Shown in pieces: positions 1 through 64,000 of a stretch of 64,000 bases of DNA (its first letter is position 1; the number at the start of each line of letters is the position of its first letter). Where the stretch lies: positions 4,209,501-4,273,500 of the forward strand of contig NZ_CP066786.1 in the NCBI RefSeq assembly GCF_016598595.1. Reading direction: 5' to 3'. Source of the DNA: Martelella lutilitoris (lineage in GTDB: Bacteria > Pseudomonadota > Alphaproteobacteria > Rhizobiales > Rhizobiaceae). Under the pieces are notes generated by a model. That model was not told where the DNA came from and did no database searches. It saw only the letters and a list, made by a program, of their open reading frames with translations. A program made the position numbers and the translations under genes.

Positions 1-1
1 C

Positions 2-529
2 TTCTCGTTCGAGGAAATGGGCGTCACGCCGGATATCATCACCATGGCGAAATCGGTTTCCGGCTTCGGCCTGCCGATGGCCCTGGTTCTGGTCCGCCCC
101 GAACACGATGTCTTCGGCCCGGCCGAGCATAACGGTACGTTCCGCGGCAACACCCACGCCTTCGTCACCGCCCGCGTCGCAATCGAGAAATTCTGGGCCG
201 GTGACGCATTCCAGACGGAGCTTGCGGACAAGAGCACGTTCCTGACCGGCGCTCTGTCGCGAATTGCCGCCGAAATCCCGGGCGCGACGCTGAAAGGCCG
301 CGGTCTGATGCAGGGCGTCGATGTCGGCACCGGCGCGCTGGCGGAAGAGATTTGTGCCCGCGCCTTCGACAATGGCCTGATCATCGAGACCTCCGGCAAT
401 GAGGACCAGGTGGTCAAGGTCCTGGCGCCGCTCACCACCTCGGAAGAAACCTTCGCCGAAGGCTTCGACATTCTTCTTGAAGCCGTGCGCGAGACGATCG
501 CGTCCAAAACCCAGATTGCAGCGGAGTAA
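2..529 (+). CDS. ectB: Diaminobutyrate--2-oxoglutarate transaminase, C-terminal part
   Basis: This is the 3' part of a class-III PLP aminotransferase whose start lies left of the window. EctB makes L-2,4-diaminobutyrate from aspartate semialdehyde and glutamate, the first committed step to the osmolyte ectoine. Visible features are the PLP-lysine context ITMAKSVSG (Lys codon at 50-52), the GNTHAF segment and a C-terminal small domain typical of the 4-aminobutyrate aminotransferase fold. Identity rests mainly on the next genes, ectC (6 bp downstream) and an ectoine-type aspartokinase. ectA would be expected upstream, outside the window. A generic class-III aminotransferase is the only real alternative. 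Confidence 0.93.
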   Translation, partial: FSFEEMGVTPDIITMAKSVSGFGLPMALVLVRPEHDVFGPAEHNGTFRGNTHAFVTARVAIEKFWAGDAFQTELADKSTFLTGALSRIAAEIPGATLKGRGLMQGVDVGTGALAEEICARAFDNGLIIETSGNEDQVVKVLAPLTTSEETFAEGFDILLEAVRETIASKTQIAAE

Positions 530-535
530 TTCAAA

Positions 536-934
536 ATGATTGTACGTGACCTGAACGACATCATGGAGAACGACAAGGACCGCGTGGTTGCCGACGCCAA
601 ATGGCGTTCGATCCGCATGTTGCTCGCCGGCGATGGCATGGGTTTCTCCTTCCACATCACCATTCTGGAAGCCGGCTCCGAGCACACGTTCGAATACAAG
701 CACCATTTCGAAAGCGTCTACTGCATCAGCGGCAAGGGCTCGATCACCGATATCGCCACCGGCGAAACGCATCAGATCAAGCCCGGCGTGATGTATGCGC
801 TGAACGAGCACGATCGCCACATCCTGCGCTCCGAGGAGGAGTTGGTGATGGCCTGCTGCTTCAATCCCCCGGTCACCGGCACGGAAGTGCACCGGGAAGA
901 CGGATCCTATGCCCCGGCGGAGGAAAATGCCTGA
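536..934 (+). CDS. ectC: L-ectoine synthase
   Basis: The 132-residue protein has the usual EctC length (about 130). It is a small cupin-fold enzyme that cyclises N-gamma-acetyl-diaminobutyrate to ectoine by loss of water. It starts MIVRDLNDI, a typical EctC N-terminus, and has the barrel segments [17 protein letters not shown] and [13 protein letters not shown]. The metal and substrate residues of EctC cluster in these segments. It lies between ectB and the aspartokinase with almost no spacing and overlaps the aspartokinase start by 8 bp, so the three are one transcript. Confidence 0.96.
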
Positions 935-2363
935 AACCATGGCCCATACAGTCGAAAAGATTGGCGGGACATCCATGTCCCGCATCAATGAACTGCGCGA
1001 CACGCTGATCATCGGCGACCGCAAGAAGGACGAGCTTTACGGCCGAATCTTCGTTGTCTCCGCCTTTGGCGGCATCACCAACCTGCTCCTGGAGCACAAG
1101 AAGACCGGTGAAAACGGCGTCTACGCCGCTTTCGTCAACAACCAGAGCCATCATGGCTGGCATGACGCGCTCGATCGCGTCGCCGACGCCATGAAGGAAG
1201 CGCATTTCAAGGTGCTCGACAATCCGGCCGATATCGAGCGCGCCGATGCCTTCGTGCAGGAGCGCATTCTGGGCGCCCGCAACTGCCTGATCGATCTGCA
1301 GCGCCTTTGCTCCTACGGCCACTTCCGCCTGTCGGAGCATATGAGCCAGATCCGCGAACTGCTGTCGGGCCTCGGCGAGGCGCATTCGGCCTTCGCCACG
1401 ACGCTGCTGTTGAAGCGCGCCGGCGTGAATGCCCGTTTCGTCGACCTTTCCGGCTGGCATGACGAGGGTGATCTGTCACTTGATGACCGCATCCGCCAGG
1501 GAATCGACGGTATCGACCTCAAAAGCGAGATGCCGATCGTCACCGGCTATGCGCAGTGCATCGAAGGGCTGATGAGCGAGTTCGACCGCGGCTATTCCGA
1601 AGTGACCTTTTCGCGCCTTGCCGCCCTTTCCGGCGCCAGCGAGGCGATCATTCACAAGGAATTCCACCTGTCCTCCGCCGATCCGGCGCTTGTGGGCGCC
1701 GATGCCGTGCGCAAGCTCGGCCGCACCAATTACGATGTGGCCGACCAGCTTTCCAATCTCGGCATGGAGGCGATCCATCCGAAGGCGGCGAAGACGCTGC
1801 GCCGGGCTGCCGTGCCGCTGCGCGTCACCAACGCCTTCGAGCCGAAGGATCCGGGCACGCTGATCGACGACCAGCCGGCCGACAAGCCCGGCGTCGAGAT
1901 CGTCACGGGCCTGGAGCTTTACGCGCTGGAACTGTTCGAGCAGGACATGGTCGGCGTGAAGGGCTATGATGCGGCGATCCTCGAGGTGCTGACTCGTCAC
2001 AAGGTCCGGATCGTGTCAAAGGTCTCCAACGCCAACACGATCACCCATTATGTCGACAGTTCCCTCAAGGTGCTGCGCCGCGTTGAGAAGGATCTTGCCG
2101 AGCGCTGCCCATCGGCCGAGGTATCCTCTCGCGCGATCGCCATGGCCTCGGTCGTCGGCCGGGATCTGAACGGCCTTTCGGTGCTGACGCGCGGCCTTCA
2201 GGCGATTGCCGCCGCCGGCCACGAAGCGATCGGCGCGAGCCAGGGTCCGCGCAATGTCGACGTCCAGTTCATCGTTGACCGCGACGCGCTCGATCCGGTC
2301 ATCATCGCGCTGCACCGCGCGCTGGCCGAGCCGGAACGGCCCGCCCTTTCAAAGGCGGCGTGA
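927..2363 (+). CDS. ask_ect: Aspartate kinase, ectoine-cluster type
   Basis: The 478-residue aspartokinase phosphorylates aspartate to supply aspartate semialdehyde for ectoine. It opens with the nucleotide-binding signature VEKIGGTSM near residues 10-17. The amino-acid-kinase domain fills the first two thirds, and two ACT-like units follow ([34 protein letters not shown]). The chosen ATG overlaps the end of ectC and follows GGAGG by 3 nt; ATG 939 is a possible alternative with longer spacing. A kinase dedicated to the ectoine operon is thought to escape normal lysine/threonine feedback. A strong terminator follows at 2401. Confidence 0.93.
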
Positions 2364-2400
2364 GCCCCGGCAGGCAAGTCAACATGACGGAGAGGGGTGA

Positions 2401-2431
2401 AGGCCGGTCAGCACATGACCGGCCTTTTTTT
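2401..2431 (+). terminator. Rho-independent terminator of the ectoine operon
   Basis: A perfect 10-bp stem (AGGCCGGTCA / TGACCGGCCT) with a 5-nt loop is followed by a run of seven T. It lies 37 bp past the aspartokinase stop and just before the end of the convergent minus-strand gene, so it closes the ectoine operon. Confidence 0.95.
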
Positions 2432-2432
2432 C

Positions 2433-3524
2433 TCAGCGCGCCGCGCAGATGGTGGCGCGGCTGTTCGACCAGCACCCGCCCTTGCCCAGCTGAAAATCGT
2501 CGCCCAGCCAGCCCTGGGCATGGGTCGCGCCCGGCTCGCCGTTCCAGTGGCCCGAGGCAAAACCGTTTCCGTCGGGACTGAGCTCGGCAAAATAGTCCGG
2601 CATGTCATTCACGCGGTTGGTGTTGATCCAGAGCCTTCCGGACCCGTCATTTTCCATCCAGATCGGGCAGTCGCCGCGCCGGTCGATATAGGTCATGCCA
2701 TCGACGATCAGCCTGCAGCTTCCCTGAATGACGGTGGGCTCCCTTGTCGGCGGGGAGGCGGGCTGAGGCGCCGGCTGCGCCGCCGCCGTCTGGCGGGCGG
2801 CGGCTTGGCGACCGCTGGCGCAATCGAGCATCATGTCGAGCGCGGCGGCGGAACCCGAAAGCGAATATTCCGGCCCGTCCGGCTCGAAATTGAGGTTCAG
2901 CCGGCTGCCGCGCTTGACCGCCGCGATGAAATCCTGGCCGACCGTGGCCGTGACGGCATCGGAAACCTGTTCGAAATGCGTGCGGAAGCCACGCCCGTCG
3001 ACAAGGACATTATGCATGCCTTCCGCACGGCTGAAGTCGGAAACCAGACGATACTGCCCGTCGGAGAACTCGAACCGGATCATCCGGCCGAAATACTCCT
3101 GTTTCGAATTGTCGATCAGTTCGGCGTAGCAGACGCCGGGGATCAGGCGTTCGACCATCCATGTCTGGCCGCCGGCCGCCACCCTCGCTGCAAACGCGTC
3201 CGGGTTGTTCTGTGCCGGGCGCGGGTTTGACGGCGCGCTGCACTGCTCGGCAAGATCGGCGATATGCCGTCCGGCGCCGGTCACCGTGTCCTTCGTGTTG
3301 CGCATGCACCACGAAAAATGCATGTCCTTTTTGTCGTGCAGGCCTCGCCCGAAATCGAGACAGTCCGGATTCTTGATGATCGCCTCATGGGCGATCGCCG
3401 CCGAAAAGGCGGAGTACCAGTCACAGAAATTCTCATCCGTCGGTTCATCCGCCATCGCCGGGGATATCCCCACGGCGGAAAGAACCAGCAATGCGCACCC
3501 CAGAGATCGACCTACTGCTTTCAT
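2433..3524 (-). CDS. Secreted protein of unknown function
   Basis: The 363-residue protein has a signal peptide at residues 1 to about 25 (MKAVGRSLGCALL ... AMA), so it is probably periplasmic. An N-terminal region with spaced cysteines (NFCDWY, NPDCLD, FSWCMRN, LAEQCSAP) suggests disulfides. A beta-rich middle and an Ala/Pro-rich linker (TAAAQPAPQPASPPT) follow. The C-terminal domain has more cysteines and a repeated tryptophan pattern (CPIWMENDG, GHWNGEPG, QGWLGDDF). I do not recognise the family. The start at 3524 is chosen because it begins the signal peptide; the frame stays open further upstream. It is monocistronic and convergent with the ectoine operon. Confidence 0.75.
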   Translation of the reverse strand: MKAVGRSLGCALLVLSAVGISPAMADEPTDENFCDWYSAFSAAIAHEAIIKNPDCLDFGRGLHDKKDMHFSWCMRNTKDTVTGAGRHIADLAEQCSAPSNPRPAQNNPDAFAARVAAGGQTWMVERLIPGVCYAELIDNSKQEYFGRMIRFEFSDGQYRLVSDFSRAEGMHNVLVDGRGFRTHFEQVSDAVTATVGQDFIAAVKRGSRLNLNFEPDGPEYSLSGSAAALDMMLDCASGRQAAARQTAAAQPAPQPASPPTREPTVIQGSCRLIVDGMTYIDRRGDCPIWMENDGSGRLWINTNRVNDMPDYFAELSPDGNGFASGHWNGEPGATHAQGWLGDDFQLGKGGCWSNSRATICAAR

Positions 3525-3650
3525 TGTTGTCGGGCCCCCTGCCCCTTTTTGAACAGCAACGGAAGCAGCTTGCCAGAAAGCCACCCTTCCTGACAGCGCA
3601 AACACGGAACTGATATTTGAAAGTTTCAGGCTTTGGTCTGCCGCGCGGGA

Positions 3651-4622
3651 TCAGGGATCGGCGGCCTTGGCCCCGCCGGTTTCGGCGAGCGGCCCGACGG
3701 GAACCGAAATCTCGGCGATCAACCCAAAATGATTGGAGCCGAGACTTTCCTCCATGCGAGCGAGTGTGTCGATGTGCGCAGGCGGCCTGACAAGGATATG
3801 GTCGATCGGGAGACCGATCGAGGGCGCACTGACCGGCCAGGTTCGGGGTTCATGCGCATGGGAGCGCAGGCCGGTCGACTTGGCGAATGCCTGGATATCA
3901 GGAGAAAGCAGCGATGAATTGAAATCGCCTCCGAGAATGACCGGTCCCTCGACCGTCCTGAGAAGACGCCTCGCCAGCGCCAGTTCCTCTTGCTGGAGAT
4001 CATCGAAGTAAGGCTTGGTCAGATGCATCGCCACGAGCGTGACCTGCCTGCCTTCGACATCTATCCTTGAACGGATGAAGCGATTGGACGCGAGCTTGCC
4101 AAGCGACATTGTGCTCACGTCCTGCAGCGGAAACTTCGAAAGGACAAGCAGGTCGTCGCCGAACCCCGCGCGGGCGCAGCCCGCGCAATAGGGATATGTT
4201 TCAGAGAGCGTGTCGAGGTGGCGCCAGATCGGGTTTGATTCCAGCGCATAGACGATATCGGCATCCTGGGCTTCAAGCCAGTCGGCGATTGCAGCCCCGT
4301 TTCTGTTGCTGTGAAGCATGTTGAATTCGATGAGCTTCAGCGTGACATGGGGCTGATCGGCGTCACGCCCGGGCTGCACGAGGCCGTAATGCAGCCAGCC
4401 GACCCAGGTCGCCATCCAAAGAGCGGCCAGCAGGGGCATCGCCGACCATGGCGAGCGGACGAGCGCAAGAAAGGCAAGGGAGAAGACCACTGCCGCGATG
4501 ACGATATGCAAGCGCATGCCGCCGAAGAAGACGAATGGCCATGCATGCGACAATAACGGCAGTACGCCAAGCATGAGTGCAAGAACGGCGCAGATGCCGA
4601 ACAGGGACCTGAGGAAGCACAA
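3651..4622 (-). CDS. Endonuclease/exonuclease/phosphatase-family protein with N-terminal membrane anchor
   Basis: The 323-residue protein has three hydrophobic helices in about the first 85 residues, then an EEP domain. Metal and catalytic motifs of the DNase I / exonuclease III fold are visible: LIEFNMLHSNRN, ALESNP (catalytic Glu), MHLTKPY, GGDFNSS and a late IDHILVRP with SNHFGL. Such membrane-anchored EEP proteins are common in rhizobia and may act on phosphodiesters or lipids outside the cytoplasm, but the substrate is unknown. It stands alone on the minus strand, 126 bp before the start of the secreted protein. Confidence 0.8.
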   Translation of the reverse strand: MCFLRSLFGICAVLALMLGVLPLLSHAWPFVFFGGMRLHIVIAAVVFSLAFLALVRSPWSAMPLLAALWMATWVGWLHYGLVQPGRDADQPHVTLKLIEFNMLHSNRNGAAIADWLEAQDADIVYALESNPIWRHLDTLSETYPYCAGCARAGFGDDLLVLSKFPLQDVSTMSLGKLASNRFIRSRIDVEGRQVTLVAMHLTKPYFDDLQQEELALARRLLRTVEGPVILGGDFNSSLLSPDIQAFAKSTGLRSHAHEPRTWPVSAPSIGLPIDHILVRPPAHIDTLARMEESLGSNHFGLIAEISVPVGPLAETGGAKAADP

Positions 4623-4792
4623 ACTGAAATCCTGAAAAAAAGCGCATTAAATATCCGTTGACACTAGCATTCCGTCGGCGTGGCGGCAACGAGAAGGACG
4701 ATGGCTCTTTTTGCCCGGCCTCCATGCTCCCTTCTCGCCGGCCCGCAGTCTCGCGAACGCGCGCCCGGGATGCATAGACGCACTTGTTTGCC

Positions 4793-5689
4793 TTACCCCA
4801 CTGGGTGATCAGGCGTTGCACTCAAGAGATTGGAAAGATAGGCGCCGTAATCCGTCTTTTTGAAGCGTTGCGCATGCTTTTCCAGCATTTCGTCATCGAT
4901 CCAGCCCTGGCGATAGGCGATCTCCTCCGGACAGCCGGACTGCATGCCCTGCCGAACCGAAAGCGTGCGGACAAAATTGCCGGCGTCGAGCAGGCTCGAA
5001 TGGGTACCCGTATCGAGCCAGGCATAGCCGCGGCCCATGCGCTCGACGCTCAGCGTTCCGTCGTGAAGATAGCTTTCCAGAAGCGTGACGATCTCGAGTT
5101 CGCCGCGGGGCGAAGGCTTTACCGAACGCGCGCGCGCGGGGGCTTCGCCATCAAGGAAATAGAGCCCGGTCACCGCATAGTTCGACGGCGGCACCTCCGG
5201 CTTCTCGATGATTTCTCTGACGCTGCCGGTCTTGTCGAACGCGACGACGCCGTAGCGCTCGGGATCGGCGACGTAGTAGCCGAAGACCGTTCCGCCCTTC
5301 ACCTTGGCATCGGCGCTTTTCAGGATATCCGGAAGTCCATGACCGAAATAGATGTTGTCGCCGAGCACCATGGCAGACGGCGCGCCGGCAAGGAAATCCT
5401 CGGCCAGTATATAGGCCTGGGCAAGCCCGTCGGGCGAGGGTTGAGCGATGTAGGTCAAAGAAAGTCCCCACTGACTGCCGTCGCCCAGCAGCCGGCGGAA
5501 CTGCTCCTGGTCGTCCGGCGTGGTGATGACCGCGATCTCGCGAATGCCGCTCAGCATCAGAACGGAGAGCGGATAGTAGATCATCGGCTTGTCGTAGACC
5601 GGCATGAGCTGCTTGGAAATCGCCAGCGTCAGCGGATAAAGCCGCGTGCCGGAGCCGCCGGCGAGAATAATGCCTTTGCGTTGGTTCAT
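4793..5689 (-). CDS. rfbA: Glucose-1-phosphate thymidylyltransferase
   Basis: The 298-residue enzyme makes dTDP-glucose from glucose-1-phosphate and dTTP, the first step to dTDP-L-rhamnose. The nucleotide-binding signature GIILAGGSGTRLYPLT is at residues 6-21. SKQLMPVYDKPMIYYPLS, VLGDNIYFGHG and the EIIEKPE segment are all typical of RfbA/RmlA. It is the last gene of the rfbCBDA operon and its start overlaps the rfbD stop by 4 bp (ATGA), which implies translational coupling. Length is normal for the family (about 290). Confidence 0.97.
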   Translation of the reverse strand: MNQRKGIILAGGSGTRLYPLTLAISKQLMPVYDKPMIYYPLSVLMLSGIREIAVITTPDDQEQFRRLLGDGSQWGLSLTYIAQPSPDGLAQAYILAEDFLAGAPSAMVLGDNIYFGHGLPDILKSADAKVKGGTVFGYYVADPERYGVVAFDKTGSVREIIEKPEVPPSNYAVTGLYFLDGEAPARARSVKPSPRGELEIVTLLESYLHDGTLSVERMGRGYAWLDTGTHSSLLDAGNFVRTLSVRQGMQSGCPEEIAYRQGWIDDEMLEKHAQRFKKTDYGAYLSNLLSATPDHPVG

Positions 5690-6534
5690 CGCTTTGCTCC
5701 GAGCGTTTCCAGAACGGCGTTCATGTCCTCGTTCCAGTCCGGCCGCCGCAGGCCGAAGGCCGACAGGGCCGCGCAGTCGAGACGGGAATTCAGCGGGCGG
5801 GCTGCAGGCGTCGGATAATCGGAGGTCGGTATGTCATTGACGACAACGGCCTTGCCGGCGGCCGCGAAGATCGCGCGCGCGAATTCGGCCCAGCTGACAT
5901 CCGGCGCGCCGGAGAAATGGTAGATGCCGGATTTTCCGGGCTCGGTGATCAATTGCTCGGCGATCGTCTTGCAGGCTGCGGCAATGGCCCTTGCCGACGT
6001 CGGCCCGCCGATCTGGTCCCTGACCACATTGAGCGCGTCGCGGGTCTCGGAAAGACGCAGCATGGTTTTCACGAAATTGCTGCCGTGGGCGGAAAACACC
6101 CAGCTTGTGCGCAGGACCGCATGGGAAGGTCCGGCTTCGGCGATGGCGCGTTCGCCGGCAAGCTTTGTCCGGCCATAGGCGCTAAGCGGCGCCGGTTGCC
6201 GGTCGGTCGCAAACGGCGTCTCCCCCGTTCCGTCAAAGACGTAATCGGTGGAGATATGGACCAGCGGAATGCCCAGTTCCGCGCAGGCGCGCGCCATCGC
6301 GCCGGGCGCTTCCCCGTTGATGCGGAGCGCGATGTCCTCTTCGCTTTCCGCCTTGTCGACGGCCGTATAGGCGGCGGCATTGATGACAGCCTCCGGCGCA
6401 AGGCGCCTGATCGCCTCACCGCAAGCGGCCGGGTCGGAAAGATCCGCCTCTTCGCGCGAGAGGAAACGGGCGTCGGGCAGAATGCCGCGCAGTTCGCGCG
6501 CGACCTGGCCGGTGCTGCCGAAAACGAGGATCAT
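5686..6534 (-). CDS. rfbD: dTDP-4-dehydrorhamnose reductase
   Basis: This 282-residue extended SDR enzyme reduces dTDP-4-dehydro-L-rhamnose to dTDP-L-rhamnose. It begins [14 protein letters not shown], the NAD(P)H-binding motif. It contains STDYVFDG and the catalytic YGRTK (Tyr-x-x-x-Lys). The start at 6534 is chosen because it opens the Rossmann strand and overlaps the rfbB stop by 4 bp; the longer open frame upstream has no family similarity. Confidence 0.96.
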
Positions 6535-7574
6535 GCCTTCACTCCCAGTCTGGCGCCGACGCCCTTTCGGCCTTGGAGGGCTCGCCACCAGTCTTCATTG
6601 TCGAGATACCACTGCACCGTCTTCTCAAGCCCCTCCTCGACCGTCACGGAAGGCCGCCAGCCAAGCTCGTCCCGTGCGCGGCTCGGATCGATGGCATAGC
6701 GCAAGTCATGGCCGGGCCGATCGGTCACGAAGGTGATCTGGTCCGCATAGGATCCGTGCGCAAGCGGACGCTTCCCGTCCAGAAGCGCGCAGATGGTCCT
6801 GACCAGATCGAGATTGGTGCGCTCGTTCTCGCCGCCGATGTTATAGCTGCGTCCGGGCTTTCCCTTTTCGATGACCGTCAGAAGCGCTTCGGCGTGGTCT
6901 TCGACAAACAGCCAGTCGCGGATGTTCTCGCCCTTGCCGTAGACCGGGATTGGCTTGCCGGCAAGCGCGTTGATGATCACGACCGGGATCAGCTTTTCGG
7001 GAAAATGATAAGGCCCGTAATTGTTGGAACAGTTGGTGACAAGAACCGGCAGGCCGTAGGTCTCGTGCCAGGCGCGCACGAGGTGATCGGAGGCGGCCTT
7101 GGAGGCGGAGTACGGCGAACGCGGGTCGTAGGGCGTCGTCTCGGTGAACATGCCGGTCGAGCCGAGCGAACCGAAAACCTCGTCGGTGGAGATGTGATGA
7201 AAGCGGAATCCCTCCGGCTTTCCCTTCCCGGCCCAGTAGCTGCGTGCGGCCTCCAGCATGTTGTACGTGCCGTTGATATTGGTCTCGATGAAATCGCCCG
7301 GCCCGTCGATCGAGCGGTCGACATGGCTTTCGGCGGCAAGGTGCATCACCGCATCCGGCTCATGCATTTCGAAAACCCTGTCGAGCGCCGCGCGGTCGCG
7401 GATATCGGCGTGCTCGAACGCATAGAGCGGGCTGTCGGCAACGCTTGCGACATTCTCAAGGCAGGCCGCATAGGTCAGCGCATCGAGATTGACGACATGC
7501 ATGCCGCGTGAGACGGCAAGGCGCACGACCGCGGATCCGATAAAGCCGGCCCCGCCGGTAACGAGCAATTTCAT
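6531..7574 (-). CDS. rfbB: dTDP-glucose 4,6-dehydratase
   Basis: The 347-residue extended SDR enzyme converts dTDP-glucose to dTDP-4-keto-6-deoxyglucose. [12 protein letters not shown] at residues 7-18 binds [25 protein letters not shown] and the catalytic YSASK are the standard RmlB motifs. It is the second gene of the rhamnose operon, 9 bp downstream of rfbC. The rhamnose made here would feed O-antigen or exopolysaccharide; no glycosyltransferase lies in the window. Confidence 0.97.
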
Positions 7575-7583
7575 GGCGCGACC

Positions 7584-8141
7584 TCAATAGGTGAAGGGGC
7601 TCTGGAAGTCCCGGAAGGACCGGGCGTCCCGGTCCTTTTCCGAAACGGTAAACTGGACGCCGGAAAGCGGCCATTCAATGCCAATATCCGGATCGTCGAA
7701 GCGAACGGATCCGTCGCAGTCCGGCGCGTAAAAGTCGGAGCACTTGTAGATGATCTCGCTGTCGGGCTCGAGCGTCATGAAACCGTGCAGGAAACCGGCG
7801 GGGATCATCAATTGCCTGCCGTTTTCGAAGGAAAGTTCGAGGCCATACCACTGGCCGAAGGTCGGCGAGCCTTCGCGGACATCGACGGCGACGTCAAAGA
7901 TGCGCCCGCGTCCGCAACGAACCAGCTTGGCCTGCGCATGCGGCGGCGACTGATAGTGAAGTCCCCGCACCGTGCCGACCGTCCGCGAGAGGGAATGATT
8001 GTCCTGCACGAAATCGATATCGACGCCGAGACCGGACATCACCTTCCTGTTCCAGCTCTCGGAGAAAAAACCGCGCTCGTCTCCGAAGCGCCTGGGCGTC
8101 AGTATGACGAGATCAGGAATATGCGTCTTCTCAATTTCCAT
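7584..8141 (-). CDS. rfbC: dTDP-4-dehydrorhamnose 3,5-epimerase
   Basis: The 185-residue cupin-fold epimerase makes dTDP-4-dehydro-L-rhamnose. FGDERGFFSESWN, VQDNHSLS, the catalytic-His segment VRGLHYQSPPHAQAKLVR and FLHGFMTLEPDSEIIYKCSDFY are hallmarks of RmlC. The start at 8141 (MEIEKTHIPD) gives the usual family length; the frame remains open for 19 codons upstream without similarity. It is the first gene of rfbCBDA, so the operon promoter should lie just above 8141. Confidence 0.95.
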   Translation of the reverse strand: MEIEKTHIPDLVILTPRRFGDERGFFSESWNRKVMSGLGVDIDFVQDNHSLSRTVGTVRGLHYQSPPHAQAKLVRCGRGRIFDVAVDVREGSPTFGQWYGLELSFENGRQLMIPAGFLHGFMTLEPDSEIIYKCSDFYAPDCDGSVRFDDPDIGIEWPLSGVQFTVSEKDRDARSFRDFQSPFTY

Positions 8142-8620
8142 TTCAAAATACACTCTAATCCGTTCGAATCTGCGCCTGACGATCAGGCTGCCCGACAAGG
8201 CGGGACCGTCGATCTCAACGGTATTACGGCAAAACGCCGCAATGTCAAAAACGCATTCAGCCGGGATCCGCGCCCATCGTCGAGACGGCCTACCAGCTTT
8301 GCGATCCCATGTTGAGCAGAAAACGGTTGTGACGGATCGAGGTCTTTATGCAGAGAGGCGCAACCAACCCTGCCTTGCAGCCCGAGTGCAGCGGGTGGGA
8401 GATGGTCCTGGTTGCGATTTGAGGGTCGGCATCAGTGTATCGTGGCGGACGCTGCCTCCCCTGCGCTGACGATAGGCATCAGGCCCGAAGGAGTTTCAAT
8501 CCTCTTGCCAGATACCGGGAACAAACGGCAGCGCAAAGCCGGAAGGGCAGAACAGCCGCGACGGCCAGCGCTGCCGGCGTTTGTCCCGCGCTCGATCGAT
8601 AGCGCGGGGCCGGGCCTTTC
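8142..8620. other. Intergenic region between rfbC and the ferritin-like gene
   Basis: This 479-bp gap separates the start of rfbC from the end of the next minus-strand gene. I see no convincing coding frame on either strand. It should hold the rfb promoter near its left end. At 8586-8609 there is a perfect 8-bp hairpin (CCCGCGCT / AGCGCGGG) without a T-run on the side of the ferritin-like gene. Confidence 0.5.
8586..8609 (-). terminator. Possible transcript-end hairpin of the ferritin-like gene
   Basis: A perfect 8-bp stem with an 8-nt loop starts 12 bp past the stop of the ferritin-like gene. No T-run follows on the minus strand, so it may only stabilise the 3' end. Confidence 0.35.
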
Positions 8621-9112
8621 TCAGCCCTCGTCTTCCTCGTCGTCGGCGAAGGAAACCAGCTTGGAGCTGTAGGTCTTCTCGCCAAGACGGTCGATCAGGT
8701 CGAGCTGCAGCTCGAGCCAGTCCTTGTGGCCTTCCTCGTCAAGCACGATCTTCTCGAACAGCATGCGCGTGCCGATATCGCCGAGCTCGGCGGCATGCAG
8801 CGCCGCCTCGGTATAGACGGCGATCGCCTCTTCCTCGTCGGCCTTGTCGGCCTTGAACATCTCGGGCAGGCTTTCGGCCTTCTGCGGGGGCTTGTCGAAG
8901 GCGATCTTCGGCGATGCCTTGAGGAAGAACAGCCGCTCGATGAACTGGTCTGAATGGCCGAGCTCCTCCGACATCTCCTCGCGCATCTTTGCCGCCATCT
9001 TCGTCAGGCCCCAGTCCTCGAGCGTATGAGCATGCAGCTGATACTGATGGGCAGCGCTCATCTCCATGTTTACCGCGCGCTGGAGATATTCGATCAATTT
9101 GGTGTTTTTCAT
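8621..9112 (-). CDS. Bacterioferritin-like ferroxidase without the haem-ligand methionine
   Basis: The 163-residue four-helix ferritin-family protein probably oxidises and stores iron. The diiron ligands are all present by alignment to E. coli Bfr: Glu17, Glu50, His53, a Glu in the DEEEAIAVY helix, Glu126 and His129 (LDEEGHKDWLE). The position matching the Bfr haem-ligand Met52 is Leu51 (SEELGHSD), so bis-Met haem binding looks lost. An acidic tail (ADDEEDEG) extends past the usual end. The start at 9112 follows AGGA by 8 nt. Such non-haem Bfr relatives occur in rhizobia. It sits alone beside the SQR-like gene. Confidence 0.85.
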   Translation of the reverse strand: MKNTKLIEYLQRAVNMEMSAAHQYQLHAHTLEDWGLTKMAAKMREEMSEELGHSDQFIERLFFLKASPKIAFDKPPQKAESLPEMFKADKADEEEAIAVYTEAALHAAELGDIGTRMLFEKIVLDEEGHKDWLELQLDLIDRLGEKTYSSKLVSFADDEEDEG

Positions 9113-9257
9113 CGCTGTCATCCTTTCCCGGTTGGCGGTCCACGGTGGTCGCCGCCCGCCAAAGGGCGCATTGCGGCAAGACCCCGTTGAACCGATCGTA
9201 AGACACATATGGCCTTGCCGTTCGCGCCGACAAGGGCTTTCGGTCGGCGCGACGACC

Positions 9258-10403
9258 TCAACGCTGCGGCGAGGTGTCGCGAAAGGCCTTGAGGTAATGC
9301 CGTTCGAAATAACGCTTCAGCCAGTGGAACACCCGGCTCTTCGGCAGGACGATATTGTGCTTCAGATTGCGGAAGACGAGTATGCCTGCATCGAGCGTAT
9401 CAACGATACAGATGAGTTCCGGCTTGAAGGCGCGGCGCGGCGCCTCGCCCTTCAGCGCGCAGGCGATGTTTTCCGCAGCCGCCACGCCCTGCAGGTCCGC
9501 CTGATGGGCCTGTTTCGGCATCCATTCCGGACCGGGAAAGGAGCCGCTGTCACCGACGACCCAAAGACCTTCGCGTCCCTTGACCCTGCACATCTCGTCG
9601 GCCGCGATCATGCCGCCGGGCGAAAGCGGCAGATCGGTGTTTTCGAGCCAGGCCGGGCCGGTCAGTCCCGGCATGAACAGGATCAGGTCGGCGGCAAAGG
9701 CGCCGCCTTCGGTCACCACCTGGTCCTCCTCGAACCGGACCATCTTGTGTCCGAGACGGGTCTCGATATCGCGCCGCTTCATCTCCTTCAGGAGGCCGTC
9801 GACGGCCTTGTCGCCAAGCCTCTGACCCGGCCTGTCGGAGGGATTGAAGAAGACAAGGCGGAACCTGTGGCGCCGCTTCTGTTTCCTGAGCAGGGTGTCG
9901 ATGATGAACAGGAACTCGAACATCGGCCCGCCGCGCACCGCGCCCTGCTCCTTCGGGTTGGACGCAAAACCGACGGCGATCGTGCCGCCCTCCAGCGAAT
10001 CCAGCCGCCGGGCGATCTCTTCGCCGACGGCGATGCCCTCGCAGGGCACCAGCGCATGCTCGATGCCCGGCAGTTTCCTGATGAAACGCGCGCCGGAAGC
10101 GATCACCACATGGTCGGCCCGGAAGGTGCCGTTGTCGGTCAGAACCGTTCGACCGTCCTCGGCAAGGCCGGTGACGCTGGCGGGCACATAGTCGATGCGA
10201 TGCCTGTCAAAGAAGTCCGTAAGCGGCACTTTCAGCTTCTCGCCCTGCCGCAAATGCGCCGGCAGCCAGATCGTGCTCGGAAGGTAATGGAGCGCGTCGC
10301 GCGGCGAGATCATCCTGATCGTCACGGCGCTGTCGCGCCTGCGCAATTCGCGCGCGGTGGTGAGAGCCGCGAACCCGGTTCCGATAATCGTCACATTGGT
10401 CAT
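9258..10403 (-). CDS. SQR-like NAD(P)/FAD-dependent oxidoreductase
   Basis: This 381-residue flavoprotein belongs to the sulfide:quinone oxidoreductase / flavocytochrome c sulfide dehydrogenase-like group. The FAD-binding VTIIGTGFAALTTAREL is at residues 4-20, VVIASGARF is near 100, and a second dinucleotide or FAD segment is LWVVGDSGSFPG. SQR catalysis uses a set of cysteines; here Cys121 (LVPCEG) sits near the expected place but I do not see a full equivalent set, so sulfide oxidation is uncertain. The promoter carries a perfect inverted repeat, suggesting ArsR-type control. Alternatives are a type-II NADH dehydrogenase or a persulfide-handling enzyme. Confidence 0.75.
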   Translation of the reverse strand: MTNVTIIGTGFAALTTARELRRRDSAVTIRMISPRDALHYLPSTIWLPAHLRQGEKLKVPLTDFFDRHRIDYVPASVTGLAEDGRTVLTDNGTFRADHVVIASGARFIRKLPGIEHALVPCEGIAVGEEIARRLDSLEGGTIAVGFASNPKEQGAVRGGPMFEFLFIIDTLLRKQKRRHRFRLVFFNPSDRPGQRLGDKAVDGLLKEMKRRDIETRLGHKMVRFEEDQVVTEGGAFAADLILFMPGLTGPAWLENTDLPLSPGGMIAADEMCRVKGREGLWVVGDSGSFPGPEWMPKQAHQADLQGVAAAENIACALKGEAPRRAFKPELICIVDTLDAGILVFRNLKHNIVLPKSRVFHWLKRYFERHYLKAFRDTSPQR

Positions 10404-10418
10404 ATCGATACGCCTGTA

Positions 10419-10450
10419 ATATATGTTTCTTCATATATACGCATATATAG
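10419..10450 (-). promoter_or_regulatory. Operator-like AT-rich inverted repeats upstream of the SQR-like gene
   Basis: ATATATG (10419-10425), 6 nt, CATATAT (10432-10438) form a perfect palindrome. A third half-site, CATATAT, follows at 10442-10448, and TATAT-ACGC-ATATA makes a second overlapping palindrome. It lies 16 bp before the SQR-like start codon in an otherwise GC-rich region. The form resembles sites of dimeric ArsR-type repressors such as BigR/SqrR, but no regulator gene is adjacent. Confidence 0.55.
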
Positions 10451-10618
10451 CGTAATGGCAAATGAATTTTCAGGCGCCTCCGGGCCGGAGACCTTTGGGA
10501 CCGACAAAAGGATCAGCCGGACACGATGAACGAGGCCCGGGACAGGGCCGGGTCATGTCACGGTGCATCGGGGCGCGCCGAACCGGAAACCGCAAACCGG
10601 ATTCTTTTTGCGAATTTT

Positions 10619-10641
10619 ATTGCAAATAATTCTCAATTACA
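10619..10641 (+). promoter_or_regulatory. Fur/Mur-like box upstream of sitA
   Basis: The AT-rich stretch around TTGCAAATAATTCTCAA, 60-80 bp before the sitA start, resembles the imperfect palindromes bound by Fur-family repressors. With a Fur-family gene just after sitD it is the best candidate operator for metal repression of sitABCD. The match is by eye. Confidence 0.5.
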
Positions 10642-10699
10642 TTAAAAGCGGGTCTTGCTGGTCATTGCTTCCAAAATCCATTTGCAACGGGAGAGAAAG

Positions 10700-11620
10700 A
10701 TGTTCGATACGACCCGGCGGTCGATACTGACCGCCATGGCAACTCTGGCAGTCACAGCGGCCACGGCCGTCATGCCGGCTTCGGCCGCCGAAGACGGCAA
10801 GTTCAAGGCGGTGACCACCTTTACGGTGATCGCCGATATCGCCCGCAATGTCGCCGGCGACGCGGCCATCGTCGAATCGATCACCAAGCCGGGCGCCGAG
10901 ATCCACAACTACGCTCCCACGCCGCGCGATATCCTTCGGGCGCAGGGCGCCGACCTTATTCTGTGGAACGGTCTCAACCTCGAACTTTGGTTCGAGAAAT
11001 TCTTCCAGAACCTCGACGATGTGCCGAGCGTCATCGTCTCCGAGGGCGTGGAGCCGATGAGCATTGCCGACGGCCCATATCAAGGCAAGCCCAATCCGCA
11101 TGCCTGGATGTCGCCGACTTCCGCCCTGATCTATGTCGACAATATCCGCGATGCGTTCGTGGAGTATGATCCGGACAATGCGGACGCCTATGCCGCCAAC
11201 GCCGAGGCCTACAAGGAAAAGATCCGCGCCGTTGTCGACCCGATCCAGGCGGAAATCGATGCCGTTCCGGAGGACAAGCGCTGGCTCGTCTCCAGCGAAG
11301 GCGCATTCTCCTATCTTGCCCGCGATTTCGGCCTGAAGGAGCTCTACCTCTGGCCGATCAATGCCGACCAGCAGGGCACGCCGCAGCAGGTTCGCCACGT
11401 CATCGACGTCGTACGCGAGAATGATATCCCGGTGGTTTTCTCCGAAAGCACGATCTCGCCGGCGCCGGCTCAGCAGGTCGCCCGCGAGACCGGCGCCGAA
11501 TATGGCGGCGTGCTCTATGTGGATTCGCTGAGCGACCCGGATGGCCCGGTCCCGACCTATATCGATCTTCTGAAGGTGACGTCGGACCGCATCGCCAAGG
11601 GACTTTCGACCCATTCGTAG
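10700..11620 (+). CDS. sitA: Manganese/iron ABC transporter, solute-binding protein
   Basis: The 306-residue periplasmic cluster-9 metal-binding protein has a Tat-like or Sec signal at residues 1 to about 34 (TTRRSILTAMATLAVTAA ... SAA). Metal ligands are visible in order: His in AEIHNYAPTPRDI, His in KPNPHAWMSP, Glu in SSEGAFSYLARDF and Asp in LYVDSLSDP. This His-His-Glu-Asp set marks Mn/Fe rather than Zn binders. The start at 10700 follows GGGAGAG. It heads sitABCD; sitB starts 127 bp on. SitA delivers Mn(II), perhaps Fe(II), to SitC/SitD. Confidence 0.92.
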   Translation: MFDTTRRSILTAMATLAVTAATAVMPASAAEDGKFKAVTTFTVIADIARNVAGDAAIVESITKPGAEIHNYAPTPRDILRAQGADLILWNGLNLELWFEKFFQNLDDVPSVIVSEGVEPMSIADGPYQGKPNPHAWMSPTSALIYVDNIRDAFVEYDPDNADAYAANAEAYKEKIRAVVDPIQAEIDAVPEDKRWLVSSEGAFSYLARDFGLKELYLWPINADQQGTPQQVRHVIDVVRENDIPVVFSESTISPAPAQQVARETGAEYGGVLYVDSLSDPDGPVPTYIDLLKVTSDRIAKGLSTHS

Positions 11621-11684
11621 TCCACGGGACGGTCTGGCCGCGCGCCAAGCCTTTCCTTGCCGGGCCCTAGCCCTATCCTTGACA

Positions 11685-11714
11685 GCAATTGCGACGCCGC
11701 GCCTTATGCGGCGT
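11685..11714 (+). promoter_or_regulatory. GCAATTGCGACGC motif and hairpin between sitA and sitB
   Basis: GCAATTGCGACGC (11685-11697) is found again, base for base, before the Fur-family gene (14381). It overlaps a perfect 7-bp hairpin, ACGCCGC / GCGGCGT (11694-11714). It may be an internal operator or an mRNA processing/attenuation element that sets sitA above sitBCD. Confidence 0.4.
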
Positions 11715-11747
11715 TGCCGCGCATTCTAACCCAAAGGTATTGTCGGA

Positions 11748-12656
11748 ATGAACAATCTTGCGGACCGGCGCCCCGACCAGACGGGGAAGGATCACGGAAC
11801 CGGTATTGCCGTCAGCCATGCGACCGTGACCTATCGCAACGGCCATACGGCGCTGACCGACGCCACCTTCGCCATACCCTCCGGCACGATCGCCGCCCTT
11901 GTCGGGGTCAACGGCGCAGGCAAATCCACCCTGTTCAAGGCGATCATGGGCTTCGTCCGGCTGGCGAAGGGCGATATCTCCGTTCTCGGCATGCCTGTCA
12001 ACGCGGCGCTGAAGAAGAACCTCGTGGCCTATGTACCGCAGTCGGAGGAGGTTGACTGGAATTTCCCGGTTCTCGTCGAAGACGTGGTGATGATGGGCCG
12101 CTACGGCCATATGGGCCCGTTGCGACGCGCGAAGAAGGCCGATCACGAGGCCGTCGACAAGGCGCTTGCCCGCGTCAACATGAGCAAATTCCGCCACCGC
12201 CAGATCGGCGAACTTTCCGGCGGGCAGAAGAAGCGCGTTTTCCTGGCCCGCGCGCTGGCGCAGGATGGCTGGGTCATCCTCCTCGACGAGCCCTTCACCG
12301 GCGTCGACGTCAAGACCGAGGACCAGATCATCAGGCTTCTGCGGGACCTGCGCGACGAGGGCCGGGTGATGCTGGTGTCGACCCACAACCTCGGTTCCGT
12401 GCCGGAATTCTGCGACCAGACGGTGCTGGTCAAGGGCACCGTGCTCGCCTATGGCCCGACCGGGGAAACCTTCACCGAGGCGAACCTGGAAAAGGCCTTC
12501 GGCGGTGTTCTGCGTCATTTCATGCTCCACAACGGCGCGAAGCACGAACAGCCGAACCCCGTCGGCATCTTCTCCGACGATGAACGGCCGCTGATCTTTC
12601 GCGACGGCATCGCGCAAAAGCGGGACGAGGATGAGAAAGCGGAGGGCAGGCGATGA
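11748..12656 (+). CDS. sitB: Manganese/iron ABC transporter, ATP-binding protein
   Basis: The 302-residue ABC ATPase powers the Sit importer. Walker [10 protein letters not shown] is near residue 55, the Q-loop is [11 protein letters not shown], the signature is [15 protein letters not shown], Walker B is [12 protein letters not shown] and the switch His is in VSTHNLG. The VDWNFP segment is typical of SitB/MntB. A 40-residue C-terminal extension rich in charged residues follows the core. Its stop overlaps the sitC start (ATGA). Confidence 0.95.
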
Positions 12657-13513
12657 CGTCCGTAGTCCTCGAACCCTTCAGCTATGCCTACATGACGAAT
12701 GCCATGTGGGTCTCCGCGCTCGTCGGCGGGGTCTGCGCCTTTCTCTCCTGCTTCCTGATGCTGAAGGGCTGGTCGCTGATCGGCGATGCGCTTTCCCATT
12801 CGATCGTGCCGGGCGTTGCCGGCGCCTTCATGCTCGGCCTGCCCTTTTCGGTCGGCGCCTTCTTCTCCGGCGGGCTGGCGGCGGCCGCGATGCTGTTTCT
12901 CAACCAGCGCACAAAGCTGAAGGAGGATGCGATCATCGGCCTGATCTTCTCCTCCTTCTTCGGTCTCGGCCTGTTCATGGCCTCGGTCTCTCCGACATCG
13001 GTCAACATCCAGACCATCGTGCTCGGCAATATCCTGGCGATCACGCCGGAAGACACGCTGCAGCTGGCTATCATCGGTTTCGTATCGCTGGCCATTCTTC
13101 TCGCCAAATGGAAGGACATGATGGTCACCTTCTTTGACGAGAACCATGCGCGCTCCATCGGACTGAGGCCGGGCCTGCTGAAGGCCGTCTTCTTCACGCT
13201 TCTCGCCGCCTCCACCGTCGCGGCGCTGCAGACCGTCGGCGCCTTTCTGGTGATCTGCATGGTGGTCACGCCGGGCGCCACGGCCTATCTCCTGACCGAC
13301 CGCTTTCCCCGTCTTCTGGTTCTCGCCGTTCTCATCGGCACGCTGACCAGCTTTTTCGGGGCCTATGCGAGCTATTTCCTCGACGGCGCGACCGGCGGCA
13401 TCATCGTGGTCCTGCAGACGGCGATCTTCCTTCTCGCCTTCTTCCTGGCGCCCAAACACGGCCTGCGGGCTGCAAGACGACGCGCCCGACAGGCCCTGGA
13501 GGCAGGCCAATGA
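12653..13513 (+). CDS. sitC: Manganese/iron ABC transporter, permease
   Basis: The 286-residue membrane protein of the ABC-3 (zinc/manganese) permease family has about eight hydrophobic segments. [21 protein letters not shown] and the ATPase-contact region [15 protein letters not shown] are typical. It overlaps both sitB and sitD by 4 bp. Together with SitD it forms the heterodimeric channel. Confidence 0.95.
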
Positions 13514-14367
13514 CCATTGTCGACACGCTCCTCATGCCGTTCCAGTTCTCTTTCATGGTCCGCGCCCTGATCATCTCGATGACGGTCGCCGTGCCCATGG
13601 CGCTGCTCTCCTGCTTTCTCGTGCTCAAGGGCTGGTCGCTGATGGGCGACGCGATCTCGCATGCCGTCTTTCCCGGCGTCGTCATCGCCTATATCATCGG
13701 CTTTCCATACGCGATCGGGGCGTTTGCGGCGGGCATGGCCTGCGCGCTCGCCACCGGCTATCTCAGCGAGAACAGCCGGATCAAGCAGGACACGGTCATG
13801 GGCATCGTCTTTGCCGGCATGTTTGGCCTCGGCCTCGTCATGTATGTGAAGATCCAGTCCTCGGTCCATCTCGACCATATCCTGTTCGGCGACATGCTGG
13901 GCGTGTCGTTGGCCGATATCGCCGAAACTGCGGCGATTTCTGTTCTTGTCGCCGCCGTGCTCGCCGTCAAGTGGAAGGACTTTCTGCTCCACGCCTTCGA
14001 TCCCGCCCAGGCGCGCGCCGTCGGGCTGCGCGTCAATCTCCTGCATTACGGCCTGCTCTGCATGATCTCGCTCACCGTGGTGGCGGCACTGAAGGCCGTC
14101 GGCATCATTCTCGCCATCGCCATGATGATCGCGCCGGGCGCCATCGCCTTTCTGCTGACGCGGAACTTCTCGGCCATGCTGCTCCTGTCGGTCATCATCG
14201 CCGTCGCCTCGTCCTTTCTTGGCATCTACCTGTCCTTCTTCATCGATAGTTCGCCGGCGCCGACGATCGTGCTTCTGCTGTCCGCCGTCTTTGTCGCCGT
14301 GTTCATATATACAACCCGGAAGGCGGCGCGGACGGAAGCCGGGCAAGAGCAGCCGACGGCGCAATAG
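13510..14367 (+). CDS. sitD: Manganese/iron ABC transporter, permease
   Basis: The 285-residue ABC-3 family permease is clearly paralogous to SitC (FLVLKGWSLMGDAISHAVFPGV; ARAVGLRVNLLHYGL). It has about eight transmembrane helices and is the last transport gene of the locus. The start overlaps the sitC stop (ATGA). The regulator gene follows after 103 bp. Confidence 0.95.
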   Translation: MTIVDTLLMPFQFSFMVRALIISMTVAVPMALLSCFLVLKGWSLMGDAISHAVFPGVVIAYIIGFPYAIGAFAAGMACALATGYLSENSRIKQDTVMGIVFAGMFGLGLVMYVKIQSSVHLDHILFGDMLGVSLADIAETAAISVLVAAVLAVKWKDFLLHAFDPAQARAVGLRVNLLHYGLLCMISLTVVAALKAVGIILAIAMMIAPGAIAFLLTRNFSAMLLLSVIIAVASSFLGIYLSFFIDSSPAPTIVLLLSAVFVAVFIYTTRKAARTEAGQEQPTAQ

Positions 14368-14380
14368 GCTCGATGACATT

Positions 14381-14409
14381 GCAATTGCGACGCAACTGGC
14401 TTAGTTGCG
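14381..14409 (+). promoter_or_regulatory. Operator-like motif pair before the Fur-family gene
   Basis: GCAATTGCGACGC (14381-14393) repeats the motif before sitB. It runs into a perfect 7-5-7 palindrome, CGCAACT-GGCTT-AGTTGCG (14391-14409). The size and symmetry fit a Fur-family dimer site, so the regulator may control its own gene. Confidence 0.5.
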
Positions 14410-14470
14410 AAAGCCGGCGCTCGTTCGAAAGGCGCGGCGCCGGCCCGCAGGCAATGGAAGAGAGGATCGA

Positions 14471-14872
14471 ATGGACATCGAAGCCCTGTGCGCCGAAAAC
14501 GGCCTTCGCCTGACCAAGCCCCGCCGGGTCATTCTGCAGGTGCTCGCAAGCATGGATGATCATCCCGACGCCGCCGAGCTGCACCGGCGCGTGATCGAGA
14601 TCGATCCGGGGATTGCGCTCGCGACCGTCTATCGCACGCTCAGGCTGCTTGAAGAAAAGGGCATTCTGGAAAAGCACAGGTTCGGCGACGGTCCCGCACG
14701 CTTCGAAAGCGCGGACCATCCGCACCACGACCACCTGATCGATATCGACACCGGAGAGGTCATCGAATTCCGCTCCGACGAGATCGAGCGGCTTCAGGAA
14801 GAAATCGCGAAGAAACACGGCTTCTCCATCGTCAGCCATAAACTTGAGATCTACGTCAAGCGCCGTCGATAG
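14471..14872 (+). CDS. mur: Fur-family metalloregulator, probably Mur
   Basis: The 133-residue Fur-fold repressor has a winged helix (residues 1-80; LRLTKPRRVILQVL, IALATVYRTLRLLEEKG) and a metal-sensing C-terminal domain with HPHHDHLIDIDTGEVIEF. No CxxC zinc pairs are visible, as in rhizobial Mur. In rhizobia the Fur orthologue acts as a manganese regulator (Mur) that represses sitABCD, and the gene lies just downstream of sitD. The start at 14471 follows GAGAGGA. It could be an iron-responsive Fur; the position next to sit favours Mur. Confidence 0.82.
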   Translation: MDIEALCAENGLRLTKPRRVILQVLASMDDHPDAAELHRRVIEIDPGIALATVYRTLRLLEEKGILEKHRFGDGPARFESADHPHHDHLIDIDTGEVIEFRSDEIERLQEEIAKKHGFSIVSHKLEIYVKRRR

Positions 14873-14962
14873 GCGTCTCTCCTCTGGGCCGTTCCCACGA
14901 CCGGTATGGCAGGCGTTCGCGATCGACGCGACGCCGACGGGATGTATACATTTCATCAAAAC

Positions 14963-15010
14963 ATGACGAAATGACATTTTCCATTTTCGACCAATGACCG
15001 TATGACATTT
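14963..15010 (+). promoter_or_regulatory. Two 17-bp direct repeats upstream of the MetE-like gene
   Basis: ATGAC-GAA-ATGACATTT (14963-14979) and ATGAC-CGT-ATGACATTT (14994-15010) differ only in three central bases. They are spaced 31 bp start to start, close to three helical turns, and end 27 bp before the start codon. This is the layout of a two-site regulator-binding region. Confidence 0.5.
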
Positions 15011-15037
15011 ATATCGCAACGCAGCTCAGGTCGCTCC

Positions 15038-16132
15038 ATGCCCACACCGCCTTTCCGCGCCGATCATGTCGGCAGTCTTCTCCGCCCCCGCTCCGTTGCG
15101 GAGGCGCGCAATGCACATGTTCCCGCCGAAGAACGCCGCGCCATCGAAGACGCGGCGATCCCGGCGCTGATCAGGATGCAGGAGGATGTGGGTCTGAAGG
15201 TCGTCACCGACGGCGAGGCGCGCCGCGCCTTCTGGCACTTCGATTTCATGGGCATGCTTGACGGCATGGAGATGCAGACGCGCGAGGAAGGCGTGCAGTT
15301 TCACGGGACCAAGATCCCGCCGGTCCGTCCGGTGATCAACGGCAAGCTCGGGTTCCCCGCCGATCACCCGATGCTGGAGCACTTCGCCTTCGTGAAGGAC
15401 CACACGACCGTCTGCCCGAAGATCTCGATCCCCGGACCGTCCTGCGTCCATTTCCGCACCGATCCGGCCGACGTGATGCCTGCCGCGTACAAGGATCCGG
15501 ACGTCCTCTTCGCCGACATTGCGGCGACCTACAAACAGGCCGTCGACGCCTATTATGCCATCGGCTGTCGCTACCTGCAGCTCGACGACATCTTCTTCGC
15601 CTATCTCGGCGATCCCGAGCAGCGCGCCGAGCGCAAGGCCATGGGCCAGGACCCCGACTGGCTGATCGACCGCTATGCGTGGATGCTGAACGAGGCGATC
15701 AAGGACCGCCCGGCCGACATGCTGATCGGCATGCATATGTGCCGTGGCAATTTCCGCTCCACCTATGCCGCATCCGGCGGGTACGACGCAGCGGCGGACG
15801 CGATCTTCAACAAGACCGGCGTCGACATCTATTTCATGGAATATGACACCGACCGCGCCGGCGGCCTCGAGCCGCTGAAGCTTCTGCCCAAGGGAAAGAA
15901 GCGCGTCATGGCCGGCTTCATCACCACCAAGACGCCTGAACTGGAGAACATGGACTGGATCCGCAGCCAGTTCGACAAGGCCGCCGAATATGTCGACATG
16001 GACCAGCTCGGCATCGCGCCCCAATGCGGCTTCGCCTCCACCGAACACGGCAATGCGCTGACCGAGGACGACCAGCGCCGCAAGCTCGAACTCGTCGTCA
16101 AGGTGGCGGAGGATCTCTGGGGCGAGGCCTGA
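15038..16132 (+). CDS. Cobalamin-independent methionine synthase-like protein (MetE C-terminal domain type)
   Basis: The 364-residue TIM-barrel protein resembles the C-terminal catalytic half of MetE and stand-alone relatives such as YxjG. RADHVGSLLRP opens the barrel. Zn-type ligands are seen in GMHMCRGNFR and APQCGFAS, with LQLDDIFFAY and a downstream Glu/Asp (YFMEYD). It lacks the folate-binding N-terminal half, so it may use a methyl donor other than methyltetrahydrofolate polyglutamate. The start at 15038 gives the family N-terminus. It is monocistronic, with paired direct repeats in its promoter. Confidence 0.82.
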   Translation: MPTPPFRADHVGSLLRPRSVAEARNAHVPAEERRAIEDAAIPALIRMQEDVGLKVVTDGEARRAFWHFDFMGMLDGMEMQTREEGVQFHGTKIPPVRPVINGKLGFPADHPMLEHFAFVKDHTTVCPKISIPGPSCVHFRTDPADVMPAAYKDPDVLFADIAATYKQAVDAYYAIGCRYLQLDDIFFAYLGDPEQRAERKAMGQDPDWLIDRYAWMLNEAIKDRPADMLIGMHMCRGNFRSTYAASGGYDAAADAIFNKTGVDIYFMEYDTDRAGGLEPLKLLPKGKKRVMAGFITTKTPELENMDWIRSQFDKAAEYVDMDQLGIAPQCGFASTEHGNALTEDDQRRKLELVVKVAEDLWGEA

Positions 16133-16208
16133 GACGGCCACGACGCTCGCCGCACGGCGCATCAGGCCGCCCGGCCGGGACCGGGCGGTTCAAGCCAGCC
16201 ATATTTGA

Positions 16209-16230
16209 CTTGACTACACTTATAGACAAG
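16209..16230 (+). promoter_or_regulatory. Operator-like site, copy 1 (sugar kinase promoter)
   Basis: The 22-bp site has CTTG and CAAG ends and begins CTTGACTACA. It is nested in the wider inverted repeat TGACTTG...CAAGTCA (16206-16233) and overlaps a TTGACT -35-like hexamer, 15 bp before the kinase start. The same layout occurs at 25005-25026 and, in part, at 26288-26309, so it is probably bound by the GntR regulator encoded at 17757-18578. Confidence 0.65.
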
Positions 16231-16244
16231 TCATAGTGGCCGGC

Positions 16245-17747
16245 ATGTATCTTGGAATTGACATCGGCACCTCGGTCATCAAGGCCGCGCTCTTCGATCG
16301 CAAAGGGCATCAGAAGGCCGAGGCAAGCGAACGGATGTCGCTGCTCGAGGCCCCCATCGGCTGGTCGGAACTCGACGGCGAGGCGACCTGGGAGACCGCG
16401 GCTCGGGTGATTCGCAGCCTTCTGCGCGACGCCGCCGCCGCGCCGTCTTCGATCAGGTCGGTCGGCATCACCGGCGTCATGGTCGGGGTCTGGGCGCTCG
16501 ATGAGAATGATCGCCTTCTGCGCCCGCCAATCCTGTGGAACGATGCCCGCGCGCGGAACCTCGTTGACAGGCTTCAAGCCGCAAAGCCGGGCCTGATCTC
16601 CGCCGTCTTCGCCCATTCCGGCTCGGTGATGCAGCTTGGCTGCACGCTGCCGGTGATGGCCTGGCTCGCCGAACACGAGCCGGAGGTGCTGGCAAAGGCC
16701 CGCCATATCCTGACGGCCAAGGATTTCATCCGCTTCCGGCTGACCGGCGCGATCGCCACCGATGAATCGGAAGCCGCCATGGCCCCCGGGTCGGCGGTGA
16801 CGCGCGATTTCCATCTGGAACAGGCCGCGCTTCTCGGCATCGAGGATCATATCCGCCTGCTCTCGCCGGTGGCCCGGGGAGAGACGCTGGCCGGCGCAGT
16901 GACCGAGGCTGCAGCACAGGCAACCGGGCTGAAGGCCGGCACGCCCGTTGCCGTCGGCACCGGCGACACCAGCGCCTGCGTGCTCGGCGCCGGCGCCCAC
17001 AAGCCGGGACAGGCCGTCACCGTGCTTGGCACGACCTGCCTCAACGGCGTCATCTTCGACCACGCCGTCTATGAGCCGCGCGATCTCGGGCTCTTGTTCA
17101 TCGTTCCGGGAAAGCGCTGGATGAAATCGATGGTCAATGTCGCCGGCACGACGGTGCTCGACTGGGCGCTCGAAACGCTCTGCCCGGATATTCTCGCGGG
17201 CGAGGCGCCCTATGAGGCCCTTGGCGCACTCGCCGAGCAAAGCCCGCCGGGCGCGAACGGTGTCTCCTTCATCCCCTATCTCTCGGCTTCCGGCGTCATC
17301 GCGCCGCGTATCGAGCCTAAGGCCCGAGCCGGCTTCCATGGTCTCGCGCCGCATCATCGCCGGGCCGATATGGTCCGCGCCGTCTATGAGGGACTAGCCT
17401 ATGCGATCCGGGATTGTTTCGTGGCAGTCGGCGGCGTCAAATCCTCCATTCGGCTTGTCGGCGGCGGGGCGCGCAGCCCGTTCTGGTCGCAGATGATTGC
17501 CGACGTCACCGGCGCGCCGGTCGAAGTGCCGGAGGGCACGCAGTTCGGCGCCAAGGGTGCTGCGCTCTGCGCGGCCGTTGCCCTTGGCGACTATGCCTCC
17601 CTGGACGAGGCCTGTGAAACGACGTTCGCGCTCAAGGCCCGCTTTGCACCGTCTGCGGAAACCAGACCGGCCTATGATGCCGGCTTTGCCCGGTTCAAGG
17701 CCGGCAGCGAGGCCGCACTCGGCGCGCTGAGGGCGGTCGCCGATTAA
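16245..17747 (+). CDS. FGGY-family carbohydrate kinase
   Basis: The 500-residue ASKHA kinase is of the xylulokinase/FGGY group and should phosphorylate a sugar or polyol. MYLGIDIGTSVIKAALF is the phosphate-1 motif, GTGDTSACVLGAG the central ATP motif, and RLVGGGARSPFWSQMIADV the adenosine motif. WNDARA sits in the usual substrate region. The ATG at 16245 gives the family N-terminus; GTG 16236 is possible and neither has a clear Shine-Dalgarno. It converges on the GntR gene but shares an operator with the ABC operon further right, so substrate and regulator are likely common. The sugar cannot be told from sequence. Confidence 0.85.
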   Translation: MYLGIDIGTSVIKAALFDRKGHQKAEASERMSLLEAPIGWSELDGEATWETAARVIRSLLRDAAAAPSSIRSVGITGVMVGVWALDENDRLLRPPILWNDARARNLVDRLQAAKPGLISAVFAHSGSVMQLGCTLPVMAWLAEHEPEVLAKARHILTAKDFIRFRLTGAIATDESEAAMAPGSAVTRDFHLEQAALLGIEDHIRLLSPVARGETLAGAVTEAAAQATGLKAGTPVAVGTGDTSACVLGAGAHKPGQAVTVLGTTCLNGVIFDHAVYEPRDLGLLFIVPGKRWMKSMVNVAGTTVLDWALETLCPDILAGEAPYEALGALAEQSPPGANGVSFIPYLSASGVIAPRIEPKARAGFHGLAPHHRRADMVRAVYEGLAYAIRDCFVAVGGVKSSIRLVGGGARSPFWSQMIADVTGAPVEVPEGTQFGAKGAALCAAVALGDYASLDEACETTFALKARFAPSAETRPAYDAGFARFKAGSEAALGALRAVAD

Positions 17748-17756
17748 GCCGAAAAC

Positions 17757-18578
17757 CTATTCTTCGCCGTCTCGCCGAAAATCGCCGAAGCCGACCGTAT
17801 AGGTCCATTCCTTGGCGGCAGGACTGCGGTTGTCCGGCTCGGCGGCGGGAAAACCGACATTGCGGATGGAAATGTCGAGCGGCACGGGCAGCATGACGAT
17901 GCGTGACACTTCGAGCGGCGCACCCGTCTGGTCGCGTCCTTCCCTGACGGCAAGAAACACAGGCGCGCCTTCTTCCAGCTTCAGAAGCGAAGCAATGTCG
18001 GCATCGGCCGCGACGGGCATGTACTTGTCGTCGGCCACGACGACCGTGCGGCCGAATTTCTCACGCAACACCCTGTAGAGCGAACCGGACAGCGCGGAGA
18101 GTTCGACGCCTTCCAGAAGGCCGAGATTGAGGCTGGTGGAAACCACGGCAAGCGGCTTGCCGCCGGTAACCGCCAGCCGCTTGTGGCGATAGACCATGGC
18201 ATCGCCGGCGAGCCCGAAGAAGCGCCTTTCCTGCTCGCCCGCCGCGACCGGCCCGCTTTCCAGCACCGAATAATCCGGCTTCAGCCCCTGGCCGACAAGG
18301 CTTTCGGTGATCGAGGCAATGGCGTGATAGCGCTTTTCGACGCCCTTGCGGTTGATGAAGGTGCCCATGCCGTGCTGGCGCACGAGCAGGCCCTCGCGCA
18401 CCAGGATTTCCAGCGCCTGCTGGATCGTCCGGCGGCTGACCTGCCACTGCGCGGCAAGCTTCAGTTCGCCGTCGATCTTGTCATCGTAATAGCCTGAAAC
18501 GATCCGGGCTCTCAGCGTTTCGGCAATCTGGATATAGACCGGGCGATGGTCCTTCGCCACGGGGGCATCTGCGCGCAA
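17757..18578 (-). CDS. GntR-family regulator with UTRA domain
   Basis: The 273-residue regulator has an N-terminal winged helix (residues 12-80; LAAQWQVSRRTIQQALEILV, GMGTFI) and a C-terminal UTRA effector domain, as in HutC/FarR types. It starts with TTG, 6 nt after AGGAG. It is the last gene of the ABC/hydrolase operon, 63 bp after the creatininase-family gene. It most likely binds the 22-bp sites at 16209, 25005 and 26288 and responds to the transported sugar or a phosphate of it. Confidence 0.88.
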   Translation of the reverse strand: MRADAPVAKDHRPVYIQIAETLRARIVSGYYDDKIDGELKLAAQWQVSRRTIQQALEILVREGLLVRQHGMGTFINRKGVEKRYHAIASITESLVGQGLKPDYSVLESGPVAAGEQERRFFGLAGDAMVYRHKRLAVTGGKPLAVVSTSLNLGLLEGVELSALSGSLYRVLREKFGRTVVVADDKYMPVAADADIASLLKLEEGAPVFLAVREGRDQTGAPLEVSRIVMLPVPLDISIRNVGFPAAEPDNRSPAAKEWTYTVGFGDFRRDGEE

Positions 18579-18641
18579 GAGCGGCTCCTGAAAAAGCGTC
18601 TATTTCATGCTTTGGCGCAGTTCCGGAGAAATCCGGCGCTC

Positions 18642-19418
18642 TCAGGAACTGCCGTCGAACTGCCTAGCATAAAGGACGGCTATCTGCTTTGCCATATTGG
18701 CGAGGACAGCCTTCAGGATTTTTTCGCCCTTTTCCGCGGTCGCGGCACGGGCATCGCCGAGAACCGGGCTTTTGGAAAAATCGGTCCAGCGATAGGCAAC
18801 CGTCGCGAAATCCTCCGGAAATTCCGGATAGTTTTCAATGGCCTTATCCATATCGACGGAATCGGGTGCCAGATGCAGCACGTAGGACGTCTCGATCTCG
18901 CAGGCATGCATGTAGGAGGCGTGGGCTTCGCGTTTCTCGCGCACCCCCTCGATCACCGGACCGGCGCCGGGATAGAAGAAATTCGCCAGCATGATGCCCT
19001 TCTCCCTCAGCCGCCGCTGCGCATCGCGAATGGCAACGGCGTTGCCGAGATGCGCGTTGACGACGACCACGGTGCGGATGCCCTTGCCCGCGGCGCTTTC
19101 AGCAATCTCGACGATGGTATTGCTGACGGTTTCGTTGCTGACGCCGAAAGACCCGGCGGCCTCCGCAAGCGACCAGACCTGACCGAAAGGCAGCACCGGC
19201 AGCCTGAGCACCGGCGTTTCGCCGTCAATCGTCTTGACCAGTTCCTCGACCAGCCTTGCCGCCAGAATATTATCGGTGCCGGCCGGCAGGTGGTCGCCAT
19301 GGCTTTCCACCGCGCCGATGGGCAGAAGAAGCACCGGACTTTCGGCCAGCGCCGCTTCCATGTCGCTGTCGTTCAGTCGCGAGATATCGGTCTTATCATA
19401 TGCCAAGGGGATGCTCAC
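18642..19418 (-). CDS. Creatininase-family amidohydrolase or lactonase
   Basis: The 258-residue metal-dependent hydrolase of the creatininase fold has the metal-binding motif LPIGAVESHGDHLPAGTDN (Glu38, His40, Asp49), VVNAHLGN and the late Glu in MHACEIETS. Family members hydrolyse cyclic amides or, in some sugar pathways, cyclic keto-sugars and lactones, and the carbohydrate context favours the second. It starts with GTG, overlapping the stop of the phosphotriesterase-like gene by 4 bp. True creatinine use is unlikely since no creatinase or sarcosine oxidase is near. Confidence 0.8.
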   Translation of the reverse strand: MSIPLAYDKTDISRLNDSDMEAALAESPVLLLPIGAVESHGDHLPAGTDNILAARLVEELVKTIDGETPVLRLPVLPFGQVWSLAEAAGSFGVSNETVSNTIVEIAESAAGKGIRTVVVVNAHLGNAVAIRDAQRRLREKGIMLANFFYPGAGPVIEGVREKREAHASYMHACEIETSYVLHLAPDSVDMDKAIENYPEFPEDFATVAYRWTDFSKSPVLGDARAATAEKGEKILKAVLANMAKQIAVLYARQFDGSS

Positions 19419-20389
19419 TGCTTGAAAACAAAGGCGCGCTGCGGGTTCTTGACGAAGAATTTTTCAAACAGCGCCTTGCCGTCGAACCCGGCGTCGCCGG
19501 CCTGCTCCATGAAACGCGGAGCCCAGCTGCCGAGGATATAACCGAGTCCGAGGCCGCCCTCGCCGTAATTGCGGTACATGGTGCGCCGGGCGATATCGCC
19601 GCCGACGACGATCTGGTCTTCGTGACCATGACGGACGAGATTGAGGATGCAGTCGATCAGCACGCTTTCGGGGTGGTACTTGATCCGGCTGATGCCGTCG
19701 AAGCACATGAAAAGGCCTGTTTCGGCCGCCTTCAGATGCAGCCAGTGGTCCGGATTGCGGTCGACATGGGCCATGGTGAGCCGGGTCGGATCGACGCCTT
19801 CCTGCTTCAGGATGGCAAGCTGTTCGAGGATCAGCGTGCCGAGTTCGGTATGGGAATGCAGCGGGCAGCCGGTTTCCTTGTGGGCGTCCAGAACGGCGCG
19901 GGTGACCTTGTCCTCGGCCTCCGAGATCGTGTTGTAGCCGGTTCCGAACTTGGCGACGCCGCCCTTGAGGTCCGTGCCATCCATGCCGACGGTCAGTTCC
20001 GCGACCACATGGTCGCGGATTTCGGCGCGCGAGTGCCCATCGATCCAGGCCTGGAACGTGCCGCCGGTGCCCGCCATCTGGCCCGGCCACATGATCGCCT
20101 TGTTGAAGCCGGCGGTGGCGATGATCTTGACGCCGGTACGGTCGGAGATTTCCTTCAGCTCCGCGGGTTTGCGACCGTAGTCGATCGCGGTCGCGTCATA
20201 GACGGCCTGGCCGCCTTCCGCGACGAACAGTTCGACGTCCTTGATCGAGGCTTCGATGTCATCGATCATGAAATCGTCGATTTTCTTTTCCTGCCAGAGC
20301 GGGGGAATGCAGTAGAGGTGATCATGCGAATAGGTGACGCCGAGGTCCTCCGGCGCGATATCGCCATTGAGTGTGCGAATGAATTCCAT
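19415..20389 (-). CDS. Phosphotriesterase-family hydrolase
   Basis: The 324-residue TIM-barrel metal hydrolase has GVTYSHDHLYC (His22, His24), a lysine-containing barrel strand (IIATAGFNKAIMW), PLHSHTELGT, TMAHVDRNPDHW and CFDGISRIKYHPE, which match the HxH, bridging Lys, two His and Asp set of the PTE/PLL family. Natural substrates of the family include lactones. In a sugar-uptake operon it may act on an aldonolactone or a phosphorylated sugar. The start at 20389 (MEFIRTLNG) is set by the family N-terminus. Confidence 0.82.
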   Translation of the reverse strand: MEFIRTLNGDIAPEDLGVTYSHDHLYCIPPLWQEKKIDDFMIDDIEASIKDVELFVAEGGQAVYDATAIDYGRKPAELKEISDRTGVKIIATAGFNKAIMWPGQMAGTGGTFQAWIDGHSRAEIRDHVVAELTVGMDGTDLKGGVAKFGTGYNTISEAEDKVTRAVLDAHKETGCPLHSHTELGTLILEQLAILKQEGVDPTRLTMAHVDRNPDHWLHLKAAETGLFMCFDGISRIKYHPESVLIDCILNLVRHGHEDQIVVGGDIARRTMYRNYGEGGLGLGYILGSWAPRFMEQAGDAGFDGKALFEKFFVKNPQRAFVFKQ

Positions 20390-20391
20390 CT

Positions 20392-21345
20392 TCAGCGATC
20401 CTTTTTGAAGTTTGAGAGCGCAAGCGCGAGAATGATGATCGAGCCCTGGAGAACGAAGCGCGCCGCCGGCGGCAGCGACAGCACGTAGAGCAGGCTCTGA
20501 AGGAAGAACAGGATGAGGCTGCCGGCAGCAGCCCCCAGCGGCAGGAATACGCCGCCGGTGAACAGCGCCCCGCCGATGACGGCCGCGGCGATCGAATCCA
20601 CCGTATAGGTGTCGGCTATGCCGATCGAGGCCATGCCGGTGATCGACGACAGCATGATGCCGCCGAGCGTCGCCATGAAGCTCGCCAGCACAAAGGAGAA
20701 AATTACCATGCGGTCGGCGGCGATGCCGTTGCGGCGCGCGGCGGCGGCATTGGCGCCGGCAAGCAGCATTTTGCGGCCGGAGAGCGAGTAATGCACATAG
20801 GCAAGCAAGATCAGGCTGCAGATGAGCCACAGCACCACCGACCACGGCAGGATGCCGAACAGCCAGCCCTCGGAGATGACCCGGAAACCGGCCGGGATCG
20901 ATCCGCGCGGGCTGCCGCCGGTATAGACGAGGATCGCGCCGGAGAGCACCAGCGAGGTGGCGAGCGTGGCGAGAAACGCCGGGATGCGCAGCACCACGAC
21001 CAGAACGCCATTAGCAAGGCCGACGAGAAGACCGAAGAACACGGTGATCGCAAGCGCTGCAGCCATATTGTCCATGTTGCCGGCAAAGCTTGCGGCAAGC
21101 ACGATATTGGCGAGCCCTGCCGTCGCGCCGACGGAAAGGTCGAGCCGGCCCATCATCAGGATCAGCGCCTGACCGAGCGCGATCAGCCCGAGGGGCGCGG
21201 CCTGGCGGGCATTGTCCATGATCTGCACCACCGAGACGCGCCCGGAAAACACGAAGAGCACGACAAGCAGGATTGCGAGAAGCGCCAGCGCGCGCCAGGT
21301 TGCGCCTGCGGGCCTCGCGTTGGAGAAGAAAGCCGAAACCGCCAT
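20392..21345 (-). CDS. Ribose-type ABC transporter permease (second)
   Basis: The 317-residue membrane protein of the RbsC/XylH family has about 8-10 hydrophobic segments. The family signature is seen in LIALGQALILMMGRLDLSVGAT, and the conserved coupling loop is near RKMLLAGANAAAARRNGIAADR. It starts 1 bp after the first permease ends. With that permease it makes a heterodimeric channel for a sugar or polyol. Confidence 0.9.
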   Translation of the reverse strand: MAVSAFFSNARPAGATWRALALLAILLVVLFVFSGRVSVVQIMDNARQAAPLGLIALGQALILMMGRLDLSVGATAGLANIVLAASFAGNMDNMAAALAITVFFGLLVGLANGVLVVVLRIPAFLATLATSLVLSGAILVYTGGSPRGSIPAGFRVISEGWLFGILPWSVVLWLICSLILLAYVHYSLSGRKMLLAGANAAAARRNGIAADRMVIFSFVLASFMATLGGIMLSSITGMASIGIADTYTVDSIAAAVIGGALFTGGVFLPLGAAAGSLILFFLQSLLYVLSLPPAARFVLQGSIIILALALSNFKKDR

Positions 21346-21346
21346 T

Positions 21347-22279
21347 TCAGTTCTCCTTGCCGCGCATGAAGAACACCAGCGCGACGATGAAGATCAGCCC
21401 CTTGGCGATGTTTTGCAGGCTGGTATCGAGATCGAGCAGGTTGAACATATTGTTGATGAGTACGAGCGAGAGGGCTGCGCAGAACACGCCGACGGCATTG
21501 CCGCGGCCGCCCTGCAGCGCCACGCCGCCAAGGATCGCCGCCGAGACGGCATCGAGCGTATAGGATTCGCCGATCAGCGGATCCCCGGAGAGGATGCGAA
21601 TGGACAGCACGATACCGGCGGCCGACGCCAGCACGCCCGACAGGCCGAAGACAACGAGATCGACGCGCAACGCCGAAATGCCGTTGGCAAAGGCCGCGCG
21701 CGGATCGGAGCCGAAAGCGTAGATCGACCGGCCGAACCGCGTCCAGTTCATGGCGATCGCGATTGCGACGAAGACGGCAAGCGAGATCACAAGCGGTGCG
21801 GAAAACAGACGCTCGGCGCCGAAAAGCGCCTCGTAGAAGGCATAATCCACCTCGCCGCCCGGCGAGGGCAGCAGGAGCATGGTGATGCCCTTGACGATGG
21901 CCGCCGTCGCCAGCGTCATCACCAGCGGATTGATCTTGAGAAAGTTGACGCCGCAAGCCGTGAAGATTCCACAGGCAAGGCCTGCCGCAAGCGCCAGCGG
22001 AACCGAGAGCCAGCCAAGGCTTGCCGAAGTCAGCGCCATGATCGCCGTCGCAAGGCTCATGATCGAGCCTACGGAAAGATCGATGCGGCCGGCAAACAGG
22101 ACCAGCGCCTCGCCCAGCGCAACAAGCCCGAGCGGCAGAAGCCGGGTGGAAAGGTTGGTCAGATTCGAATCGCTGAAGAAATTCGGCGAGAGAAAGCCCG
22201 TCACCGCGATCAGCAGAGCCGCGAGCGCAAGCGCCGGCAGGCTGAGGAGCAGGTTGGAGCGAAGAGAACCTTCAAACAA
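21347..22279 (-). CDS. Ribose-type ABC transporter permease (first)
   Basis: The 310-residue RbsC-family permease has GLVALGEALVLFAGRIDLSVGS and SIYAFGSDPRAAFANGI as family motifs and multiple helices throughout. I choose TTG 22279, which overlaps the ATPase stop by 8 bp and lies 6 nt after GGGGAGG, a near-ideal ribosome site. ATG 22336 is an alternative that would add 19 residues inside the ATPase frame. It is coupled to the ATPase upstream and the second permease downstream. Confidence 0.88.
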   Translation of the reverse strand: MFEGSLRSNLLLSLPALALAALLIAVTGFLSPNFFSDSNLTNLSTRLLPLGLVALGEALVLFAGRIDLSVGSIMSLATAIMALTSASLGWLSVPLALAAGLACGIFTACGVNFLKINPLVMTLATAAIVKGITMLLLPSPGGEVDYAFYEALFGAERLFSAPLVISLAVFVAIAIAMNWTRFGRSIYAFGSDPRAAFANGISALRVDLVVFGLSGVLASAAGIVLSIRILSGDPLIGESYTLDAVSAAILGGVALQGGRGNAVGVFCAALSLVLINNMFNLLDLDTSLQNIAKGLIFIVALVFFMRGKEN

Positions 22280-23828
22280 GGGCTGCCTCCCCGTTTTCAG
22301 CACTGCCCAGTCCGTGAGACGGCAGGCCTGCGGCATAGCGCATGATCTTTTCCTCGGAGAAGTCTGGACGGGCGATCTCGCCGGTGATGCGACCTTCATA
22401 GAGCGCCAGAATGCGATCGGAGAGGCCGATCAGTTCCATCAGATCGGAGGAGATGAGAATGACGGAGACGCCTTTTTTCGAAAGCGCGTCGACCAGATGG
22501 TAGATTTCGCTCTTCGACTGGACGTCGACGCCCTTGGTCGGCTCGTAGAGCACCAGCAGCTTGGGCGTATGCGCCAGCCAGCGGGCGAAGACGACCTTCT
22601 GCTGGTTGCCGCCGGAGAGTTCACCGGCCGGCTGTTCCATATCGGTGGAGCGGATCGAGAAGCGCTCGCGCGCGCCCTCGACGAACTGCCGCTCGTAACC
22701 GAGCGGCAGGAGGCCGGCGCGCGCGCGTTCCGAGATCGCAAACAGGCTCATATTGAGGCGGATCGGCAATGACAGCGCCAGGCCCTCATGCTTGCGGTCA
22801 TCGGGAATGCTGGCAATGCCGGCGCCGATGGCGGCCGCCGGCGATTTGAGCGTCGCCGCCTTGCCGTCGAGCTCCACCGCGCCGGAACGGAACGGCGCGA
22901 TGCCGCACAGCGCATCCGCCAGCGGTTTCTGCCCCTGCCCTTCGAGGCCGGCAATGCCGAGCACCTCGCCGCGCCGCACCGAAAAATCGATCTCCGGCAG
23001 ATCCGCATTCGTCCCGCCAGTCACGGAAAAGCGGACCGGCAGATCGGCGAGCGCCGGGCGCTCCGGAAAGATGTTTTCCAGCTTGCGGCCGACCATGGCC
23101 TGGATCAGATCGTCCTCGGCAAAGGCGCCGCGCTCCGCTTCCAGCGTGAGCGCGCCATCCTTCAGCACCACGACGCGGTCGGCAGCCGTCATGATCTCTC
23201 CCATGCGGTGGGAGATGAAAATGATCGATGTGCCGTCCCGCTTCAGCTCGTTCATCAGCCTCAAGACGGACTGCGCCGCTTCGGCGGAGAGCGATGCCGT
23301 CGGCTCGTCAAGGATCAGCAGATCGGGCTTGGCCGCGATCGCGCGCGCTATCTCGACCAGTTGCCGTTCGGCCGCGCTCAGGCGGCGACCGAGACGCTTT
23401 CCGTCCAGGGTGAAGCCGAGAGACGCGGAAAGGTCGGCGAAATCGGCATGAAGCCGCTTCTGCCGGATCAGGCCGAGCGCATTGCGCGGCTCGCGGCGGA
23501 AGAAGGTGTTTTCGGCCACCGTCAGGTCCGGCATGATCGCCGTTTCCTGGTGCGCGATGGCAACGCCCTTCGCGGCTGCCTCAGCCGGGCTTGCCGGATG
23601 ATAGCCCTCGCCGGCGAGGCGGATCTCGCCGCTGTCATAAGGAAGATTGCCGGATAGGATGTTCATGAGGGTGGACTTGCCGGCGCCGTTTTCGCCGACA
23701 AGCGCCAGAACTTCCCCCCGACCAAGCGAGAAAGAAACGTCCTGCAGGACGGCGTTGCGCCCAAAGGATTTCGACAGACCCGTGACCGCCAGCAGAGGGG
23801 GGCGTTGTGCGGAGGTATGGCTCGTCAC
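22272..23828 (-). CDS. Ribose-type ABC transporter, duplicated ATP-binding protein
   Basis: The 518-residue RbsA-like protein carries two ABC cassettes. The first has Walker A GENGAGKST, the degenerate signature LSAAERQLVEIARAI and Walker B LLILDEPTASLS. The second has a degenerate Walker A (LEGQGQKPLADAL), signature LSGGNQQKVVFARWL and LLVLYEPTKGVD. Asymmetry of the two sites is normal for this family. The GTG at 23828 follows GAGAGA. A 110-bp dispersed repeat lies between this gene and the binding-protein gene. Confidence 0.9.
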   Translation of the reverse strand: MTSHTSAQRPPLLAVTGLSKSFGRNAVLQDVSFSLGRGEVLALVGENGAGKSTLMNILSGNLPYDSGEIRLAGEGYHPASPAEAAAKGVAIAHQETAIMPDLTVAENTFFRREPRNALGLIRQKRLHADFADLSASLGFTLDGKRLGRRLSAAERQLVEIARAIAAKPDLLILDEPTASLSAEAAQSVLRLMNELKRDGTSIIFISHRMGEIMTAADRVVVLKDGALTLEAERGAFAEDDLIQAMVGRKLENIFPERPALADLPVRFSVTGGTNADLPEIDFSVRRGEVLGIAGLEGQGQKPLADALCGIAPFRSGAVELDGKAATLKSPAAAIGAGIASIPDDRKHEGLALSLPIRLNMSLFAISERARAGLLPLGYERQFVEGARERFSIRSTDMEQPAGELSGGNQQKVVFARWLAHTPKLLVLYEPTKGVDVQSKSEIYHLVDALSKKGVSVILISSDLMELIGLSDRILALYEGRITGEIARPDFSEEKIMRYAAGLPSHGLGSAENGEAALV

Positions 23829-23845
23829 TGTTTCTCTCTCGCTTG

Positions 23846-23955
23846 CTGGAGCGCCGAGCGTCCATTCGAACGCACAAAGAACGCTCCAACTCATTGAATC
23901 CATGCATCGTGCCTTCCGAAAACCGTTTCCGGTTTTCGGGCCGATGCGCCAAGCC
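23846..23955. repeat. Dispersed intergenic repeat R1, copy a
   Basis: This 110-bp element matches 36031-36140 without gaps at about 85% identity by eye. It folds into two hairpins: an outer GAGCG...CGCTC with an inner GCGT...ACGC, and a perfect CCGAAAACCG / CGGTTTTCGG stem. The layout resembles rhizobial intergenic mosaic elements (RIME type). It sits between the binding-protein stop and the ATPase start, so it is part of the operon mRNA and could set transcript stability. Confidence 0.8.
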
Positions 23956-23958
23956 CGC

Positions 23959-24954
23959 TCAATCCTGGAAGGTTGCCCGGACCTGTTCGTCGCTGAGCCG
24001 GGTGTTGGCCCAGAAGGAGTCGGAGAGGTCGTCGCGCGTGAACTCGGACAGGTTCTCCGACGTGATCATCGGCACTTCGTAGAACTTGTTCTTTTCCACC
24101 TCTTCACCCTGAAGCATATCAAGCGCGACCAGGAGGGCCTCCGAGCCAAGCCAGGTCGGCTTCGACGGCGCAACGGATTCAAAGCCGTCGGCCTCAAGCG
24201 CGGTCCAGCGCTTCAGATAGCCGTTATTGTCCTCGCCGGTCATCGGCACCAGCGGGCGCTGCGCCGCCTCAAAGGCATCGATCGCGCCGAGCGTCATGCT
24301 GCCGCCCTGCGACCAGACGCCGTCGATCTCCGGATTGGCGGCGAGAAGGTTGGAAACCGCGACCTTGGCCTTGGCATAATCCCAGCCGGCGTCGACGACG
24401 CTGATGACCTCGATATCGGGATATTCGTCGAACACCGCCTTGGCGCCCTTCCAGCGGTCATCGCTGGCGGAAATGCCGGAAATGCCGTTGAGCGCGATGA
24501 TCCTGCCCTTGCCGTCGAGCTTGTCGGCCAGCCATTCGGCGCCGGCCTTGCCGAAATCGACATCATCGACGGTGACCAGAGCGTCATAGTCATCGCTGCG
24601 GATGGTCGAGGCGAGCAGAACGATCTTGATGTCCTGGGCTTCCGCCTTCTTCAGAACCGGAATGACGGCGGTCGGCGAGATCGGCGTGAGGATGATGGCG
24701 TCGACGCCGCGCGTGATCATGTCCTCGATGTTGGAGACCTGCTTGTCGGCCTTCAGCTCCGATTCCGTGTAGACGACATCGACCGTATCCTGATGCCGTT
24801 CGGCTTCGGCCTCGAATTCCTTCGAGAGCTGAACCGACCAGGAATTGCCGTTGAAATAATTGTCATAGCCGATGGTGAACTTGTCCTCGGCCATCGCGGG
24901 AGCCGCCATGCCCGCAAGGACGGAGGCGACGAGCAGCAGTTTCTTCAGTTTCAT
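23959..24954 (-). CDS. Ribose-type ABC transporter, solute-binding protein
   Basis: The 331-residue periplasmic protein has a signal peptide at residues 1-22 (KKLLLVASVLAGMAAPAMA). The rest is a type-I sugar-binding fold (Peripla_BP_4): FTIGYDNYFNGNSWS, GVDAIILTPISPTAVIPVL, VWSQGGSMTLGAIDAFE. Such proteins bind pentoses, hexoses, polyols or autoinducer-2-like ligands. It is the first gene of the operon that runs through the ATPase, two permeases, the phosphotriesterase-like and creatininase-like enzymes to the GntR gene. The promoter holds the shared 22-bp operator. Confidence 0.9.
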   Translation of the reverse strand: MKLKKLLLVASVLAGMAAPAMAEDKFTIGYDNYFNGNSWSVQLSKEFEAEAERHQDTVDVVYTESELKADKQVSNIEDMITRGVDAIILTPISPTAVIPVLKKAEAQDIKIVLLASTIRSDDYDALVTVDDVDFGKAGAEWLADKLDGKGRIIALNGISGISASDDRWKGAKAVFDEYPDIEVISVVDAGWDYAKAKVAVSNLLAANPEIDGVWSQGGSMTLGAIDAFEAAQRPLVPMTGEDNNGYLKRWTALEADGFESVAPSKPTWLGSEALLVALDMLQGEEVEKNKFYEVPMITSENLSEFTRDDLSDSFWANTRLSDEQVRATFQD

Positions 24955-25004
24955 GCTTTTCCCCTTTTTCGAGAGAACCTGTTTTGCTTATGCCCTATTG
25001 TTAT

Positions 25005-25026
25005 CTTGTATACTCATGTAGTCAAG
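25005..25026 (-). promoter_or_regulatory. Operator-like site, copy 2 (ABC operon promoter)
   Basis: Read on the minus strand, the 22-bp site begins CTTGACTACATGAG and ends CAAG. Its first 10 bases and last 4 equal those of the site at 16209. TTGACT could serve as the -35 element, so a bound repressor would block transcription of the binding-protein operon. It lies about 50 bp before the start codon. Confidence 0.65.
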
Positions 25027-25076
25027 CTGGAATCCCTAACGCCCGACCAATCCCTCCCGGCTCGCCGACCAGCCCG

Positions 25077-26267
25077 TCACTTCGGCAGGACGTCCACGGC
25101 CCGGCGCACCCAGTCCAGTCTCTTTTCCGGGATGAGGCCGTAATTGTAGAAGTTGATGCCGTCGGCGCCGGCTTCGATCGCGGCCTTGGCGCGCGCGGCA
25201 AGGGCGTCGGCCGAGGTCACTTCCGGATAGAAGACCCGGTAGCCCGCGCCGAGATACTTGTTCGGCCCCAGCGCCGCGCGGCCGGCCTTCATCAGCGCGG
25301 TTACGGCCTCCGGCTCCATGAAATAGCAGCACAGGATCGCGCCGTCGCAGACCTCGCCGACCGCCTGCAGATCGACGCCGCCCATCCAGCCATCGGCAAG
25401 ATCGATGAGCACGACCCTGCTTGCCGGGTCGGCCGCGGCGCGGATCTCGGCGATCAGGCTGGTGACGGGCTCGGAGCGCCATTCCAGAAAGGCCCTGAGA
25501 GCGGGATAGGCACTGAAGGCATCAGTGCCCGCCTCGGGGAAATCGGGAAACTGTTTCGCCGGCACTTCGCGCTCGCACATGTCCGCGATGAAGCCGCGCA
25601 CCGTCTCGCGGGCTTCCTCCATCGGCACGCCGGCCAGCTTTCCGCGCGCCATGCAATGGTCGCAGAAGCAGAGCGACAGCAGGAAATCATCCTCGGCATT
25701 GAGCCCGACGCCATCCTTTTCGTGGTGGAACTCATGGGCAAAACCCATGAAATTCGGGCTTTCGAGCTCGACCATGTCGGGCTTGTAACGCGTCGTCATA
25801 TCCCGAACCAGGGTGACGACGTAATCGCGCGCCGCCGGGCTCGACGGGCAGAGGTTGTAATAGTTGGGATTGCCGAAAGCATTGCGCGTCACATGCTCGG
25901 GATGAAGCGCGCCGAGCCGCGTGTTGTGCAGGCACACCGTCCAGCAATTGACCTTCATGCCGTCGCCGGCATCACGCGCCGTCGTCAGCGCCTCCAGCAT
26001 ATCGCCGCGCTCCGCGACATTGTCGGCCATCAGGGGACGGATCGTCTTGCTCGCCCAAAGCGCCGCGTCGGGGCGAAAATAGATCGTGCCGTCCTGCGGG
26101 AAATAGGCCTTCCGTGCAGGGCTGCGCGGCTGCAGGAAACGGCCGGCGTGATAGGACGACGCCAGAGAGATCGTATTCAGGCTCGCCCGACCCGCCAGAT
26201 CGGAAAACGCCCGCTCAAGCCCCTGGTCCTGAATGTCCCAGGGATAGGTCCACATGGAAAGTTGCAT
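25077..26267 (-). CDS. TIM-barrel-like (glycoside hydrolase-like) protein of unknown function
   Basis: This 396-residue cytoplasmic protein has no signal peptide. The pattern suggests an (alpha/beta)8 barrel resembling uncharacterised glycoside hydrolase-like families: acidic residues end predicted strands (DMVELESPNF, RVVLIDLADGW, GADGINFYNYG). A cysteine cluster, LCFCDHC at mid-length, could bind metal. I cannot name the substrate. The start at 26267 lies 7 nt after GAGGAG; the frame is open 11 codons further but that stretch contains the operator. Its promoter carries copy 3 of the shared operator, so it probably acts in the same sugar pathway. Confidence 0.7.
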   Translation of the reverse strand: MQLSMWTYPWDIQDQGLERAFSDLAGRASLNTISLASSYHAGRFLQPRSPARKAYFPQDGTIYFRPDAALWASKTIRPLMADNVAERGDMLEALTTARDAGDGMKVNCWTVCLHNTRLGALHPEHVTRNAFGNPNYYNLCPSSPAARDYVVTLVRDMTTRYKPDMVELESPNFMGFAHEFHHEKDGVGLNAEDDFLLSLCFCDHCMARGKLAGVPMEEARETVRGFIADMCEREVPAKQFPDFPEAGTDAFSAYPALRAFLEWRSEPVTSLIAEIRAAADPASRVVLIDLADGWMGGVDLQAVGEVCDGAILCCYFMEPEAVTALMKAGRAALGPNKYLGAGYRVFYPEVTSADALAARAKAAIEAGADGINFYNYGLIPEKRLDWVRRAVDVLPK

Positions 26268-26287
26268 TTCGCGCTCCTCAATGATTA

Positions 26288-26309
26288 CTTGACCGGACAT
26301 GTAGTCATA
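26288..26309 (-). promoter_or_regulatory. Operator-like site, copy 3 (TIM-barrel gene promoter)
   Basis: On the minus strand the site reads TGACTACATG, 6 nt, CAAG, which equals copy 2 at those 14 positions with the same spacing. Only the left CTTG end is weaker. It lies just above the Shine-Dalgarno of the gene. Confidence 0.55.
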
Positions 26310-26391
26310 TCGCCTGCGGACAAGTCAACGTCGACGCCATTCCTTTGCCGGATTCTCGACAGCGGCGGGTCAGGGCAAGGGAGCAGCCTAC

Positions 26392-26427
26392 ATTTTAGGC
26401 AATTTTTCCAATGCATAAAAATTGACA
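26392..26427 (+). promoter_or_regulatory. Imperfect inverted repeat and TTGACA before the polyamine-type ABC operon
   Basis: ATTTTAGGCAATT (26392-26404) and AATGCATAAAAAT (26410-26422) form an imperfect palindrome. TTGACA (26422-26427) follows directly as a possible -35 element, about 65 bp before the first gene. It may be the site of the XRE-cupin regulator encoded in the operon. Confidence 0.4.
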
Positions 26428-26490
26428 GGCCAGCCGGATTTCTCTAACTGGAAAAAAGATTTCCTTTTCGAGATATGAAGGACCTCCCGA

Positions 26491-27528
26491 ATGCCGCACT
26501 CCAAGTCTCTTCTCCAGGCCGGCGCGCTTGCCGCGCTGTTCTGCCTGCCTGTCTTTTCGGCCCAGGCTCAGGAAACCTTCGTCGTTTCCAACTGGGGTTA
26601 TTCCAACGATTTCTATGAGCCCTTCATTTTCGAGCCTTTCGAAAAGGAACACAATGTCAGGATCGTCACGGAGACCGGCGGCGCTCCCGAGCGGCTCAAC
26701 AAGGCGCGCATTCGCGGCGGCGTCGACGTCATCCTGCTGACCGACAAGTTCTCCCAGATCGGCATCAATCAGGGCGCTTTCGAGACGATCGACTCCTCCA
26801 AGCTCTCCAACTTCGATGAACTCTACGATGCCGCGAAGAACCCGCAGGGCGAGTACGGCCCGGCCTATACCTTCGGCCGCTATGGCATCGTTTATGACAA
26901 GACCCGCACCGACACGCCGATCACATCCTGGTGCGATCTGTGGCGCGACGACTTCGCCGGCGCCATCGCCATGCCGGCCTTCAACACGACCGGCGGCCCG
27001 CTGACGGTGATGATGGCCGGAAAATGCGCCGGTTCCGACGCCTTCGAGGATCCGGATACCGCCTTCGCCAAGATGGCCGAGCTGAAGCCGAACATCGTCA
27101 AGACCTTCTCCTCGGGCTCGGAGCTCACCAATCTGCTTTCGACCGGCGAGGCCTTTATCGGCCTTGCGCAGGACTATGCATTTCCGGCGATCCAGGCCGC
27201 CAACCCGAATATCGGCTGGGCCGAGCTTTCGGAAGGCGATTTCCGGATGATGAACACCTACAACATCCCGAAGAACGCGAAGCACAAGGAACTGGCGCTC
27301 GCCTTCATCGATTGCTCGATTTCGATGCAGGCACAGAAGGATGCGGCGATCGAACTGGTCAGCGGTTCCGGCCCGGTCAACAAGACCGTGGAGCTGACGC
27401 CTGAACAGGCATCCCAGCTCGTCTATGGCGAAAAGGCCGTACTCAGCATGCAGCCGACGCCCTACGACAAACTTCTCGACGTCAATGACGACTGGGAGCG
27501 CCGCTGGAACGAAGTCTTCGGGCGCTGA
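26491..27528 (+). CDS. Polyamine-type ABC transporter, solute-binding protein
   Basis: The 345-residue periplasmic protein of the PotD/PotF (type-II, SBP_bac_8-like) family has a signal peptide at residues 1-26 (ending SAQA). ETFVVSNWGYSNDFYEPFI begins the mature fold, with GPAYTFGRYGIVYDK and FALAFIDCS-like regions following. AAGGA precedes the ATG. It heads a potABCD-like operon, but the enzymes downstream act on carbamoyl and amino compounds, so the ligand need not be a polyamine. Confidence 0.85.
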   Translation: MPHSKSLLQAGALAALFCLPVFSAQAQETFVVSNWGYSNDFYEPFIFEPFEKEHNVRIVTETGGAPERLNKARIRGGVDVILLTDKFSQIGINQGAFETIDSSKLSNFDELYDAAKNPQGEYGPAYTFGRYGIVYDKTRTDTPITSWCDLWRDDFAGAIAMPAFNTTGGPLTVMMAGKCAGSDAFEDPDTAFAKMAELKPNIVKTFSSGSELTNLLSTGEAFIGLAQDYAFPAIQAANPNIGWAELSEGDFRMMNTYNIPKNAKHKELALAFIDCSISMQAQKDAAIELVSGSGPVNKTVELTPEQASQLVYGEKAVLSMQPTPYDKLLDVNDDWERRWNEVFGR

Positions 27529-27539
27529 CGGAATCCAAA

Positions 27540-28400
27540 TTGTCGTCCCGCGTCTCCATCGTGCAGCGCCTCAGCGCGCTTGGCCCGTGGTTGCTGGTTC
27601 TGCCGGCAACCGCGGTTCTGCTTTTCATCCTGATCATTCCGGTCGCGGGCACCCTTGCCGAAAGCTTCTCCAATCCGGCCGGATTGTTCGCCAACTACCG
27701 GGATTTCTTCGCCGACAGCTATAACCGCACCGTAATGGTCCGCTCCTTCCGCATCGCCTTCCTGTCGACGCTGACCGCGCTCATCCTCGGCTTCGGCGGC
27801 GCCTACATGATCGCCAATTCTTCACAAGGTCTGAAGCGCGTCCTGCTGATCCTTTCGGTGTTCCCGCTGCTGACGAGCGTGGTCGTCCGTTCCTTTTCGT
27901 TCATGGCGATCCTCGGGCGCAACGGTGTGGTCAATACCGCGCTGATGAAGCTCGGCATTATCAGCGAACCCCTCGAAATGCTGTTCACGCAGGGCGCCGT
28001 GATTGCCGGTCTCGCCTATCTGTTCACGCCGCTGATGATCCTGTCGCTCGTCGGCGTACTCGAGAACATTGAGGATGACCTTTATCTCGCGGCCGGCTCG
28101 CTCGGCGCCGCGCCGGTCGCCGTCTTCTTCCAGGTGACGCTGCCGCTGGCCGTGCCCGGCATGATCGTCGGCTCTGTTCTGGTGTTCACCGGGTCGCTCG
28201 CCACCTTCGTGACGCCGACGCTTCTCGGCGGCGAGCCGCAGATGACGCTGGCAACGCTGCTGTACCAGAAGGCGATGATCTCGATCGACTGGGGGGTGGC
28301 CAACACCATCGCCGCGATCATGATGGGAACCGCGATCTTCTGCGTCGTCGTGCTCGGCACCATTGCCGGCAGGATTTCTGCACGGAGGGCAGTGCATTGA
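27540..28400 (+). CDS. Polyamine-type ABC transporter permease (PotB-like)
   Basis: The 286-residue inner-membrane permease has about six helices and the ATPase-contact EAA-type loop LYLAAGSLGAAPVAVFFQVTLPLAVPG. It starts with TTG, 11 bp after the binding-protein stop. Its stop overlaps the next permease start by 4 bp (TTGA). Confidence 0.88.
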   Translation: MSSRVSIVQRLSALGPWLLVLPATAVLLFILIIPVAGTLAESFSNPAGLFANYRDFFADSYNRTVMVRSFRIAFLSTLTALILGFGGAYMIANSSQGLKRVLLILSVFPLLTSVVVRSFSFMAILGRNGVVNTALMKLGIISEPLEMLFTQGAVIAGLAYLFTPLMILSLVGVLENIEDDLYLAAGSLGAAPVAVFFQVTLPLAVPGMIVGSVLVFTGSLATFVTPTLLGGEPQMTLATLLYQKAMISIDWGVANTIAAIMMGTAIFCVVVLGTIAGRISARRAVH

Positions 28401-29188
28401 CCGGACGCCGCATTCATCCACTGTCAAAACTGTTCGGCTGGCTGGTCATTCTGTTCCTGGCGGGGCCGATCGTGATCGTCATCGGCACGTCCGTGTCCGA
28501 TACGCCCTTTCTTGCCTTCCCGCCGCAGGGCTTCACGCTCAAATGGTATGCCAATGTGTTCAACCACAGCGGCTTTCTCGATACATTCATCATATCGATG
28601 CAGGTGGCCATTGGCGGCACGCTGATCGCTCTCGTCACCGGTCTGGCGGCGGCCTACGCGTTGACGCGGTACAGGATGAAGATCCCCGGCTGGTACGGCT
28701 CGGTGTTCTTCCTGCCGTTCTTCATCCCGGAAATCGTCTTCGGCTTTTCGCTCCTGAAGACGCTGATCGTCCAGTTTCAACTGCCGATCCTGCCGTCGCT
28801 CATCCTCGGCCACGCGATCCTGTGCCTGCCCTATATGGTGCGGGTGATCGGGGCGAGCCTTGCAGGCTTCGACTTCTCCATCCAGGAGGCCGCCATCAGC
28901 CTCGGCATGCATCCGGTCAAGGCCTTCTGGACCATCGTCCTGCCCAATATCCGCTCGGGCGTGATTGCCGGCATGGTGCTCGCCTTCATCACCTCGCTGA
29001 ATGATATGGCCGTGGCGCTGTTCCTGACAGGGCCCGGCATCTCGACGCTGCCGATCGAGGTCTTCACTTACGTGCAGCAGTTTTTCGATCCGACCGTCAG
29101 CGCCGTATCCGTGCTGCTGATGGGCGTCACCATTCTCGTCATGATGCTGATCGAGCGCAGCCTCGGTCTGTCGAAGACCGTTCAATAG
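28397..29188 (+). CDS. Polyamine-type ABC transporter permease (PotC-like)
   Basis: The 263-residue permease has six hydrophobic segments and the EAA loop IQEAAISLGMHPVKAFWTIVLPNIRSG. It starts with TTG overlapping the upstream stop; GGAGG lies 8 nt before, so TTG is well supported. It pairs with the PotB-like protein. Confidence 0.88.
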   Translation: MTGRRIHPLSKLFGWLVILFLAGPIVIVIGTSVSDTPFLAFPPQGFTLKWYANVFNHSGFLDTFIISMQVAIGGTLIALVTGLAAAYALTRYRMKIPGWYGSVFFLPFFIPEIVFGFSLLKTLIVQFQLPILPSLILGHAILCLPYMVRVIGASLAGFDFSIQEAAISLGMHPVKAFWTIVLPNIRSGVIAGMVLAFITSLNDMAVALFLTGPGISTLPIEVFTYVQQFFDPTVSAVSVLLMGVTILVMMLIERSLGLSKTVQ

Positions 29189-29196
29189 GAGTTTCC

Positions 29197-30273
29197 ATGG
29201 CTGAGAACGCCGTCATCCTGAACAATGTCACCGCCCATTACGGCGCGACGCAGGTCCTGCACGGGCTGGACCTTTCCGTCGGCGAGGGCGAACTCGTGTC
29301 GCTTCTGGGCTCGAGCGGCTGCGGCAAGACCACCACGCTGCGGCTGCTCGCCGGCTTCCTGCAACCGACGGACGGGCAGATTTCGGTTGCCGGGCGCGAT
29401 GTCACCGGCCTGCCGCCGCACAAGCGCGATGCCGGAATCGTGTTCCAGAACTATGCGCTGTTCCCGCATCTGACCGTCGCCGAGAATGTCGGCTTCGGGC
29501 TGAAGCAGCGCAAGGTGGCGCCCGCCGAGCAGCAGAAACGCGTGGCCGGCATGCTGGAACGCGTCGGGCTTTCGAGCTTTGCCGACCGCCTTCCGGCTGC
29601 CCTTTCCGGCGGCCAGCGCCAGCGTGTCGCCGTCGCCCGCGCACTCGCCATCGACCCGCCGCTCCTGATGTTCGACGAGCCGCTTTCCAACCTCGATGCC
29701 AAGCTGCGCGTCGACATGCGCGTCGAAATCCGCGAATTGCAGAAGGCCAACGGCCGCACCGCCATCTATGTGACCCACGACCAGGAAGAGGCCTTTTCCA
29801 TTTCCGACCGCGTGGCGATCATGAACGCCGGCAACATCGTCCAGCTCGATACGCCGGAAGTGCTTTACACCCGCCCGGTCAACGCCTTCGTCGCCCGCTT
29901 CGTCGGCTTCGACAACCTGATCGCCATGCGCGTCATCGCCCGCGATGGCGCGATGGCGACGGCCGAGCTTGAAGGCGGCGAGCGGATCGACCTTGATGAG
30001 ACCGAGACCGGTCCGTTACCGGAGCGCTTCGTCATCGGCGCCCGCCCGGAAGGCCTGACCCTGACGGATGCGGGCAATGCCAATGCGATTGCCGGAAAGA
30101 CCCATATGCGCTCCTATCTCGGCCGCGCCTACCAGTACAAGATCGAGACCGCCACGGGCATTCTGGTCGCCAATGGCCCGCTCTCCAACCCGATCGAAGC
30201 CGAGCGGAATGTCGGCCTTGCCTTCGATTTCGCCCATTGCTGCATTCTGGACGACGAAGGGCAGACGCCATGA
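29197..30273 (+). CDS. Polyamine-type ABC transporter, ATP-binding protein (PotA-like)
   Basis: The 358-residue ATPase has Walker A LGSSGCGKTT, signature LSGGQRQRVAVARAL, Walker B LLMFDEPLSNLDAKLR and the switch His in VTHDQEEA. A C-terminal TOBE domain (from about residue 270) is present, as usual for PotA. AGGAG precedes the ATG. The stop overlaps the hydrolase start (ATGA). Confidence 0.92.
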   Translation: MAENAVILNNVTAHYGATQVLHGLDLSVGEGELVSLLGSSGCGKTTTLRLLAGFLQPTDGQISVAGRDVTGLPPHKRDAGIVFQNYALFPHLTVAENVGFGLKQRKVAPAEQQKRVAGMLERVGLSSFADRLPAALSGGQRQRVAVARALAIDPPLLMFDEPLSNLDAKLRVDMRVEIRELQKANGRTAIYVTHDQEEAFSISDRVAIMNAGNIVQLDTPEVLYTRPVNAFVARFVGFDNLIAMRVIARDGAMATAELEGGERIDLDETETGPLPERFVIGARPEGLTLTDAGNANAIAGKTHMRSYLGRAYQYKIETATGILVANGPLSNPIEAERNVGLAFDFAHCCILDDEGQTP

Positions 30274-31202
30274 GCCGGTCGATTGTCGCCGCCGCAGCCC
30301 AGATGGGCCCGATCGCCCGCTCAGACACCCGCAAGGCCGTTGTCGAACGCCTGATCGCCCTTCTTGGCGAGGCTGCCGCCAGAGGCGCGGAGCTCGTCAT
30401 CTTTCCGGAACTGACGCTGACGACCTTCTTTCCGCGCTGGCACATGACCGACCCGGATGAAATCGACGCCTTTTACGAGACGGAGATGCCGGGGCCGGAC
30501 ACACGGCCTCTGTTTGAAGCTGCCAAACGGCTGAAGATCGGTTTTTACCTCGGTTATGCGGAACTGGCCATCGAAAACGGCGTGAAGCACCGCTACAACA
30601 CCGCCATCCTCATCGACAGGAATGGCGAGATCGTCGGCAAATACCGCAAGATCCACCTGCCGGGCTGGGACAGGCCGCAGCCGGACATGGTCTCGCAGCA
30701 TCTGGAAAAATACTATTTCGAGCCCGGCAATCTCGGCTTCAACGTCTTCGAGACCATGGGAACGCGCATCGGCATGGCGATCTGCAACGACCGCCGCTGG
30801 CCGGAGACCTATCGGGTCATGGCGCTGAAGGGCTCGGAAATGATCCTCGTCGGCTACAACACGCCCGACGACCATACCGGCGATTTCGATTTCGACAGCC
30901 TGACCCAGTTCCACAACCAGCTTTCCCTCCAGGCCGGCGCCTACCAGAATTCAAACTGGGTCGTTGCCACGGCAAAGGCGGGGCATGAGGAAGGTTCCAA
31001 CCTGATCGGCCAGTCGATGATCGTGGCGCCTTCCGGCCAGATCGTCGCCATGGCAACCTCAACCGCCGACGAGGTAATCGTGGCGAAATGCGATCTCGAC
31101 ATGGCGGCCCTTTACCGCAAGACGATTTTCGACTTCGCCCGCCACCGCGAACCGGAAGCCTACCGGCTGATCGTCGAGACCAGGGGACCGGTAACAGGCT
31201 GA
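30270..31202 (+). CDS. N-carbamoyl-D-amino-acid hydrolase-like nitrilase-superfamily enzyme
   Basis: The 310-residue enzyme is close to Agrobacterium D-carbamoylase in length and sequence, and its catalytic triad falls at the same numbers: Glu47 (FPELTL), Lys127 (YRKIHL), Cys172 (AICNDRRWPE). It should hydrolyse an N-carbamoyl-D-amino acid, or a related ureido compound, to amine, CO2 and ammonia. It is coupled to the transporter, which suggests that the imported solute is a ureido or hydantoin derivative. No D-hydantoinase lies in this operon, though an adenine-deaminase-like amidohydrolase does. Confidence 0.85.
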   Translation: MSRSIVAAAAQMGPIARSDTRKAVVERLIALLGEAAARGAELVIFPELTLTTFFPRWHMTDPDEIDAFYETEMPGPDTRPLFEAAKRLKIGFYLGYAELAIENGVKHRYNTAILIDRNGEIVGKYRKIHLPGWDRPQPDMVSQHLEKYYFEPGNLGFNVFETMGTRIGMAICNDRRWPETYRVMALKGSEMILVGYNTPDDHTGDFDFDSLTQFHNQLSLQAGAYQNSNWVVATAKAGHEEGSNLIGQSMIVAPSGQIVAMATSTADEVIVAKCDLDMAALYRKTIFDFARHREPEAYRLIVETRGPVTG

Positions 31203-31237
31203 GCGCGTGACAGATTTATCGAGTGGGGGAGAGAGAG

Positions 31238-31870
31238 TTGATTGAGCCGGACACAGCGGAAAAGAGCGAGCAGAACGAGACAAGCTCTGTTTCCCGCCTC
31301 CTGTCGGAGCTGCGCCGCGAAAACGGCTGGACGCTTGCCGAGCTTTCAAGGCGCACCGGCGTTTCGATTTCGGCGCTTTCCAAGATCGAGAACGGCCAGA
31401 GCCAACCCGCCTATTCCGTGCTGACGCGACTCGCGGGCGGGCTCGGCCTCGACTTTGCCGACCTTCTGGAGGGCCGGTCAACCCGCCCGCGTTTCGCCCG
31501 CGCGGCCCGCACCATCAATCGCCGGGGGGAGGGCAAGCGGCTTGAGAACGACATGGGCGTCTACCGCCTGCTTTCCACCGAGCTTGCCGACAAGGCCCTG
31601 ACGCCAATGGTGATCGACATCCCGCCGCGCGCAGACAATTCCGAGCCTGCTCGCAGCGCCCACAGCGGCGAGGAATTCGTCTATGTGCTCGCAGGCGACG
31701 TGATCTTCGAGATGGCCCCTTATGCGCCGGTCATCCTCGCCGAGGGCGACACCGTCTATTTCGACGCGGCATCGGAGCACGGTTTCTATTCCGCCGGCCC
31801 CGGCAATGCCCGCATTCTGTCCATCTGCTATTCCGGCTCCGGCGAGGCGCCGGACCACCTCACGGTGTGA
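31238..31870 (+). CDS. XRE-family regulator with C-terminal cupin domain
   Basis: The 210-residue regulator has a helix-turn-helix at residues 18-72 (LRRENGWTLAELSRRTGVSI, LSKIENGQSQPAYSVL). A cupin sensor domain follows (SGEEFVYVLAGDVIFEM, EGDTVYFDAASEHGFYSAGP). TTG 31238 is chosen because GGGGAG lies 6 nt upstream; GTG 31223 would leave no ribosome site. The family often governs amine and polyamine catabolism. Its stop overlaps the next gene by 4 bp, so it is part of the operon and may regulate it. Confidence 0.87.
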   Translation: MIEPDTAEKSEQNETSSVSRLLSELRRENGWTLAELSRRTGVSISALSKIENGQSQPAYSVLTRLAGGLGLDFADLLEGRSTRPRFARAARTINRRGEGKRLENDMGVYRLLSTELADKALTPMVIDIPPRADNSEPARSAHSGEEFVYVLAGDVIFEMAPYAPVILAEGDTVYFDAASEHGFYSAGPGNARILSICYSGSGEAPDHLTV

Positions 31871-33714
31871 TCATGATCGATGCAAAATCCGAAGTCCGGC
31901 TGCGCCAGCGGCTGACCCTTGTCGCGCTTGGAAAGGCGCCGGCCGACCGTATCCTGCGTGTCGGCAGGCTGCTCGACACCGCAACCCGCACATGGGCCGA
32001 CCGTCAGGAGATCGTCATCGCCGGCGACCGGATCGCCTATGTCGGGCCCGCCGGGTCGTGGCCGGGAACCTGCGATGTCATTGACGAGCGCCCCGACCTG
32101 ATGGCCGTTCCCGGGCTCGGCGAAGTGCACAAGCATATCGAAAGCTCGCATCTGACGCCGGAATGGGAGGCCGCGCTGGTGATGCCGCGCGGCAATACCT
32201 GGACCTGCGAGGCGAGCCACGAATTCTCCAATGTGCGCGGCGCGAAGACGCTCGATTTCTGGTTGACGGCGCGCCAGCACGGATCGCCGCTGAAGATCTT
32301 TCCGCTTCCGGGTTCCGCCGTGCCGCCGACGGCCTATGAACATGGCGGCGGCTATCTCGGCCATGACGAGCAGCGCGACTTCATGGCCGGCAGCCTGATG
32401 GTCGCGGGCCTCGACGAGGTGATGGACTGGCCGGCGGTCTGGAACCCGGAAAACGGGTCCCACGAACGGCTCTGGGGCATGATCGAGGCCACCTTCGCCG
32501 CCCGCGGCGTCGTCGAGGGCCATGCCGCGGGCATCCGGGACCTGCCAACGATCAATGCCTTTGCCGCCGCAGGTCTGGCATCCGACCATGAGGCGTGGAC
32601 GGCGGACGAATTCTGGGACAAGCTCACCCACGGGCTGTTTGCGGAGCTCCGGCCCCATTCCATGCCCGATGTGATCAGGGGGCTCCTGGAACGCGGTCTT
32701 GCCGACTGGTCGCAGATCGCCTTCGCCACCGACGACCGGTCTGCGTCCGAGACGCTCCAGAAAGGCGCGACCGATTACAATGTACGCCTTGCGATCCAGT
32801 CCGGCCTTGCGCCCGAAATCGCCATTCAGTGCGTCACCATCAACCCGGCACGGCACATGCGGCTCACGCCCTGGGTCGGCACAATCGCGCCCGGCCGGTT
32901 TGCCGATATCGTGCTTCTGTCGAACCTTGAAAGCTTCGAGATTGCCGAAGTCTGGGCCGACGGAAAACAGGTCTCCCGCGGCAAGGACTACATTCTTCCC
33001 GTCCCTGCAATCGACTGGCCGGACTGGGCCCGCGACACGGTCAATACCGGCGGAACTTTCGAGGCCGCCGACTTCGCAATTCCTGCCGAGGCCGGTCGCC
33101 ATATGATGACGGCGGCGGTGCTGCGCCCGTTCCACTGGGAAGACGATTTCCTGACCTATGAGCTGCCGGTGGAGGGCGGTCTGGTACAGCGTGATACGGC
33201 ACGCAACATCACCAAATTCGCGATCGTGGACCGGTTTTCGGGGAAAAAATCCGTCTCGAAAATGTTCTGGGCCGGCACGGGACCGAAAACGCCGGACTGC
33301 GCGCTGGCGAGCACACTTGCCCATGACAAGCACAACATCTGGTGCGTCGGCTCCTCCGATCAGGCAATGGCGACGGCCGTCAATGCGCTGATTGAAACCG
33401 GCGGCGGCTGGGCGCTAGTGCGCGACAACAGTGTGGTCGCCACCGTGCGCTACGAGATCGCCGGGCTGATGTCGCAACGCTCCGCCGAAGACCTCGATGC
33501 CGACATGCAGAAGCTCTATGCGGAAGGCGAAAAGATCGAATGGATGTACGAGCCGTCCTCCTCGCCCCGCTGGTGGGCCGGCTTCCCCGAACGCCTCGCC
33601 TTCGCGACGCTGACCTGCGCGCCCTGGCGCTGGGTTCTGGTCGCGCCGTCGGATTATGCGCCGGAGGGGCTCGTCAATGTGGCGACGGGCGAAACGCACA
33701 GGATCGTCTGGTAA
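31867..33714 (+). CDS. Adenine-deaminase-like amidohydrolase
   Basis: The 615-residue amidohydrolase-superfamily protein has the architecture of adenine deaminase. An N-terminal half beta-barrel is followed by the metal site VPGLGEVHKHIESSHLTP (HxH), EASHEFSNVRG, VVEGHAAGIR, FATDDRSASE (late Asp) and a C-terminal cyclic domain. In true Ade the motif reads DGHxHIESS; the Glu-Val in place of Asp-Gly suggests another substrate. The GTG at 31867 overlaps the upstream stop; ATG 31873 is equally possible. It may deaminate or ring-open a purine or related heterocycle taken up by the transporter. Confidence 0.75.
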   Translation: MIMIDAKSEVRLRQRLTLVALGKAPADRILRVGRLLDTATRTWADRQEIVIAGDRIAYVGPAGSWPGTCDVIDERPDLMAVPGLGEVHKHIESSHLTPEWEAALVMPRGNTWTCEASHEFSNVRGAKTLDFWLTARQHGSPLKIFPLPGSAVPPTAYEHGGGYLGHDEQRDFMAGSLMVAGLDEVMDWPAVWNPENGSHERLWGMIEATFAARGVVEGHAAGIRDLPTINAFAAAGLASDHEAWTADEFWDKLTHGLFAELRPHSMPDVIRGLLERGLADWSQIAFATDDRSASETLQKGATDYNVRLAIQSGLAPEIAIQCVTINPARHMRLTPWVGTIAPGRFADIVLLSNLESFEIAEVWADGKQVSRGKDYILPVPAIDWPDWARDTVNTGGTFEAADFAIPAEAGRHMMTAAVLRPFHWEDDFLTYELPVEGGLVQRDTARNITKFAIVDRFSGKKSVSKMFWAGTGPKTPDCALASTLAHDKHNIWCVGSSDQAMATAVNALIETGGGWALVRDNSVVATVRYEIAGLMSQRSAEDLDADMQKLYAEGEKIEWMYEPSSSPRWWAGFPERLAFATLTCAPWRWVLVAPSDYAPEGLVNVATGETHRIVW

Positions 33715-33718
33715 GGCC

Positions 33719-34876
33719 ATGAGCATCACTGCAGAAACCGCCGGCCGTCCGGCATTTTCTGGCGCCGACCGGCTCGAAACGCCCTCGGTCGTTGTCGACG
33801 CGACGCGCCTGAAAGCCAATATCGCGCGCATGCAAGCGATTGCCGCAGACGGCGGCGTTGCGCTTCATCCGCATATCAAGACGCATAAATCGCTGGCGAT
33901 TGCCGGCCTGCAGCGCGATGCCGGCGCCAGCGGCGTGACGGCCTCGCATCCCGGCGAGGCGGCCGTCTTCATCCGCGCCGGCTTCTCGCCGGTCACACTC
34001 GCCTATCCGCTGGTGCGCCCGGAACCGGCGGCCCGCCTTCTCACGCTTGCCGGCGCGCACGGCGTCCAGGTCCGCTTCATCGCCGACAGCATGACGGGAC
34101 TGGAAGCACTGGAGGCCGGCGCCGCAAAGGCCGGACAGACGGCCGACGTCTTCATCAAGGTCGATGTCGGCCTGCATCGCTGCGGTGTCGATCCTCTCGC
34201 CGAAACCGGCATCGCGCTGGCGCAACGGCTTGATGCTTCCCGGTTGGCGTTCTGCGGGCTCCTGTCCCATGCCGGCCAGGCCTATGGCGCCGGCGATGTG
34301 GATGGCATCCGCACGGTGGCCGCCACGGAGCGGCGCATTCTTCTCGACCTCAAGGAGAGGCTCCGGCGCCACGGCATCGAAGTGCCGCTGATTTCGGTCG
34401 GCAGCACGCCGTCCCTCATCGCCAATGACGGTTTCGATGGCATCGATGAAGTCCGGCCGGGCAATTACGTCTTCTACGACATGACCGCCGTCCGCCTCGG
34501 CATCGTCGGACGCGATAGCCTGTCACTCGCCGTTTCGGCGACGATTATCTCGAAAAACCGCGATTATTACATTATTGACGCCGGTTCGAAGACGCTGAGC
34601 TCCGATCTCGGCGCGCACAGTACGGGCTCTGGCACAGGCTTCGGCGAGGCGTGGAGCGCAGATCTTGATCGGCCGCTTTCCGTCGAAAAGCTGTCGGAGG
34701 AGCATGGCATGGTCGCGCGCAAGAGCAGCGACCTTGAAATCGGCCAGCGCCTGCTGATCTATCCCAACCACGCCTGTGTCGTCATCAATCTCGCGCCCTG
34801 CATGCTCTTGCTCGAAGGCGGCGCGGCGTCGCCGCTTGCTGTCGATGCCAGACGCGGGCCGGCGATCGCCTCCTGA
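33719..34876 (+). CDS. Fold-type III PLP enzyme, D-threonine aldolase / D-serine dehydratase-like
   Basis: The 385-residue enzyme has an alanine-racemase-type N-terminal domain. The PLP lysine is probably Lys54 in HPHIKTHKS. C-terminal YPNHACVVINL supplies the His-x-Cys metal ligands of the DSD1 / D-threonine aldolase family. GLLSHAGQAYG and VGSTPSLI are conserved in this group. It would act on a D-hydroxyamino acid. With a D-carbamoylase upstream, the operon could turn an N-carbamoyl-D-hydroxyamino acid into glycine plus aldehyde or a keto acid. It is the last gene of the operon. Confidence 0.85.
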   Translation: MSITAETAGRPAFSGADRLETPSVVVDATRLKANIARMQAIAADGGVALHPHIKTHKSLAIAGLQRDAGASGVTASHPGEAAVFIRAGFSPVTLAYPLVRPEPAARLLTLAGAHGVQVRFIADSMTGLEALEAGAAKAGQTADVFIKVDVGLHRCGVDPLAETGIALAQRLDASRLAFCGLLSHAGQAYGAGDVDGIRTVAATERRILLDLKERLRRHGIEVPLISVGSTPSLIANDGFDGIDEVRPGNYVFYDMTAVRLGIVGRDSLSLAVSATIISKNRDYYIIDAGSKTLSSDLGAHSTGSGTGFGEAWSADLDRPLSVEKLSEEHGMVARKSSDLEIGQRLLIYPNHACVVINLAPCMLLLEGGAASPLAVDARRGPAIAS

Positions 34877-35034
34877 TATTACGAAGGTCACGCGCCGGAT
34901 ACGACGTATCGTGCAGCGGGCCGGTCATCATGCCGGCGCGAACGCCCCGGCCTGTGCGCGTTAAGATTTCAGTACATAACATTTGACATTTCCTGAACAG
35001 GATTCAAACATGTTTCCAGCAGGAGATCGCGCGG

Positions 35035-35862
35035 ATGTATGACGATAATTCCCCGTTTTCACCCGGGACCCGAAAGCCCGAAGCGCTGAAGCCCGTGCAG
35101 AAAGCGGCCTTCGCCGAAGAAAGGCTGATGCAGGCCATTCTATGGTGCGAGCTTGAGCCGGGGCTGATGATCGCCGAGGCAACGCTTGCGACACGCTTCG
35201 GCCTTGGCCGGGCGGCAACCCGTGTGGCCCTGGCGAAGCTTTCCACACTGGGTTTCATGCTGCCGATCCCGCGCGAGGGCTGGCGGGTGCTGCCGATGAG
35301 CGGCGCGCTTGTGGGACAGGTTGTCGACGCCCGTCGCATGGCCGAGCCGGCGCTGGCGACGCTTGCGGTCGACCGCGGAAAAAATGCGCGCCTGTTCGAG
35401 CTTGCCGGAATGATCGAGGCGGCGGGCGCTGCGGCGGAGGATGCGGCGCGCAGCACGTGCAGCGGCTACGAACGGCGTTTCCGCACCGAGCTCGCCTCCG
35501 GGCTCAATCCTTTCGTCGCCGGTTTCGTGGAGCGGCTCTGGGACCATTCGGACCGGATCGTCCGCTTCTTCGAGAGCGAGGGCGCAACGCCGATGCCGCC
35601 GCTGAAAGCCGCGGCCATTGCCCGCGCCCTCGATGCCGGCCTCACCGATGAGGTCCGCACGCTTCTCGATGAGGCGATCGACCAGTTCAGAACCTTTGCC
35701 GGCAACGCGCTCTTGAACAACCGGAGCGAACTGGCACTGGACGGAGGCTCCAAACCTCGGGAGAAAACGTCGACACAAAGACAATATGACGGTTCTCTCA
35801 AACAAGGTACAGACCGCGCGGCCTCCCGCGGCTTGACCGTCAGCAAGGGGAACAGTTCATGA
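35035..35862 (+). CDS. GntR-family regulator (FCD-like)
   Basis: The 275-residue regulator has an N-terminal winged helix (residues 20-90; AEATLATRFGLGRAATRVALAKLSTLG as a variant HTH) and an all-helical FCD-like ligand domain. The last 40 residues are Ser/Lys-rich and look disordered. It precedes a dipeptide-type ABC operon and probably controls it. Its stop overlaps a start codon (ATGA at 35859) of a short frame that looks like a truncated gene. Confidence 0.78.
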   Translation: MYDDNSPFSPGTRKPEALKPVQKAAFAEERLMQAILWCELEPGLMIAEATLATRFGLGRAATRVALAKLSTLGFMLPIPREGWRVLPMSGALVGQVVDARRMAEPALATLAVDRGKNARLFELAGMIEAAGAAAEDAARSTCSGYERRFRTELASGLNPFVAGFVERLWDHSDRIVRFFESEGATPMPPLKAAAIARALDAGLTDEVRTLLDEAIDQFRTFAGNALLNNRSELALDGGSKPREKTSTQRQYDGSLKQGTDRAASRGLTVSKGNSS

Positions 35863-36024
35863 CCTATGTATCCGGCATGGCGCCGCACCGCGCCCGCTCT
35901 TTCGCGGCTCGACCAGGCCGCCACCATACCGGCGCTGCAGGCGACCTCGGGCAAAAGCGTGTCGCCCAACCGCATGAGCCGGTCGGAACAGTCTTTGCGG
36001 CAGCGCTTCGATTGCCGTTTTGAT
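35859..36024 (+). pseudogene. Possible truncated gene after the GntR regulator
   Basis: ATG 35859 overlaps the GntR stop (ATGA) and follows AAGGGG by 9 nt, the normal arrangement for a coupled gene. The frame begins MTYVSGMAPHRARSFAA and ends after only about 54 codons, just before repeat R1. The stretch keeps high GC and coding-like composition, but no family is recognisable. I infer a gene that lost most of its length. Confidence 0.35.
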
Positions 36025-36030
36025 GGCCGC

Positions 36031-36140
36031 CTAGAGCGCCGTGCGTCCATTCGGACGCACAAAGGGCGCTCTAACCTATTGAATCTACGCATCGTGCTTT
36101 CCGACAATCGATTCCGATTTTCGGGCCGATGCGCTAAGCC
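36031..36140. repeat. Dispersed intergenic repeat R1, copy b
   Basis: This is the second copy of the 110-bp element at 23846-23955, in the same orientation and without gaps. Its hairpin stems are kept by paired changes in part (GCGTCCATTCGGACGC; CCGACAATCG / CGATTTTCGG). It lies between the possible gene fragment and the dipeptide ABC operon. The rest of the 343-bp gap (35863-36205) holds nothing else I recognise. Confidence 0.8.
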
Positions 36141-36205
36141 GCAGGCCATCGTCATCATCGATCCCGAACACTTGGACGCCTTTTGAAGAAACACGGAGTC
36201 AGATC

Positions 36206-37702
36206 TTGTCTATCAGAACGACTGTAGCCATTGCCGCCGTCGCAGCCGCGCTGAGCGCCGGCATTGCCCAGGCCAAAGACCAACTCGTGGTTGACCTCGT
36301 CAACGAACCGTCGACGCTCGACCCCCACATGCAGTGGAATCCGGACAGCTATTACGTCTACCGCAATATCTTCGACAACATCGTCACCCGCGACAATGGC
36401 GGCGAGATTGCGCCACAGGTCGCGACGGAATGGAATTGGCTGTCCGACACCGAACTGGAGCTCACCATCCGCGACGGCATCACCTTCCATGACGGCGAGG
36501 CGCTGACCGCCGACGACGTGGTCTATTCCGTCAAGCGCATCACCGACCCCGAGCTCGCGAGCCCGCAGCTCGGCCAGTTTGCCGCGATCATCGATGCGCG
36601 GAAGACGGCTGACAACAAGGTCGTGCTGACCACAGATGGCCCCTATCCGGTCCTTCTCGCCCAGCTCGTCAAGCTCTCGGTCGTGCCCGAACATGTCCTC
36701 GCTACCGTGAGCGAGCAGGACTTCAACGCCAATCCGATCGGCTCCGGCCCCTACAAGTTCGAGACCTGGGACCGCGGTGTTTCCGTCACGCTTGACAAGA
36801 ATGACGATTACTGGGGCGACCAGGGCGAATTCGAAACTGTCGAGTTCATGGCCGTTCCCGATGCCTCCACCCGCGTGGCCAATCTGCGCGCCGGCACGGC
36901 CGATCTTATCGTCTCCATCGACAGCGACCAGGCCATGCAACTTGAGAGCGCGGCAAACGTGAAGGTGCTGACAGCGCCGACCGAACGGGTCGCCTTCATG
37001 GGCATGAACACGCTGGTGCCGCCGCTCGACGATCCGGAACTGCGTCGCGCTGCCGCCATGGCGGTGGACCGCGAAGGCATCGCGCTCGGCCTGCTCGGCG
37101 GCGGCGAACAGGTCGTCGGCCAGATGGCGACCTCGGCGCATTTCGGCTATGTCGATGGTATCGACCCGATCCCCTACGATCCCGAACAGGCGGCGGAAAT
37201 CGTCGCGGCCAAGGGCGATGCAGCCGCGGTTCCGATGACCTTCGCCACCTCGCCGGTCTTCGACCAGCGCATCGTCCAGGCCATCCAGCAGATGCTGAAC
37301 GAGGCGGGCTTCAACGTCGACATCGGGCTCACCGACATGGCGACCTACCTGAAGAAGGCCCAGAACGCGGACCCCGAACAGCGTCCGCAGCTCAATTTCG
37401 GCCGCTGGTCCTGCGCCTGCCAGGATGTCGACGGCGTTGCGTTCCCGCTTCTGCACTCCTCATCCAACTGGTCGCGCGTCAACGATCCCGAACTTGACGC
37501 TCTCCTGGAAAATGCCCGCACCACGGTCGACAGCGACCAGCGGCTCGAAGATTATGCCCGGGTGGCCGAGATCGTGAGGGACAACACCTATATCCTGCCT
37601 CTCTATCAGGCGACCGCCCTTTACGGTGCGGCCGATGCGCTGGAATGGCAGCCGACGGCCAATGAAAGCATGTTTCTGAACCGCATGAGCTGGTCGCAAT
37701 AG
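36206..37702 (+). CDS. Dipeptide-type ABC transporter, solute-binding protein
   Basis: The 498-residue SBP_bac_5 family protein has a signal peptide at residues 1-23 (TVAIAAVAAALSAGIAQA). LVVDLVNEPSTLDPHMQW opens the mature protein, and GEALTADDVVYSVKRI and NPIGSGPYKFETWDRG are family hallmarks. It starts with TTG, 8 nt after CGGAG. It would bind a peptide or peptide-like solute; a gamma-glutamyltransferase in the operon suggests a gamma-glutamyl compound. Confidence 0.9.
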   Translation: MSIRTTVAIAAVAAALSAGIAQAKDQLVVDLVNEPSTLDPHMQWNPDSYYVYRNIFDNIVTRDNGGEIAPQVATEWNWLSDTELELTIRDGITFHDGEALTADDVVYSVKRITDPELASPQLGQFAAIIDARKTADNKVVLTTDGPYPVLLAQLVKLSVVPEHVLATVSEQDFNANPIGSGPYKFETWDRGVSVTLDKNDDYWGDQGEFETVEFMAVPDASTRVANLRAGTADLIVSIDSDQAMQLESAANVKVLTAPTERVAFMGMNTLVPPLDDPELRRAAAMAVDREGIALGLLGGGEQVVGQMATSAHFGYVDGIDPIPYDPEQAAEIVAAKGDAAAVPMTFATSPVFDQRIVQAIQQMLNEAGFNVDIGLTDMATYLKKAQNADPEQRPQLNFGRWSCACQDVDGVAFPLLHSSSNWSRVNDPELDALLENARTTVDSDQRLEDYARVAEIVRDNTYILPLYQATALYGAADALEWQPTANESMFLNRMSWSQ

Positions 37703-37711
37703 GCTTTCTCC

Positions 37712-38641
37712 ATGGGCTATTTCCTTCTGCGTCGCCTCTGGCAATCCCTCATCACGCTTTTCGGCGTGATGACGCTGATCTTCTTCATTCAGCGGCTGAC
37801 GGGCGATCCGACCTATCTTCTGGTGCCGGAAACGGCGACGCAGCAGGATATCGAGACGCTTCGCCACGCGCTGGGCCTCGACCGTCCGCTTGTCGTGCAA
37901 TATCTCGACTTCCTTTGGCAGATGGTCCGGTTCGATCTCGGCACCTCCTATGTCCAGAATGTGCCGGTCTCGACCATCATCCTGTCGCGTCTGCCCTATA
38001 CGCTGCAGCTTGCCGGCGGCGCCCTTCTGGTCGCCGTCGCCCTCGGTCTGCCGCTCGGCCTGTTGCTGGCCATCGGCAACCGTTCGCGGCTGACAAGCCC
38101 GCTGATGGGCGTGGTGCTGGCTGCCCAGAGCCTGCCGACCTTCTGGAGCGGCATATTGATGATCATGTTCTTCGGCGTGTTCCTCGGCTGGCTGCCGCCG
38201 TCCGGCACCGGGTCCTGGCTCAATCTGATCATGCCGTCCATAGCACTCGGTTTGTTGTCGATGGCGACCTTCGCCCGGATCATGCGCAGCTCGGTGATCG
38301 ACGAAATGTCGAAGGATTATATCCGCTCGGCCCGCGCGCGCGGCGTCGGCACCAAACGGCTTGTGGTCCGCCACCTTCTGAGAAATTCCGCAATTCCGGT
38401 GATCTCGATCACCGCAATCGAGATTTCGCAGCTGCTTGCCGGCGCGGTGATTGTCGAGACGGTGTTCGCCTGGCCGGGGCTTGGGCTTTTGACCGTGCAG
38501 TCGGTCGTCGCCCGCGACTTCGTCATCGTCCAGGGGGTCGTCATGCTCGGCGCGGTGGTGACGATCGCCATGAATTTCCTCGCCGACCTGCTCTACAGCC
38601 TCGTCGACCCGAGGATCAGGCTTGACGGAGCGACCCGTTGA
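37712..38641 (+). CDS. Dipeptide-type ABC transporter permease (DppB-like)
   Basis: The 309-residue permease has about six helices and a DppB-type N-terminus (GYFLLRRLWQSLITLFGVMTLIFFIQRLTGDP). The EAA loop is KDYIRSARARGVGTKRLVVRHLLRNS. It begins 9 bp after the binding-protein gene and overlaps the next permease by 4 bp. Confidence 0.93.
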   Translation: MGYFLLRRLWQSLITLFGVMTLIFFIQRLTGDPTYLLVPETATQQDIETLRHALGLDRPLVVQYLDFLWQMVRFDLGTSYVQNVPVSTIILSRLPYTLQLAGGALLVAVALGLPLGLLLAIGNRSRLTSPLMGVVLAAQSLPTFWSGILMIMFFGVFLGWLPPSGTGSWLNLIMPSIALGLLSMATFARIMRSSVIDEMSKDYIRSARARGVGTKRLVVRHLLRNSAIPVISITAIEISQLLAGAVIVETVFAWPGLGLLTVQSVVARDFVIVQGVVMLGAVVTIAMNFLADLLYSLVDPRIRLDGATR

Positions 38642-39504
38642 AATCGTCTTCCCGCTTCTTCAAGGCCCTCTTCGCGCCGGCCTCAGGCCGATCGATCCCG
38701 GTCGGCGTTTTCGTCATCATCGTGCTCTGTCTTATCGCAATGGCGATCTTCGCGCCATGGCTTGCCCCGGTCGACCCCAACAAGCAGAACCTGCTCGGAC
38801 GGCTGAAACCGCCGGGCACGGAGATCCGCGGCACCACTTTCCTGCTCGGTTCGGACGAACTCGGCCGCGACCTCCTGAGCCGCGTCATTTACGGCACGCG
38901 GATTTCACTGTCCGTCGCCGTGCTCTCGGTCCTCCTCTCGGGCATCACCGGCACGCTGCTCGGCATGGCCGCCGGCTATTCCCGCGGCACGGTCGAGACC
39001 GTGATCATGCGTCTGGTCGACATCTTCCTGTCGATCCCGGCCATTCTTCTCGCCATCATCACTGTCGCCGTTCTCGGTCCCGGTTTCATCAATGTCGTTC
39101 TGGTTCTGGGTCTCACCCGCTGGCCGCGCTATGCGCGCGTTGCCTATGGCCAGACGCTCTCGGTTGCCAACATGCCCTATGTCCGGCTTTCGCGCGCTAT
39201 GGGGGCGAGCTGGATCCGGGTGCTCGGCCTTCATGTCCTGCCCAATATCGTTGCCGCCCTTTCCGTGGTCGCCACGCTGGAATTCGGGCTGATGGTGCTG
39301 TTCGAGGCCGGCCTCTCCTTCCTCGGCCTCGGCGTGCAGCCGCCGACGGCAAGCTGGGGCGCGATGCTCTCGGTCGGGCGCAATTATGTCTCCAATGCCT
39401 GGTGGATCGCGACCTTCCCCGGCATCTGTCTCTTCCTCCTGGTGCTGTCGATCAACCTGATCGGCGACGCGCTCAGCGACTATCTCAATCCGAAATCACG
39501 GTAG
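38638..39504 (+). CDS. Dipeptide-type ABC transporter permease (DppC-like)
   Basis: The 288-residue permease has DppC features: LGSDELGRDLLSRVIYGTRISL near residue 80, and the EAA loop MPYVRLSRAMGASWIRVLGLHVLPNI. TTG start, 8 nt after GGAG, overlapping the DppB-like stop (TTGA). It pairs with the DppB-like protein. Confidence 0.93.
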   Translation: MKSSSRFFKALFAPASGRSIPVGVFVIIVLCLIAMAIFAPWLAPVDPNKQNLLGRLKPPGTEIRGTTFLLGSDELGRDLLSRVIYGTRISLSVAVLSVLLSGITGTLLGMAAGYSRGTVETVIMRLVDIFLSIPAILLAIITVAVLGPGFINVVLVLGLTRWPRYARVAYGQTLSVANMPYVRLSRAMGASWIRVLGLHVLPNIVAALSVVATLEFGLMVLFEAGLSFLGLGVQPPTASWGAMLSVGRNYVSNAWWIATFPGICLFLLVLSINLIGDALSDYLNPKSR

Positions 39505-39510
39505 AAAATC

Positions 39511-40299
39511 ATGGAAACAGCGAAACAGTTTGCAGGAAAAGGCGTCGTCGTCACCGGCGCGCTCGGCGTTTTCGGCCGCGGCATCGCCAAAGCCTTTGCC
39601 GAGGCCGGCGCGAAGGTCTGCGTCACCGATCGCGACCAGGCCGCCCTCGATGCGCTTGCTCGCGAACTTGGCACGGAAGGCTCGTTCGGCTGCGCTGCCG
39701 AACTGACCTCGAAAGAGGAACTCGAAACCCTGATTGCCGCCGTCGGCGAAAAATGGGGCCATGCCGATGTGCTGATCAACAATGCCGGCGTCTATCCGAG
39801 CGGTTTCCTGCTCGATATCGACGCCGATGAATGGGACCGCATCTTCGACGTCAACCTGCGCGCTCCCTTCATCCTGACGCGCGGCTTCGCCCGGCAGATG
39901 ATCGACAAGGGTGCCAAGGGCTCTATCATCAACATTTCCTCGGGCGCTGCCCGCAAGATGCGCCGCACGGTCGTGCCCTACTGCACCTCAAAGACCGCGC
40001 TGGACCGAATGACCAAGGGTTTTGCGCTGGAACTCGCCGAATTCGGCATCCGCGTCAACGCGCTGGAGCCCGGCTTTGCCGCCGGCAGCACCGCCAGCCC
40101 GCTCACCGACGCGCATGTGAGGAACACCGTCTCCAACATACCCCTGGGACGCGCCAGCACGATCGAGGATATCGCGCCGGGGCTCTTCTATCTGGCCTCG
40201 GATGCCTCGTCCTATGTCACCGGTTCGACGCTGACGATCGACGGCGGCAATTCCGCCGGCACGATGACAGTCACGCAGGACAAGAAGTCGCCGCTATGA
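39511..40299 (+). CDS. Short-chain dehydrogenase/reductase
   Basis: The 262-residue classical SDR has the cofactor motif TGALGVFGRGIA near residues 14-25, NNAGVYPS, the catalytic Ser in INISSGAA and YCTSK (Tyr-x-x-x-Lys), and a C-terminal LTIDGGNSAG. It should oxidise or reduce a carbonyl or alcohol on the imported compound. An Asp after the second strand (VCVTDRDQ) suggests NAD preference. It sits between permease and deacetylase genes with 4-6 bp spacing or overlap. Confidence 0.9.
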   Translation: METAKQFAGKGVVVTGALGVFGRGIAKAFAEAGAKVCVTDRDQAALDALARELGTEGSFGCAAELTSKEELETLIAAVGEKWGHADVLINNAGVYPSGFLLDIDADEWDRIFDVNLRAPFILTRGFARQMIDKGAKGSIINISSGAARKMRRTVVPYCTSKTALDRMTKGFALELAEFGIRVNALEPGFAAGSTASPLTDAHVRNTVSNIPLGRASTIEDIAPGLFYLASDASSYVTGSTLTIDGGNSAGTMTVTQDKKSPL

Positions 40300-41183
40300 G
40301 CCCGCTCGACCTTCCTGAACCCTATCCCTGGCCGGACGGCAGGCAGTCGGCCTTTTGCTTTTCCATCGACGTCGATGCCCATGCGCCGTGGATGTGGAGC
40401 AACCGCAAAGATGTGCCGGAACTGCTTTCGCATCTGGAGCAGCGCCGCTACGGGCCGCGTATCGGCATCAGCCGCATTGCCGATCTTCTCGCCCGTCATG
40501 GAGTGAAGGCAAGCTTCTTCGTGCCGGCCGCTGTCGCCGAGGAAAATCCATGGATGTTGCCGGCGCTCACGGAAGCCGGTCATGAAATCGGCCTGCACGG
40601 CTATTTCCACGAGATCGTCAACGAAACGCGCGATGAGGAATTCACCCGCGTTCTCGAGGCGTCCATCGCGCTGTTTGAAAGCCAGACGGGCAGGAAACCG
40701 GCCGGCTTCCGCTCGCCGGCCTGGGAAATGACGCCGCATATGCTGGCTGAGGTCAAGCGCCACGGCTTTTACGACAGCTCGCTGATGGGCTTCGACACAC
40801 CCTATTCGGTTGACGGCGTCACGGAAGTGCCGGTCAACTGGGCAACGGACGATGCCATCTTCTTCAAGTTTCTCGACGGACGCGACGCGCGCGCGCCGCT
40901 CGGCACCAACCAGATGCTCGAAGCATGGAAAGAGGAGCTCGCCGCCAGCCGCCGATTCTCGACGCTGTTCATGCTGACCGTGCATGACTGGATCTCGGGT
41001 CGGGGTTCACGCATCACCATGCTCGACCGGCTTCTGGAAGACGTGCTTTCGGACAGGAACATCTGGGTCGCGACGGCAGGGGAGATCGCGGCCCACTACC
41101 GTGACCATGGCGCGGGCCGCGATGCCGTTTCGCCGGACATCCCGGCCTCGCTTTTTGACCACCCGGCCTGGAAAGGCGCATGA
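40296..41183 (+). CDS. Polysaccharide deacetylase-family protein
   Basis: The 295-residue NodB-homology protein has no signal peptide. FSIDVDAHAP carries the catalytic Asp pair, AGHEIGLHGYFHE the HxxxH zinc ligands, FRSPAWEMTP the Arg motif and LTVHDW the late His. It groups with cytosolic HpPgdA-like and PuuE-like (allantoinase) deacetylases that act on small amides rather than chitin. It is coupled on both sides by 4-bp overlaps, so it likely removes an acyl or opens an amide in the transported substrate. Confidence 0.87.
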   Translation: MSPLDLPEPYPWPDGRQSAFCFSIDVDAHAPWMWSNRKDVPELLSHLEQRRYGPRIGISRIADLLARHGVKASFFVPAAVAEENPWMLPALTEAGHEIGLHGYFHEIVNETRDEEFTRVLEASIALFESQTGRKPAGFRSPAWEMTPHMLAEVKRHGFYDSSLMGFDTPYSVDGVTEVPVNWATDDAIFFKFLDGRDARAPLGTNQMLEAWKEELAASRRFSTLFMLTVHDWISGRGSRITMLDRLLEDVLSDRNIWVATAGEIAAHYRDHGAGRDAVSPDIPASLFDHPAWKGA

Positions 41184-42733
41184 TGCAAACCTGGAATATC
41201 AAGAAATCGGCGGTTGCGAGCGACAAGGGCATTGTCGCCGCCCAGCATTTCGAGGCGGCGGAAGCCGGCGCAAGGGTGCTGGCTGCCGGCGGCAACGCCA
41301 TGGATGCGGCGGTCACGGCCGCCTTCGTTCTCTCGATTGTCGAGCCCTGGCTGAGCGGCATCGGCGGCGGCGGATTTCTGCTCTGGAGCGATGCCGATGG
41401 CGGCCCCGTCGAAGCGCTCGATTTCAACGTGCGCTCCAGCCGAAACATGGCCCCGGAACAGTATCCTCTGATCGGCGGCAATGACGGCGACTGGTTCGAC
41501 TGGCCCGCGGTAAAGGACGATCGCAACATTATCGGCTATTCCTCGATCTGCGTGCCGGGCTCGGTCGCAGGCCTTGCCGAAGCGCTTGAAAAACACGGAA
41601 CGCTCTGCCTTGCCGAAGCCCTGCAGCCGGCCATCGAGATTGCCGAGCGCGGCATGCTGGTCGACTGGTTTACCTCGCTCTGCCTGGCCATCGATCAACG
41701 CGGCCTTTCGATGTTTCCAGAGACCGCCCGCCTCTTCCTCGATGAGGACGGCCATGCGCTGAAGGCGAAGAACGGCGCGGAGACCTATCTGCCGATGCCC
41801 GCCAAGGCGAAGCTTCTGAAGCGACTGGCCAAGGCCGGCGCGCGCGACTTCTACGAGGGCGAGATCGCCGCCGGCCTGGTGCGCGACCTCAATGCTGGCG
41901 GCTCTGTGATCGATGCCGCAGACCTTGCCGATTACCGGCCTGAATGGATCGCGGCTAGGGCGCTTGACTACCGGGGCCACGAGGTCAACGTCGCCTCCGG
42001 CCTTGGCGGCGGGCCGAGCCTTCTTGATACGCTGAAACGGCTCGAAACCACGCTGCCGGTTTCCGCCATTCCCGGCGCCCCTGCGGCAAAGGCCTATGCC
42101 CGCGCCATCCGCGCCACCTATGCCGACCGGCTGACGCATATGGGCCATGCCGGGGAAGGTCAGGACTGCACCAGCCATCTCTGCGTGGTCGACGCCGCCG
42201 GCAACATGGTCTCGCTTACCAACACGCTGCTGTCGCGCTTCGGCTCCAAGGTGGTTCTGCCGGAAAGCGGCATGCTGATGAACAACGGCATGATGTGGTT
42301 CGATCCGCGTCCCGGCGTTCCCAACCGCATCGCGCCGGATGTGAAACCGCTTGCCAACATGGCGCCGGTGATCGTTCGCAAGGCGGGTCGGCCGTGGATG
42401 GCGATCGGCGCGGCCGGCGGGCGCCAGATCTTCCCGGCGCTGACGCAAATTCTCTCCTATGTGATTGATGGCGGCATGGATCTCTCCGCGGCCTTCCACA
42501 CGCCGCGCATCGACGCCAGCGCGCCGACCATTGCCGTCGACCGTGCGGCCGATGCCGATGTCGCGGCCGCCATTGCCGAAGATTTTTCCGTCAACCTTGT
42601 GACCAACACCCTGCACCCGGTCAATTTCTCCATCCCGTCCGCGGTGATGGCGAGGGAAGACGGGCATATCGGCATGGTCCATCCGGTCAACCCGTGGGCA
42701 AAGGCCGTGGCGGAGGATGATCTGGATGGCTGA
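41180..42733 (+). CDS. Gamma-glutamyltransferase family protein
   Basis: The 517-residue Ntn-hydrolase precursor should self-cleave before the catalytic Thr331 in GQDCTSHLCVVD. AAGGNAMDAAVTAAFVLSIVEP and GIGGGGFLLW are N-terminal hallmarks, and PESGMLMNNGMMWFDPRPG is conserved after the cleavage site. No signal peptide is visible, unlike periplasmic GGT, so it may work in the cytoplasm on imported gamma-glutamyl compounds. It overlaps the ATPase gene downstream by 8 bp. Confidence 0.9.
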   Translation: MMQTWNIKKSAVASDKGIVAAQHFEAAEAGARVLAAGGNAMDAAVTAAFVLSIVEPWLSGIGGGGFLLWSDADGGPVEALDFNVRSSRNMAPEQYPLIGGNDGDWFDWPAVKDDRNIIGYSSICVPGSVAGLAEALEKHGTLCLAEALQPAIEIAERGMLVDWFTSLCLAIDQRGLSMFPETARLFLDEDGHALKAKNGAETYLPMPAKAKLLKRLAKAGARDFYEGEIAAGLVRDLNAGGSVIDAADLADYRPEWIAARALDYRGHEVNVASGLGGGPSLLDTLKRLETTLPVSAIPGAPAAKAYARAIRATYADRLTHMGHAGEGQDCTSHLCVVDAAGNMVSLTNTLLSRFGSKVVLPESGMLMNNGMMWFDPRPGVPNRIAPDVKPLANMAPVIVRKAGRPWMAIGAAGGRQIFPALTQILSYVIDGGMDLSAAFHTPRIDASAPTIAVDRAADADVAAAIAEDFSVNLVTNTLHPVNFSIPSAVMAREDGHIGMVHPVNPWAKAVAEDDLDG

Positions 42734-43718
42734 AAGCCGGAAAGCGCCCACATTGGAAGTCTCAGGCCTTGAAATCTCCGTCGGCCCCTATTCCGTGGTC
42801 GACGGTGTGGATCTCGACATCGGCAAGGGCGAGATCGTTGCGCTTGTCGGCGAATCCGGGTCCGGCAAGAGCCTGACGGCGCTTTCGCTGCTGGGCCTGC
42901 TTGGCGGGCGCGTCGCCCAGACCGGCGGTGCAATCCGCCTCAACGGCGCCGCTCTCGATACAGCTGATGATATCGCGATGCGAAAGCTGCGGGGAACGGC
43001 GGTTTCGATGATCTTCCAGGAGCCTGTCGCCTCCCTCAACCCCCTCATGAGCGTCGGCGCGCAGGTGGCCGAAAGCCTCGTCGTTCATGGCCGCGCCGGC
43101 GAGCGCGACGCCTATCGGCAGGCCGTCGCCATGCTCGCCGATGTCGGCATTCCGGAACCGGAAAAGCGCGCGAAGCAATTCCCCTCCTCCCTTTCGGGCG
43201 GCATGTGCCAGCGCGTGATGATCGCCTCGGCGCTCATTGCCCGCCCGGACCTTCTGGTTGCCGACGAGCCGACGACCGCGCTCGATGTCACGGTGCAGGC
43301 GCAGATCCTGCAGCTGATGCGGCGGTTGCGCGATGAAACCGGAACTTCGATCCTGATCATAACGCACGACATGGGCGTGGTCGCTTCCGTCGCCGACCGG
43401 GTCTGCGTCATGTATGGCGGCCGGATCGTCGAGCAGGCCGATGTCGAGACGCTGTTTGCCGGGCCCCGCCATCCTTATACGAAACTCCTGCTGACCACGA
43501 TCCCGAAGATCACCGACGAACCGAAGCGCGAGCTCTTTTCCATCAGCGGCACCGTACCGGATATCAGCGCCTTTCCGCAGGGCTGTCGCTTTCGCACCCG
43601 CTGTCCACTGGCGGCCGATATCTGCGCCCGGACCCCGCCGCTCGCCTTCCCCTCCGAGGGCGAAACCGGACGCAAGGTTGCCTGCTGGCGTCACGAAGAA
43701 ACCGGAACACTGATATGA
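42726..43718 (+). CDS. Dipeptide-type ABC transporter, ATP-binding protein (DppD-like)
   Basis: The 330-residue ATPase has Walker A GESGSGKSL, signature LSGGMCQRVMIASAL, Walker B LLVADEPTTALD and a C-terminal oligopeptide-type cysteine region (CRFRTRCPLAADICA) that can hold an Fe-S cluster. ATG 42726 is preferred since GGAGG lies 9 nt upstream; ATG 42717 abuts that site. It overlaps the DppF-like gene by 4 bp. Confidence 0.93.
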   Translation: MAESRKAPTLEVSGLEISVGPYSVVDGVDLDIGKGEIVALVGESGSGKSLTALSLLGLLGGRVAQTGGAIRLNGAALDTADDIAMRKLRGTAVSMIFQEPVASLNPLMSVGAQVAESLVVHGRAGERDAYRQAVAMLADVGIPEPEKRAKQFPSSLSGGMCQRVMIASALIARPDLLVADEPTTALDVTVQAQILQLMRRLRDETGTSILIITHDMGVVASVADRVCVMYGGRIVEQADVETLFAGPRHPYTKLLLTTIPKITDEPKRELFSISGTVPDISAFPQGCRFRTRCPLAADICARTPPLAFPSEGETGRKVACWRHEETGTLI

Positions 43719-44713
43719 GCGCGAAGACCGAGACCGGCCACACCCCTCTGCTCCGGATCGAGGAACTGAAGGTTCACTTCCCTTCCGGCCGGAAGACGCT
43801 GTTTGCGAAGGAGCCGCAACAGGTGGTGAAGGCCGTCGACGGCGTGTCTTTTCATGTCTGTGAAGGCGAGACGCTGGCAATCGTCGGGGAATCCGGATGC
43901 GGCAAGTCGACCACCGGCAACGCCATTCTGGGGCTGGAGCCGGCAACCGAAGGTCGCATCTTCTTCCGCGGTCGCGACCTGACGGAGATGAATGCGATGG
44001 AGCGGGCCGCCATGTGGCGCAATCTCCAGGTCGTCTTTCAGGATCCGGTGTCGGCCCTTGATCCCAAGCGCACCATCGCTCAGTCGATTGCCGAACCGCT
44101 TGCCATCCACAATGTCCCCGCCCGCGAGCGCAAGGCGCGCGTGGATGAGCTTCTGGAGCAGGTCGGCCTCAATCCCGGCCAGCGTGACCGCTACCCGAAC
44201 GAGCTTTCCGGCGGCCAGCGCCAGCGCGTGGTCATTGCAAGGGCGCTGGCGCTGAAGCCCGACGTGATCATTTGCGACGAGGCGGTCTCCGCCCTCGACG
44301 TCTCGATCCAGTCGCAGATCCTGAACCTCCTGATGCGGCTCCAGCGCGAGTTGGGCCTTGCCTATATCTTCATCTCCCACGACCTCTCGGTCGTCCGCCA
44401 TATCGCTGACCGGGTGGTGGTGATGTATCTCGGCACGATCGTCGAGGAAGGACCGGCGGCAACGCTTTTTGCCGACCCGCGTCACCCTTACACGCAGGCG
44501 CTCCTGGCCGCCATTCCGTTGCCCGACCCCGTGGCCGAACGCAACAAGGTCGTTCAGCTTCTGGAAGGCGATCTGCCGAGCCCGCTCGATCCGCCGAAAG
44601 GCTGTCCCTTCATCACGCGCTGCCCCATTGCAGAAAGCCGCTGCGCGGACGACCGCCCGCCCGCCCGCCACACCGACGCGGGCGCCAGGCGGCTTGCCTG
44701 CTTCCTGAGCTAG
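43715..44713 (+). CDS. Dipeptide-type ABC transporter, ATP-binding protein (DppF-like)
   Basis: The 332-residue ATPase has Walker A GESGCGKST, signature LSGGQRQRVVIARAL, Walker B VIICDEAVSALD and the C-terminal cysteine region CPFITRCPIAESRCAD. It is the last gene of the operon. Placing the ATPases after the catabolic enzymes shows that enzymes and transporter form one functional unit. Confidence 0.93.
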   Translation: MSAKTETGHTPLLRIEELKVHFPSGRKTLFAKEPQQVVKAVDGVSFHVCEGETLAIVGESGCGKSTTGNAILGLEPATEGRIFFRGRDLTEMNAMERAAMWRNLQVVFQDPVSALDPKRTIAQSIAEPLAIHNVPARERKARVDELLEQVGLNPGQRDRYPNELSGGQRQRVVIARALALKPDVIICDEAVSALDVSIQSQILNLLMRLQRELGLAYIFISHDLSVVRHIADRVVVMYLGTIVEEGPAATLFADPRHPYTQALLAAIPLPDPVAERNKVVQLLEGDLPSPLDPPKGCPFITRCPIAESRCADDRPPARHTDAGARRLACFLS

Positions 44714-44715
44714 AT

Positions 44716-44815
44716 CGCTTCCGCTTCTCTCTGAATCGCGCAGGCGTTCTATCTCTTTGTTTTGTGCAGTTGCGGATGGAAAACCGGCATCCACCTTTCC
44801 TGCAACCGCTTTGGC
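44716..44815. repeat. Dispersed intergenic repeat R2, copy a (degenerate)
   Basis: The core, about 44750-44812 (ATCTCTTTGT ... CAACCGCTTT), aligns with 45744-45806 through shared CGGA-GGAAAACCG and TTTCC...CCGCTTT blocks. It is of the type of short rhizobial palindromic repeats ending in a conserved CGGAAAACC segment. The remainder of the gap up to the tRNA (to 44929) shows no gene. Confidence 0.5.
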
Positions 44816-44929
44816 GCTTCGTCCTTGCTGCAACCACATGGAAGCGCAAGGAACGCCGGGGAATTCAGGCTCCAGGGCGAGGCGCCGAAAACGGCAGCGA
44901 AACTTTGATGCAAAGATACAAACTTATGG

Positions 44930-45005
44930 TGGTGCCGCTTACGTGACTCGAACACGTGACCCCATCATTACGAATGATGTGCTCTACCAACTGAGCTAAA
45001 GCGGC
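44930..45005 (-). tRNA. tRNA-Thr (anticodon CGT)
   Basis: Read on the minus strand, a full cloverleaf is seen. The acceptor GCCGCTT / AAGCGGC is paired, the D-arm has AGCTCAGTTGGTAGAGC, the anticodon stem CATCA / TGATG holds loop TTCGTAA (anticodon CGT, codon ACG), and the T-arm has GTTCGAGTC. CCA is encoded (44930-44932). Confidence 0.95.
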
Positions 45006-45118
45006 CCGAACGCGGCTGGCGCGTTGCGATGCATGGGGCTGTTACAGGCTCTTGGCGGGTTTTTCAAGCGTCTTTGCCTGCAGCGCGGCAAAAAAAGATA
45101 CAGGACGGACGGTCTTCG

Positions 45119-45715
45119 TCAGACGGGGCCGCGCAGAAGGGCAAGGGTCTCGGCGCGCTGTGCGGGATCGGTCTTGAACACGCCGCGCGAAACCAGCGTG
45201 ACGGTATTGGCGCCATGAGCCTTGATGCCGCGCATCTCCATGCACATGTGGCGCGCTTCTGCCAGCACCATGACGCCCTTCGGCCTGAGGACGGTTTCGA
45301 TCGCGTCGGCAATCTGGTCGGTCAACCGCTCCTGAAGCTGCGGCCGGCGGGCAAGCGTTTCGACCACGCGGGCGAGCTTGGAAAGGCCGGTCAGTCGTCC
45401 GCCATCCGGCAGATAGGCGATATGCGCCCTTCCGAAGAACGGCAGGAGGTGATGCTCGCACATGGTGTGAAAGGCGATCTCCCTGACGATGACGATCTCG
45501 TTGTGTCCGTCTTCGGTGAAGACCGTCTTCAGATGTTCCGAAGCATCCTCATGAAGGCCGGAAAAGACGTCCATGTACATTTTCGCCACCCGCGAGGGCG
45601 TGTCCCTGAGGCCCTCGCGCGTAGGATCCTCGCCGAGCGCCGCCAGAATCTCGCTCACGGCCTTCATGATCGTCTCGCGCCGCTGATCGTCGATATGTCT
45701 CGGAATGTCGTTCAC
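45119..45715 (-). CDS. folE: GTP cyclohydrolase I
   Basis: The 198-residue type IA enzyme converts GTP to dihydroneopterin triphosphate for folate. [18 protein letters not shown], the zinc motif [28 protein letters not shown] and [10 protein letters not shown] (second zinc Cys) are all in place. The GTG start follows AAGGG. It stands alone, with repeat R2b upstream, so its transcript or promoter region includes that element. Confidence 0.97.
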
Positions 45716-45734
45716 GCTTCACCCTTTGCTTGCC

Positions 45735-45808
45735 GGACACGCTTGTCTTTTGTTTTTCCGCGCGTCCGGACGGAAAACCGATCTCCACTTTTCCCGGACC
45801 CGCTTTAG
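45735..45808. repeat. Dispersed intergenic repeat R2, copy b
   Basis: This copy lies between folE and the EamA exporter gene and contains TTTTTCCGCGCGTCCGGACGG, whose GCGTCCGGACGG core is partly palindromic, then AAAACCG and a final CCGGACCCGCTTTAGA. It matches the region around 44750-44812. Similar elements are frequent in rhizobial intergenic DNA. Confidence 0.6.
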
Positions 45809-45827
45809 ACCCTGGCGGATGTCAAGT

Positions 45828-46715
45828 TCAAGACCTTTCCGGCAGGGCGCTCCTCTGGCTCCCGGCAGACAGCACGCAGGCGGCCACGATCAGCGCGCCG
45901 CCGGCGAGGGTGGGCCATGTGGGGATTTCGTCGAAGAAGACAAAACCGTAGAACCCCGCCCAGACAAGCGAGGAGTAATCGACCACCGCATAAAGCGAGG
46001 CCGGCATGCGGTTCAGCCCGGCGACCAGAAAGATGAAGCCGAGCGCGCCGCAAAGCCCGATCAGGGCGATCTGCCAGGAAAGCGCCGGATCGGGCGCCTG
46101 CCACAGCAAGAGCGCCATCGGCGCCGAGAAAAGCGCGGCAAAGGCTGTCTGCATCATGCTGAGCGTGATCGGATGGTCATTGGCCGACGAGCGCTTCATC
46201 GCGATCGCGGTGAATGCATAGGCGAGCGGCGCGGCAAGCCCGGCTGCGATGGCGGCAAGCGAGACTGGCGGTCCGGCAAGCCCCGAGCCCCTCGCCGCAA
46301 CGATGAGCCCCGATCCCGACACCGCGAGCAGAAGCGCCAGATAGGTCGCCCGCCCGGGCCGCTCGCCGAAGACCAGCGCGCCGAGCAGGGCCATGTAGAT
46401 CGGCGCGGTCATGGCCAGCGCGAGCGCCATGACCAGCGGCATGCCGGCAATGCCGTAGAAGAACAGGCTGGCGGTGGCGGCAGCGAGAAACCCTTTCAGC
46501 GCATGGTCCTTCATGAAGCCGGGTTTCGGCCTCCGGCGCACGAAGACGGCAACGAACAGGCCAAGAAACAGCGCCGAGACCGTGTAGCGCAGGAACGTGA
46601 CCTGAAAGCTCGACATCTCCGCCCCGAGGCTTTTCGCCAGCGCGTCGACGCCCGACAGCGTCGCGACCGCCGCAACCGCAAAGCCGATGCCCGAAGTGCG
46701 GGTCAGTGACGCCAT
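45828..46715 (-). CDS. EamA/DMT-family transporter
   Basis: The 295-residue inner-membrane protein has about ten helices in two homologous EamA halves (FLRYTVSALFLGLFVAVF and ITLSMMQTAFAALFSAPMALL regions). Such proteins export amino acids or other small metabolites; the substrate is unknown. The ATG follows GGGGGAGAG. It is divergent from the glyoxalase gene. Confidence 0.88.
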   Translation of the reverse strand: MASLTRTSGIGFAVAAVATLSGVDALAKSLGAEMSSFQVTFLRYTVSALFLGLFVAVFVRRRPKPGFMKDHALKGFLAAATASLFFYGIAGMPLVMALALAMTAPIYMALLGALVFGERPGRATYLALLLAVSGSGLIVAARGSGLAGPPVSLAAIAAGLAAPLAYAFTAIAMKRSSANDHPITLSMMQTAFAALFSAPMALLLWQAPDPALSWQIALIGLCGALGFIFLVAGLNRMPASLYAVVDYSSLVWAGFYGFVFFDEIPTWPTLAGGALIVAACVLSAGSQRSALPERS

Positions 46716-46902
46716 GCTCTCCCCCTTGCCGACGCGCCCGGGGTTCTCCGGGCAGCGCGCTCAATCACCGGCGATAGACCCGGTCCCTCGGGCGGTCAAG
46801 CCGTCGAAGGGGCAGAACGGTTCGCCTTCTGAAAATGCCTCCGGGCCTTTTCCGGCGATCGCAAATGACCTATGGAAGGACAAAACCAAGGGAGCCGTCG
46901 CC

Positions 46903-47298
46903 ATGGCCAAGATGATCCATTCGATGATCCGCGTGCTGGATGAGACCCGGTCGATCGATTTCTACCACCTGCTGTTCGGCCTTGAGGTGGTGGACCGTTT
47001 CCCGTTTGACGGCTTCACGCTCATCTATCTCGCCAATGCCGAGACCGGTTTCGAACTGGAACTGACGGTCAATGCAGGCCAGAGCGAGGCCTATGATCTC
47101 GGCGATGGCTATGGCCATCTCGCCGTCAGCGTGGCAGACATCGAGGCCGAACATCGGCGTCTGACCGAACTCGGCATTCCCGTCGGCAGGCTGGTCGCCA
47201 TGGAGCGCGAGGGCGCGCCCTTTGCCCGCTTCTTCTTCGTGACGGACCCCGACGGCTACAAGATCGAGGTGCTCGAACGCGGCGGCCGCTTTCAGTAG
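46903..47298 (+). CDS. gloA: Lactoylglutathione lyase (glyoxalase I) family protein
   Basis: The 131-residue VOC-fold protein has the expected length of GloA. Metal ligands match E. coli GloA: His6 (KMIHSMIRV), Glu in FELELTVN, His in GYGHLAVSV and Glu in YKIEVLER. It would convert the methylglyoxal-glutathione hemithioacetal to lactoylglutathione. The start at 46903 follows GGGAG. The 3' end overlaps the convergent ATPase gene by 7 bp. Confidence 0.88.
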   Translation: MAKMIHSMIRVLDETRSIDFYHLLFGLEVVDRFPFDGFTLIYLANAETGFELELTVNAGQSEAYDLGDGYGHLAVSVADIEAEHRRLTELGIPVGRLVAMEREGAPFARFFFVTDPDGYKIEVLERGGRFQ

Positions 47299-47825
47299 GC
47301 GCCGATCTGTTGCAGAATGAAGCGCGTGCGGGTCTCGATATCGGCCTTGGGCAGGAGAACCGGGCGGTAACCGAGTTTCGGGTAGAAATTCAGCAATCGC
47401 TCATATTCGGCGATTCCCTCCTCCAGCCCGTGGCGACGTTCGGCGTCGTTGACGTAGATTTCCGGCCACGGCGGGACCATGAAAACGGTCTCGTTGTAGC
47501 GAAGCTGCCTGACGATATCGGGGATTGCGACTGTTCCGGTTGCATGGCCGAGGCCCGCCACGGCATCAACCAGGCCGCGATCGAAGAAAACGGGCCCGGC
47601 TGTATCGTGCATTGCCCGGTGGTCGGCGGCGGCCATTGCGACCGCTCTTCGGGCAAAGGCTGCCATGTCCACCCACGGCAGCGCCTTGCCCTCGCCGGCC
47701 TGTTCCTCCGCCACAATCCGGCGGCCGGGCTCGGGAACCACGGAAAAGCCCAGGGCGGCAAGCGCCTCGATCAGGCTCGACTTGCCGCCGCCCGAGCAGC
47801 CGGAAATGGCGAAGAACCGTTCCAC
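47292..47825 (-). CDS. AAA-type P-loop protein (NadR/AAA_28-like)
   Basis: The 177-residue protein has Walker A SGCSGGGKSS at residues 8-17, a Walker B-like VFFDRGLVD and a kinase-type lid (RRHGLEEGIAEYERLL). It resembles small AAA_28 ATPases related to the nucleoside-kinase domain of NadR. The substrate is unknown. GTG start. It lies 6 bp before the MliC-like gene's stop, so the two form a pair. Confidence 0.8.
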   Translation of the reverse strand: MERFFAISGCSGGGKSSLIEALAALGFSVVPEPGRRIVAEEQAGEGKALPWVDMAAFARRAVAMAAADHRAMHDTAGPVFFDRGLVDAVAGLGHATGTVAIPDIVRQLRYNETVFMVPPWPEIYVNDAERRHGLEEGIAEYERLLNFYPKLGYRPVLLPKADIETRTRFILQQIGAY

Positions 47826-47831
47826 CGGCGT

Positions 47832-48194
47832 TCAGGATGCGGTTTCGCAGGCAATGCCCGGATCGTTCTCGCCGTTCATCACGTTATAGAGCGTCGCCCC
47901 GTCACCCTTCGTCCACCAGACATAGGGACCGGCCGCATAGCGCGCGCCGGAAGCGGAAATCACCTGGGCGGCGATGGTCAGGTGATCCGGCCACTCGAGC
48001 CGCGCCAGCGAAACCTCGCCGCTCGTCACGTAACGCGCCTTCAGCGTGAAGCCGCCGCAATCGTACACGGCCTCGGTGTCGATCGCGTCCGGACCGCCCG
48101 GCACCTTGATCGACAGCGCGCTCTGCGCCTGCGCCGCACCGGCCATAAGCCCGGCAAACATGACGGACATCAATACTTTTCTTTTCCTCGACAT
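47832..48194 (-). CDS. MliC-family (C-type lysozyme inhibitor) secreted protein
   Basis: The 120-residue protein has a signal peptide at residues 1-23 (VLMSVMFAGLMAGAAQA). YDCGGFTLKARYV, ISASGARYAAGPYVWWTKGDGATLYNV and a final Cys (GIACETAS) match the MliC fold, where a conserved Ser and Lys block the lysozyme active site and the two cysteines pair. No lipobox is visible, so it is probably periplasmic. It may protect against host lysozyme. Confidence 0.8.
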   Translation of the reverse strand: MSRKRKVLMSVMFAGLMAGAAQAQSALSIKVPGGPDAIDTEAVYDCGGFTLKARYVTSGEVSLARLEWPDHLTIAAQVISASGARYAAGPYVWWTKGDGATLYNVMNGENDPGIACETAS

Positions 48195-48593
48195 GAACCT
48201 TCCCTATCATTGGTCTGATTTGAAGCGCCCAACCGGCTGGGGGTGCCGTTTCGGATAGCCGCGGCAGACTAATATGCCAGATTGATCTTGCTCAAGGCCG
48301 CGCTAAAAACTTAGCCTTAAGTCGAAGGCGTCTTGCGGCGGCATCCGGGCAGAAGCGGGTTCACGTTAACCCTCAGCTTTGCCGAAGTCCACCCGGCCGG
48401 CTTGCGCATGACGGAAACCGGAAGAGACCGATATGGCAGAAGAAGCGGACCAAAGCCTTGCCCTCCCAAAGGCCTCAGTCTGCCCGGCACGCAGTGCGGA
48501 CGCGGGAACGCACGGGTCCGCAATGAACACCTTTCAGCCCTTCTCAGCACGAACCTCCCGAGCATAACCCGATCACCCAAGGAGTATTCCACG
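48195..48593. other. Intergenic region between MliC-like and Pta-like genes
   Basis: This 399-bp divergent gap should hold both promoters. A frame is open from 48333 into the Pta-like gene, but AAGGAG at 48579 and the family N-terminus put the real start at 48594. I see no RNA gene or repeat. Confidence 0.5.
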
Positions 48594-49547
48594 ATGGCCG
48601 ACAAATTCGACGTCGCAGGCTTCAACAAGAATTTCATCGAGCGCGCCGCGCAGAAGCCGGCGATCGCGACCGCCGTTGTGCACCCCTGCAGTCGCGACGC
48701 GCTCTTGGGCGCCGTCGAGGCCGCCCATGAAAACCTGATCGAGCCGATTCTGGTCGGCCCGGAAAGCAAGATCAAGGCCATCGCCGATGAGAACGAGATC
48801 GACATTTCCGGCTATAGGATGATCGACACGCCGCACAGCCATGCCTCCGCCGCGCAGGCCGTCGCCCTTGCCAGCAAGGGCGAGGCCGAAGCCCTGATGA
48901 AGGGCAGCCTGCACACGGATGAATATATGGGCGCCGTCATCAAGAAGGATGCCGGGCTGAGGACCGGCCGGCGCATATCCCACGTCTTCGCCATGGTTGA
49001 TCCGGAATATCCCAAGCCCTTCTTTATCACCGACGCGGCGATGAACATCAAACCGGACCTTGCCGCCAAGGTCGACATTGCCCAGAACGCCATCGATCTG
49101 ATGATCGCGATCTCCGATGTCGAGATCACGCCGAAGGTCGCCGTGCTCTCGGCCGTTGAAACCGTAAATCCCGCGATCCAGTCGACCATAGACGCCGCCT
49201 GCCTGTCGAAGATGGCCGATCGCGGACAGATCACCAATGCCATCGTTGACGGACCGCTGGCCTTCGACAATGCGATCAGCCTCGAGGCCGCCAAGATCAA
49301 GGGCATCTCGTCGGTCGTTTCCGGTGATGCCGATATCCTGCTGACGCCTGATCTGGAATCCGGCAACATGCTGGCCAAGCAGCTCGTGCTTCTCGGCGGC
49401 GCCACCTCCTCGGGCATCATCCTCGGCGCCCGCATTCCGATCATCCTGACAAGCCGCGCCGATGGCGCGCAGGCCCGTATCGGCTCCTGCGCGATTGCGG
49501 CCCTGATGGCGGATGCCCGCCGCAACGGCCGTTTCCCGGCGCTCTGA
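48594..49547 (+). CDS. Phosphate acetyl/butyryltransferase-family enzyme
   Basis: The 317-residue protein of the PTA_PTB family transfers an acyl group between CoA and phosphate. Seen are AVVHPCSRDALLGAVEAA, EALMKGSLHTDEYM, FFITDAAMN, GPLAFDNAIS and the C-terminal LLGGATSSGIILGARIPIILTSR. It corresponds to the catalytic half of rhizobial enzymes annotated as enoyl-CoA hydratase/phosphate acetyltransferase, but the hydratase part is absent. No acetate kinase gene follows; a terminator does. Confidence 0.87.
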   Translation: MADKFDVAGFNKNFIERAAQKPAIATAVVHPCSRDALLGAVEAAHENLIEPILVGPESKIKAIADENEIDISGYRMIDTPHSHASAAQAVALASKGEAEALMKGSLHTDEYMGAVIKKDAGLRTGRRISHVFAMVDPEYPKPFFITDAAMNIKPDLAAKVDIAQNAIDLMIAISDVEITPKVAVLSAVETVNPAIQSTIDAACLSKMADRGQITNAIVDGPLAFDNAISLEAAKIKGISSVVSGDADILLTPDLESGNMLAKQLVLLGGATSSGIILGARIPIILTSRADGAQARIGSCAIAALMADARRNGRFPAL

Positions 49548-49571
49548 GCAGCGACGAACCGACGACTCCCA

Positions 49572-49603
49572 AGCCGCCGCGGCGAAAGCCGCGGCGGCTT
49601 TTT
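49572..49603 (+). terminator. Rho-independent terminator after the Pta-like gene
   Basis: A perfect 12-bp stem (AGCCGCCGCGGC / GCCGCGGCGGCT) with GAAA loop and five T, 24 bp past the stop. It insulates the Hsp70-like gene. Confidence 0.95.
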
Positions 49604-49687
49604 CATGTCCGCGTCTTGCCATGACGCCCCAAAGGCGTATAACCGCCGCCCTTCGCAAGACATTCCCTCAGATCAAAGGACGGCGTC

Positions 49688-50980
49688 ATGACCGCGCTCG
49701 GCTTGGACTTCGGCACGACCAATACCGTGATCGCGCTTCCCGCGGATGGTGAGAACGAAACCCGTTCGCTGACATTCGAGAGCCTGGCGGGAACGACCGA
49801 CACGATGCGGACCTGCCTTTCCTTCATGAAGGACCGGCAGGCCGCCGTCGGCGCGCCGCTTGTCACGGAAGCGGGCGCAGCGGCGATCCGCACGCTGATC
49901 GACCATCCCGGCGAGTGCCGCTTCCTCCAGTCGATCAAGACCTATGCGGCAAGCCCGCTGTTTTCGGAGACGGCCGTGCTCGGCCGCCGCCACTCATTTG
50001 CCGACCTGATGGCCGTATTCCTGGAAAAGCTGATGGCCTATGCGGGCGATGGCTGGCCCCGCGATGTTGCCCGTGTCGTCGCCGGCCGCCCGGTGCGCTT
50101 TGCCGGCATCGGCGCCGACGAGACGCTGGCGCTGGAGCGCTACAATGACGCGCTCTCACGCTTCGGTTTCCCGGAAATCCGCTTCGTGCTGGAGCCGGTG
50201 GCGGCCGCCTGGTATTTCGCCAGCCGGCTTGAGAGCGATGCCAATGTCCTGGTCGCCGATTTCGGCGGCGGCACTACCGACTATTCGATCATCCGCTTTT
50301 CGAAAAGCGCAGGCAAGCTTTCCGCCGAACCCCTGTCGCATTCCGGCGTCGGCGTGGCCGGCGACATGTTCGACTACCGCATCATCGACAATGTGGTGAG
50401 CCCGATGCTCGGCAAGGGCACGACCTACAGGAGCTTCGGCAAAAACCTCGACGTGCCGTCGAACTATTACGCCAGTTTCGGCCGCTGGAGCCAGCTGTCG
50501 ATCTTCAAGACCACGCGCGACTTTGCCGACCTGAAGAGTCTGGTGCGGGACGCAAGCGACCCGGAGGCGCTGGAGCTCTTCATCGAGCTCATCGAGAACG
50601 ACGAGGGCTATCCGCTCTATGAGGCGGTCTCGGCCGCCAAGCGGGCGCTCTCGGAGAACGAGGAAGCGGAATTCTTCTTCGCGCCGCTCGGCCGCGACAG
50701 CCGCCGCATGGTGCGCCGGGCCGATTTCGAGGGTTGGATTTCGGGCGAGTTGCGGCAGATGGAGGACGCGCTCGACGAGGCGATCGCGGCGGCTGGCATC
50801 GCCGCAACCGAGATCGACAAGGTGTTCCTGACCGGCGGCTCCTCCTTCGTGCCGGCCGTCCGGAACATCTTCGAAAATCGCTTCGACGTCTCCCGCATCG
50901 AAACCGGCGGCGAGCTTCTCTCGATCGCGCACGGTCTGGCGCTGATCGGCGCGGAGGAGAATTTCCCGCACGAAGCCTGA
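49688..50980 (+). CDS. Hsp70-family protein (YegD-like)
   Basis: The 430-residue protein holds an Hsp70 ATPase domain: LGLDFGTTNTVIALP at residues 4-18 (phosphate 1), LEPVAAAWYF, VLVADFGGGTTDYSII (phosphate 2) and VFLTGGSSFVPAVRNIF (adenosine). It ends where the nucleotide domain ends, so the substrate-binding domain of DnaK is missing, as in YegD. Its role is not established. AAGGA precedes the ATG. Confidence 0.9.
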   Translation: MTALGLDFGTTNTVIALPADGENETRSLTFESLAGTTDTMRTCLSFMKDRQAAVGAPLVTEAGAAAIRTLIDHPGECRFLQSIKTYAASPLFSETAVLGRRHSFADLMAVFLEKLMAYAGDGWPRDVARVVAGRPVRFAGIGADETLALERYNDALSRFGFPEIRFVLEPVAAAWYFASRLESDANVLVADFGGGTTDYSIIRFSKSAGKLSAEPLSHSGVGVAGDMFDYRIIDNVVSPMLGKGTTYRSFGKNLDVPSNYYASFGRWSQLSIFKTTRDFADLKSLVRDASDPEALELFIELIENDEGYPLYEAVSAAKRALSENEEAEFFFAPLGRDSRRMVRRADFEGWISGELRQMEDALDEAIAAAGIAATEIDKVFLTGGSSFVPAVRNIFENRFDVSRIETGGELLSIAHGLALIGAEENFPHEA

Positions 50981-51012
50981 GCGCTTCGCGCCTCAGACGA
51001 AACGAACCTTAC

Positions 51013-51039
51013 AAAAAAAACCCGGCGCGAAGGCCGGGT
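51013..51039 (-). terminator. Rho-independent terminator of secB
   Basis: On the minus strand a 7-bp stem (ACCCGGC / GCCGGGT) with a 6-nt loop is followed by eight T (A-run at 51013-51020 on the plus strand). It could also work weakly for the convergent Hsp70-like gene. Confidence 0.9.
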
Positions 51040-51065
51040 CTTTCCTGAAGCTCTTGTCAGTCCGC

Positions 51066-51548
51066 TCAGTTGGCAGGCTGCTGGACCTTGGCGCGGGCCT
51101 GTTCCTCGGCCATGCGCTTCTGGAACATCTGCGCGAAGTCGATCGGGTCGACCAGAAGCGGCGGGTAGCCGCCGTTGCGGGTAGCGTCCGCCACGATCTG
51201 GCGGGCAAACGGGAAGAGCAGGCGCGGGCATTCGATGAACAGCATCGGCAGCACGTGTTCCTTGGGGAAGTTCGCCACCCGGAAGACGCCGCCATAGACC
51301 AGCTCGCACAGGAACAGCGTCTTGTCGTTGGATTTGGCCTCGGCCTTCAGCGACAAGAGAACATCGTAATTGTCCTCGCCGAGCGGATTGGCGTTGACAT
51401 TGACACTGATGTTGATGTTCGGCTGGCCTTCGCGCTTCTGCAGCGAAGCCGGGGCGCCGGGATTTTCGAAGGAAAGATCCTTGATGTACTGCGTCAGAAT
51501 GCTGAGCGACGGGCTCTGCTTCTTCTCAGCGCCGTTTTCCTCTGCCAT
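51066..51548 (-). CDS. secB: Protein-export chaperone SecB
   Basis: The 160-residue tetrameric chaperone keeps preproteins unfolded for Sec[32 protein letters not shown] and the hallmark [36 protein letters not shown] are present, along with a Gln/Ala tail. AGGA precedes the start. Its place beside fxsA and tim44 is the usual rhizobial order. Confidence 0.98.
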
Positions 51549-51676
51549 TTCGCGTCCTTTCGAGTGGTCAATTTGGATTGCCAGTTAGCATTTAGGGCGC
51601 AAGCGCACAACCCTTGGCCGCCCCTGAAGAGCCCGCAGCGCAAGGCGCGTGACCGACCGTCCCGGCTTTTCGCCCT

Positions 51677-52237
51677 CTAGCGGTCCCTGTCGTTTTTCCT
51701 GTCGTCGTCGGAGCGCTCGTCATCGAGCCTGTCGCGTTCCGCCCAGGGGGAGTTCGGATCGGATGAGCCGGAGGAAAAATCCTCGGCGTCGAGATCGACG
51801 ACGGTCGGCCCCTTGCCGCCCGGCTTGCGCGGCCCGCCTGGACCGCCCGGTCCCGGCCCGGCGCGAAAGAAGCCGGAGCCCTGCGAGACAACGACCATGT
51901 TCCTGCTGATCCGCCGCCAGACGAAATCCCTGAAGGGCGGGATGAAGAGCAGAAAACCGATGAGGTCGGTGACGAAGCCGGGAATGAGCAGCAGGATGCC
52001 GGCAAGCACGATCATCGCGCCATGCACCATTTCGCGGCCCGGATCGCCGCCGTCGCGCACATCCGTCTGCAGCCGCTGCAGCACGGAGAAGCCCTGCACG
52101 CGCAACAGGATCGCGCCGATCACGGCGGTCAGGACAATCAGGCCCAGCGTCGGAAACAGGCCGATGGCCCGCCCGACGATGATGAATCCGGCGATTTCCA
52201 CGAAGGGGAAGAGAATGATGGCAATCAGAAGCGGCAA
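51677..52237 (-). CDS. fxsA: FxsA-family membrane protein
   Basis: The 186-residue protein has the FxsA core in the first 120 residues: PFVEIAGFIIVGRAIG, GAILLRVQGFSVLQRLQ and IPGFVTDLIGFLLFIPPFRDFV, with three or four helices. A Pro/Gly-rich linker and a charged Asp/Arg tail follow, as in other alphaproteobacterial members. The TTG start lies 6 nt after AGGAA. E. coli FxsA counters F-plasmid exclusion of phage T7; the native role is unclear. Confidence 0.9.
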   Translation of the reverse strand: MPLLIAIILFPFVEIAGFIIVGRAIGLFPTLGLIVLTAVIGAILLRVQGFSVLQRLQTDVRDGGDPGREMVHGAMIVLAGILLLIPGFVTDLIGFLLFIPPFRDFVWRRISRNMVVVSQGSGFFRAGPGPGGPGGPRKPGGKGPTVVDLDAEDFSSGSSDPNSPWAERDRLDDERSDDDRKNDRDR

Positions 52238-52378
52238 ATCGGTTTCCTGTTCGGTCCGTCTTCGTTTATGATCATGACGAAATGAACGCCTTCCGACGAA
52301 GTGTTACATTTGAATCATGGCCCTGTGAAGTCTATATGGGGAGTGGAAACAACAGGGAAAACGGCGGTTAGCACCAAA

Positions 52379-53080
52379 ATGGGCACAAGCGATCTGATTA
52401 CACTCTTCTTCCTGATTGCTGCGGTGGTGATTTTTTTCCAGCTCCGCAATGTTCTGGGCCGCCGCACCGGCAACGAGAAACCACGCTACGAGCAGAGCCC
52501 GGTTCGCTCGCGCACCGACGCAGCGGAAGCTGCACGGCAGGATGGCAACGTGATCACGCTGCCCGGAGCGGAAAAGGACAACAAGGCGGACCGACTCGCC
52601 GCCGTCGACAAGATCGCACCGACGGGCACCGACGCGAACAAGGGCCTTAAGGAAATTGTCGAGGCCGATCCGCAATTCGAGCCGGCCGCCTTCATGAAGG
52701 GCGCGAACGCTGCCTATGAGATGATCGTCATGGCCTTTGCCGACGGCGATCGCCGCACGCTGAAGGGCCTCCTGTCCAAGGAGGTCTATGAGGGCTTCAA
52801 CGCCGCCATCAGCGAGCGCGAGGCGAACGGCGAATCCGTCAAGGCAAGCTTTGTCGGCATCGAGAAGGCCGAGATCACCGAGGCGGAGGTTGACAAGACC
52901 GAGGCCCGGATCACGCTCAGGATTGTCAGCCAGATGATCTCCGCCACCTATGGCAAGGACGGAGAGATCGTTGACGGTGACGCCGAGCAGATTGCCGAGA
53001 TCCGGGATCTGTGGACCTTCGCGCGCGACACGCGGGCGCGCGATCCGAACTGGAAGCTGATCGCCACCGCGTCCGAATAG
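52379..53080 (+). CDS. Tim44/TimA-domain protein
   Basis: The 233-residue protein has one N-terminal transmembrane helix (residues 5-22; LITLFFLIAAVVIFFQL), a linker with RRTGNEKP, and a C-terminal Tim44-like domain (KGANAAYEMIVMAFADGDRRTLKGLLSKEVYEGFNAAI in parts; LWTFARDTRARDPNWKLIAT). Bacterial relatives of mitochondrial Tim44 sit in the inner membrane and may aid protein export or assembly. The start at 52379 begins the membrane anchor. It is divergent from fxsA. Confidence 0.92.
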   Translation: MGTSDLITLFFLIAAVVIFFQLRNVLGRRTGNEKPRYEQSPVRSRTDAAEAARQDGNVITLPGAEKDNKADRLAAVDKIAPTGTDANKGLKEIVEADPQFEPAAFMKGANAAYEMIVMAFADGDRRTLKGLLSKEVYEGFNAAISEREANGESVKASFVGIEKAEITEAEVDKTEARITLRIVSQMISATYGKDGEIVDGDAEQIAEIRDLWTFARDTRARDPNWKLIATASE

Positions 53081-53146
53081 GCCGAGCATTGTCTGATGAG
53101 AGCGGCGTTTTGGCGCCGCTTCTTCTTGCCGGGAGTTTCTTTCAAG

Positions 53147-53740
53147 ATGAGCCGCCGGAAGCTCTCCGCAGAAGAACGGGACTTGTGGATGAAGGTCGCG
53201 CGCACGGCCCGCCCGCTTCCCGGCAAGAAGCTGGAAAAGCCCTCTTCCGGCCCGGAAAGTTTTTCCGACCTGATGAATGGCATTGCCGCCGAGGGCAAAA
53301 AGACCGACACGGGAAAGACCAGCGTCTCGCCGCTGGCGCTGCCGAAAAAGCCGGCCGGGGAGAAGCCCCGCAGGCACCATCAGCTGGAGCGGCCGGTCAA
53401 GCGCAAGTTGGCGAGCGGGCGACTTGCAATCGATGCCAGGATCGACCTTCACGGCCTGTTCCAGGACGAGGCGCATGCGCTGCTTCTCGCATTCCTGCAC
53501 CGCGCCCATGACAGGGGGCACCGCCATATCCTGGTGATCACCGGCAAGGGCGGGTCGATCGGCAGCGACGGCGCGCTGAAGCGGGCGGTGCCGATCTGGT
53601 TCTCGCTGCCGGATTTCCGGCCGCTGATCTCGTCCTACGAGACGGCGGCCCGTCAGCATGGCGGCGAGGGCGCGCTTTACGTGCGCCTTGCCCGAAGGAA
53701 GGGACGTGACCATGACACCGTTCGGCGAGGCGGTTCGTAA
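53147..53740 (+). CDS. Smr/MutS2-domain protein
   Basis: The 197-residue protein has a charged N-terminal half (RRKLSAEERDLWMKVARTA) and a C-terminal Smr domain: IDLHGLFQDEAHALLLAFL (LDLHG motif), RHILVITGKGG (TGxG motif). Smr domains are nucleases that cut nicked or branched DNA or RNA. GGGAG lies 11 nt upstream of ATG 53147. It overlaps the HTH gene by 29 bp. In many rhizobia an mltA gene lies between tim44 and this gene; here only 66 bp do. Confidence 0.9.
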   Translation: MSRRKLSAEERDLWMKVARTARPLPGKKLEKPSSGPESFSDLMNGIAAEGKKTDTGKTSVSPLALPKKPAGEKPRRHHQLERPVKRKLASGRLAIDARIDLHGLFQDEAHALLLAFLHRAHDRGHRHILVITGKGGSIGSDGALKRAVPIWFSLPDFRPLISSYETAARQHGGEGALYVRLARRKGRDHDTVRRGGS

Positions 53741-54074
53741 GCTGAGGGCAGAGCGCGGCGTTTCGCAGAAAGAGATGGCGGAAGCCATTGGCGTTTCGGC
53801 GGCCTATCTCTCCGCGCTTGAGCATGGCCGGCGCGGCAAGCCAAGTTTCGACTTTCTCCAGCGCGTGGCCGGCTATTTTCATATTATCTGGGACGATGCC
53901 GAGGCGTTGTTCGCCATCGCCGACCAGTCCGATCCGCGCGTCGTGATCGACACGGCAGGCCTCTCGGCCGCCCACACCGCGTTTGCCAACCGTCTGTCGC
54001 GCATCATCGGACAGCTCGACGAAGAAGCGATCGGCGAACTCGACGGCCTGCTCGACCGGAGACTTGGCCGCTGA
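53712..54074 (+). CDS. XRE-family HTH regulator
   Basis: The 120-residue protein has a helix-turn-helix at residues 5-60 (VRKLRAERGVSQKEMAEAIGVSAAYLSALEHG in parts) and a helical tail. The RRGKPSFDFLQRVAGYFHIIWDDAE segment is conserved in the rhizobial gene before gyrB. Its targets are unknown. The start overlaps the smr 3' end, so both are cotranscribed. Confidence 0.9.
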   Translation: MTPFGEAVRKLRAERGVSQKEMAEAIGVSAAYLSALEHGRRGKPSFDFLQRVAGYFHIIWDDAEALFAIADQSDPRVVIDTAGLSAAHTAFANRLSRIIGQLDEEAIGELDGLLDRRLGR

Positions 54075-54292
54075 CGCCTCAAAAGTGACGATCTTCACGA
54101 AATTTGAGGGAGATCAAAGAAGTGCCGGCACGGTTTTACTACGGTGAAACTGCATTCGGGGCCTTGATACAACTTCTGGCCAAGAGGTTCTCTGCATCCG
54201 GCCCTGCAAGACTTGTATGGGGCCTCGAATGCGAAGACGTTTCCCGCCGGTAAGCGCCTCCCGAACATTGCAAGCATTCCATGGAGAAGGTC

Positions 54293-54499
54293 ATGGCCCC
54301 GACGGCCGTCCAGTCCAATCGCGTCCGCAGCACTGCGGCAAACATCCCCTCGACCAACCAGATCATCCGCGAAAGCTATCTCTACCTTCACTGGAACGGC
54401 ATCCTGACACGGGACAGGGCCGAGCACGAGATGGCGACCTTTGCCGATGCCGCGCTGATCGAGCCCAATGAGCGCTGGATCCGCCGCAAGGCGGGTTGA
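54293..54499 (+). CDS. Small conserved-looking hypothetical protein
   Basis: The 68-residue frame begins MAPTAVQSNRV and follows GGAGAAGG; ATG 54281 is a possible upstream start. It has no membrane segment or signal. ESYLYLHWNGILTRDRAEHEM and FADAALIEPNERWIRRKAG look like a folded helical protein. A strong terminator at 54538 supports a real short transcript. Upstream (54075-54292) is a 218-bp gap that should hold its promoter. Confidence 0.55.
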   Translation: MAPTAVQSNRVRSTAANIPSTNQIIRESYLYLHWNGILTRDRAEHEMATFADAALIEPNERWIRRKAG

Positions 54500-54537
54500 C
54501 AGCGTCCTGATCGCGCAATAGGCCGATTTTCACCTTC

Positions 54538-54572
54538 GAGGCGGCGTTCCAACCGGAGCGCCGCCTCTTTTT
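54538..54572 (+). terminator. Rho-independent terminator before gyrB
   Basis: A perfect 9-bp stem (GAGGCGGCG / CGCCGCCTC) with a 12-nt loop is followed by five T. It lies 38 bp past the small gene and separates it from gyrB. Confidence 0.95.
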
Positions 54573-54753
54573 ATACCGTGGCGGCAAGGCCGCTTGCCGA
54601 TGGTGCTGCCCCATCATTGAAACGGGCTAGGTTTATCCCCAATTTGACTGTAAAAGGAGCCGCAGCGATTTGAGCGAAAACGGCTTTTCCCCTAAGCTTA
54701 GCGCTTGAAAAAGCAGTGATTCGGCGGGGTTTTGCGACCCGCCGCGCCCCTGA

Positions 54754-57210
<2,457 letters not shown>

Positions 57211-57250
57211 CGGAGCGGCCCCGCGGTTTCCTTGCGCCTCTTCTCCGGGT

Positions 57251-57376
57251 GTCATCCTCGGGCTTGCCCCGAGGATCCAGGCGACGTGTCGCGGGCCTTG
57301 GCGACATCGGAGCACATCCCGCCAACGCTTATCGCGACAGATGTGATTGGACCCTCGGGTCAAGCCCGAGGGTGAC
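57251..57376. repeat. Palindromic repeat pair with TCATCCTCGGGCTTG arms
   Basis: The left arm (57251-57279) begins GTCATCCTCGGGCTTG. The right arm (57348-57376) is its inverted copy, matching at 26 of 29 positions. Each arm is also a hairpin by itself (CCTCGGG / CCCGAGG). Elements with this core are widespread between genes in Rhizobiales. Confidence 0.8.
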
Positions 57377-57474
57377 GCGTGTGGAAAAGCAGAGCGCAAG
57401 CCGAAAGGTCTGAACTGGCGTCGCCATCTGTGTTTTTTCTGCGCCGGAGCGATTTACAGACTGCATGATCATCA

Positions 57475-57494
57475 ATCTCCCCCAAGGGGGAGAT
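57475..57494. repeat. Short palindrome ATCTCCCCC / GGGGGAGAT
   Basis: The 9-bp arms are perfect with a 2-nt centre. It matches another common rhizobial intergenic palindrome and lies 67 bp past the end of the urocanase-like gene. Confidence 0.6.
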
Positions 57495-57561
57495 CGGTCT
57501 TCGGGCTGACTTTCGCATGCACCGAACAGGTTTTCCCCGTATGGCGGAGAGGTGGCGTTTT

Positions 57562-59226
57562 TCACCCCTCAAGCGGCAAATACCCGACGCCTCCACGTTC
57601 CGCCGCCGCCTCTGCAAGCTCATACCCCGCATCCGCATAACGGATGATACCCAGCGACGTATCGTTGGTCAGCGCATGCTCCAGACGTTCGGCCCCTTCC
57701 GGGGTGCCATCGGCGATGATGGTGACGCCAGCGCTGGTCATGTAGCCGGCATAGCCGCCGCCGCCGGAATGGATGACGACGAGATCGGCCATCGAGGCGC
57801 ACATGGTCATGGCGTTGATCAGCGGCCAGTCTGCGATCGCGTCGGAGCCGTCCTTCATGTTCTCCGTCATGATATTCGGATGCGCCATGGCGCCGGCATC
57901 GAGATGATCGCGCGAGAACGCCACTGGCCCCTTCAACTCACCCTTCGCCACCAGATCATTGACCGCGACGGCAAGGCGCGTGCGCTCGCCATGGCCAAGC
58001 CAGGCGATGCGGGCGGGAAGGCCTTCGAAGGGTACGTTTTCGCGCGCCAGCCGGATCCAGTTGGTGACGATGAAATTGTCGGGAAACATTGCGAGCACGA
58101 GATCATCGATGCGGGCGATATCGCTCGCCTCCCCCGAAAGCGCCATCCAGCGGAACGGGCCGATCGCCTCCGAAAAGAGCGGCCTGAGATAGGCTTCGGT
58201 GAAGATTGGAATGTCGAAGGCGTTTTCGACCCCGCCTTCGCGCGCCTGAGTGCGGATCAGATTGCCGTTGTCGAACACCTCCGCGCCGTTTTGCTGGAAC
58301 TTCAGCATGGCGCGGACGTGATCGGTAATCGAGGCACGGCTTGCGGCCATCAGCTGCGCCGAGCCTTCCTCACGCAGACGCTTCACTTCGGCCAGCGACA
58401 TGCCCTTCGGCACATAGCCATAAACGAGATCGTGGGCCGAGGTCTGATCGGTGACGATATCGGGCGTGATGCCGCGCCGCACAATCTCCGGATAGATGTC
58501 GGCGGCATTGCCGACGAGGCCGATGGAGATCGCCTTCTTCGCCGCTACCGCCTCCTCAATCATCGCCAGCGCAGCGTCAAGATCCGGCGCGATCTCGTCG
58601 AGGAAGCCGATCTCGTGGCGTTTGCGCGCCCGTTCGGCATCGATATCGATCACCAGAATGGCCGCCCCCGCCATGCGGCCGGCCAGCGGCTGGGCGCCGC
58701 CCATGCCGCCGAGCCCCGCCGTCAGGATGAAACGGCCGGCCAGCGAACCGTCGAAGCGCTTTTCGGCAATCCGCATGAAGACTTCATAGGTGCCCTGGAT
58801 GACGCCTTGCGAGCCGATATACTGCCACGCGCCGGCCGTCAGCCCGCCCCAGCAGATCAGCCCCTTGCGCTCCAGTTCGTAAAACACCTCCGCCTTCGCC
58901 CACTGGCCGACGATATTGCAGTTCGCCATGATGACGAGCGGCGCCTTTGCATGGGTCTTCAGCAGGCCGACAGGCTTGCCGGACTGGATCACCAGCGTCT
59001 GGTTCTCGTCCATGTCGAGAAGCGCCTTCACGATTATCGCGTGGGACGGCCAGTTGCGCGCGGCCTTGCCGAGCGCGGCATAGACCACGAGATTGTCCGG
59101 GTCCTCGCCGACGGAAAGGACGTTTTCCATCAACCTGAGCAGCGCTTCCTGCCGCCAGCCCTTGGCACGCAGCTCAGGCCCGCCGGGAATGGGGAAATTC
59201 GGATGGCGCGGATTGTCTTTCGGCAT
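57562..59226 (-). CDS. Urocanase-family hydratase, probably thiourocanate hydratase
   Basis: The 554-residue protein is clearly homologous to urocanase (HutU) along its length: LVVYAALGKAARNW, VQSGKPVGLLKTH, YIGSQGVIQGTYE, TAGLGGMGGAQPLA (NAD site), TDQTSAHD, WMALSGEASDI and DHLDAGAM. It diverges at the active site. The urocanase segment with the essential cysteine (RICWVG in Pseudomonas) reads RIAWLG here (Ala408), and the HHGGGVGMGF-type segment reads HSGGGGYAGY. No hutH, hutI or hutG is near. With DUF917, hydantoinase and carbamoylase genes upstream in the same operon, it fits thiourocanate hydratase of ergothioneine breakdown. A true urocanase is the alternative. It is the last gene of the operon. 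Confidence 0.75.
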   Translation of the reverse strand: MPKDNPRHPNFPIPGGPELRAKGWRQEALLRLMENVLSVGEDPDNLVVYAALGKAARNWPSHAIIVKALLDMDENQTLVIQSGKPVGLLKTHAKAPLVIMANCNIVGQWAKAEVFYELERKGLICWGGLTAGAWQYIGSQGVIQGTYEVFMRIAEKRFDGSLAGRFILTAGLGGMGGAQPLAGRMAGAAILVIDIDAERARKRHEIGFLDEIAPDLDAALAMIEEAVAAKKAISIGLVGNAADIYPEIVRRGITPDIVTDQTSAHDLVYGYVPKGMSLAEVKRLREEGSAQLMAASRASITDHVRAMLKFQQNGAEVFDNGNLIRTQAREGGVENAFDIPIFTEAYLRPLFSEAIGPFRWMALSGEASDIARIDDLVLAMFPDNFIVTNWIRLARENVPFEGLPARIAWLGHGERTRLAVAVNDLVAKGELKGPVAFSRDHLDAGAMAHPNIMTENMKDGSDAIADWPLINAMTMCASMADLVVIHSGGGGYAGYMTSAGVTIIADGTPEGAERLEHALTNDTSLGIIRYADAGYELAEAAAERGGVGYLPLEG

Positions 59227-59237
59227 ATCGTCCTCCC

Positions 59238-60326
59238 TCAGGCCAGCGCGTAGTCGGCAATCGAAATGCCGAGCGCCTTTTCGACTACCGGATAGACGGC
59301 CGGATCCCTGACGCTGGACGACAGCGGAATAACCGTCTTCGGTACATGCAGGACAAAGATGGTCATGCCCTCTTGCAACTGACCGACGCTCAAGGGTTCA
59401 CCCTCGGGCGACAGCGTGGTGATGACATCGGGGAAAGTCGCGATCCGGTTGCCGCCGGCATCCTCGACCGCCATGTATTCGTTCATCACGTGCAGCACCG
59501 TCGCCTTGTCGCCGGAACCCACCGTGACCGTGCCGACATCGAAGGCCTCGTTGGTGTAGACCACCGCCTTCTTCGTCACCTTGCCCTCGGTCAGGATTGC
59601 GCCATTGGTGGTTTTCACAATGGCGTCGATGATGGCGGAACCGCCCTTGCCTTCCGCCGCGATGATCGCTTCGCCAAGCGTCAGCGCCATCGAGATACCG
59701 CCAAGTGCGGCATGGGCCTTCACGTAGGATGCCCTGAGCGGATTGCGGCAGGAGGCGATGAAGCCGCCGGACTGGTCGGCGGCGGTTCTGAGAACCGGCG
59801 AGATCTTCGCCGTCGCGCCCTTCACCACCAGTTCGATATAGCGGTTTTCGGCGCGGTTGCCGCCGACGGCCGTCTGGATCATCTGTTCGGGCGAACTCGC
59901 CATGCCGATTGCGCCCATGTCGCCGGTCGGATGGGCGCGGATATCGCCGACGGCATCGACAACCTTGGTGCCGAGCACGGCGGAGGGCAGCCAGCCGTTC
60001 AGCGTCGAGGATTTTCCGTTCTGGCCGACGATCAGGCCGGAAAGCTTTTCGCCGAGCGCGTCCTGCAGCAACTCGGCAGCCTTGATATAGTCGATGCCCT
60101 GCATCTCCCAGGGCGTGGTCGAGGCGGGCGCGCCGATGGCGGCGGCCGTCGCCACCCAGTCATCATCGGAAAGCTCTTCCACCGAGACCAGCTCCGGCTT
60201 GCCGACATTGACGGCGGCATAGCCGAGCATGCGGCCATGATCGGCCCATCCGCCGCCGCCGGCGGCATAAACCGAGCCGCCCTTGACGGCGGGCTCCACA
60301 TCTTTGGTCGTCAGGATACGGCCCAT
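59238..60326 (-). CDS. DUF917 / S-methyl-thiohydantoin desulfurase-family protein
   Basis: The 362-residue protein has the DUF917 layout: a Gly-rich start (SVYAAGGGGWADHGRMLGY), an N-terminal half with HPTGDMGAIGMASSPEQMIQTAVGG, and a C-terminal domain (EYMAVEDAGGNRIATFPDVITTL). Pfam now links the family to S-methyl-thiohydantoin desulfurase. In an operon with a urocanase-like hydratase and hydantoin-opening enzymes it should remove sulfur from a thiohydantoin propionate to give hydantoin-5-propionate and H2S. DUF917 proteins also accompany hydantoinase/oxoprolinase genes, so a general hydantoin role cannot be excluded. It is 1 bp after the M20 gene and 11 bp before the hydratase. Confidence 0.8.
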   Translation of the reverse strand: MGRILTTKDVEPAVKGGSVYAAGGGGWADHGRMLGYAAVNVGKPELVSVEELSDDDWVATAAAIGAPASTTPWEMQGIDYIKAAELLQDALGEKLSGLIVGQNGKSSTLNGWLPSAVLGTKVVDAVGDIRAHPTGDMGAIGMASSPEQMIQTAVGGNRAENRYIELVVKGATAKISPVLRTAADQSGGFIASCRNPLRASYVKAHAALGGISMALTLGEAIIAAEGKGGSAIIDAIVKTTNGAILTEGKVTKKAVVYTNEAFDVGTVTVGSGDKATVLHVMNEYMAVEDAGGNRIATFPDVITTLSPEGEPLSVGQLQEGMTIFVLHVPKTVIPLSSSVRDPAVYPVVEKALGISIADYALA

Positions 60327-60327
60327 C

Positions 60328-61578
60328 TCATTGCTCCATCAGTTGTTTGTCGAGCCGCTTCACCGCTTCGAACAGCACTTCCGCTCCGAGCGCGATATCG
60401 GCGTTTTCCGCCCATTCCTCGGGCGCGTGACTGCGGCCGGAAAGGCAGGGAATGAAAATCATGCCGGCTCTGGCAATGCGCGCCATGAAGGCTGCATCGT
60501 GGCCAGCGCCGGAGGCCATGCGACGATGCGCAGCGCCTGTCGTCTCGCAGGCCGCATCAAGCGTTTCCATCACCAGCGGGTCCATCGGCATGGCGGGATT
60601 GTCGGAAACGAGGCGCGGCGCGGCGATGGCAACGCCATTGTCACGCGCGATGCCTTCGAGGCAGGATTCCAGACCGGTCAGGAATTCACCGAGATCGTCG
60701 CGGTGTTCCGAGCGTATATCGAGCAGCATGCGCACCTTCGACGGCACCACATTGGCGGCGTTCGGCCACATCTCGAATTCGCCGGTGGTGGCGGCGAAAT
60801 GGCCGGGGGTCGCGGCAAGCTCGCCGGCAAGGGTTTCAACTGCAAGCACCACATGCGCCGCCGCAGCAAGTGCGTCGGCGCGGCGGTCCATCGGCGTGGT
60901 GCCGGCGTGATCGGCCCGGCCCTCGACGATGATCTCGACGCGGGTGATGCCGGCGATGGCGGTGACGACGCCGATGTCCAGCTTCTCGCCCTCCAGCACC
61001 GGCCCCTGCTCGATATGCAGTTCGAGAAAGGCACGGATATCGTCACGGGCGATCTGCAATGCTGGTTTACCGCCAACCTTTTCGATGCCCTCGGCCAGCG
61101 TCATGCCCTCCGCCTCGCGGCCGAGCCACTCGTCGGGACGGATACCGGCCATGCCGCGCGAGCCGACGCAGGAAACGCCGAAGATCGAGACTTCCTCGGC
61201 GAGAAAGTCGGTGACTTCGAGATTGTGTTCCAGTTCGATGCCGGCTTCTTTCAGACCGCGCGCCACTTCCAGCGCCACGACAACGCCTGCGACCCCGTCG
61301 AAGCGCCCGCCATCCGGGACCGTATCAGAATGGGAGCCCAGCATGATCGTGCCGGCTTTTGCGTTTCGGCCCGCCCGGCGGCCGATCAGGTTGCCGGCTG
61401 TATCGATGTGGGTTTCGAGGCCTGCGGCCCGGAACTGCTTCTCCAGATAGGCGCGGCCTTGCAGAAACAAATCGGAAAAGGCCCGCCGCGTCCACGGCCG
61501 GCCGGCATCGGTGATCGCGGCCAGCGCGTCGATATCGGCGGCGATGCGCGCCGGAGAAACAGTGAGGTTGCGGCTCAT
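60328..61578 (-). CDS. M20-family N-carbamoyl-L-amino-acid hydrolase
   Basis: The 416-residue dizinc hydrolase belongs to the HyuC/AllC (hydantoinase/carbamoylase) group. Metal ligands are visible: His in GSHSDTVP, Asp in GGRFDGVAGV, Glu pair in FLAEEVSIFG, His in ELHIEQGPVLE and a final His in SGRSHAPEE. The dimerisation domain carries ADHAGTTPMDRRADAL. It removes CO2 and ammonia from N-carbamoyl amino acids; here N-carbamoyl-L-glutamate would be the expected substrate, giving glutamate. Allantoate amidohydrolase is the main alternative. It overlaps the hydantoinase gene by 4 bp. Confidence 0.87.
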   Translation of the reverse strand: MSRNLTVSPARIAADIDALAAITDAGRPWTRRAFSDLFLQGRAYLEKQFRAAGLETHIDTAGNLIGRRAGRNAKAGTIMLGSHSDTVPDGGRFDGVAGVVVALEVARGLKEAGIELEHNLEVTDFLAEEVSIFGVSCVGSRGMAGIRPDEWLGREAEGMTLAEGIEKVGGKPALQIARDDIRAFLELHIEQGPVLEGEKLDIGVVTAIAGITRVEIIVEGRADHAGTTPMDRRADALAAAAHVVLAVETLAGELAATPGHFAATTGEFEMWPNAANVVPSKVRMLLDIRSEHRDDLGEFLTGLESCLEGIARDNGVAIAAPRLVSDNPAMPMDPLVMETLDAACETTGAAHRRMASGAGHDAAFMARIARAGMIFIPCLSGRSHAPEEWAENADIALGAEVLFEAVKRLDKQLMEQ

Positions 61579-62954
61579 CGGATCACCTCCCGAAGCGGCA
61601 GGCTTGCCTCGGGGCGGACGAAAGCGCCCGTTCCGGGTTCGGCGACGGCTTTTCCGTCAAAGACCTGTTTTCCGCGCAGCCATGTTGCCGCCACCCTGTA
61701 GGGCAGGCGCATGCCGTTATAGGGCGACCAGCCGACGACATTATTGCCGCTTTCCGCTGCGTCATAGACGAAGTCACCCGGTTCCAGCACGGCGATGTCG
61801 GCATGCTTGCCGATTTCGAGCGCGCCTTTTACGTGGTCTATGCGAAAATGCCTGGCCGGGTTTGCCGCCATCAGCCGGGCGGCCCAGAAAAGCGGCACGC
61901 CATGCTCGATCGCGCCCTTGATGAAGAGCGGCATCATCACCTCGAGCCCCGGAACGCCCGACGCATTGGCCAGCATATCCGGATTGGTCTTGCGGTCTTC
62001 CGACCAGCTCACGTGATCGGTGGAGACCAGAGTGACATTGCCGCAAGCCACATGCCGCCAGAGTTTTTCGACTTCGGCGCGCGGGCGCACCGGCGGGTTG
62101 ATCTTGGCCTTGCCACCGAGCCGGCGGACGTCGTTTTCCTCGTCCAGCGTCAGATAATGGATGCAGCATTCGACCGTGGCATTGTGGCCCTCAGCGCGAT
62201 AGCCGGCGGCGATCTCGTAGCCGCGGCCAAGCGAGCAATGCACCACATGCGCCGGGCAGCCGGTCTCGGCTCCCGTCTCGTAGATCTGGTGCATGGCAAG
62301 CAGTTCCGTCAGCGGCGGTCGCGACAGGCCGTGGGCGCGGTAATCGGTGATGCCGGAGGCCTTCACCCTCGCGATCGCCGCATTGACGAATTCGTCGTCC
62401 TCATTGTGGACGCCGGCGGCAAGGCCGGTCGGCGCAATCGCGGCAAAACACTCTTCCAGAAGGGCAGCGGGAATGCGGGGGAAACGGGTGGGGTGCGTAC
62501 CGAAGGTCGAGAACTTGAAGGCGGCGACGCCGGCTTCCACCTGCTCTGCAATGCGCGCGGCACCTTCCGTTGGGTCGACCGTGCCGTAAAGGGCGAAATC
62601 GACGCGAGCTTGCGGACTGGCATGCGCGATCTTCTTGCCGACGGCTTCGTCCGAATTCACCACATTGCCCTCGTCATAGGGCATGTCGACGATGGTCGTG
62701 ACGCCGCCGGCAGCAGCCGAGCGCGTCGACCAGATGAAATCCTCCTGATCCTTCTGGCTCAGGGAATGCACCTGCGCATCGATTGCGCCGGGCAGGATCA
62801 GCGCTTCGCCGAGGTCATGACGCTCGCGGGCGCCGGGCGCCTCCCCCTGGCCGATGGCGGCGATCAGCCCGTCGCGGACCGCCACATGGCCGCGCTTGAC
62901 CACCCGATCGGAAAGCACCAGCGTGCCTTTCAGAACGAGATCGAAATCCGACAT
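61575..62954 (-). CDS. Hydantoinase/dihydroorotase-like amidohydrolase
   Basis: The 459-residue cyclic amidohydrolase has an N-terminal half barrel, GAIDAQVHSLSQKDQEDF in place of the metal motif, the bridging Lys147 (GVAAFKFSTFG), His in AGVHNEDDE, HVVHCSLGRG and the late Asp in STDHVSWSEDRK. The usual DxHxH reads Asp59-Ala-Gln61-Val-His63, so the first metal His is replaced by Gln. It should open a hydantoin ring, most likely hydantoin-5-propionate to N-carbamoylglutamate in this operon. Allantoinase or dihydropyrimidinase activity is possible. Confidence 0.82.
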   Translation of the reverse strand: MSDFDLVLKGTLVLSDRVVKRGHVAVRDGLIAAIGQGEAPGARERHDLGEALILPGAIDAQVHSLSQKDQEDFIWSTRSAAAGGVTTIVDMPYDEGNVVNSDEAVGKKIAHASPQARVDFALYGTVDPTEGAARIAEQVEAGVAAFKFSTFGTHPTRFPRIPAALLEECFAAIAPTGLAAGVHNEDDEFVNAAIARVKASGITDYRAHGLSRPPLTELLAMHQIYETGAETGCPAHVVHCSLGRGYEIAAGYRAEGHNATVECCIHYLTLDEENDVRRLGGKAKINPPVRPRAEVEKLWRHVACGNVTLVSTDHVSWSEDRKTNPDMLANASGVPGLEVMMPLFIKGAIEHGVPLFWAARLMAANPARHFRIDHVKGALEIGKHADIAVLEPGDFVYDAAESGNNVVGWSPYNGMRLPYRVAATWLRGKQVFDGKAVAEPGTGAFVRPEASLPLREVIR

Positions 62955-62964
62955 TTGATGTCTC

Positions 62965-63705
62965 CTAGTAGAAGCGGCCCGTGCGCCGCGCGGTTGCCCG
63001 CTCGAACATCACGAAGGCATCGTGAATGAGGAGCGCCAGAACGCCGACCACGAGGCCGCCTTGCAGAACGAAAGCGGTGTTGTTCGACAACAGCCCGGCG
63101 ATGATCACCTCGCCAAGCGTCTTGGCGGCAACCGTCGAGCCGATCGTCGCCGTCGCCAGCGAGATGACGACCGAAAGGCGGATACCGGCGAGAATGACGG
63201 GAAAGGCGAGCGGGAACTCGACCTGCATGAGACGCTGCGTGCCGGTCATGCCGACGCCGCGCGCGGCCTCCGAGACATTGCCCGGCAAATTGGTGAGCCC
63301 CGTCAGCGCGTTCTCGAAGATCGGCAAGAGACCATAGAGAAAGAGCGCAATCAGCGTCGGGATCGGGCCGAAGCCGAACATCGGCACGGCAAGCGCCAGC
63401 ACGGCGACCGGCGGAAAGGTCTGGCCGATATTGGCGATCGAGCGCGACAGAGGCAGGAACTCGACGCCGAACGGCCTTGTGACGATGATGGCAAGGCCGA
63501 CGGAAAAGAGGGTCGCCGCAACCGTCGCCGCGCCGACAATGGCGAGGTGGCTCAGCGTCAGGGAGAGCAGGCTGGTCTGGGTGTAGATCGCCGGCGCGCC
63601 GTTCTGGGTGAACGGCCGGAACACCGGCGCGAAGGCTTCCGGAAAGCTGATGAAGGCGATCAGCAGGACGAGAAGCGCCAGACGGATGAAGACCGAGGCT
63701 CTCAT
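62965..63705 (-). CDS. OpuC/ProW-type ABC transporter permease
   Basis: The 246-residue membrane protein has about six helices and the quaternary-amine permease motifs SIANIGQTFPPVAVLALAV, LYGLLPIFENALTGL and the coupling loop SEAARGVGMTGTQRLMQVEFPLAFP. It is of the glycine betaine/choline family. Ergothioneine is itself a betaine, and its bacterial importer (EgtUV) is of this type, though EgtU fuses permease and binding domain. This protein lacks the binding domain. It overlaps the ATPase gene by 4 bp (ATGA). Confidence 0.88.
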   Translation of the reverse strand: MRASVFIRLALLVLLIAFISFPEAFAPVFRPFTQNGAPAIYTQTSLLSLTLSHLAIVGAATVAATLFSVGLAIIVTRPFGVEFLPLSRSIANIGQTFPPVAVLALAVPMFGFGPIPTLIALFLYGLLPIFENALTGLTNLPGNVSEAARGVGMTGTQRLMQVEFPLAFPVILAGIRLSVVISLATATIGSTVAAKTLGEVIIAGLLSNNTAFVLQGGLVVGVLALLIHDAFVMFERATARRTGRFY

Positions 63706-64000
63706 GATGACGGTCCCGCAGCGCGACGGATCAGGGCATCGCGGGTGACCCGGCCGATGACCTTGTCATCGCGCTCGACCGGCAGCGCGTCACGACCGGA
63801 CCAGAGTGCTGCGGCCAGCGCATCCTTCAGGCTTGCCGAAGCGGGGATCGCCTCGCCCTCGGCCGGGCCTTCCTCGACGAGGTTTTCGCAGGCCTCCAGC
63901 GAGAGCATGCGGAAGGCCTTGTCGCCGGTGCCGAGCAGTTCGTTGACGAAGGCGCTTGCCGGATCGGCGATGATTTCTGCGGCCGGCGCATATTGTTCAA
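63702..64000 (-). CDS. OpuC/ProV-type ABC transporter ATP-binding protein, C-terminal part
   Basis: Only the last 99 codons are in the window; the start lies beyond 64000. The stretch reads as the end of a glycine-betaine-type ATPase: PAAEIIADPASAFVNELLG is the usual junction after the ATPase core, and a CBS-like region (DALPVERDDKVIGRVTRDAL) follows. CBS domains sense ionic strength or nucleotides in OpuA-type ATPases. It is the first gene of the operon seen here. Confidence 0.85.
   Translation of the reverse strand, partial: EQYAPAAEIIADPASAFVNELLGTGDKAFRMLSLEACENLVEEGPAEGEAIPASASLKDALAAALWSGRDALPVERDDKVIGRVTRDALIRRAAGPSS

Follow-up and report, generated by a model that had tools for sequence, protein, structure and literature searches.

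A putative ergothioneine catabolic operon with an embedded betaine-type importer and a divergent LysR-type regulator in a Martelella-like bacterium

Introduction

Humans obtain the antioxidant ergothioneine from their diet, and trimethylamine is formed when ergothionase breaks the compound down. A five-step bacterial catabolism of this compound was reportedly reconstituted by Beliaeva, Leisinger and Seebeck (ACS Chem Biol, 2021). The enzymes of such a route are an ergothionase, a thiourocanate hydratase, a thiohydantoin desulfurase, a hydantoin-5-propionate hydrolase, and a carbamoylglutamate hydrolase. The same five enzyme types are predicted at the locus described here, so that its enzymes follow a route known since that reconstitution. 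The present locus is a single operon in which genes for an OsmF-type importer are embedded and from which a gene for a tandem-HTH LysR-type protein diverges.

According to the accessible part of a 2026 paper (PMC13405746), ergothionase is definitively known in few microbes, acts without the MIO cofactor, and was sought by a BLAST search that met ammonia lyases only. For uptake, the EgtU importer (PMC9732360, in the portion available; EgtUC chains 9egi and 7txl) shares the betaine-type ABC importer superfamily with the importer found here; EgtUC is, however, only a remote relative of the OsmF-type binding protein of the operon, which is not of the EgtUC type. LysR-type regulators combine an HTH_1 domain with a LysR substrate domain. 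The divergent gene product has both and belongs to this class, from which it differs by a second HTH_1 domain in front.

Gene organization of the locus

The window, that is, the whole stretch of 64,000 nucleotides that was analyzed, covers C1:4209501-4273500 of a 4.79-Mb genome in three contigs. A second stretch, L003, continues it past 64000; window-equivalent positions are L003 positions plus 53499. Nine genes form an operon on the minus strand in the order lyase, binding protein, permease, ATPase, permease, ErtD, ErtE, desulfurase, and hydratase, with the lyase ATG at window-equivalent 68589 marking the operon end. The preliminary description, which was made from the window alone, had reported six head-to-tail genes with gaps of at most 11 bp or 4-bp overlaps, and the open reading frame (ORF) coordinates and spacings agree. 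The last operon gene (57562..59226; 554 aa; NF058530) encodes a putative thiourocanate hydratase of the urocanase family, and it is preceded by genes for a putative thiohydantoin desulfurase of the S-Me-THD family, which we take to be the former DUF917 (59238..60326; 362 aa; NF058529), the predicted N-carbamyl-L-glutamate amidohydrolase ErtE of the M20 family (60328..61578; 416 aa; NF058540), the predicted hydantoin-5-propionate amidohydrolase ErtD, a cyclic amidohydrolase (61575..62954; 459 aa; NF058538), and permease 2 of an ABC importer, a BPD permease (62965..63705; 246 aa; PF00528). The spacings between these five full ORFs (57562..63705) are 11, 1, -4, and 10 bp. The importer ATPase gene (PF00005) overlaps the permease 2 gene by 4 bp and runs out of the window at 64000, so that 63702..64000 is its 3' part; the gene starts at window-equivalent 64640 (L003 10203-11141). 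The six families are thus urocanase-type hydratase, S-Me-THD, M20 amidase, cyclic amidohydrolase, BPD permease, and ABC ATPase. On the plus strand, a gene at 54772-57210, which by eye looks like gyrB, is transcribed toward the end of the operon.

The first enzyme had been predicted to lie to the right of 64000, and an ergothionase-like lyase gene is indeed found there (L003 13540-15090; PF00221), as is a gene for the betaine-type binding protein that was to be looked for, here of the OsmF type (L003 12567-13484; PF04069). Permease 1 extends from L003 11138 to about 12340, with its start taken from the 400-aa orthologue in L006. A LysR-type regulator gene diverges from the operon on the plus strand (L003 15225-16406), and the promoter element TNTGGGATATCCC (genome 4278138-4278150) is found about 50 bp upstream of the lyase start codon.

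Enzymes of the predicted pathway

That each catabolic step has a matching family at this locus is borne out by four enzymes scoring over NCBIfam cut-offs and by the lyase as the fifth. All four NCBIfam ert models are matched above cut-off: NF058530 (thiourocanate hydratase) by the hydratase (1028 bits; cut-off, 930), NF058529 by the desulfurase (605.6; cut-off, 440), NF058538 by ErtD (783.9; cut-off, 600), and NF058540 by ErtE (599.9; cut-off, 520). The ErtD protein stays below the cut-off of 650 on the second ErtD type, NF058539 (373.6 bits). As a point against the assignment, the ErtE protein scores more on the generic Zn-dependent hydrolase model NF009531 (652.6; cut-off, 486). Among the NCBIfam matches listed, the lyase, permease 2, the ATPase, and the regulator have none over cut-off, and the binding protein passes the OsmF model.

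The genome contains two aromatic lyases, of which one is HutH and the other is the operon lyase. The best solved match of the latter is the Treponema denticola ergothionase (6s7j; 181.7 bits), followed by a histidine ammonia-lyase (132.1 bits). The match is distant but spans residues 10-488 of 517, and the ASG triad is absent in both the operon lyase and the T. denticola enzyme (6s7j and 6s7q), in which the loop reads GSIGCADIG and SSIGEGDI, respectively. Over the MIO segment, the operon lyase has GSIGCADIG where the HutH of the same genome has GSVGASGDLA, which is longer by one residue. The motif GS[IM]GCADIG occurs in 83/83 tblastn rows with >45% identity that cover the segment (some genomes being counted twice through overlapping loci), with three spellings of a longer stretch around it (66, 9, and 8 rows). 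At the sequence level, the operon lyase thus has the features expected of an ergothionase, that is, a MIO-less trimethylamine lyase. The genome has no match to PF00743 (flavin monooxygenase; trimethylamine oxidation) at E <= 0.001.

With a probability of about 0.93, we read the locus as an operon for ergothioneine catabolism in a Martelella-like bacterium, predicted to combine import, breakdown to glutamate, and LysR control; at the sequence level, the interpretation given in the preliminary description is supported. From relatives and pathway chemistry, we infer that the OsmF-type betaine ABC importer would bring in ergothioneine, from which the MIO-less ergothionase would remove trimethylamine to give thiourocanate. 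The hydratase would convert thiourocanate to a thiohydantoin propionate, in which the desulfurase would swap sulfur for oxygen with release of sulfide; ErtD would then open hydantoin-5-propionate to N-carbamoylglutamate, and ErtE would yield glutamate, ammonia, and CO2. The divergent tandem-HTH LysR protein would control the operon through TGGGATATCCC.

Alternative readings and the embedded importer

As the lyase and the hydratase fall within the superfamilies of HutH and HutU, and as the hydratase scores above the broad hutU cut-off (686.6 bits; cut-off, 375), the operon could be a variant or duplicate of the histidine/urocanate (hut) pathway. The absence of other hut genes had been claimed at the outset; this holds at the operon locus, where hutH with the MIO triad, hutU, hutI, and hutF or hutG do not occur together, but not genome-wide, since the 4.37-Mb contig that carries the operon at 4.27 Mb also has hutF, I, H, G, and U grouped near 0.36 Mb (about 0.46 Mb from the operon if the contig is circular). 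A complete hut set just beyond the window edge was named in the preliminary description as evidence against the ergothioneine reading, and none is found among the ORFs of the 21.5 kb past the edge, where the family search extended to the LysR gene, a DeoR gene, and the next ABC gene, and the ORFs farther on were read by eye. The hydratase favors the thiourocanate over the hutU model by 341 bits, whereas the HutU of the same genome has the opposite preference by 294 bits (972.3 on hutU; 677.9 on NF058530, below 930). A histidine pathway is ruled out by this separate hutFIHGU set together with the lyase lacking ASG, and we regard it as next to impossible. Degradation of S-methyl-ergothioneine, with release of methanethiol and no sulfide, might be suggested by the closest solved hydratase, 7ned (799 bits), which is named merely urocanate hydratase in the PDB and which we take to be an S-methyl thiourocanate enzyme, and by the matches that both S-methyl NCBIfam models give. 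These matches are, however, under cut-off (747.5 of 880 bits for the hydratase and 288.5 of 450 for the desulfurase on the S-methyl thiohydantoin model), whereas both proteins exceed the cut-offs of the thio models; this rules out the S-methyl route on model scores and makes it very unlikely in our judgment. The operon could instead serve ergothioneine sulfonate: Agrobacterium belongs to the same family as the host, and the accessible part of PMC13405746 cites a pathway for this compound in Agrobacterium radiobacter, along with a trimethylamine lyase of that species (Yan 2022). A thiohydantoin desulfurase should be needless in such a route, and the desulfurase of the operon is an equivalog match, so that this reading appears extremely unlikely.

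The ergothioneine reading of the enzymes leaves the cargo of the importer as a separate matter. The best NCBIfam matches of permease 2 are choline and ProW permeases, both below cut-off, and that of the ATPase is proV (278.9 bits; cut-off, 326.6). The best solved chain for the binding protein is of the OsmF type (436 bits), compared with at most 89.3 bits for EgtUC. An embedded importer (binding protein and both permeases) was observed in 4/80 best loci of 371, all Martelella-like (L006 to L009: Martelella radicis, M. lutilitoris, a record titled Marinicella sp. W31, and M. alba), and is thus no fixed part of the pathway. Hence, the enzymes may degrade ergothioneine while the importer carries another betaine and came by chance insertion, a reading consistent with this rarity, with the NCBIfam name of the binding protein (OsmF, glycine betaine), and with wider gaps around the binding protein gene (55 bp before it and about 226 bp after it) than the rest of the operon shows. 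Against it, ergothioneine is itself a betaine, and the importer sits in the same place, after the lyase gene and before that of the next enzyme, in 4/4 Martelella-like loci, with 4-bp overlaps flanking the ATPase gene; we consider chance insertion rather improbable, though a serious contender. Judging from gene position alone, the OsmF-type ABC importer probably imports ergothioneine. Other importers near ert loci are of the SBP_bac_3 type (L032 and L042) and the SBP_bac_8 type (L054). No importer embedded in an ert cluster was described in the literature searched, in the parts available.

Divergent regulator and promoter element

The divergent LysR protein matches HTH_1 twice in addition to the LysR substrate domain, and its residues 1-96 alone give 41 bits on HTH_1 (cut-off, 26.6). 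Two HTH_1 stretches are also present in 4/4 relatives tested (L041, L036, L009, and L007). Among the 8000 candidates with the most shared words, which were scored, at least 116 homologues were found at E <= 0.001, and 110 of the 116 have E <= 1e-38. At least 45 residues fall in the first HTH region in 108/110 of them, and a profile made from the second HTH finds two copies in just 46/110, indicating that the first HTH domain has diverged. Pairwise identity averages 45% in the first HTH and 53% in the second, compared with 25% in the linker. Within codons 1-96, substitutions at the third position (8/11 versus L006 and 8/16 versus L007) weakly suggest that these residues are translated. When a profile was built from 78 of these 110 sequences, 0/22 solved chains (E <= 1e-10) had a best stretch starting before profile position 90.

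The element TGGGATAT lies no more than 300 bp before the first ert gene in 69/75 clusters, five of 80 loci having been left out of this count (two at contig edges and three without lyase or ErtD), against a background of 0.015 per 310 bp that is itself raised by the ert sites. It is found at 27/28 loci with a linked LysR gene and at 42/47 loci without one. The longer form TNTGGGATATCCC occurs once in the present genome; across 12 genomes it gives 12 matches, 10 of them at ert promoters, as their agreement in sequence with the ert loci shows, and two elsewhere (one each in the L042 and L012 genomes), with none in the M. alba genome, and a reversed control pattern gives 2 matches in the same 12 genomes. 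As these genomes were chosen for having the cluster, this result shows specificity rather than discovery. Outside the clusters, TGGGATAT lies directly upstream of the gene in 4/10 stand-alone lyase loci (L092-L095), is in the other orientation in 1/10 (L098), and is absent in 5/10 (L089-L091, L096, and L097). The LysR protein may bind the promoter element; since most loci without a linked LysR gene retain it, another regulator is also possible. Closer to the LysR start, the present genome, L006, and L007 have another candidate site, TATGCAA-N8-TTGCATA, which is not found in L008 or L009.

In the family sample, where up to 6 candidates were scored per genome and misses are possible, the regulator was found at E <= 1e-50 in 29/297 genomes, and 26/29 have it no more than 10 kb from the desulfurase (25 of them no more than 7 kb). 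In the present genome this distance is 9.5 kb, with the importer between. Conversely, 26/40 desulfurase genomes have a linked regulator, misses again being possible. No regulator of ergothioneine breakdown, tandem-HTH LysR protein, or ert promoter element was found in the literature searched, which consisted of titles and the starts of abstracts, with most subscription papers outside it, and the available part of PMC5882156 mentions neither such a regulator nor a tandem-HTH LysR. This is weak evidence of absence, and the regulator and promoter signal may be undescribed so far.

Distribution among relatives

Desulfurase relatives are encoded in 371 genome stretches, of which the best 80 were analyzed, so that the sample leans to near relatives. 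Counting a gene as near the desulfurase when one match covers >60% of the query, we found ErtE at 79 of these loci, the hydratase at 78, ErtD at 75, the lyase at 69, and an ATPase and a LysR gene at 28 each, compared with 4 for the binding protein and both permeases. This recurrence of the five enzymes together speaks for the ergothioneine reading. Of the 28 nearby ATPases, the 24 at 33-42% identity are other ATPases. Within this set, the loci elsewhere that come closest belong to Martelella radicis and M. lutilitoris, with 98% in the desulfurase, which places the host in Martelella or close to it. A linked lyase is lacking at 11/80 loci, of which L081 is cut by a contig end; with L081 left out, an unlinked lyase (59-65% identity, or 59-78% with M. 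alba added as a positive) occurs elsewhere in 10/10 genomes searched genome-wide. The stand-alone lyases G634, G635, and G636 were each flagged with one internal stop. For G635, the match extends about 6 bp beyond the ORF end in L117, and the flagged stop is therefore the gene's end. Genomes carrying lyases of this kind bear the names Martelella, Rhizobium, Sinorhizobium, Shinella, Neorhizobium, and Pararhizobium. As these are mostly soil and plant bacteria, their distribution has no bearing on the gut.

The present genome has no EgtD (TIGR03438) match that would indicate ergothioneine synthesis of its own. In an even family sample, the desulfurase model matches 85/297 genomes at E <= 0.001 and 40 over cut-off, and EgtD is over cut-off in 21/297; in a class sample, the desulfurase is found at E <= 1e-60 in 5/337 genomes, including the present one, and EgtD over cut-off in 94/337. 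In neither sample do any genomes have both over cut-off. If the two were independent, the chance of zero overlap would be 0.043 in the family (21 and 40) and 0.27 in the class (4 and 94 of 336, with the present genome left out). The desulfurase genomes G088 and G153 have EgtD matches near 20 bits, far under the cut-off of 290.9. Because the sampled genomes are kin to each other, this split between makers and degraders is a lead, not proof; the literature searched, as far as available, holds no description of it.

Conclusions

The enzymes of this operon appear to be a member of a known pathway, and follow-up would best be directed at the regulator and the promoter element. We tentatively propose, at somewhat less than even odds given that the element precedes just 4/10 stand-alone lyases, that in this bacterial family a dedicated tandem-HTH LysR protein reads a nearly pathway-exclusive operator, TGGGATATCCC, which would tie together the operons and some stand-alone ergothionase genes, and that the degraders form a guild apart from the makers. 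The candidate ergothionase is distinguishable from HutH by its lost MIO triad and its gene neighbors, and the promoter element and regulator may offer a handle for finding scattered ergothioneine genes.

ErtD and the composition of related clusters

Cyclic amidohydrolases usually carry an HxH motif, and at this position the hydantoin-5-propionate amidohydrolase ErtD (window 61575-62954) carries Q[VT]H. The Q of this motif was found in 75 of 76 relatives, the remaining one having no coverage at the motif. Three clusters (L039, L042, and L053) keep the N-carbamyl-L-glutamate amidohydrolase ErtE, the thiohydantoin desulfurase, and the thiourocanate hydratase and are missing ErtD, which was also absent from all three genomes in a genome search (E ≤ 1e-50). 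In L042, the neighbours of the cluster include a luciferase-like monooxygenase as well as an importer of the SBP_bac_3 type.

Both ErtD and ErtE are missing from the Martelella alba cluster (L009). A 61% ErtD match was found away from that cluster (L114), adjoining a different lyase whose MIO segment is GACGD; read by eye, this ErtD also has beside it a gene resembling ErtE and a putative ABC importer of the dipeptide type. In L008, from a record titled Marinicella sp. W31, the hydratase frame (11067-11765) is short (232 aa), so that either the gene is disrupted or the sequence itself is in error.

Regulator region and fate of trimethylamine

Beyond the window, in the continuation of the same genome (L003), an inverted repeat, TATGCAA-N8-TTGCATA (15177-15198), lies close to the start of the divergent LysR-type regulator gene. 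Among the Martelella-like loci compared (L006 to L009), the repeat is shared with L006 and L007 and absent from L008 and L009.

A family search of the whole genome gave no match to FMO-like PF00743, the family of trimethylamine monooxygenase, and there is therefore no obvious trimethylamine monooxygenase. Trimethylamine, the expected ergothionase product, may be lost or dealt with by another route.
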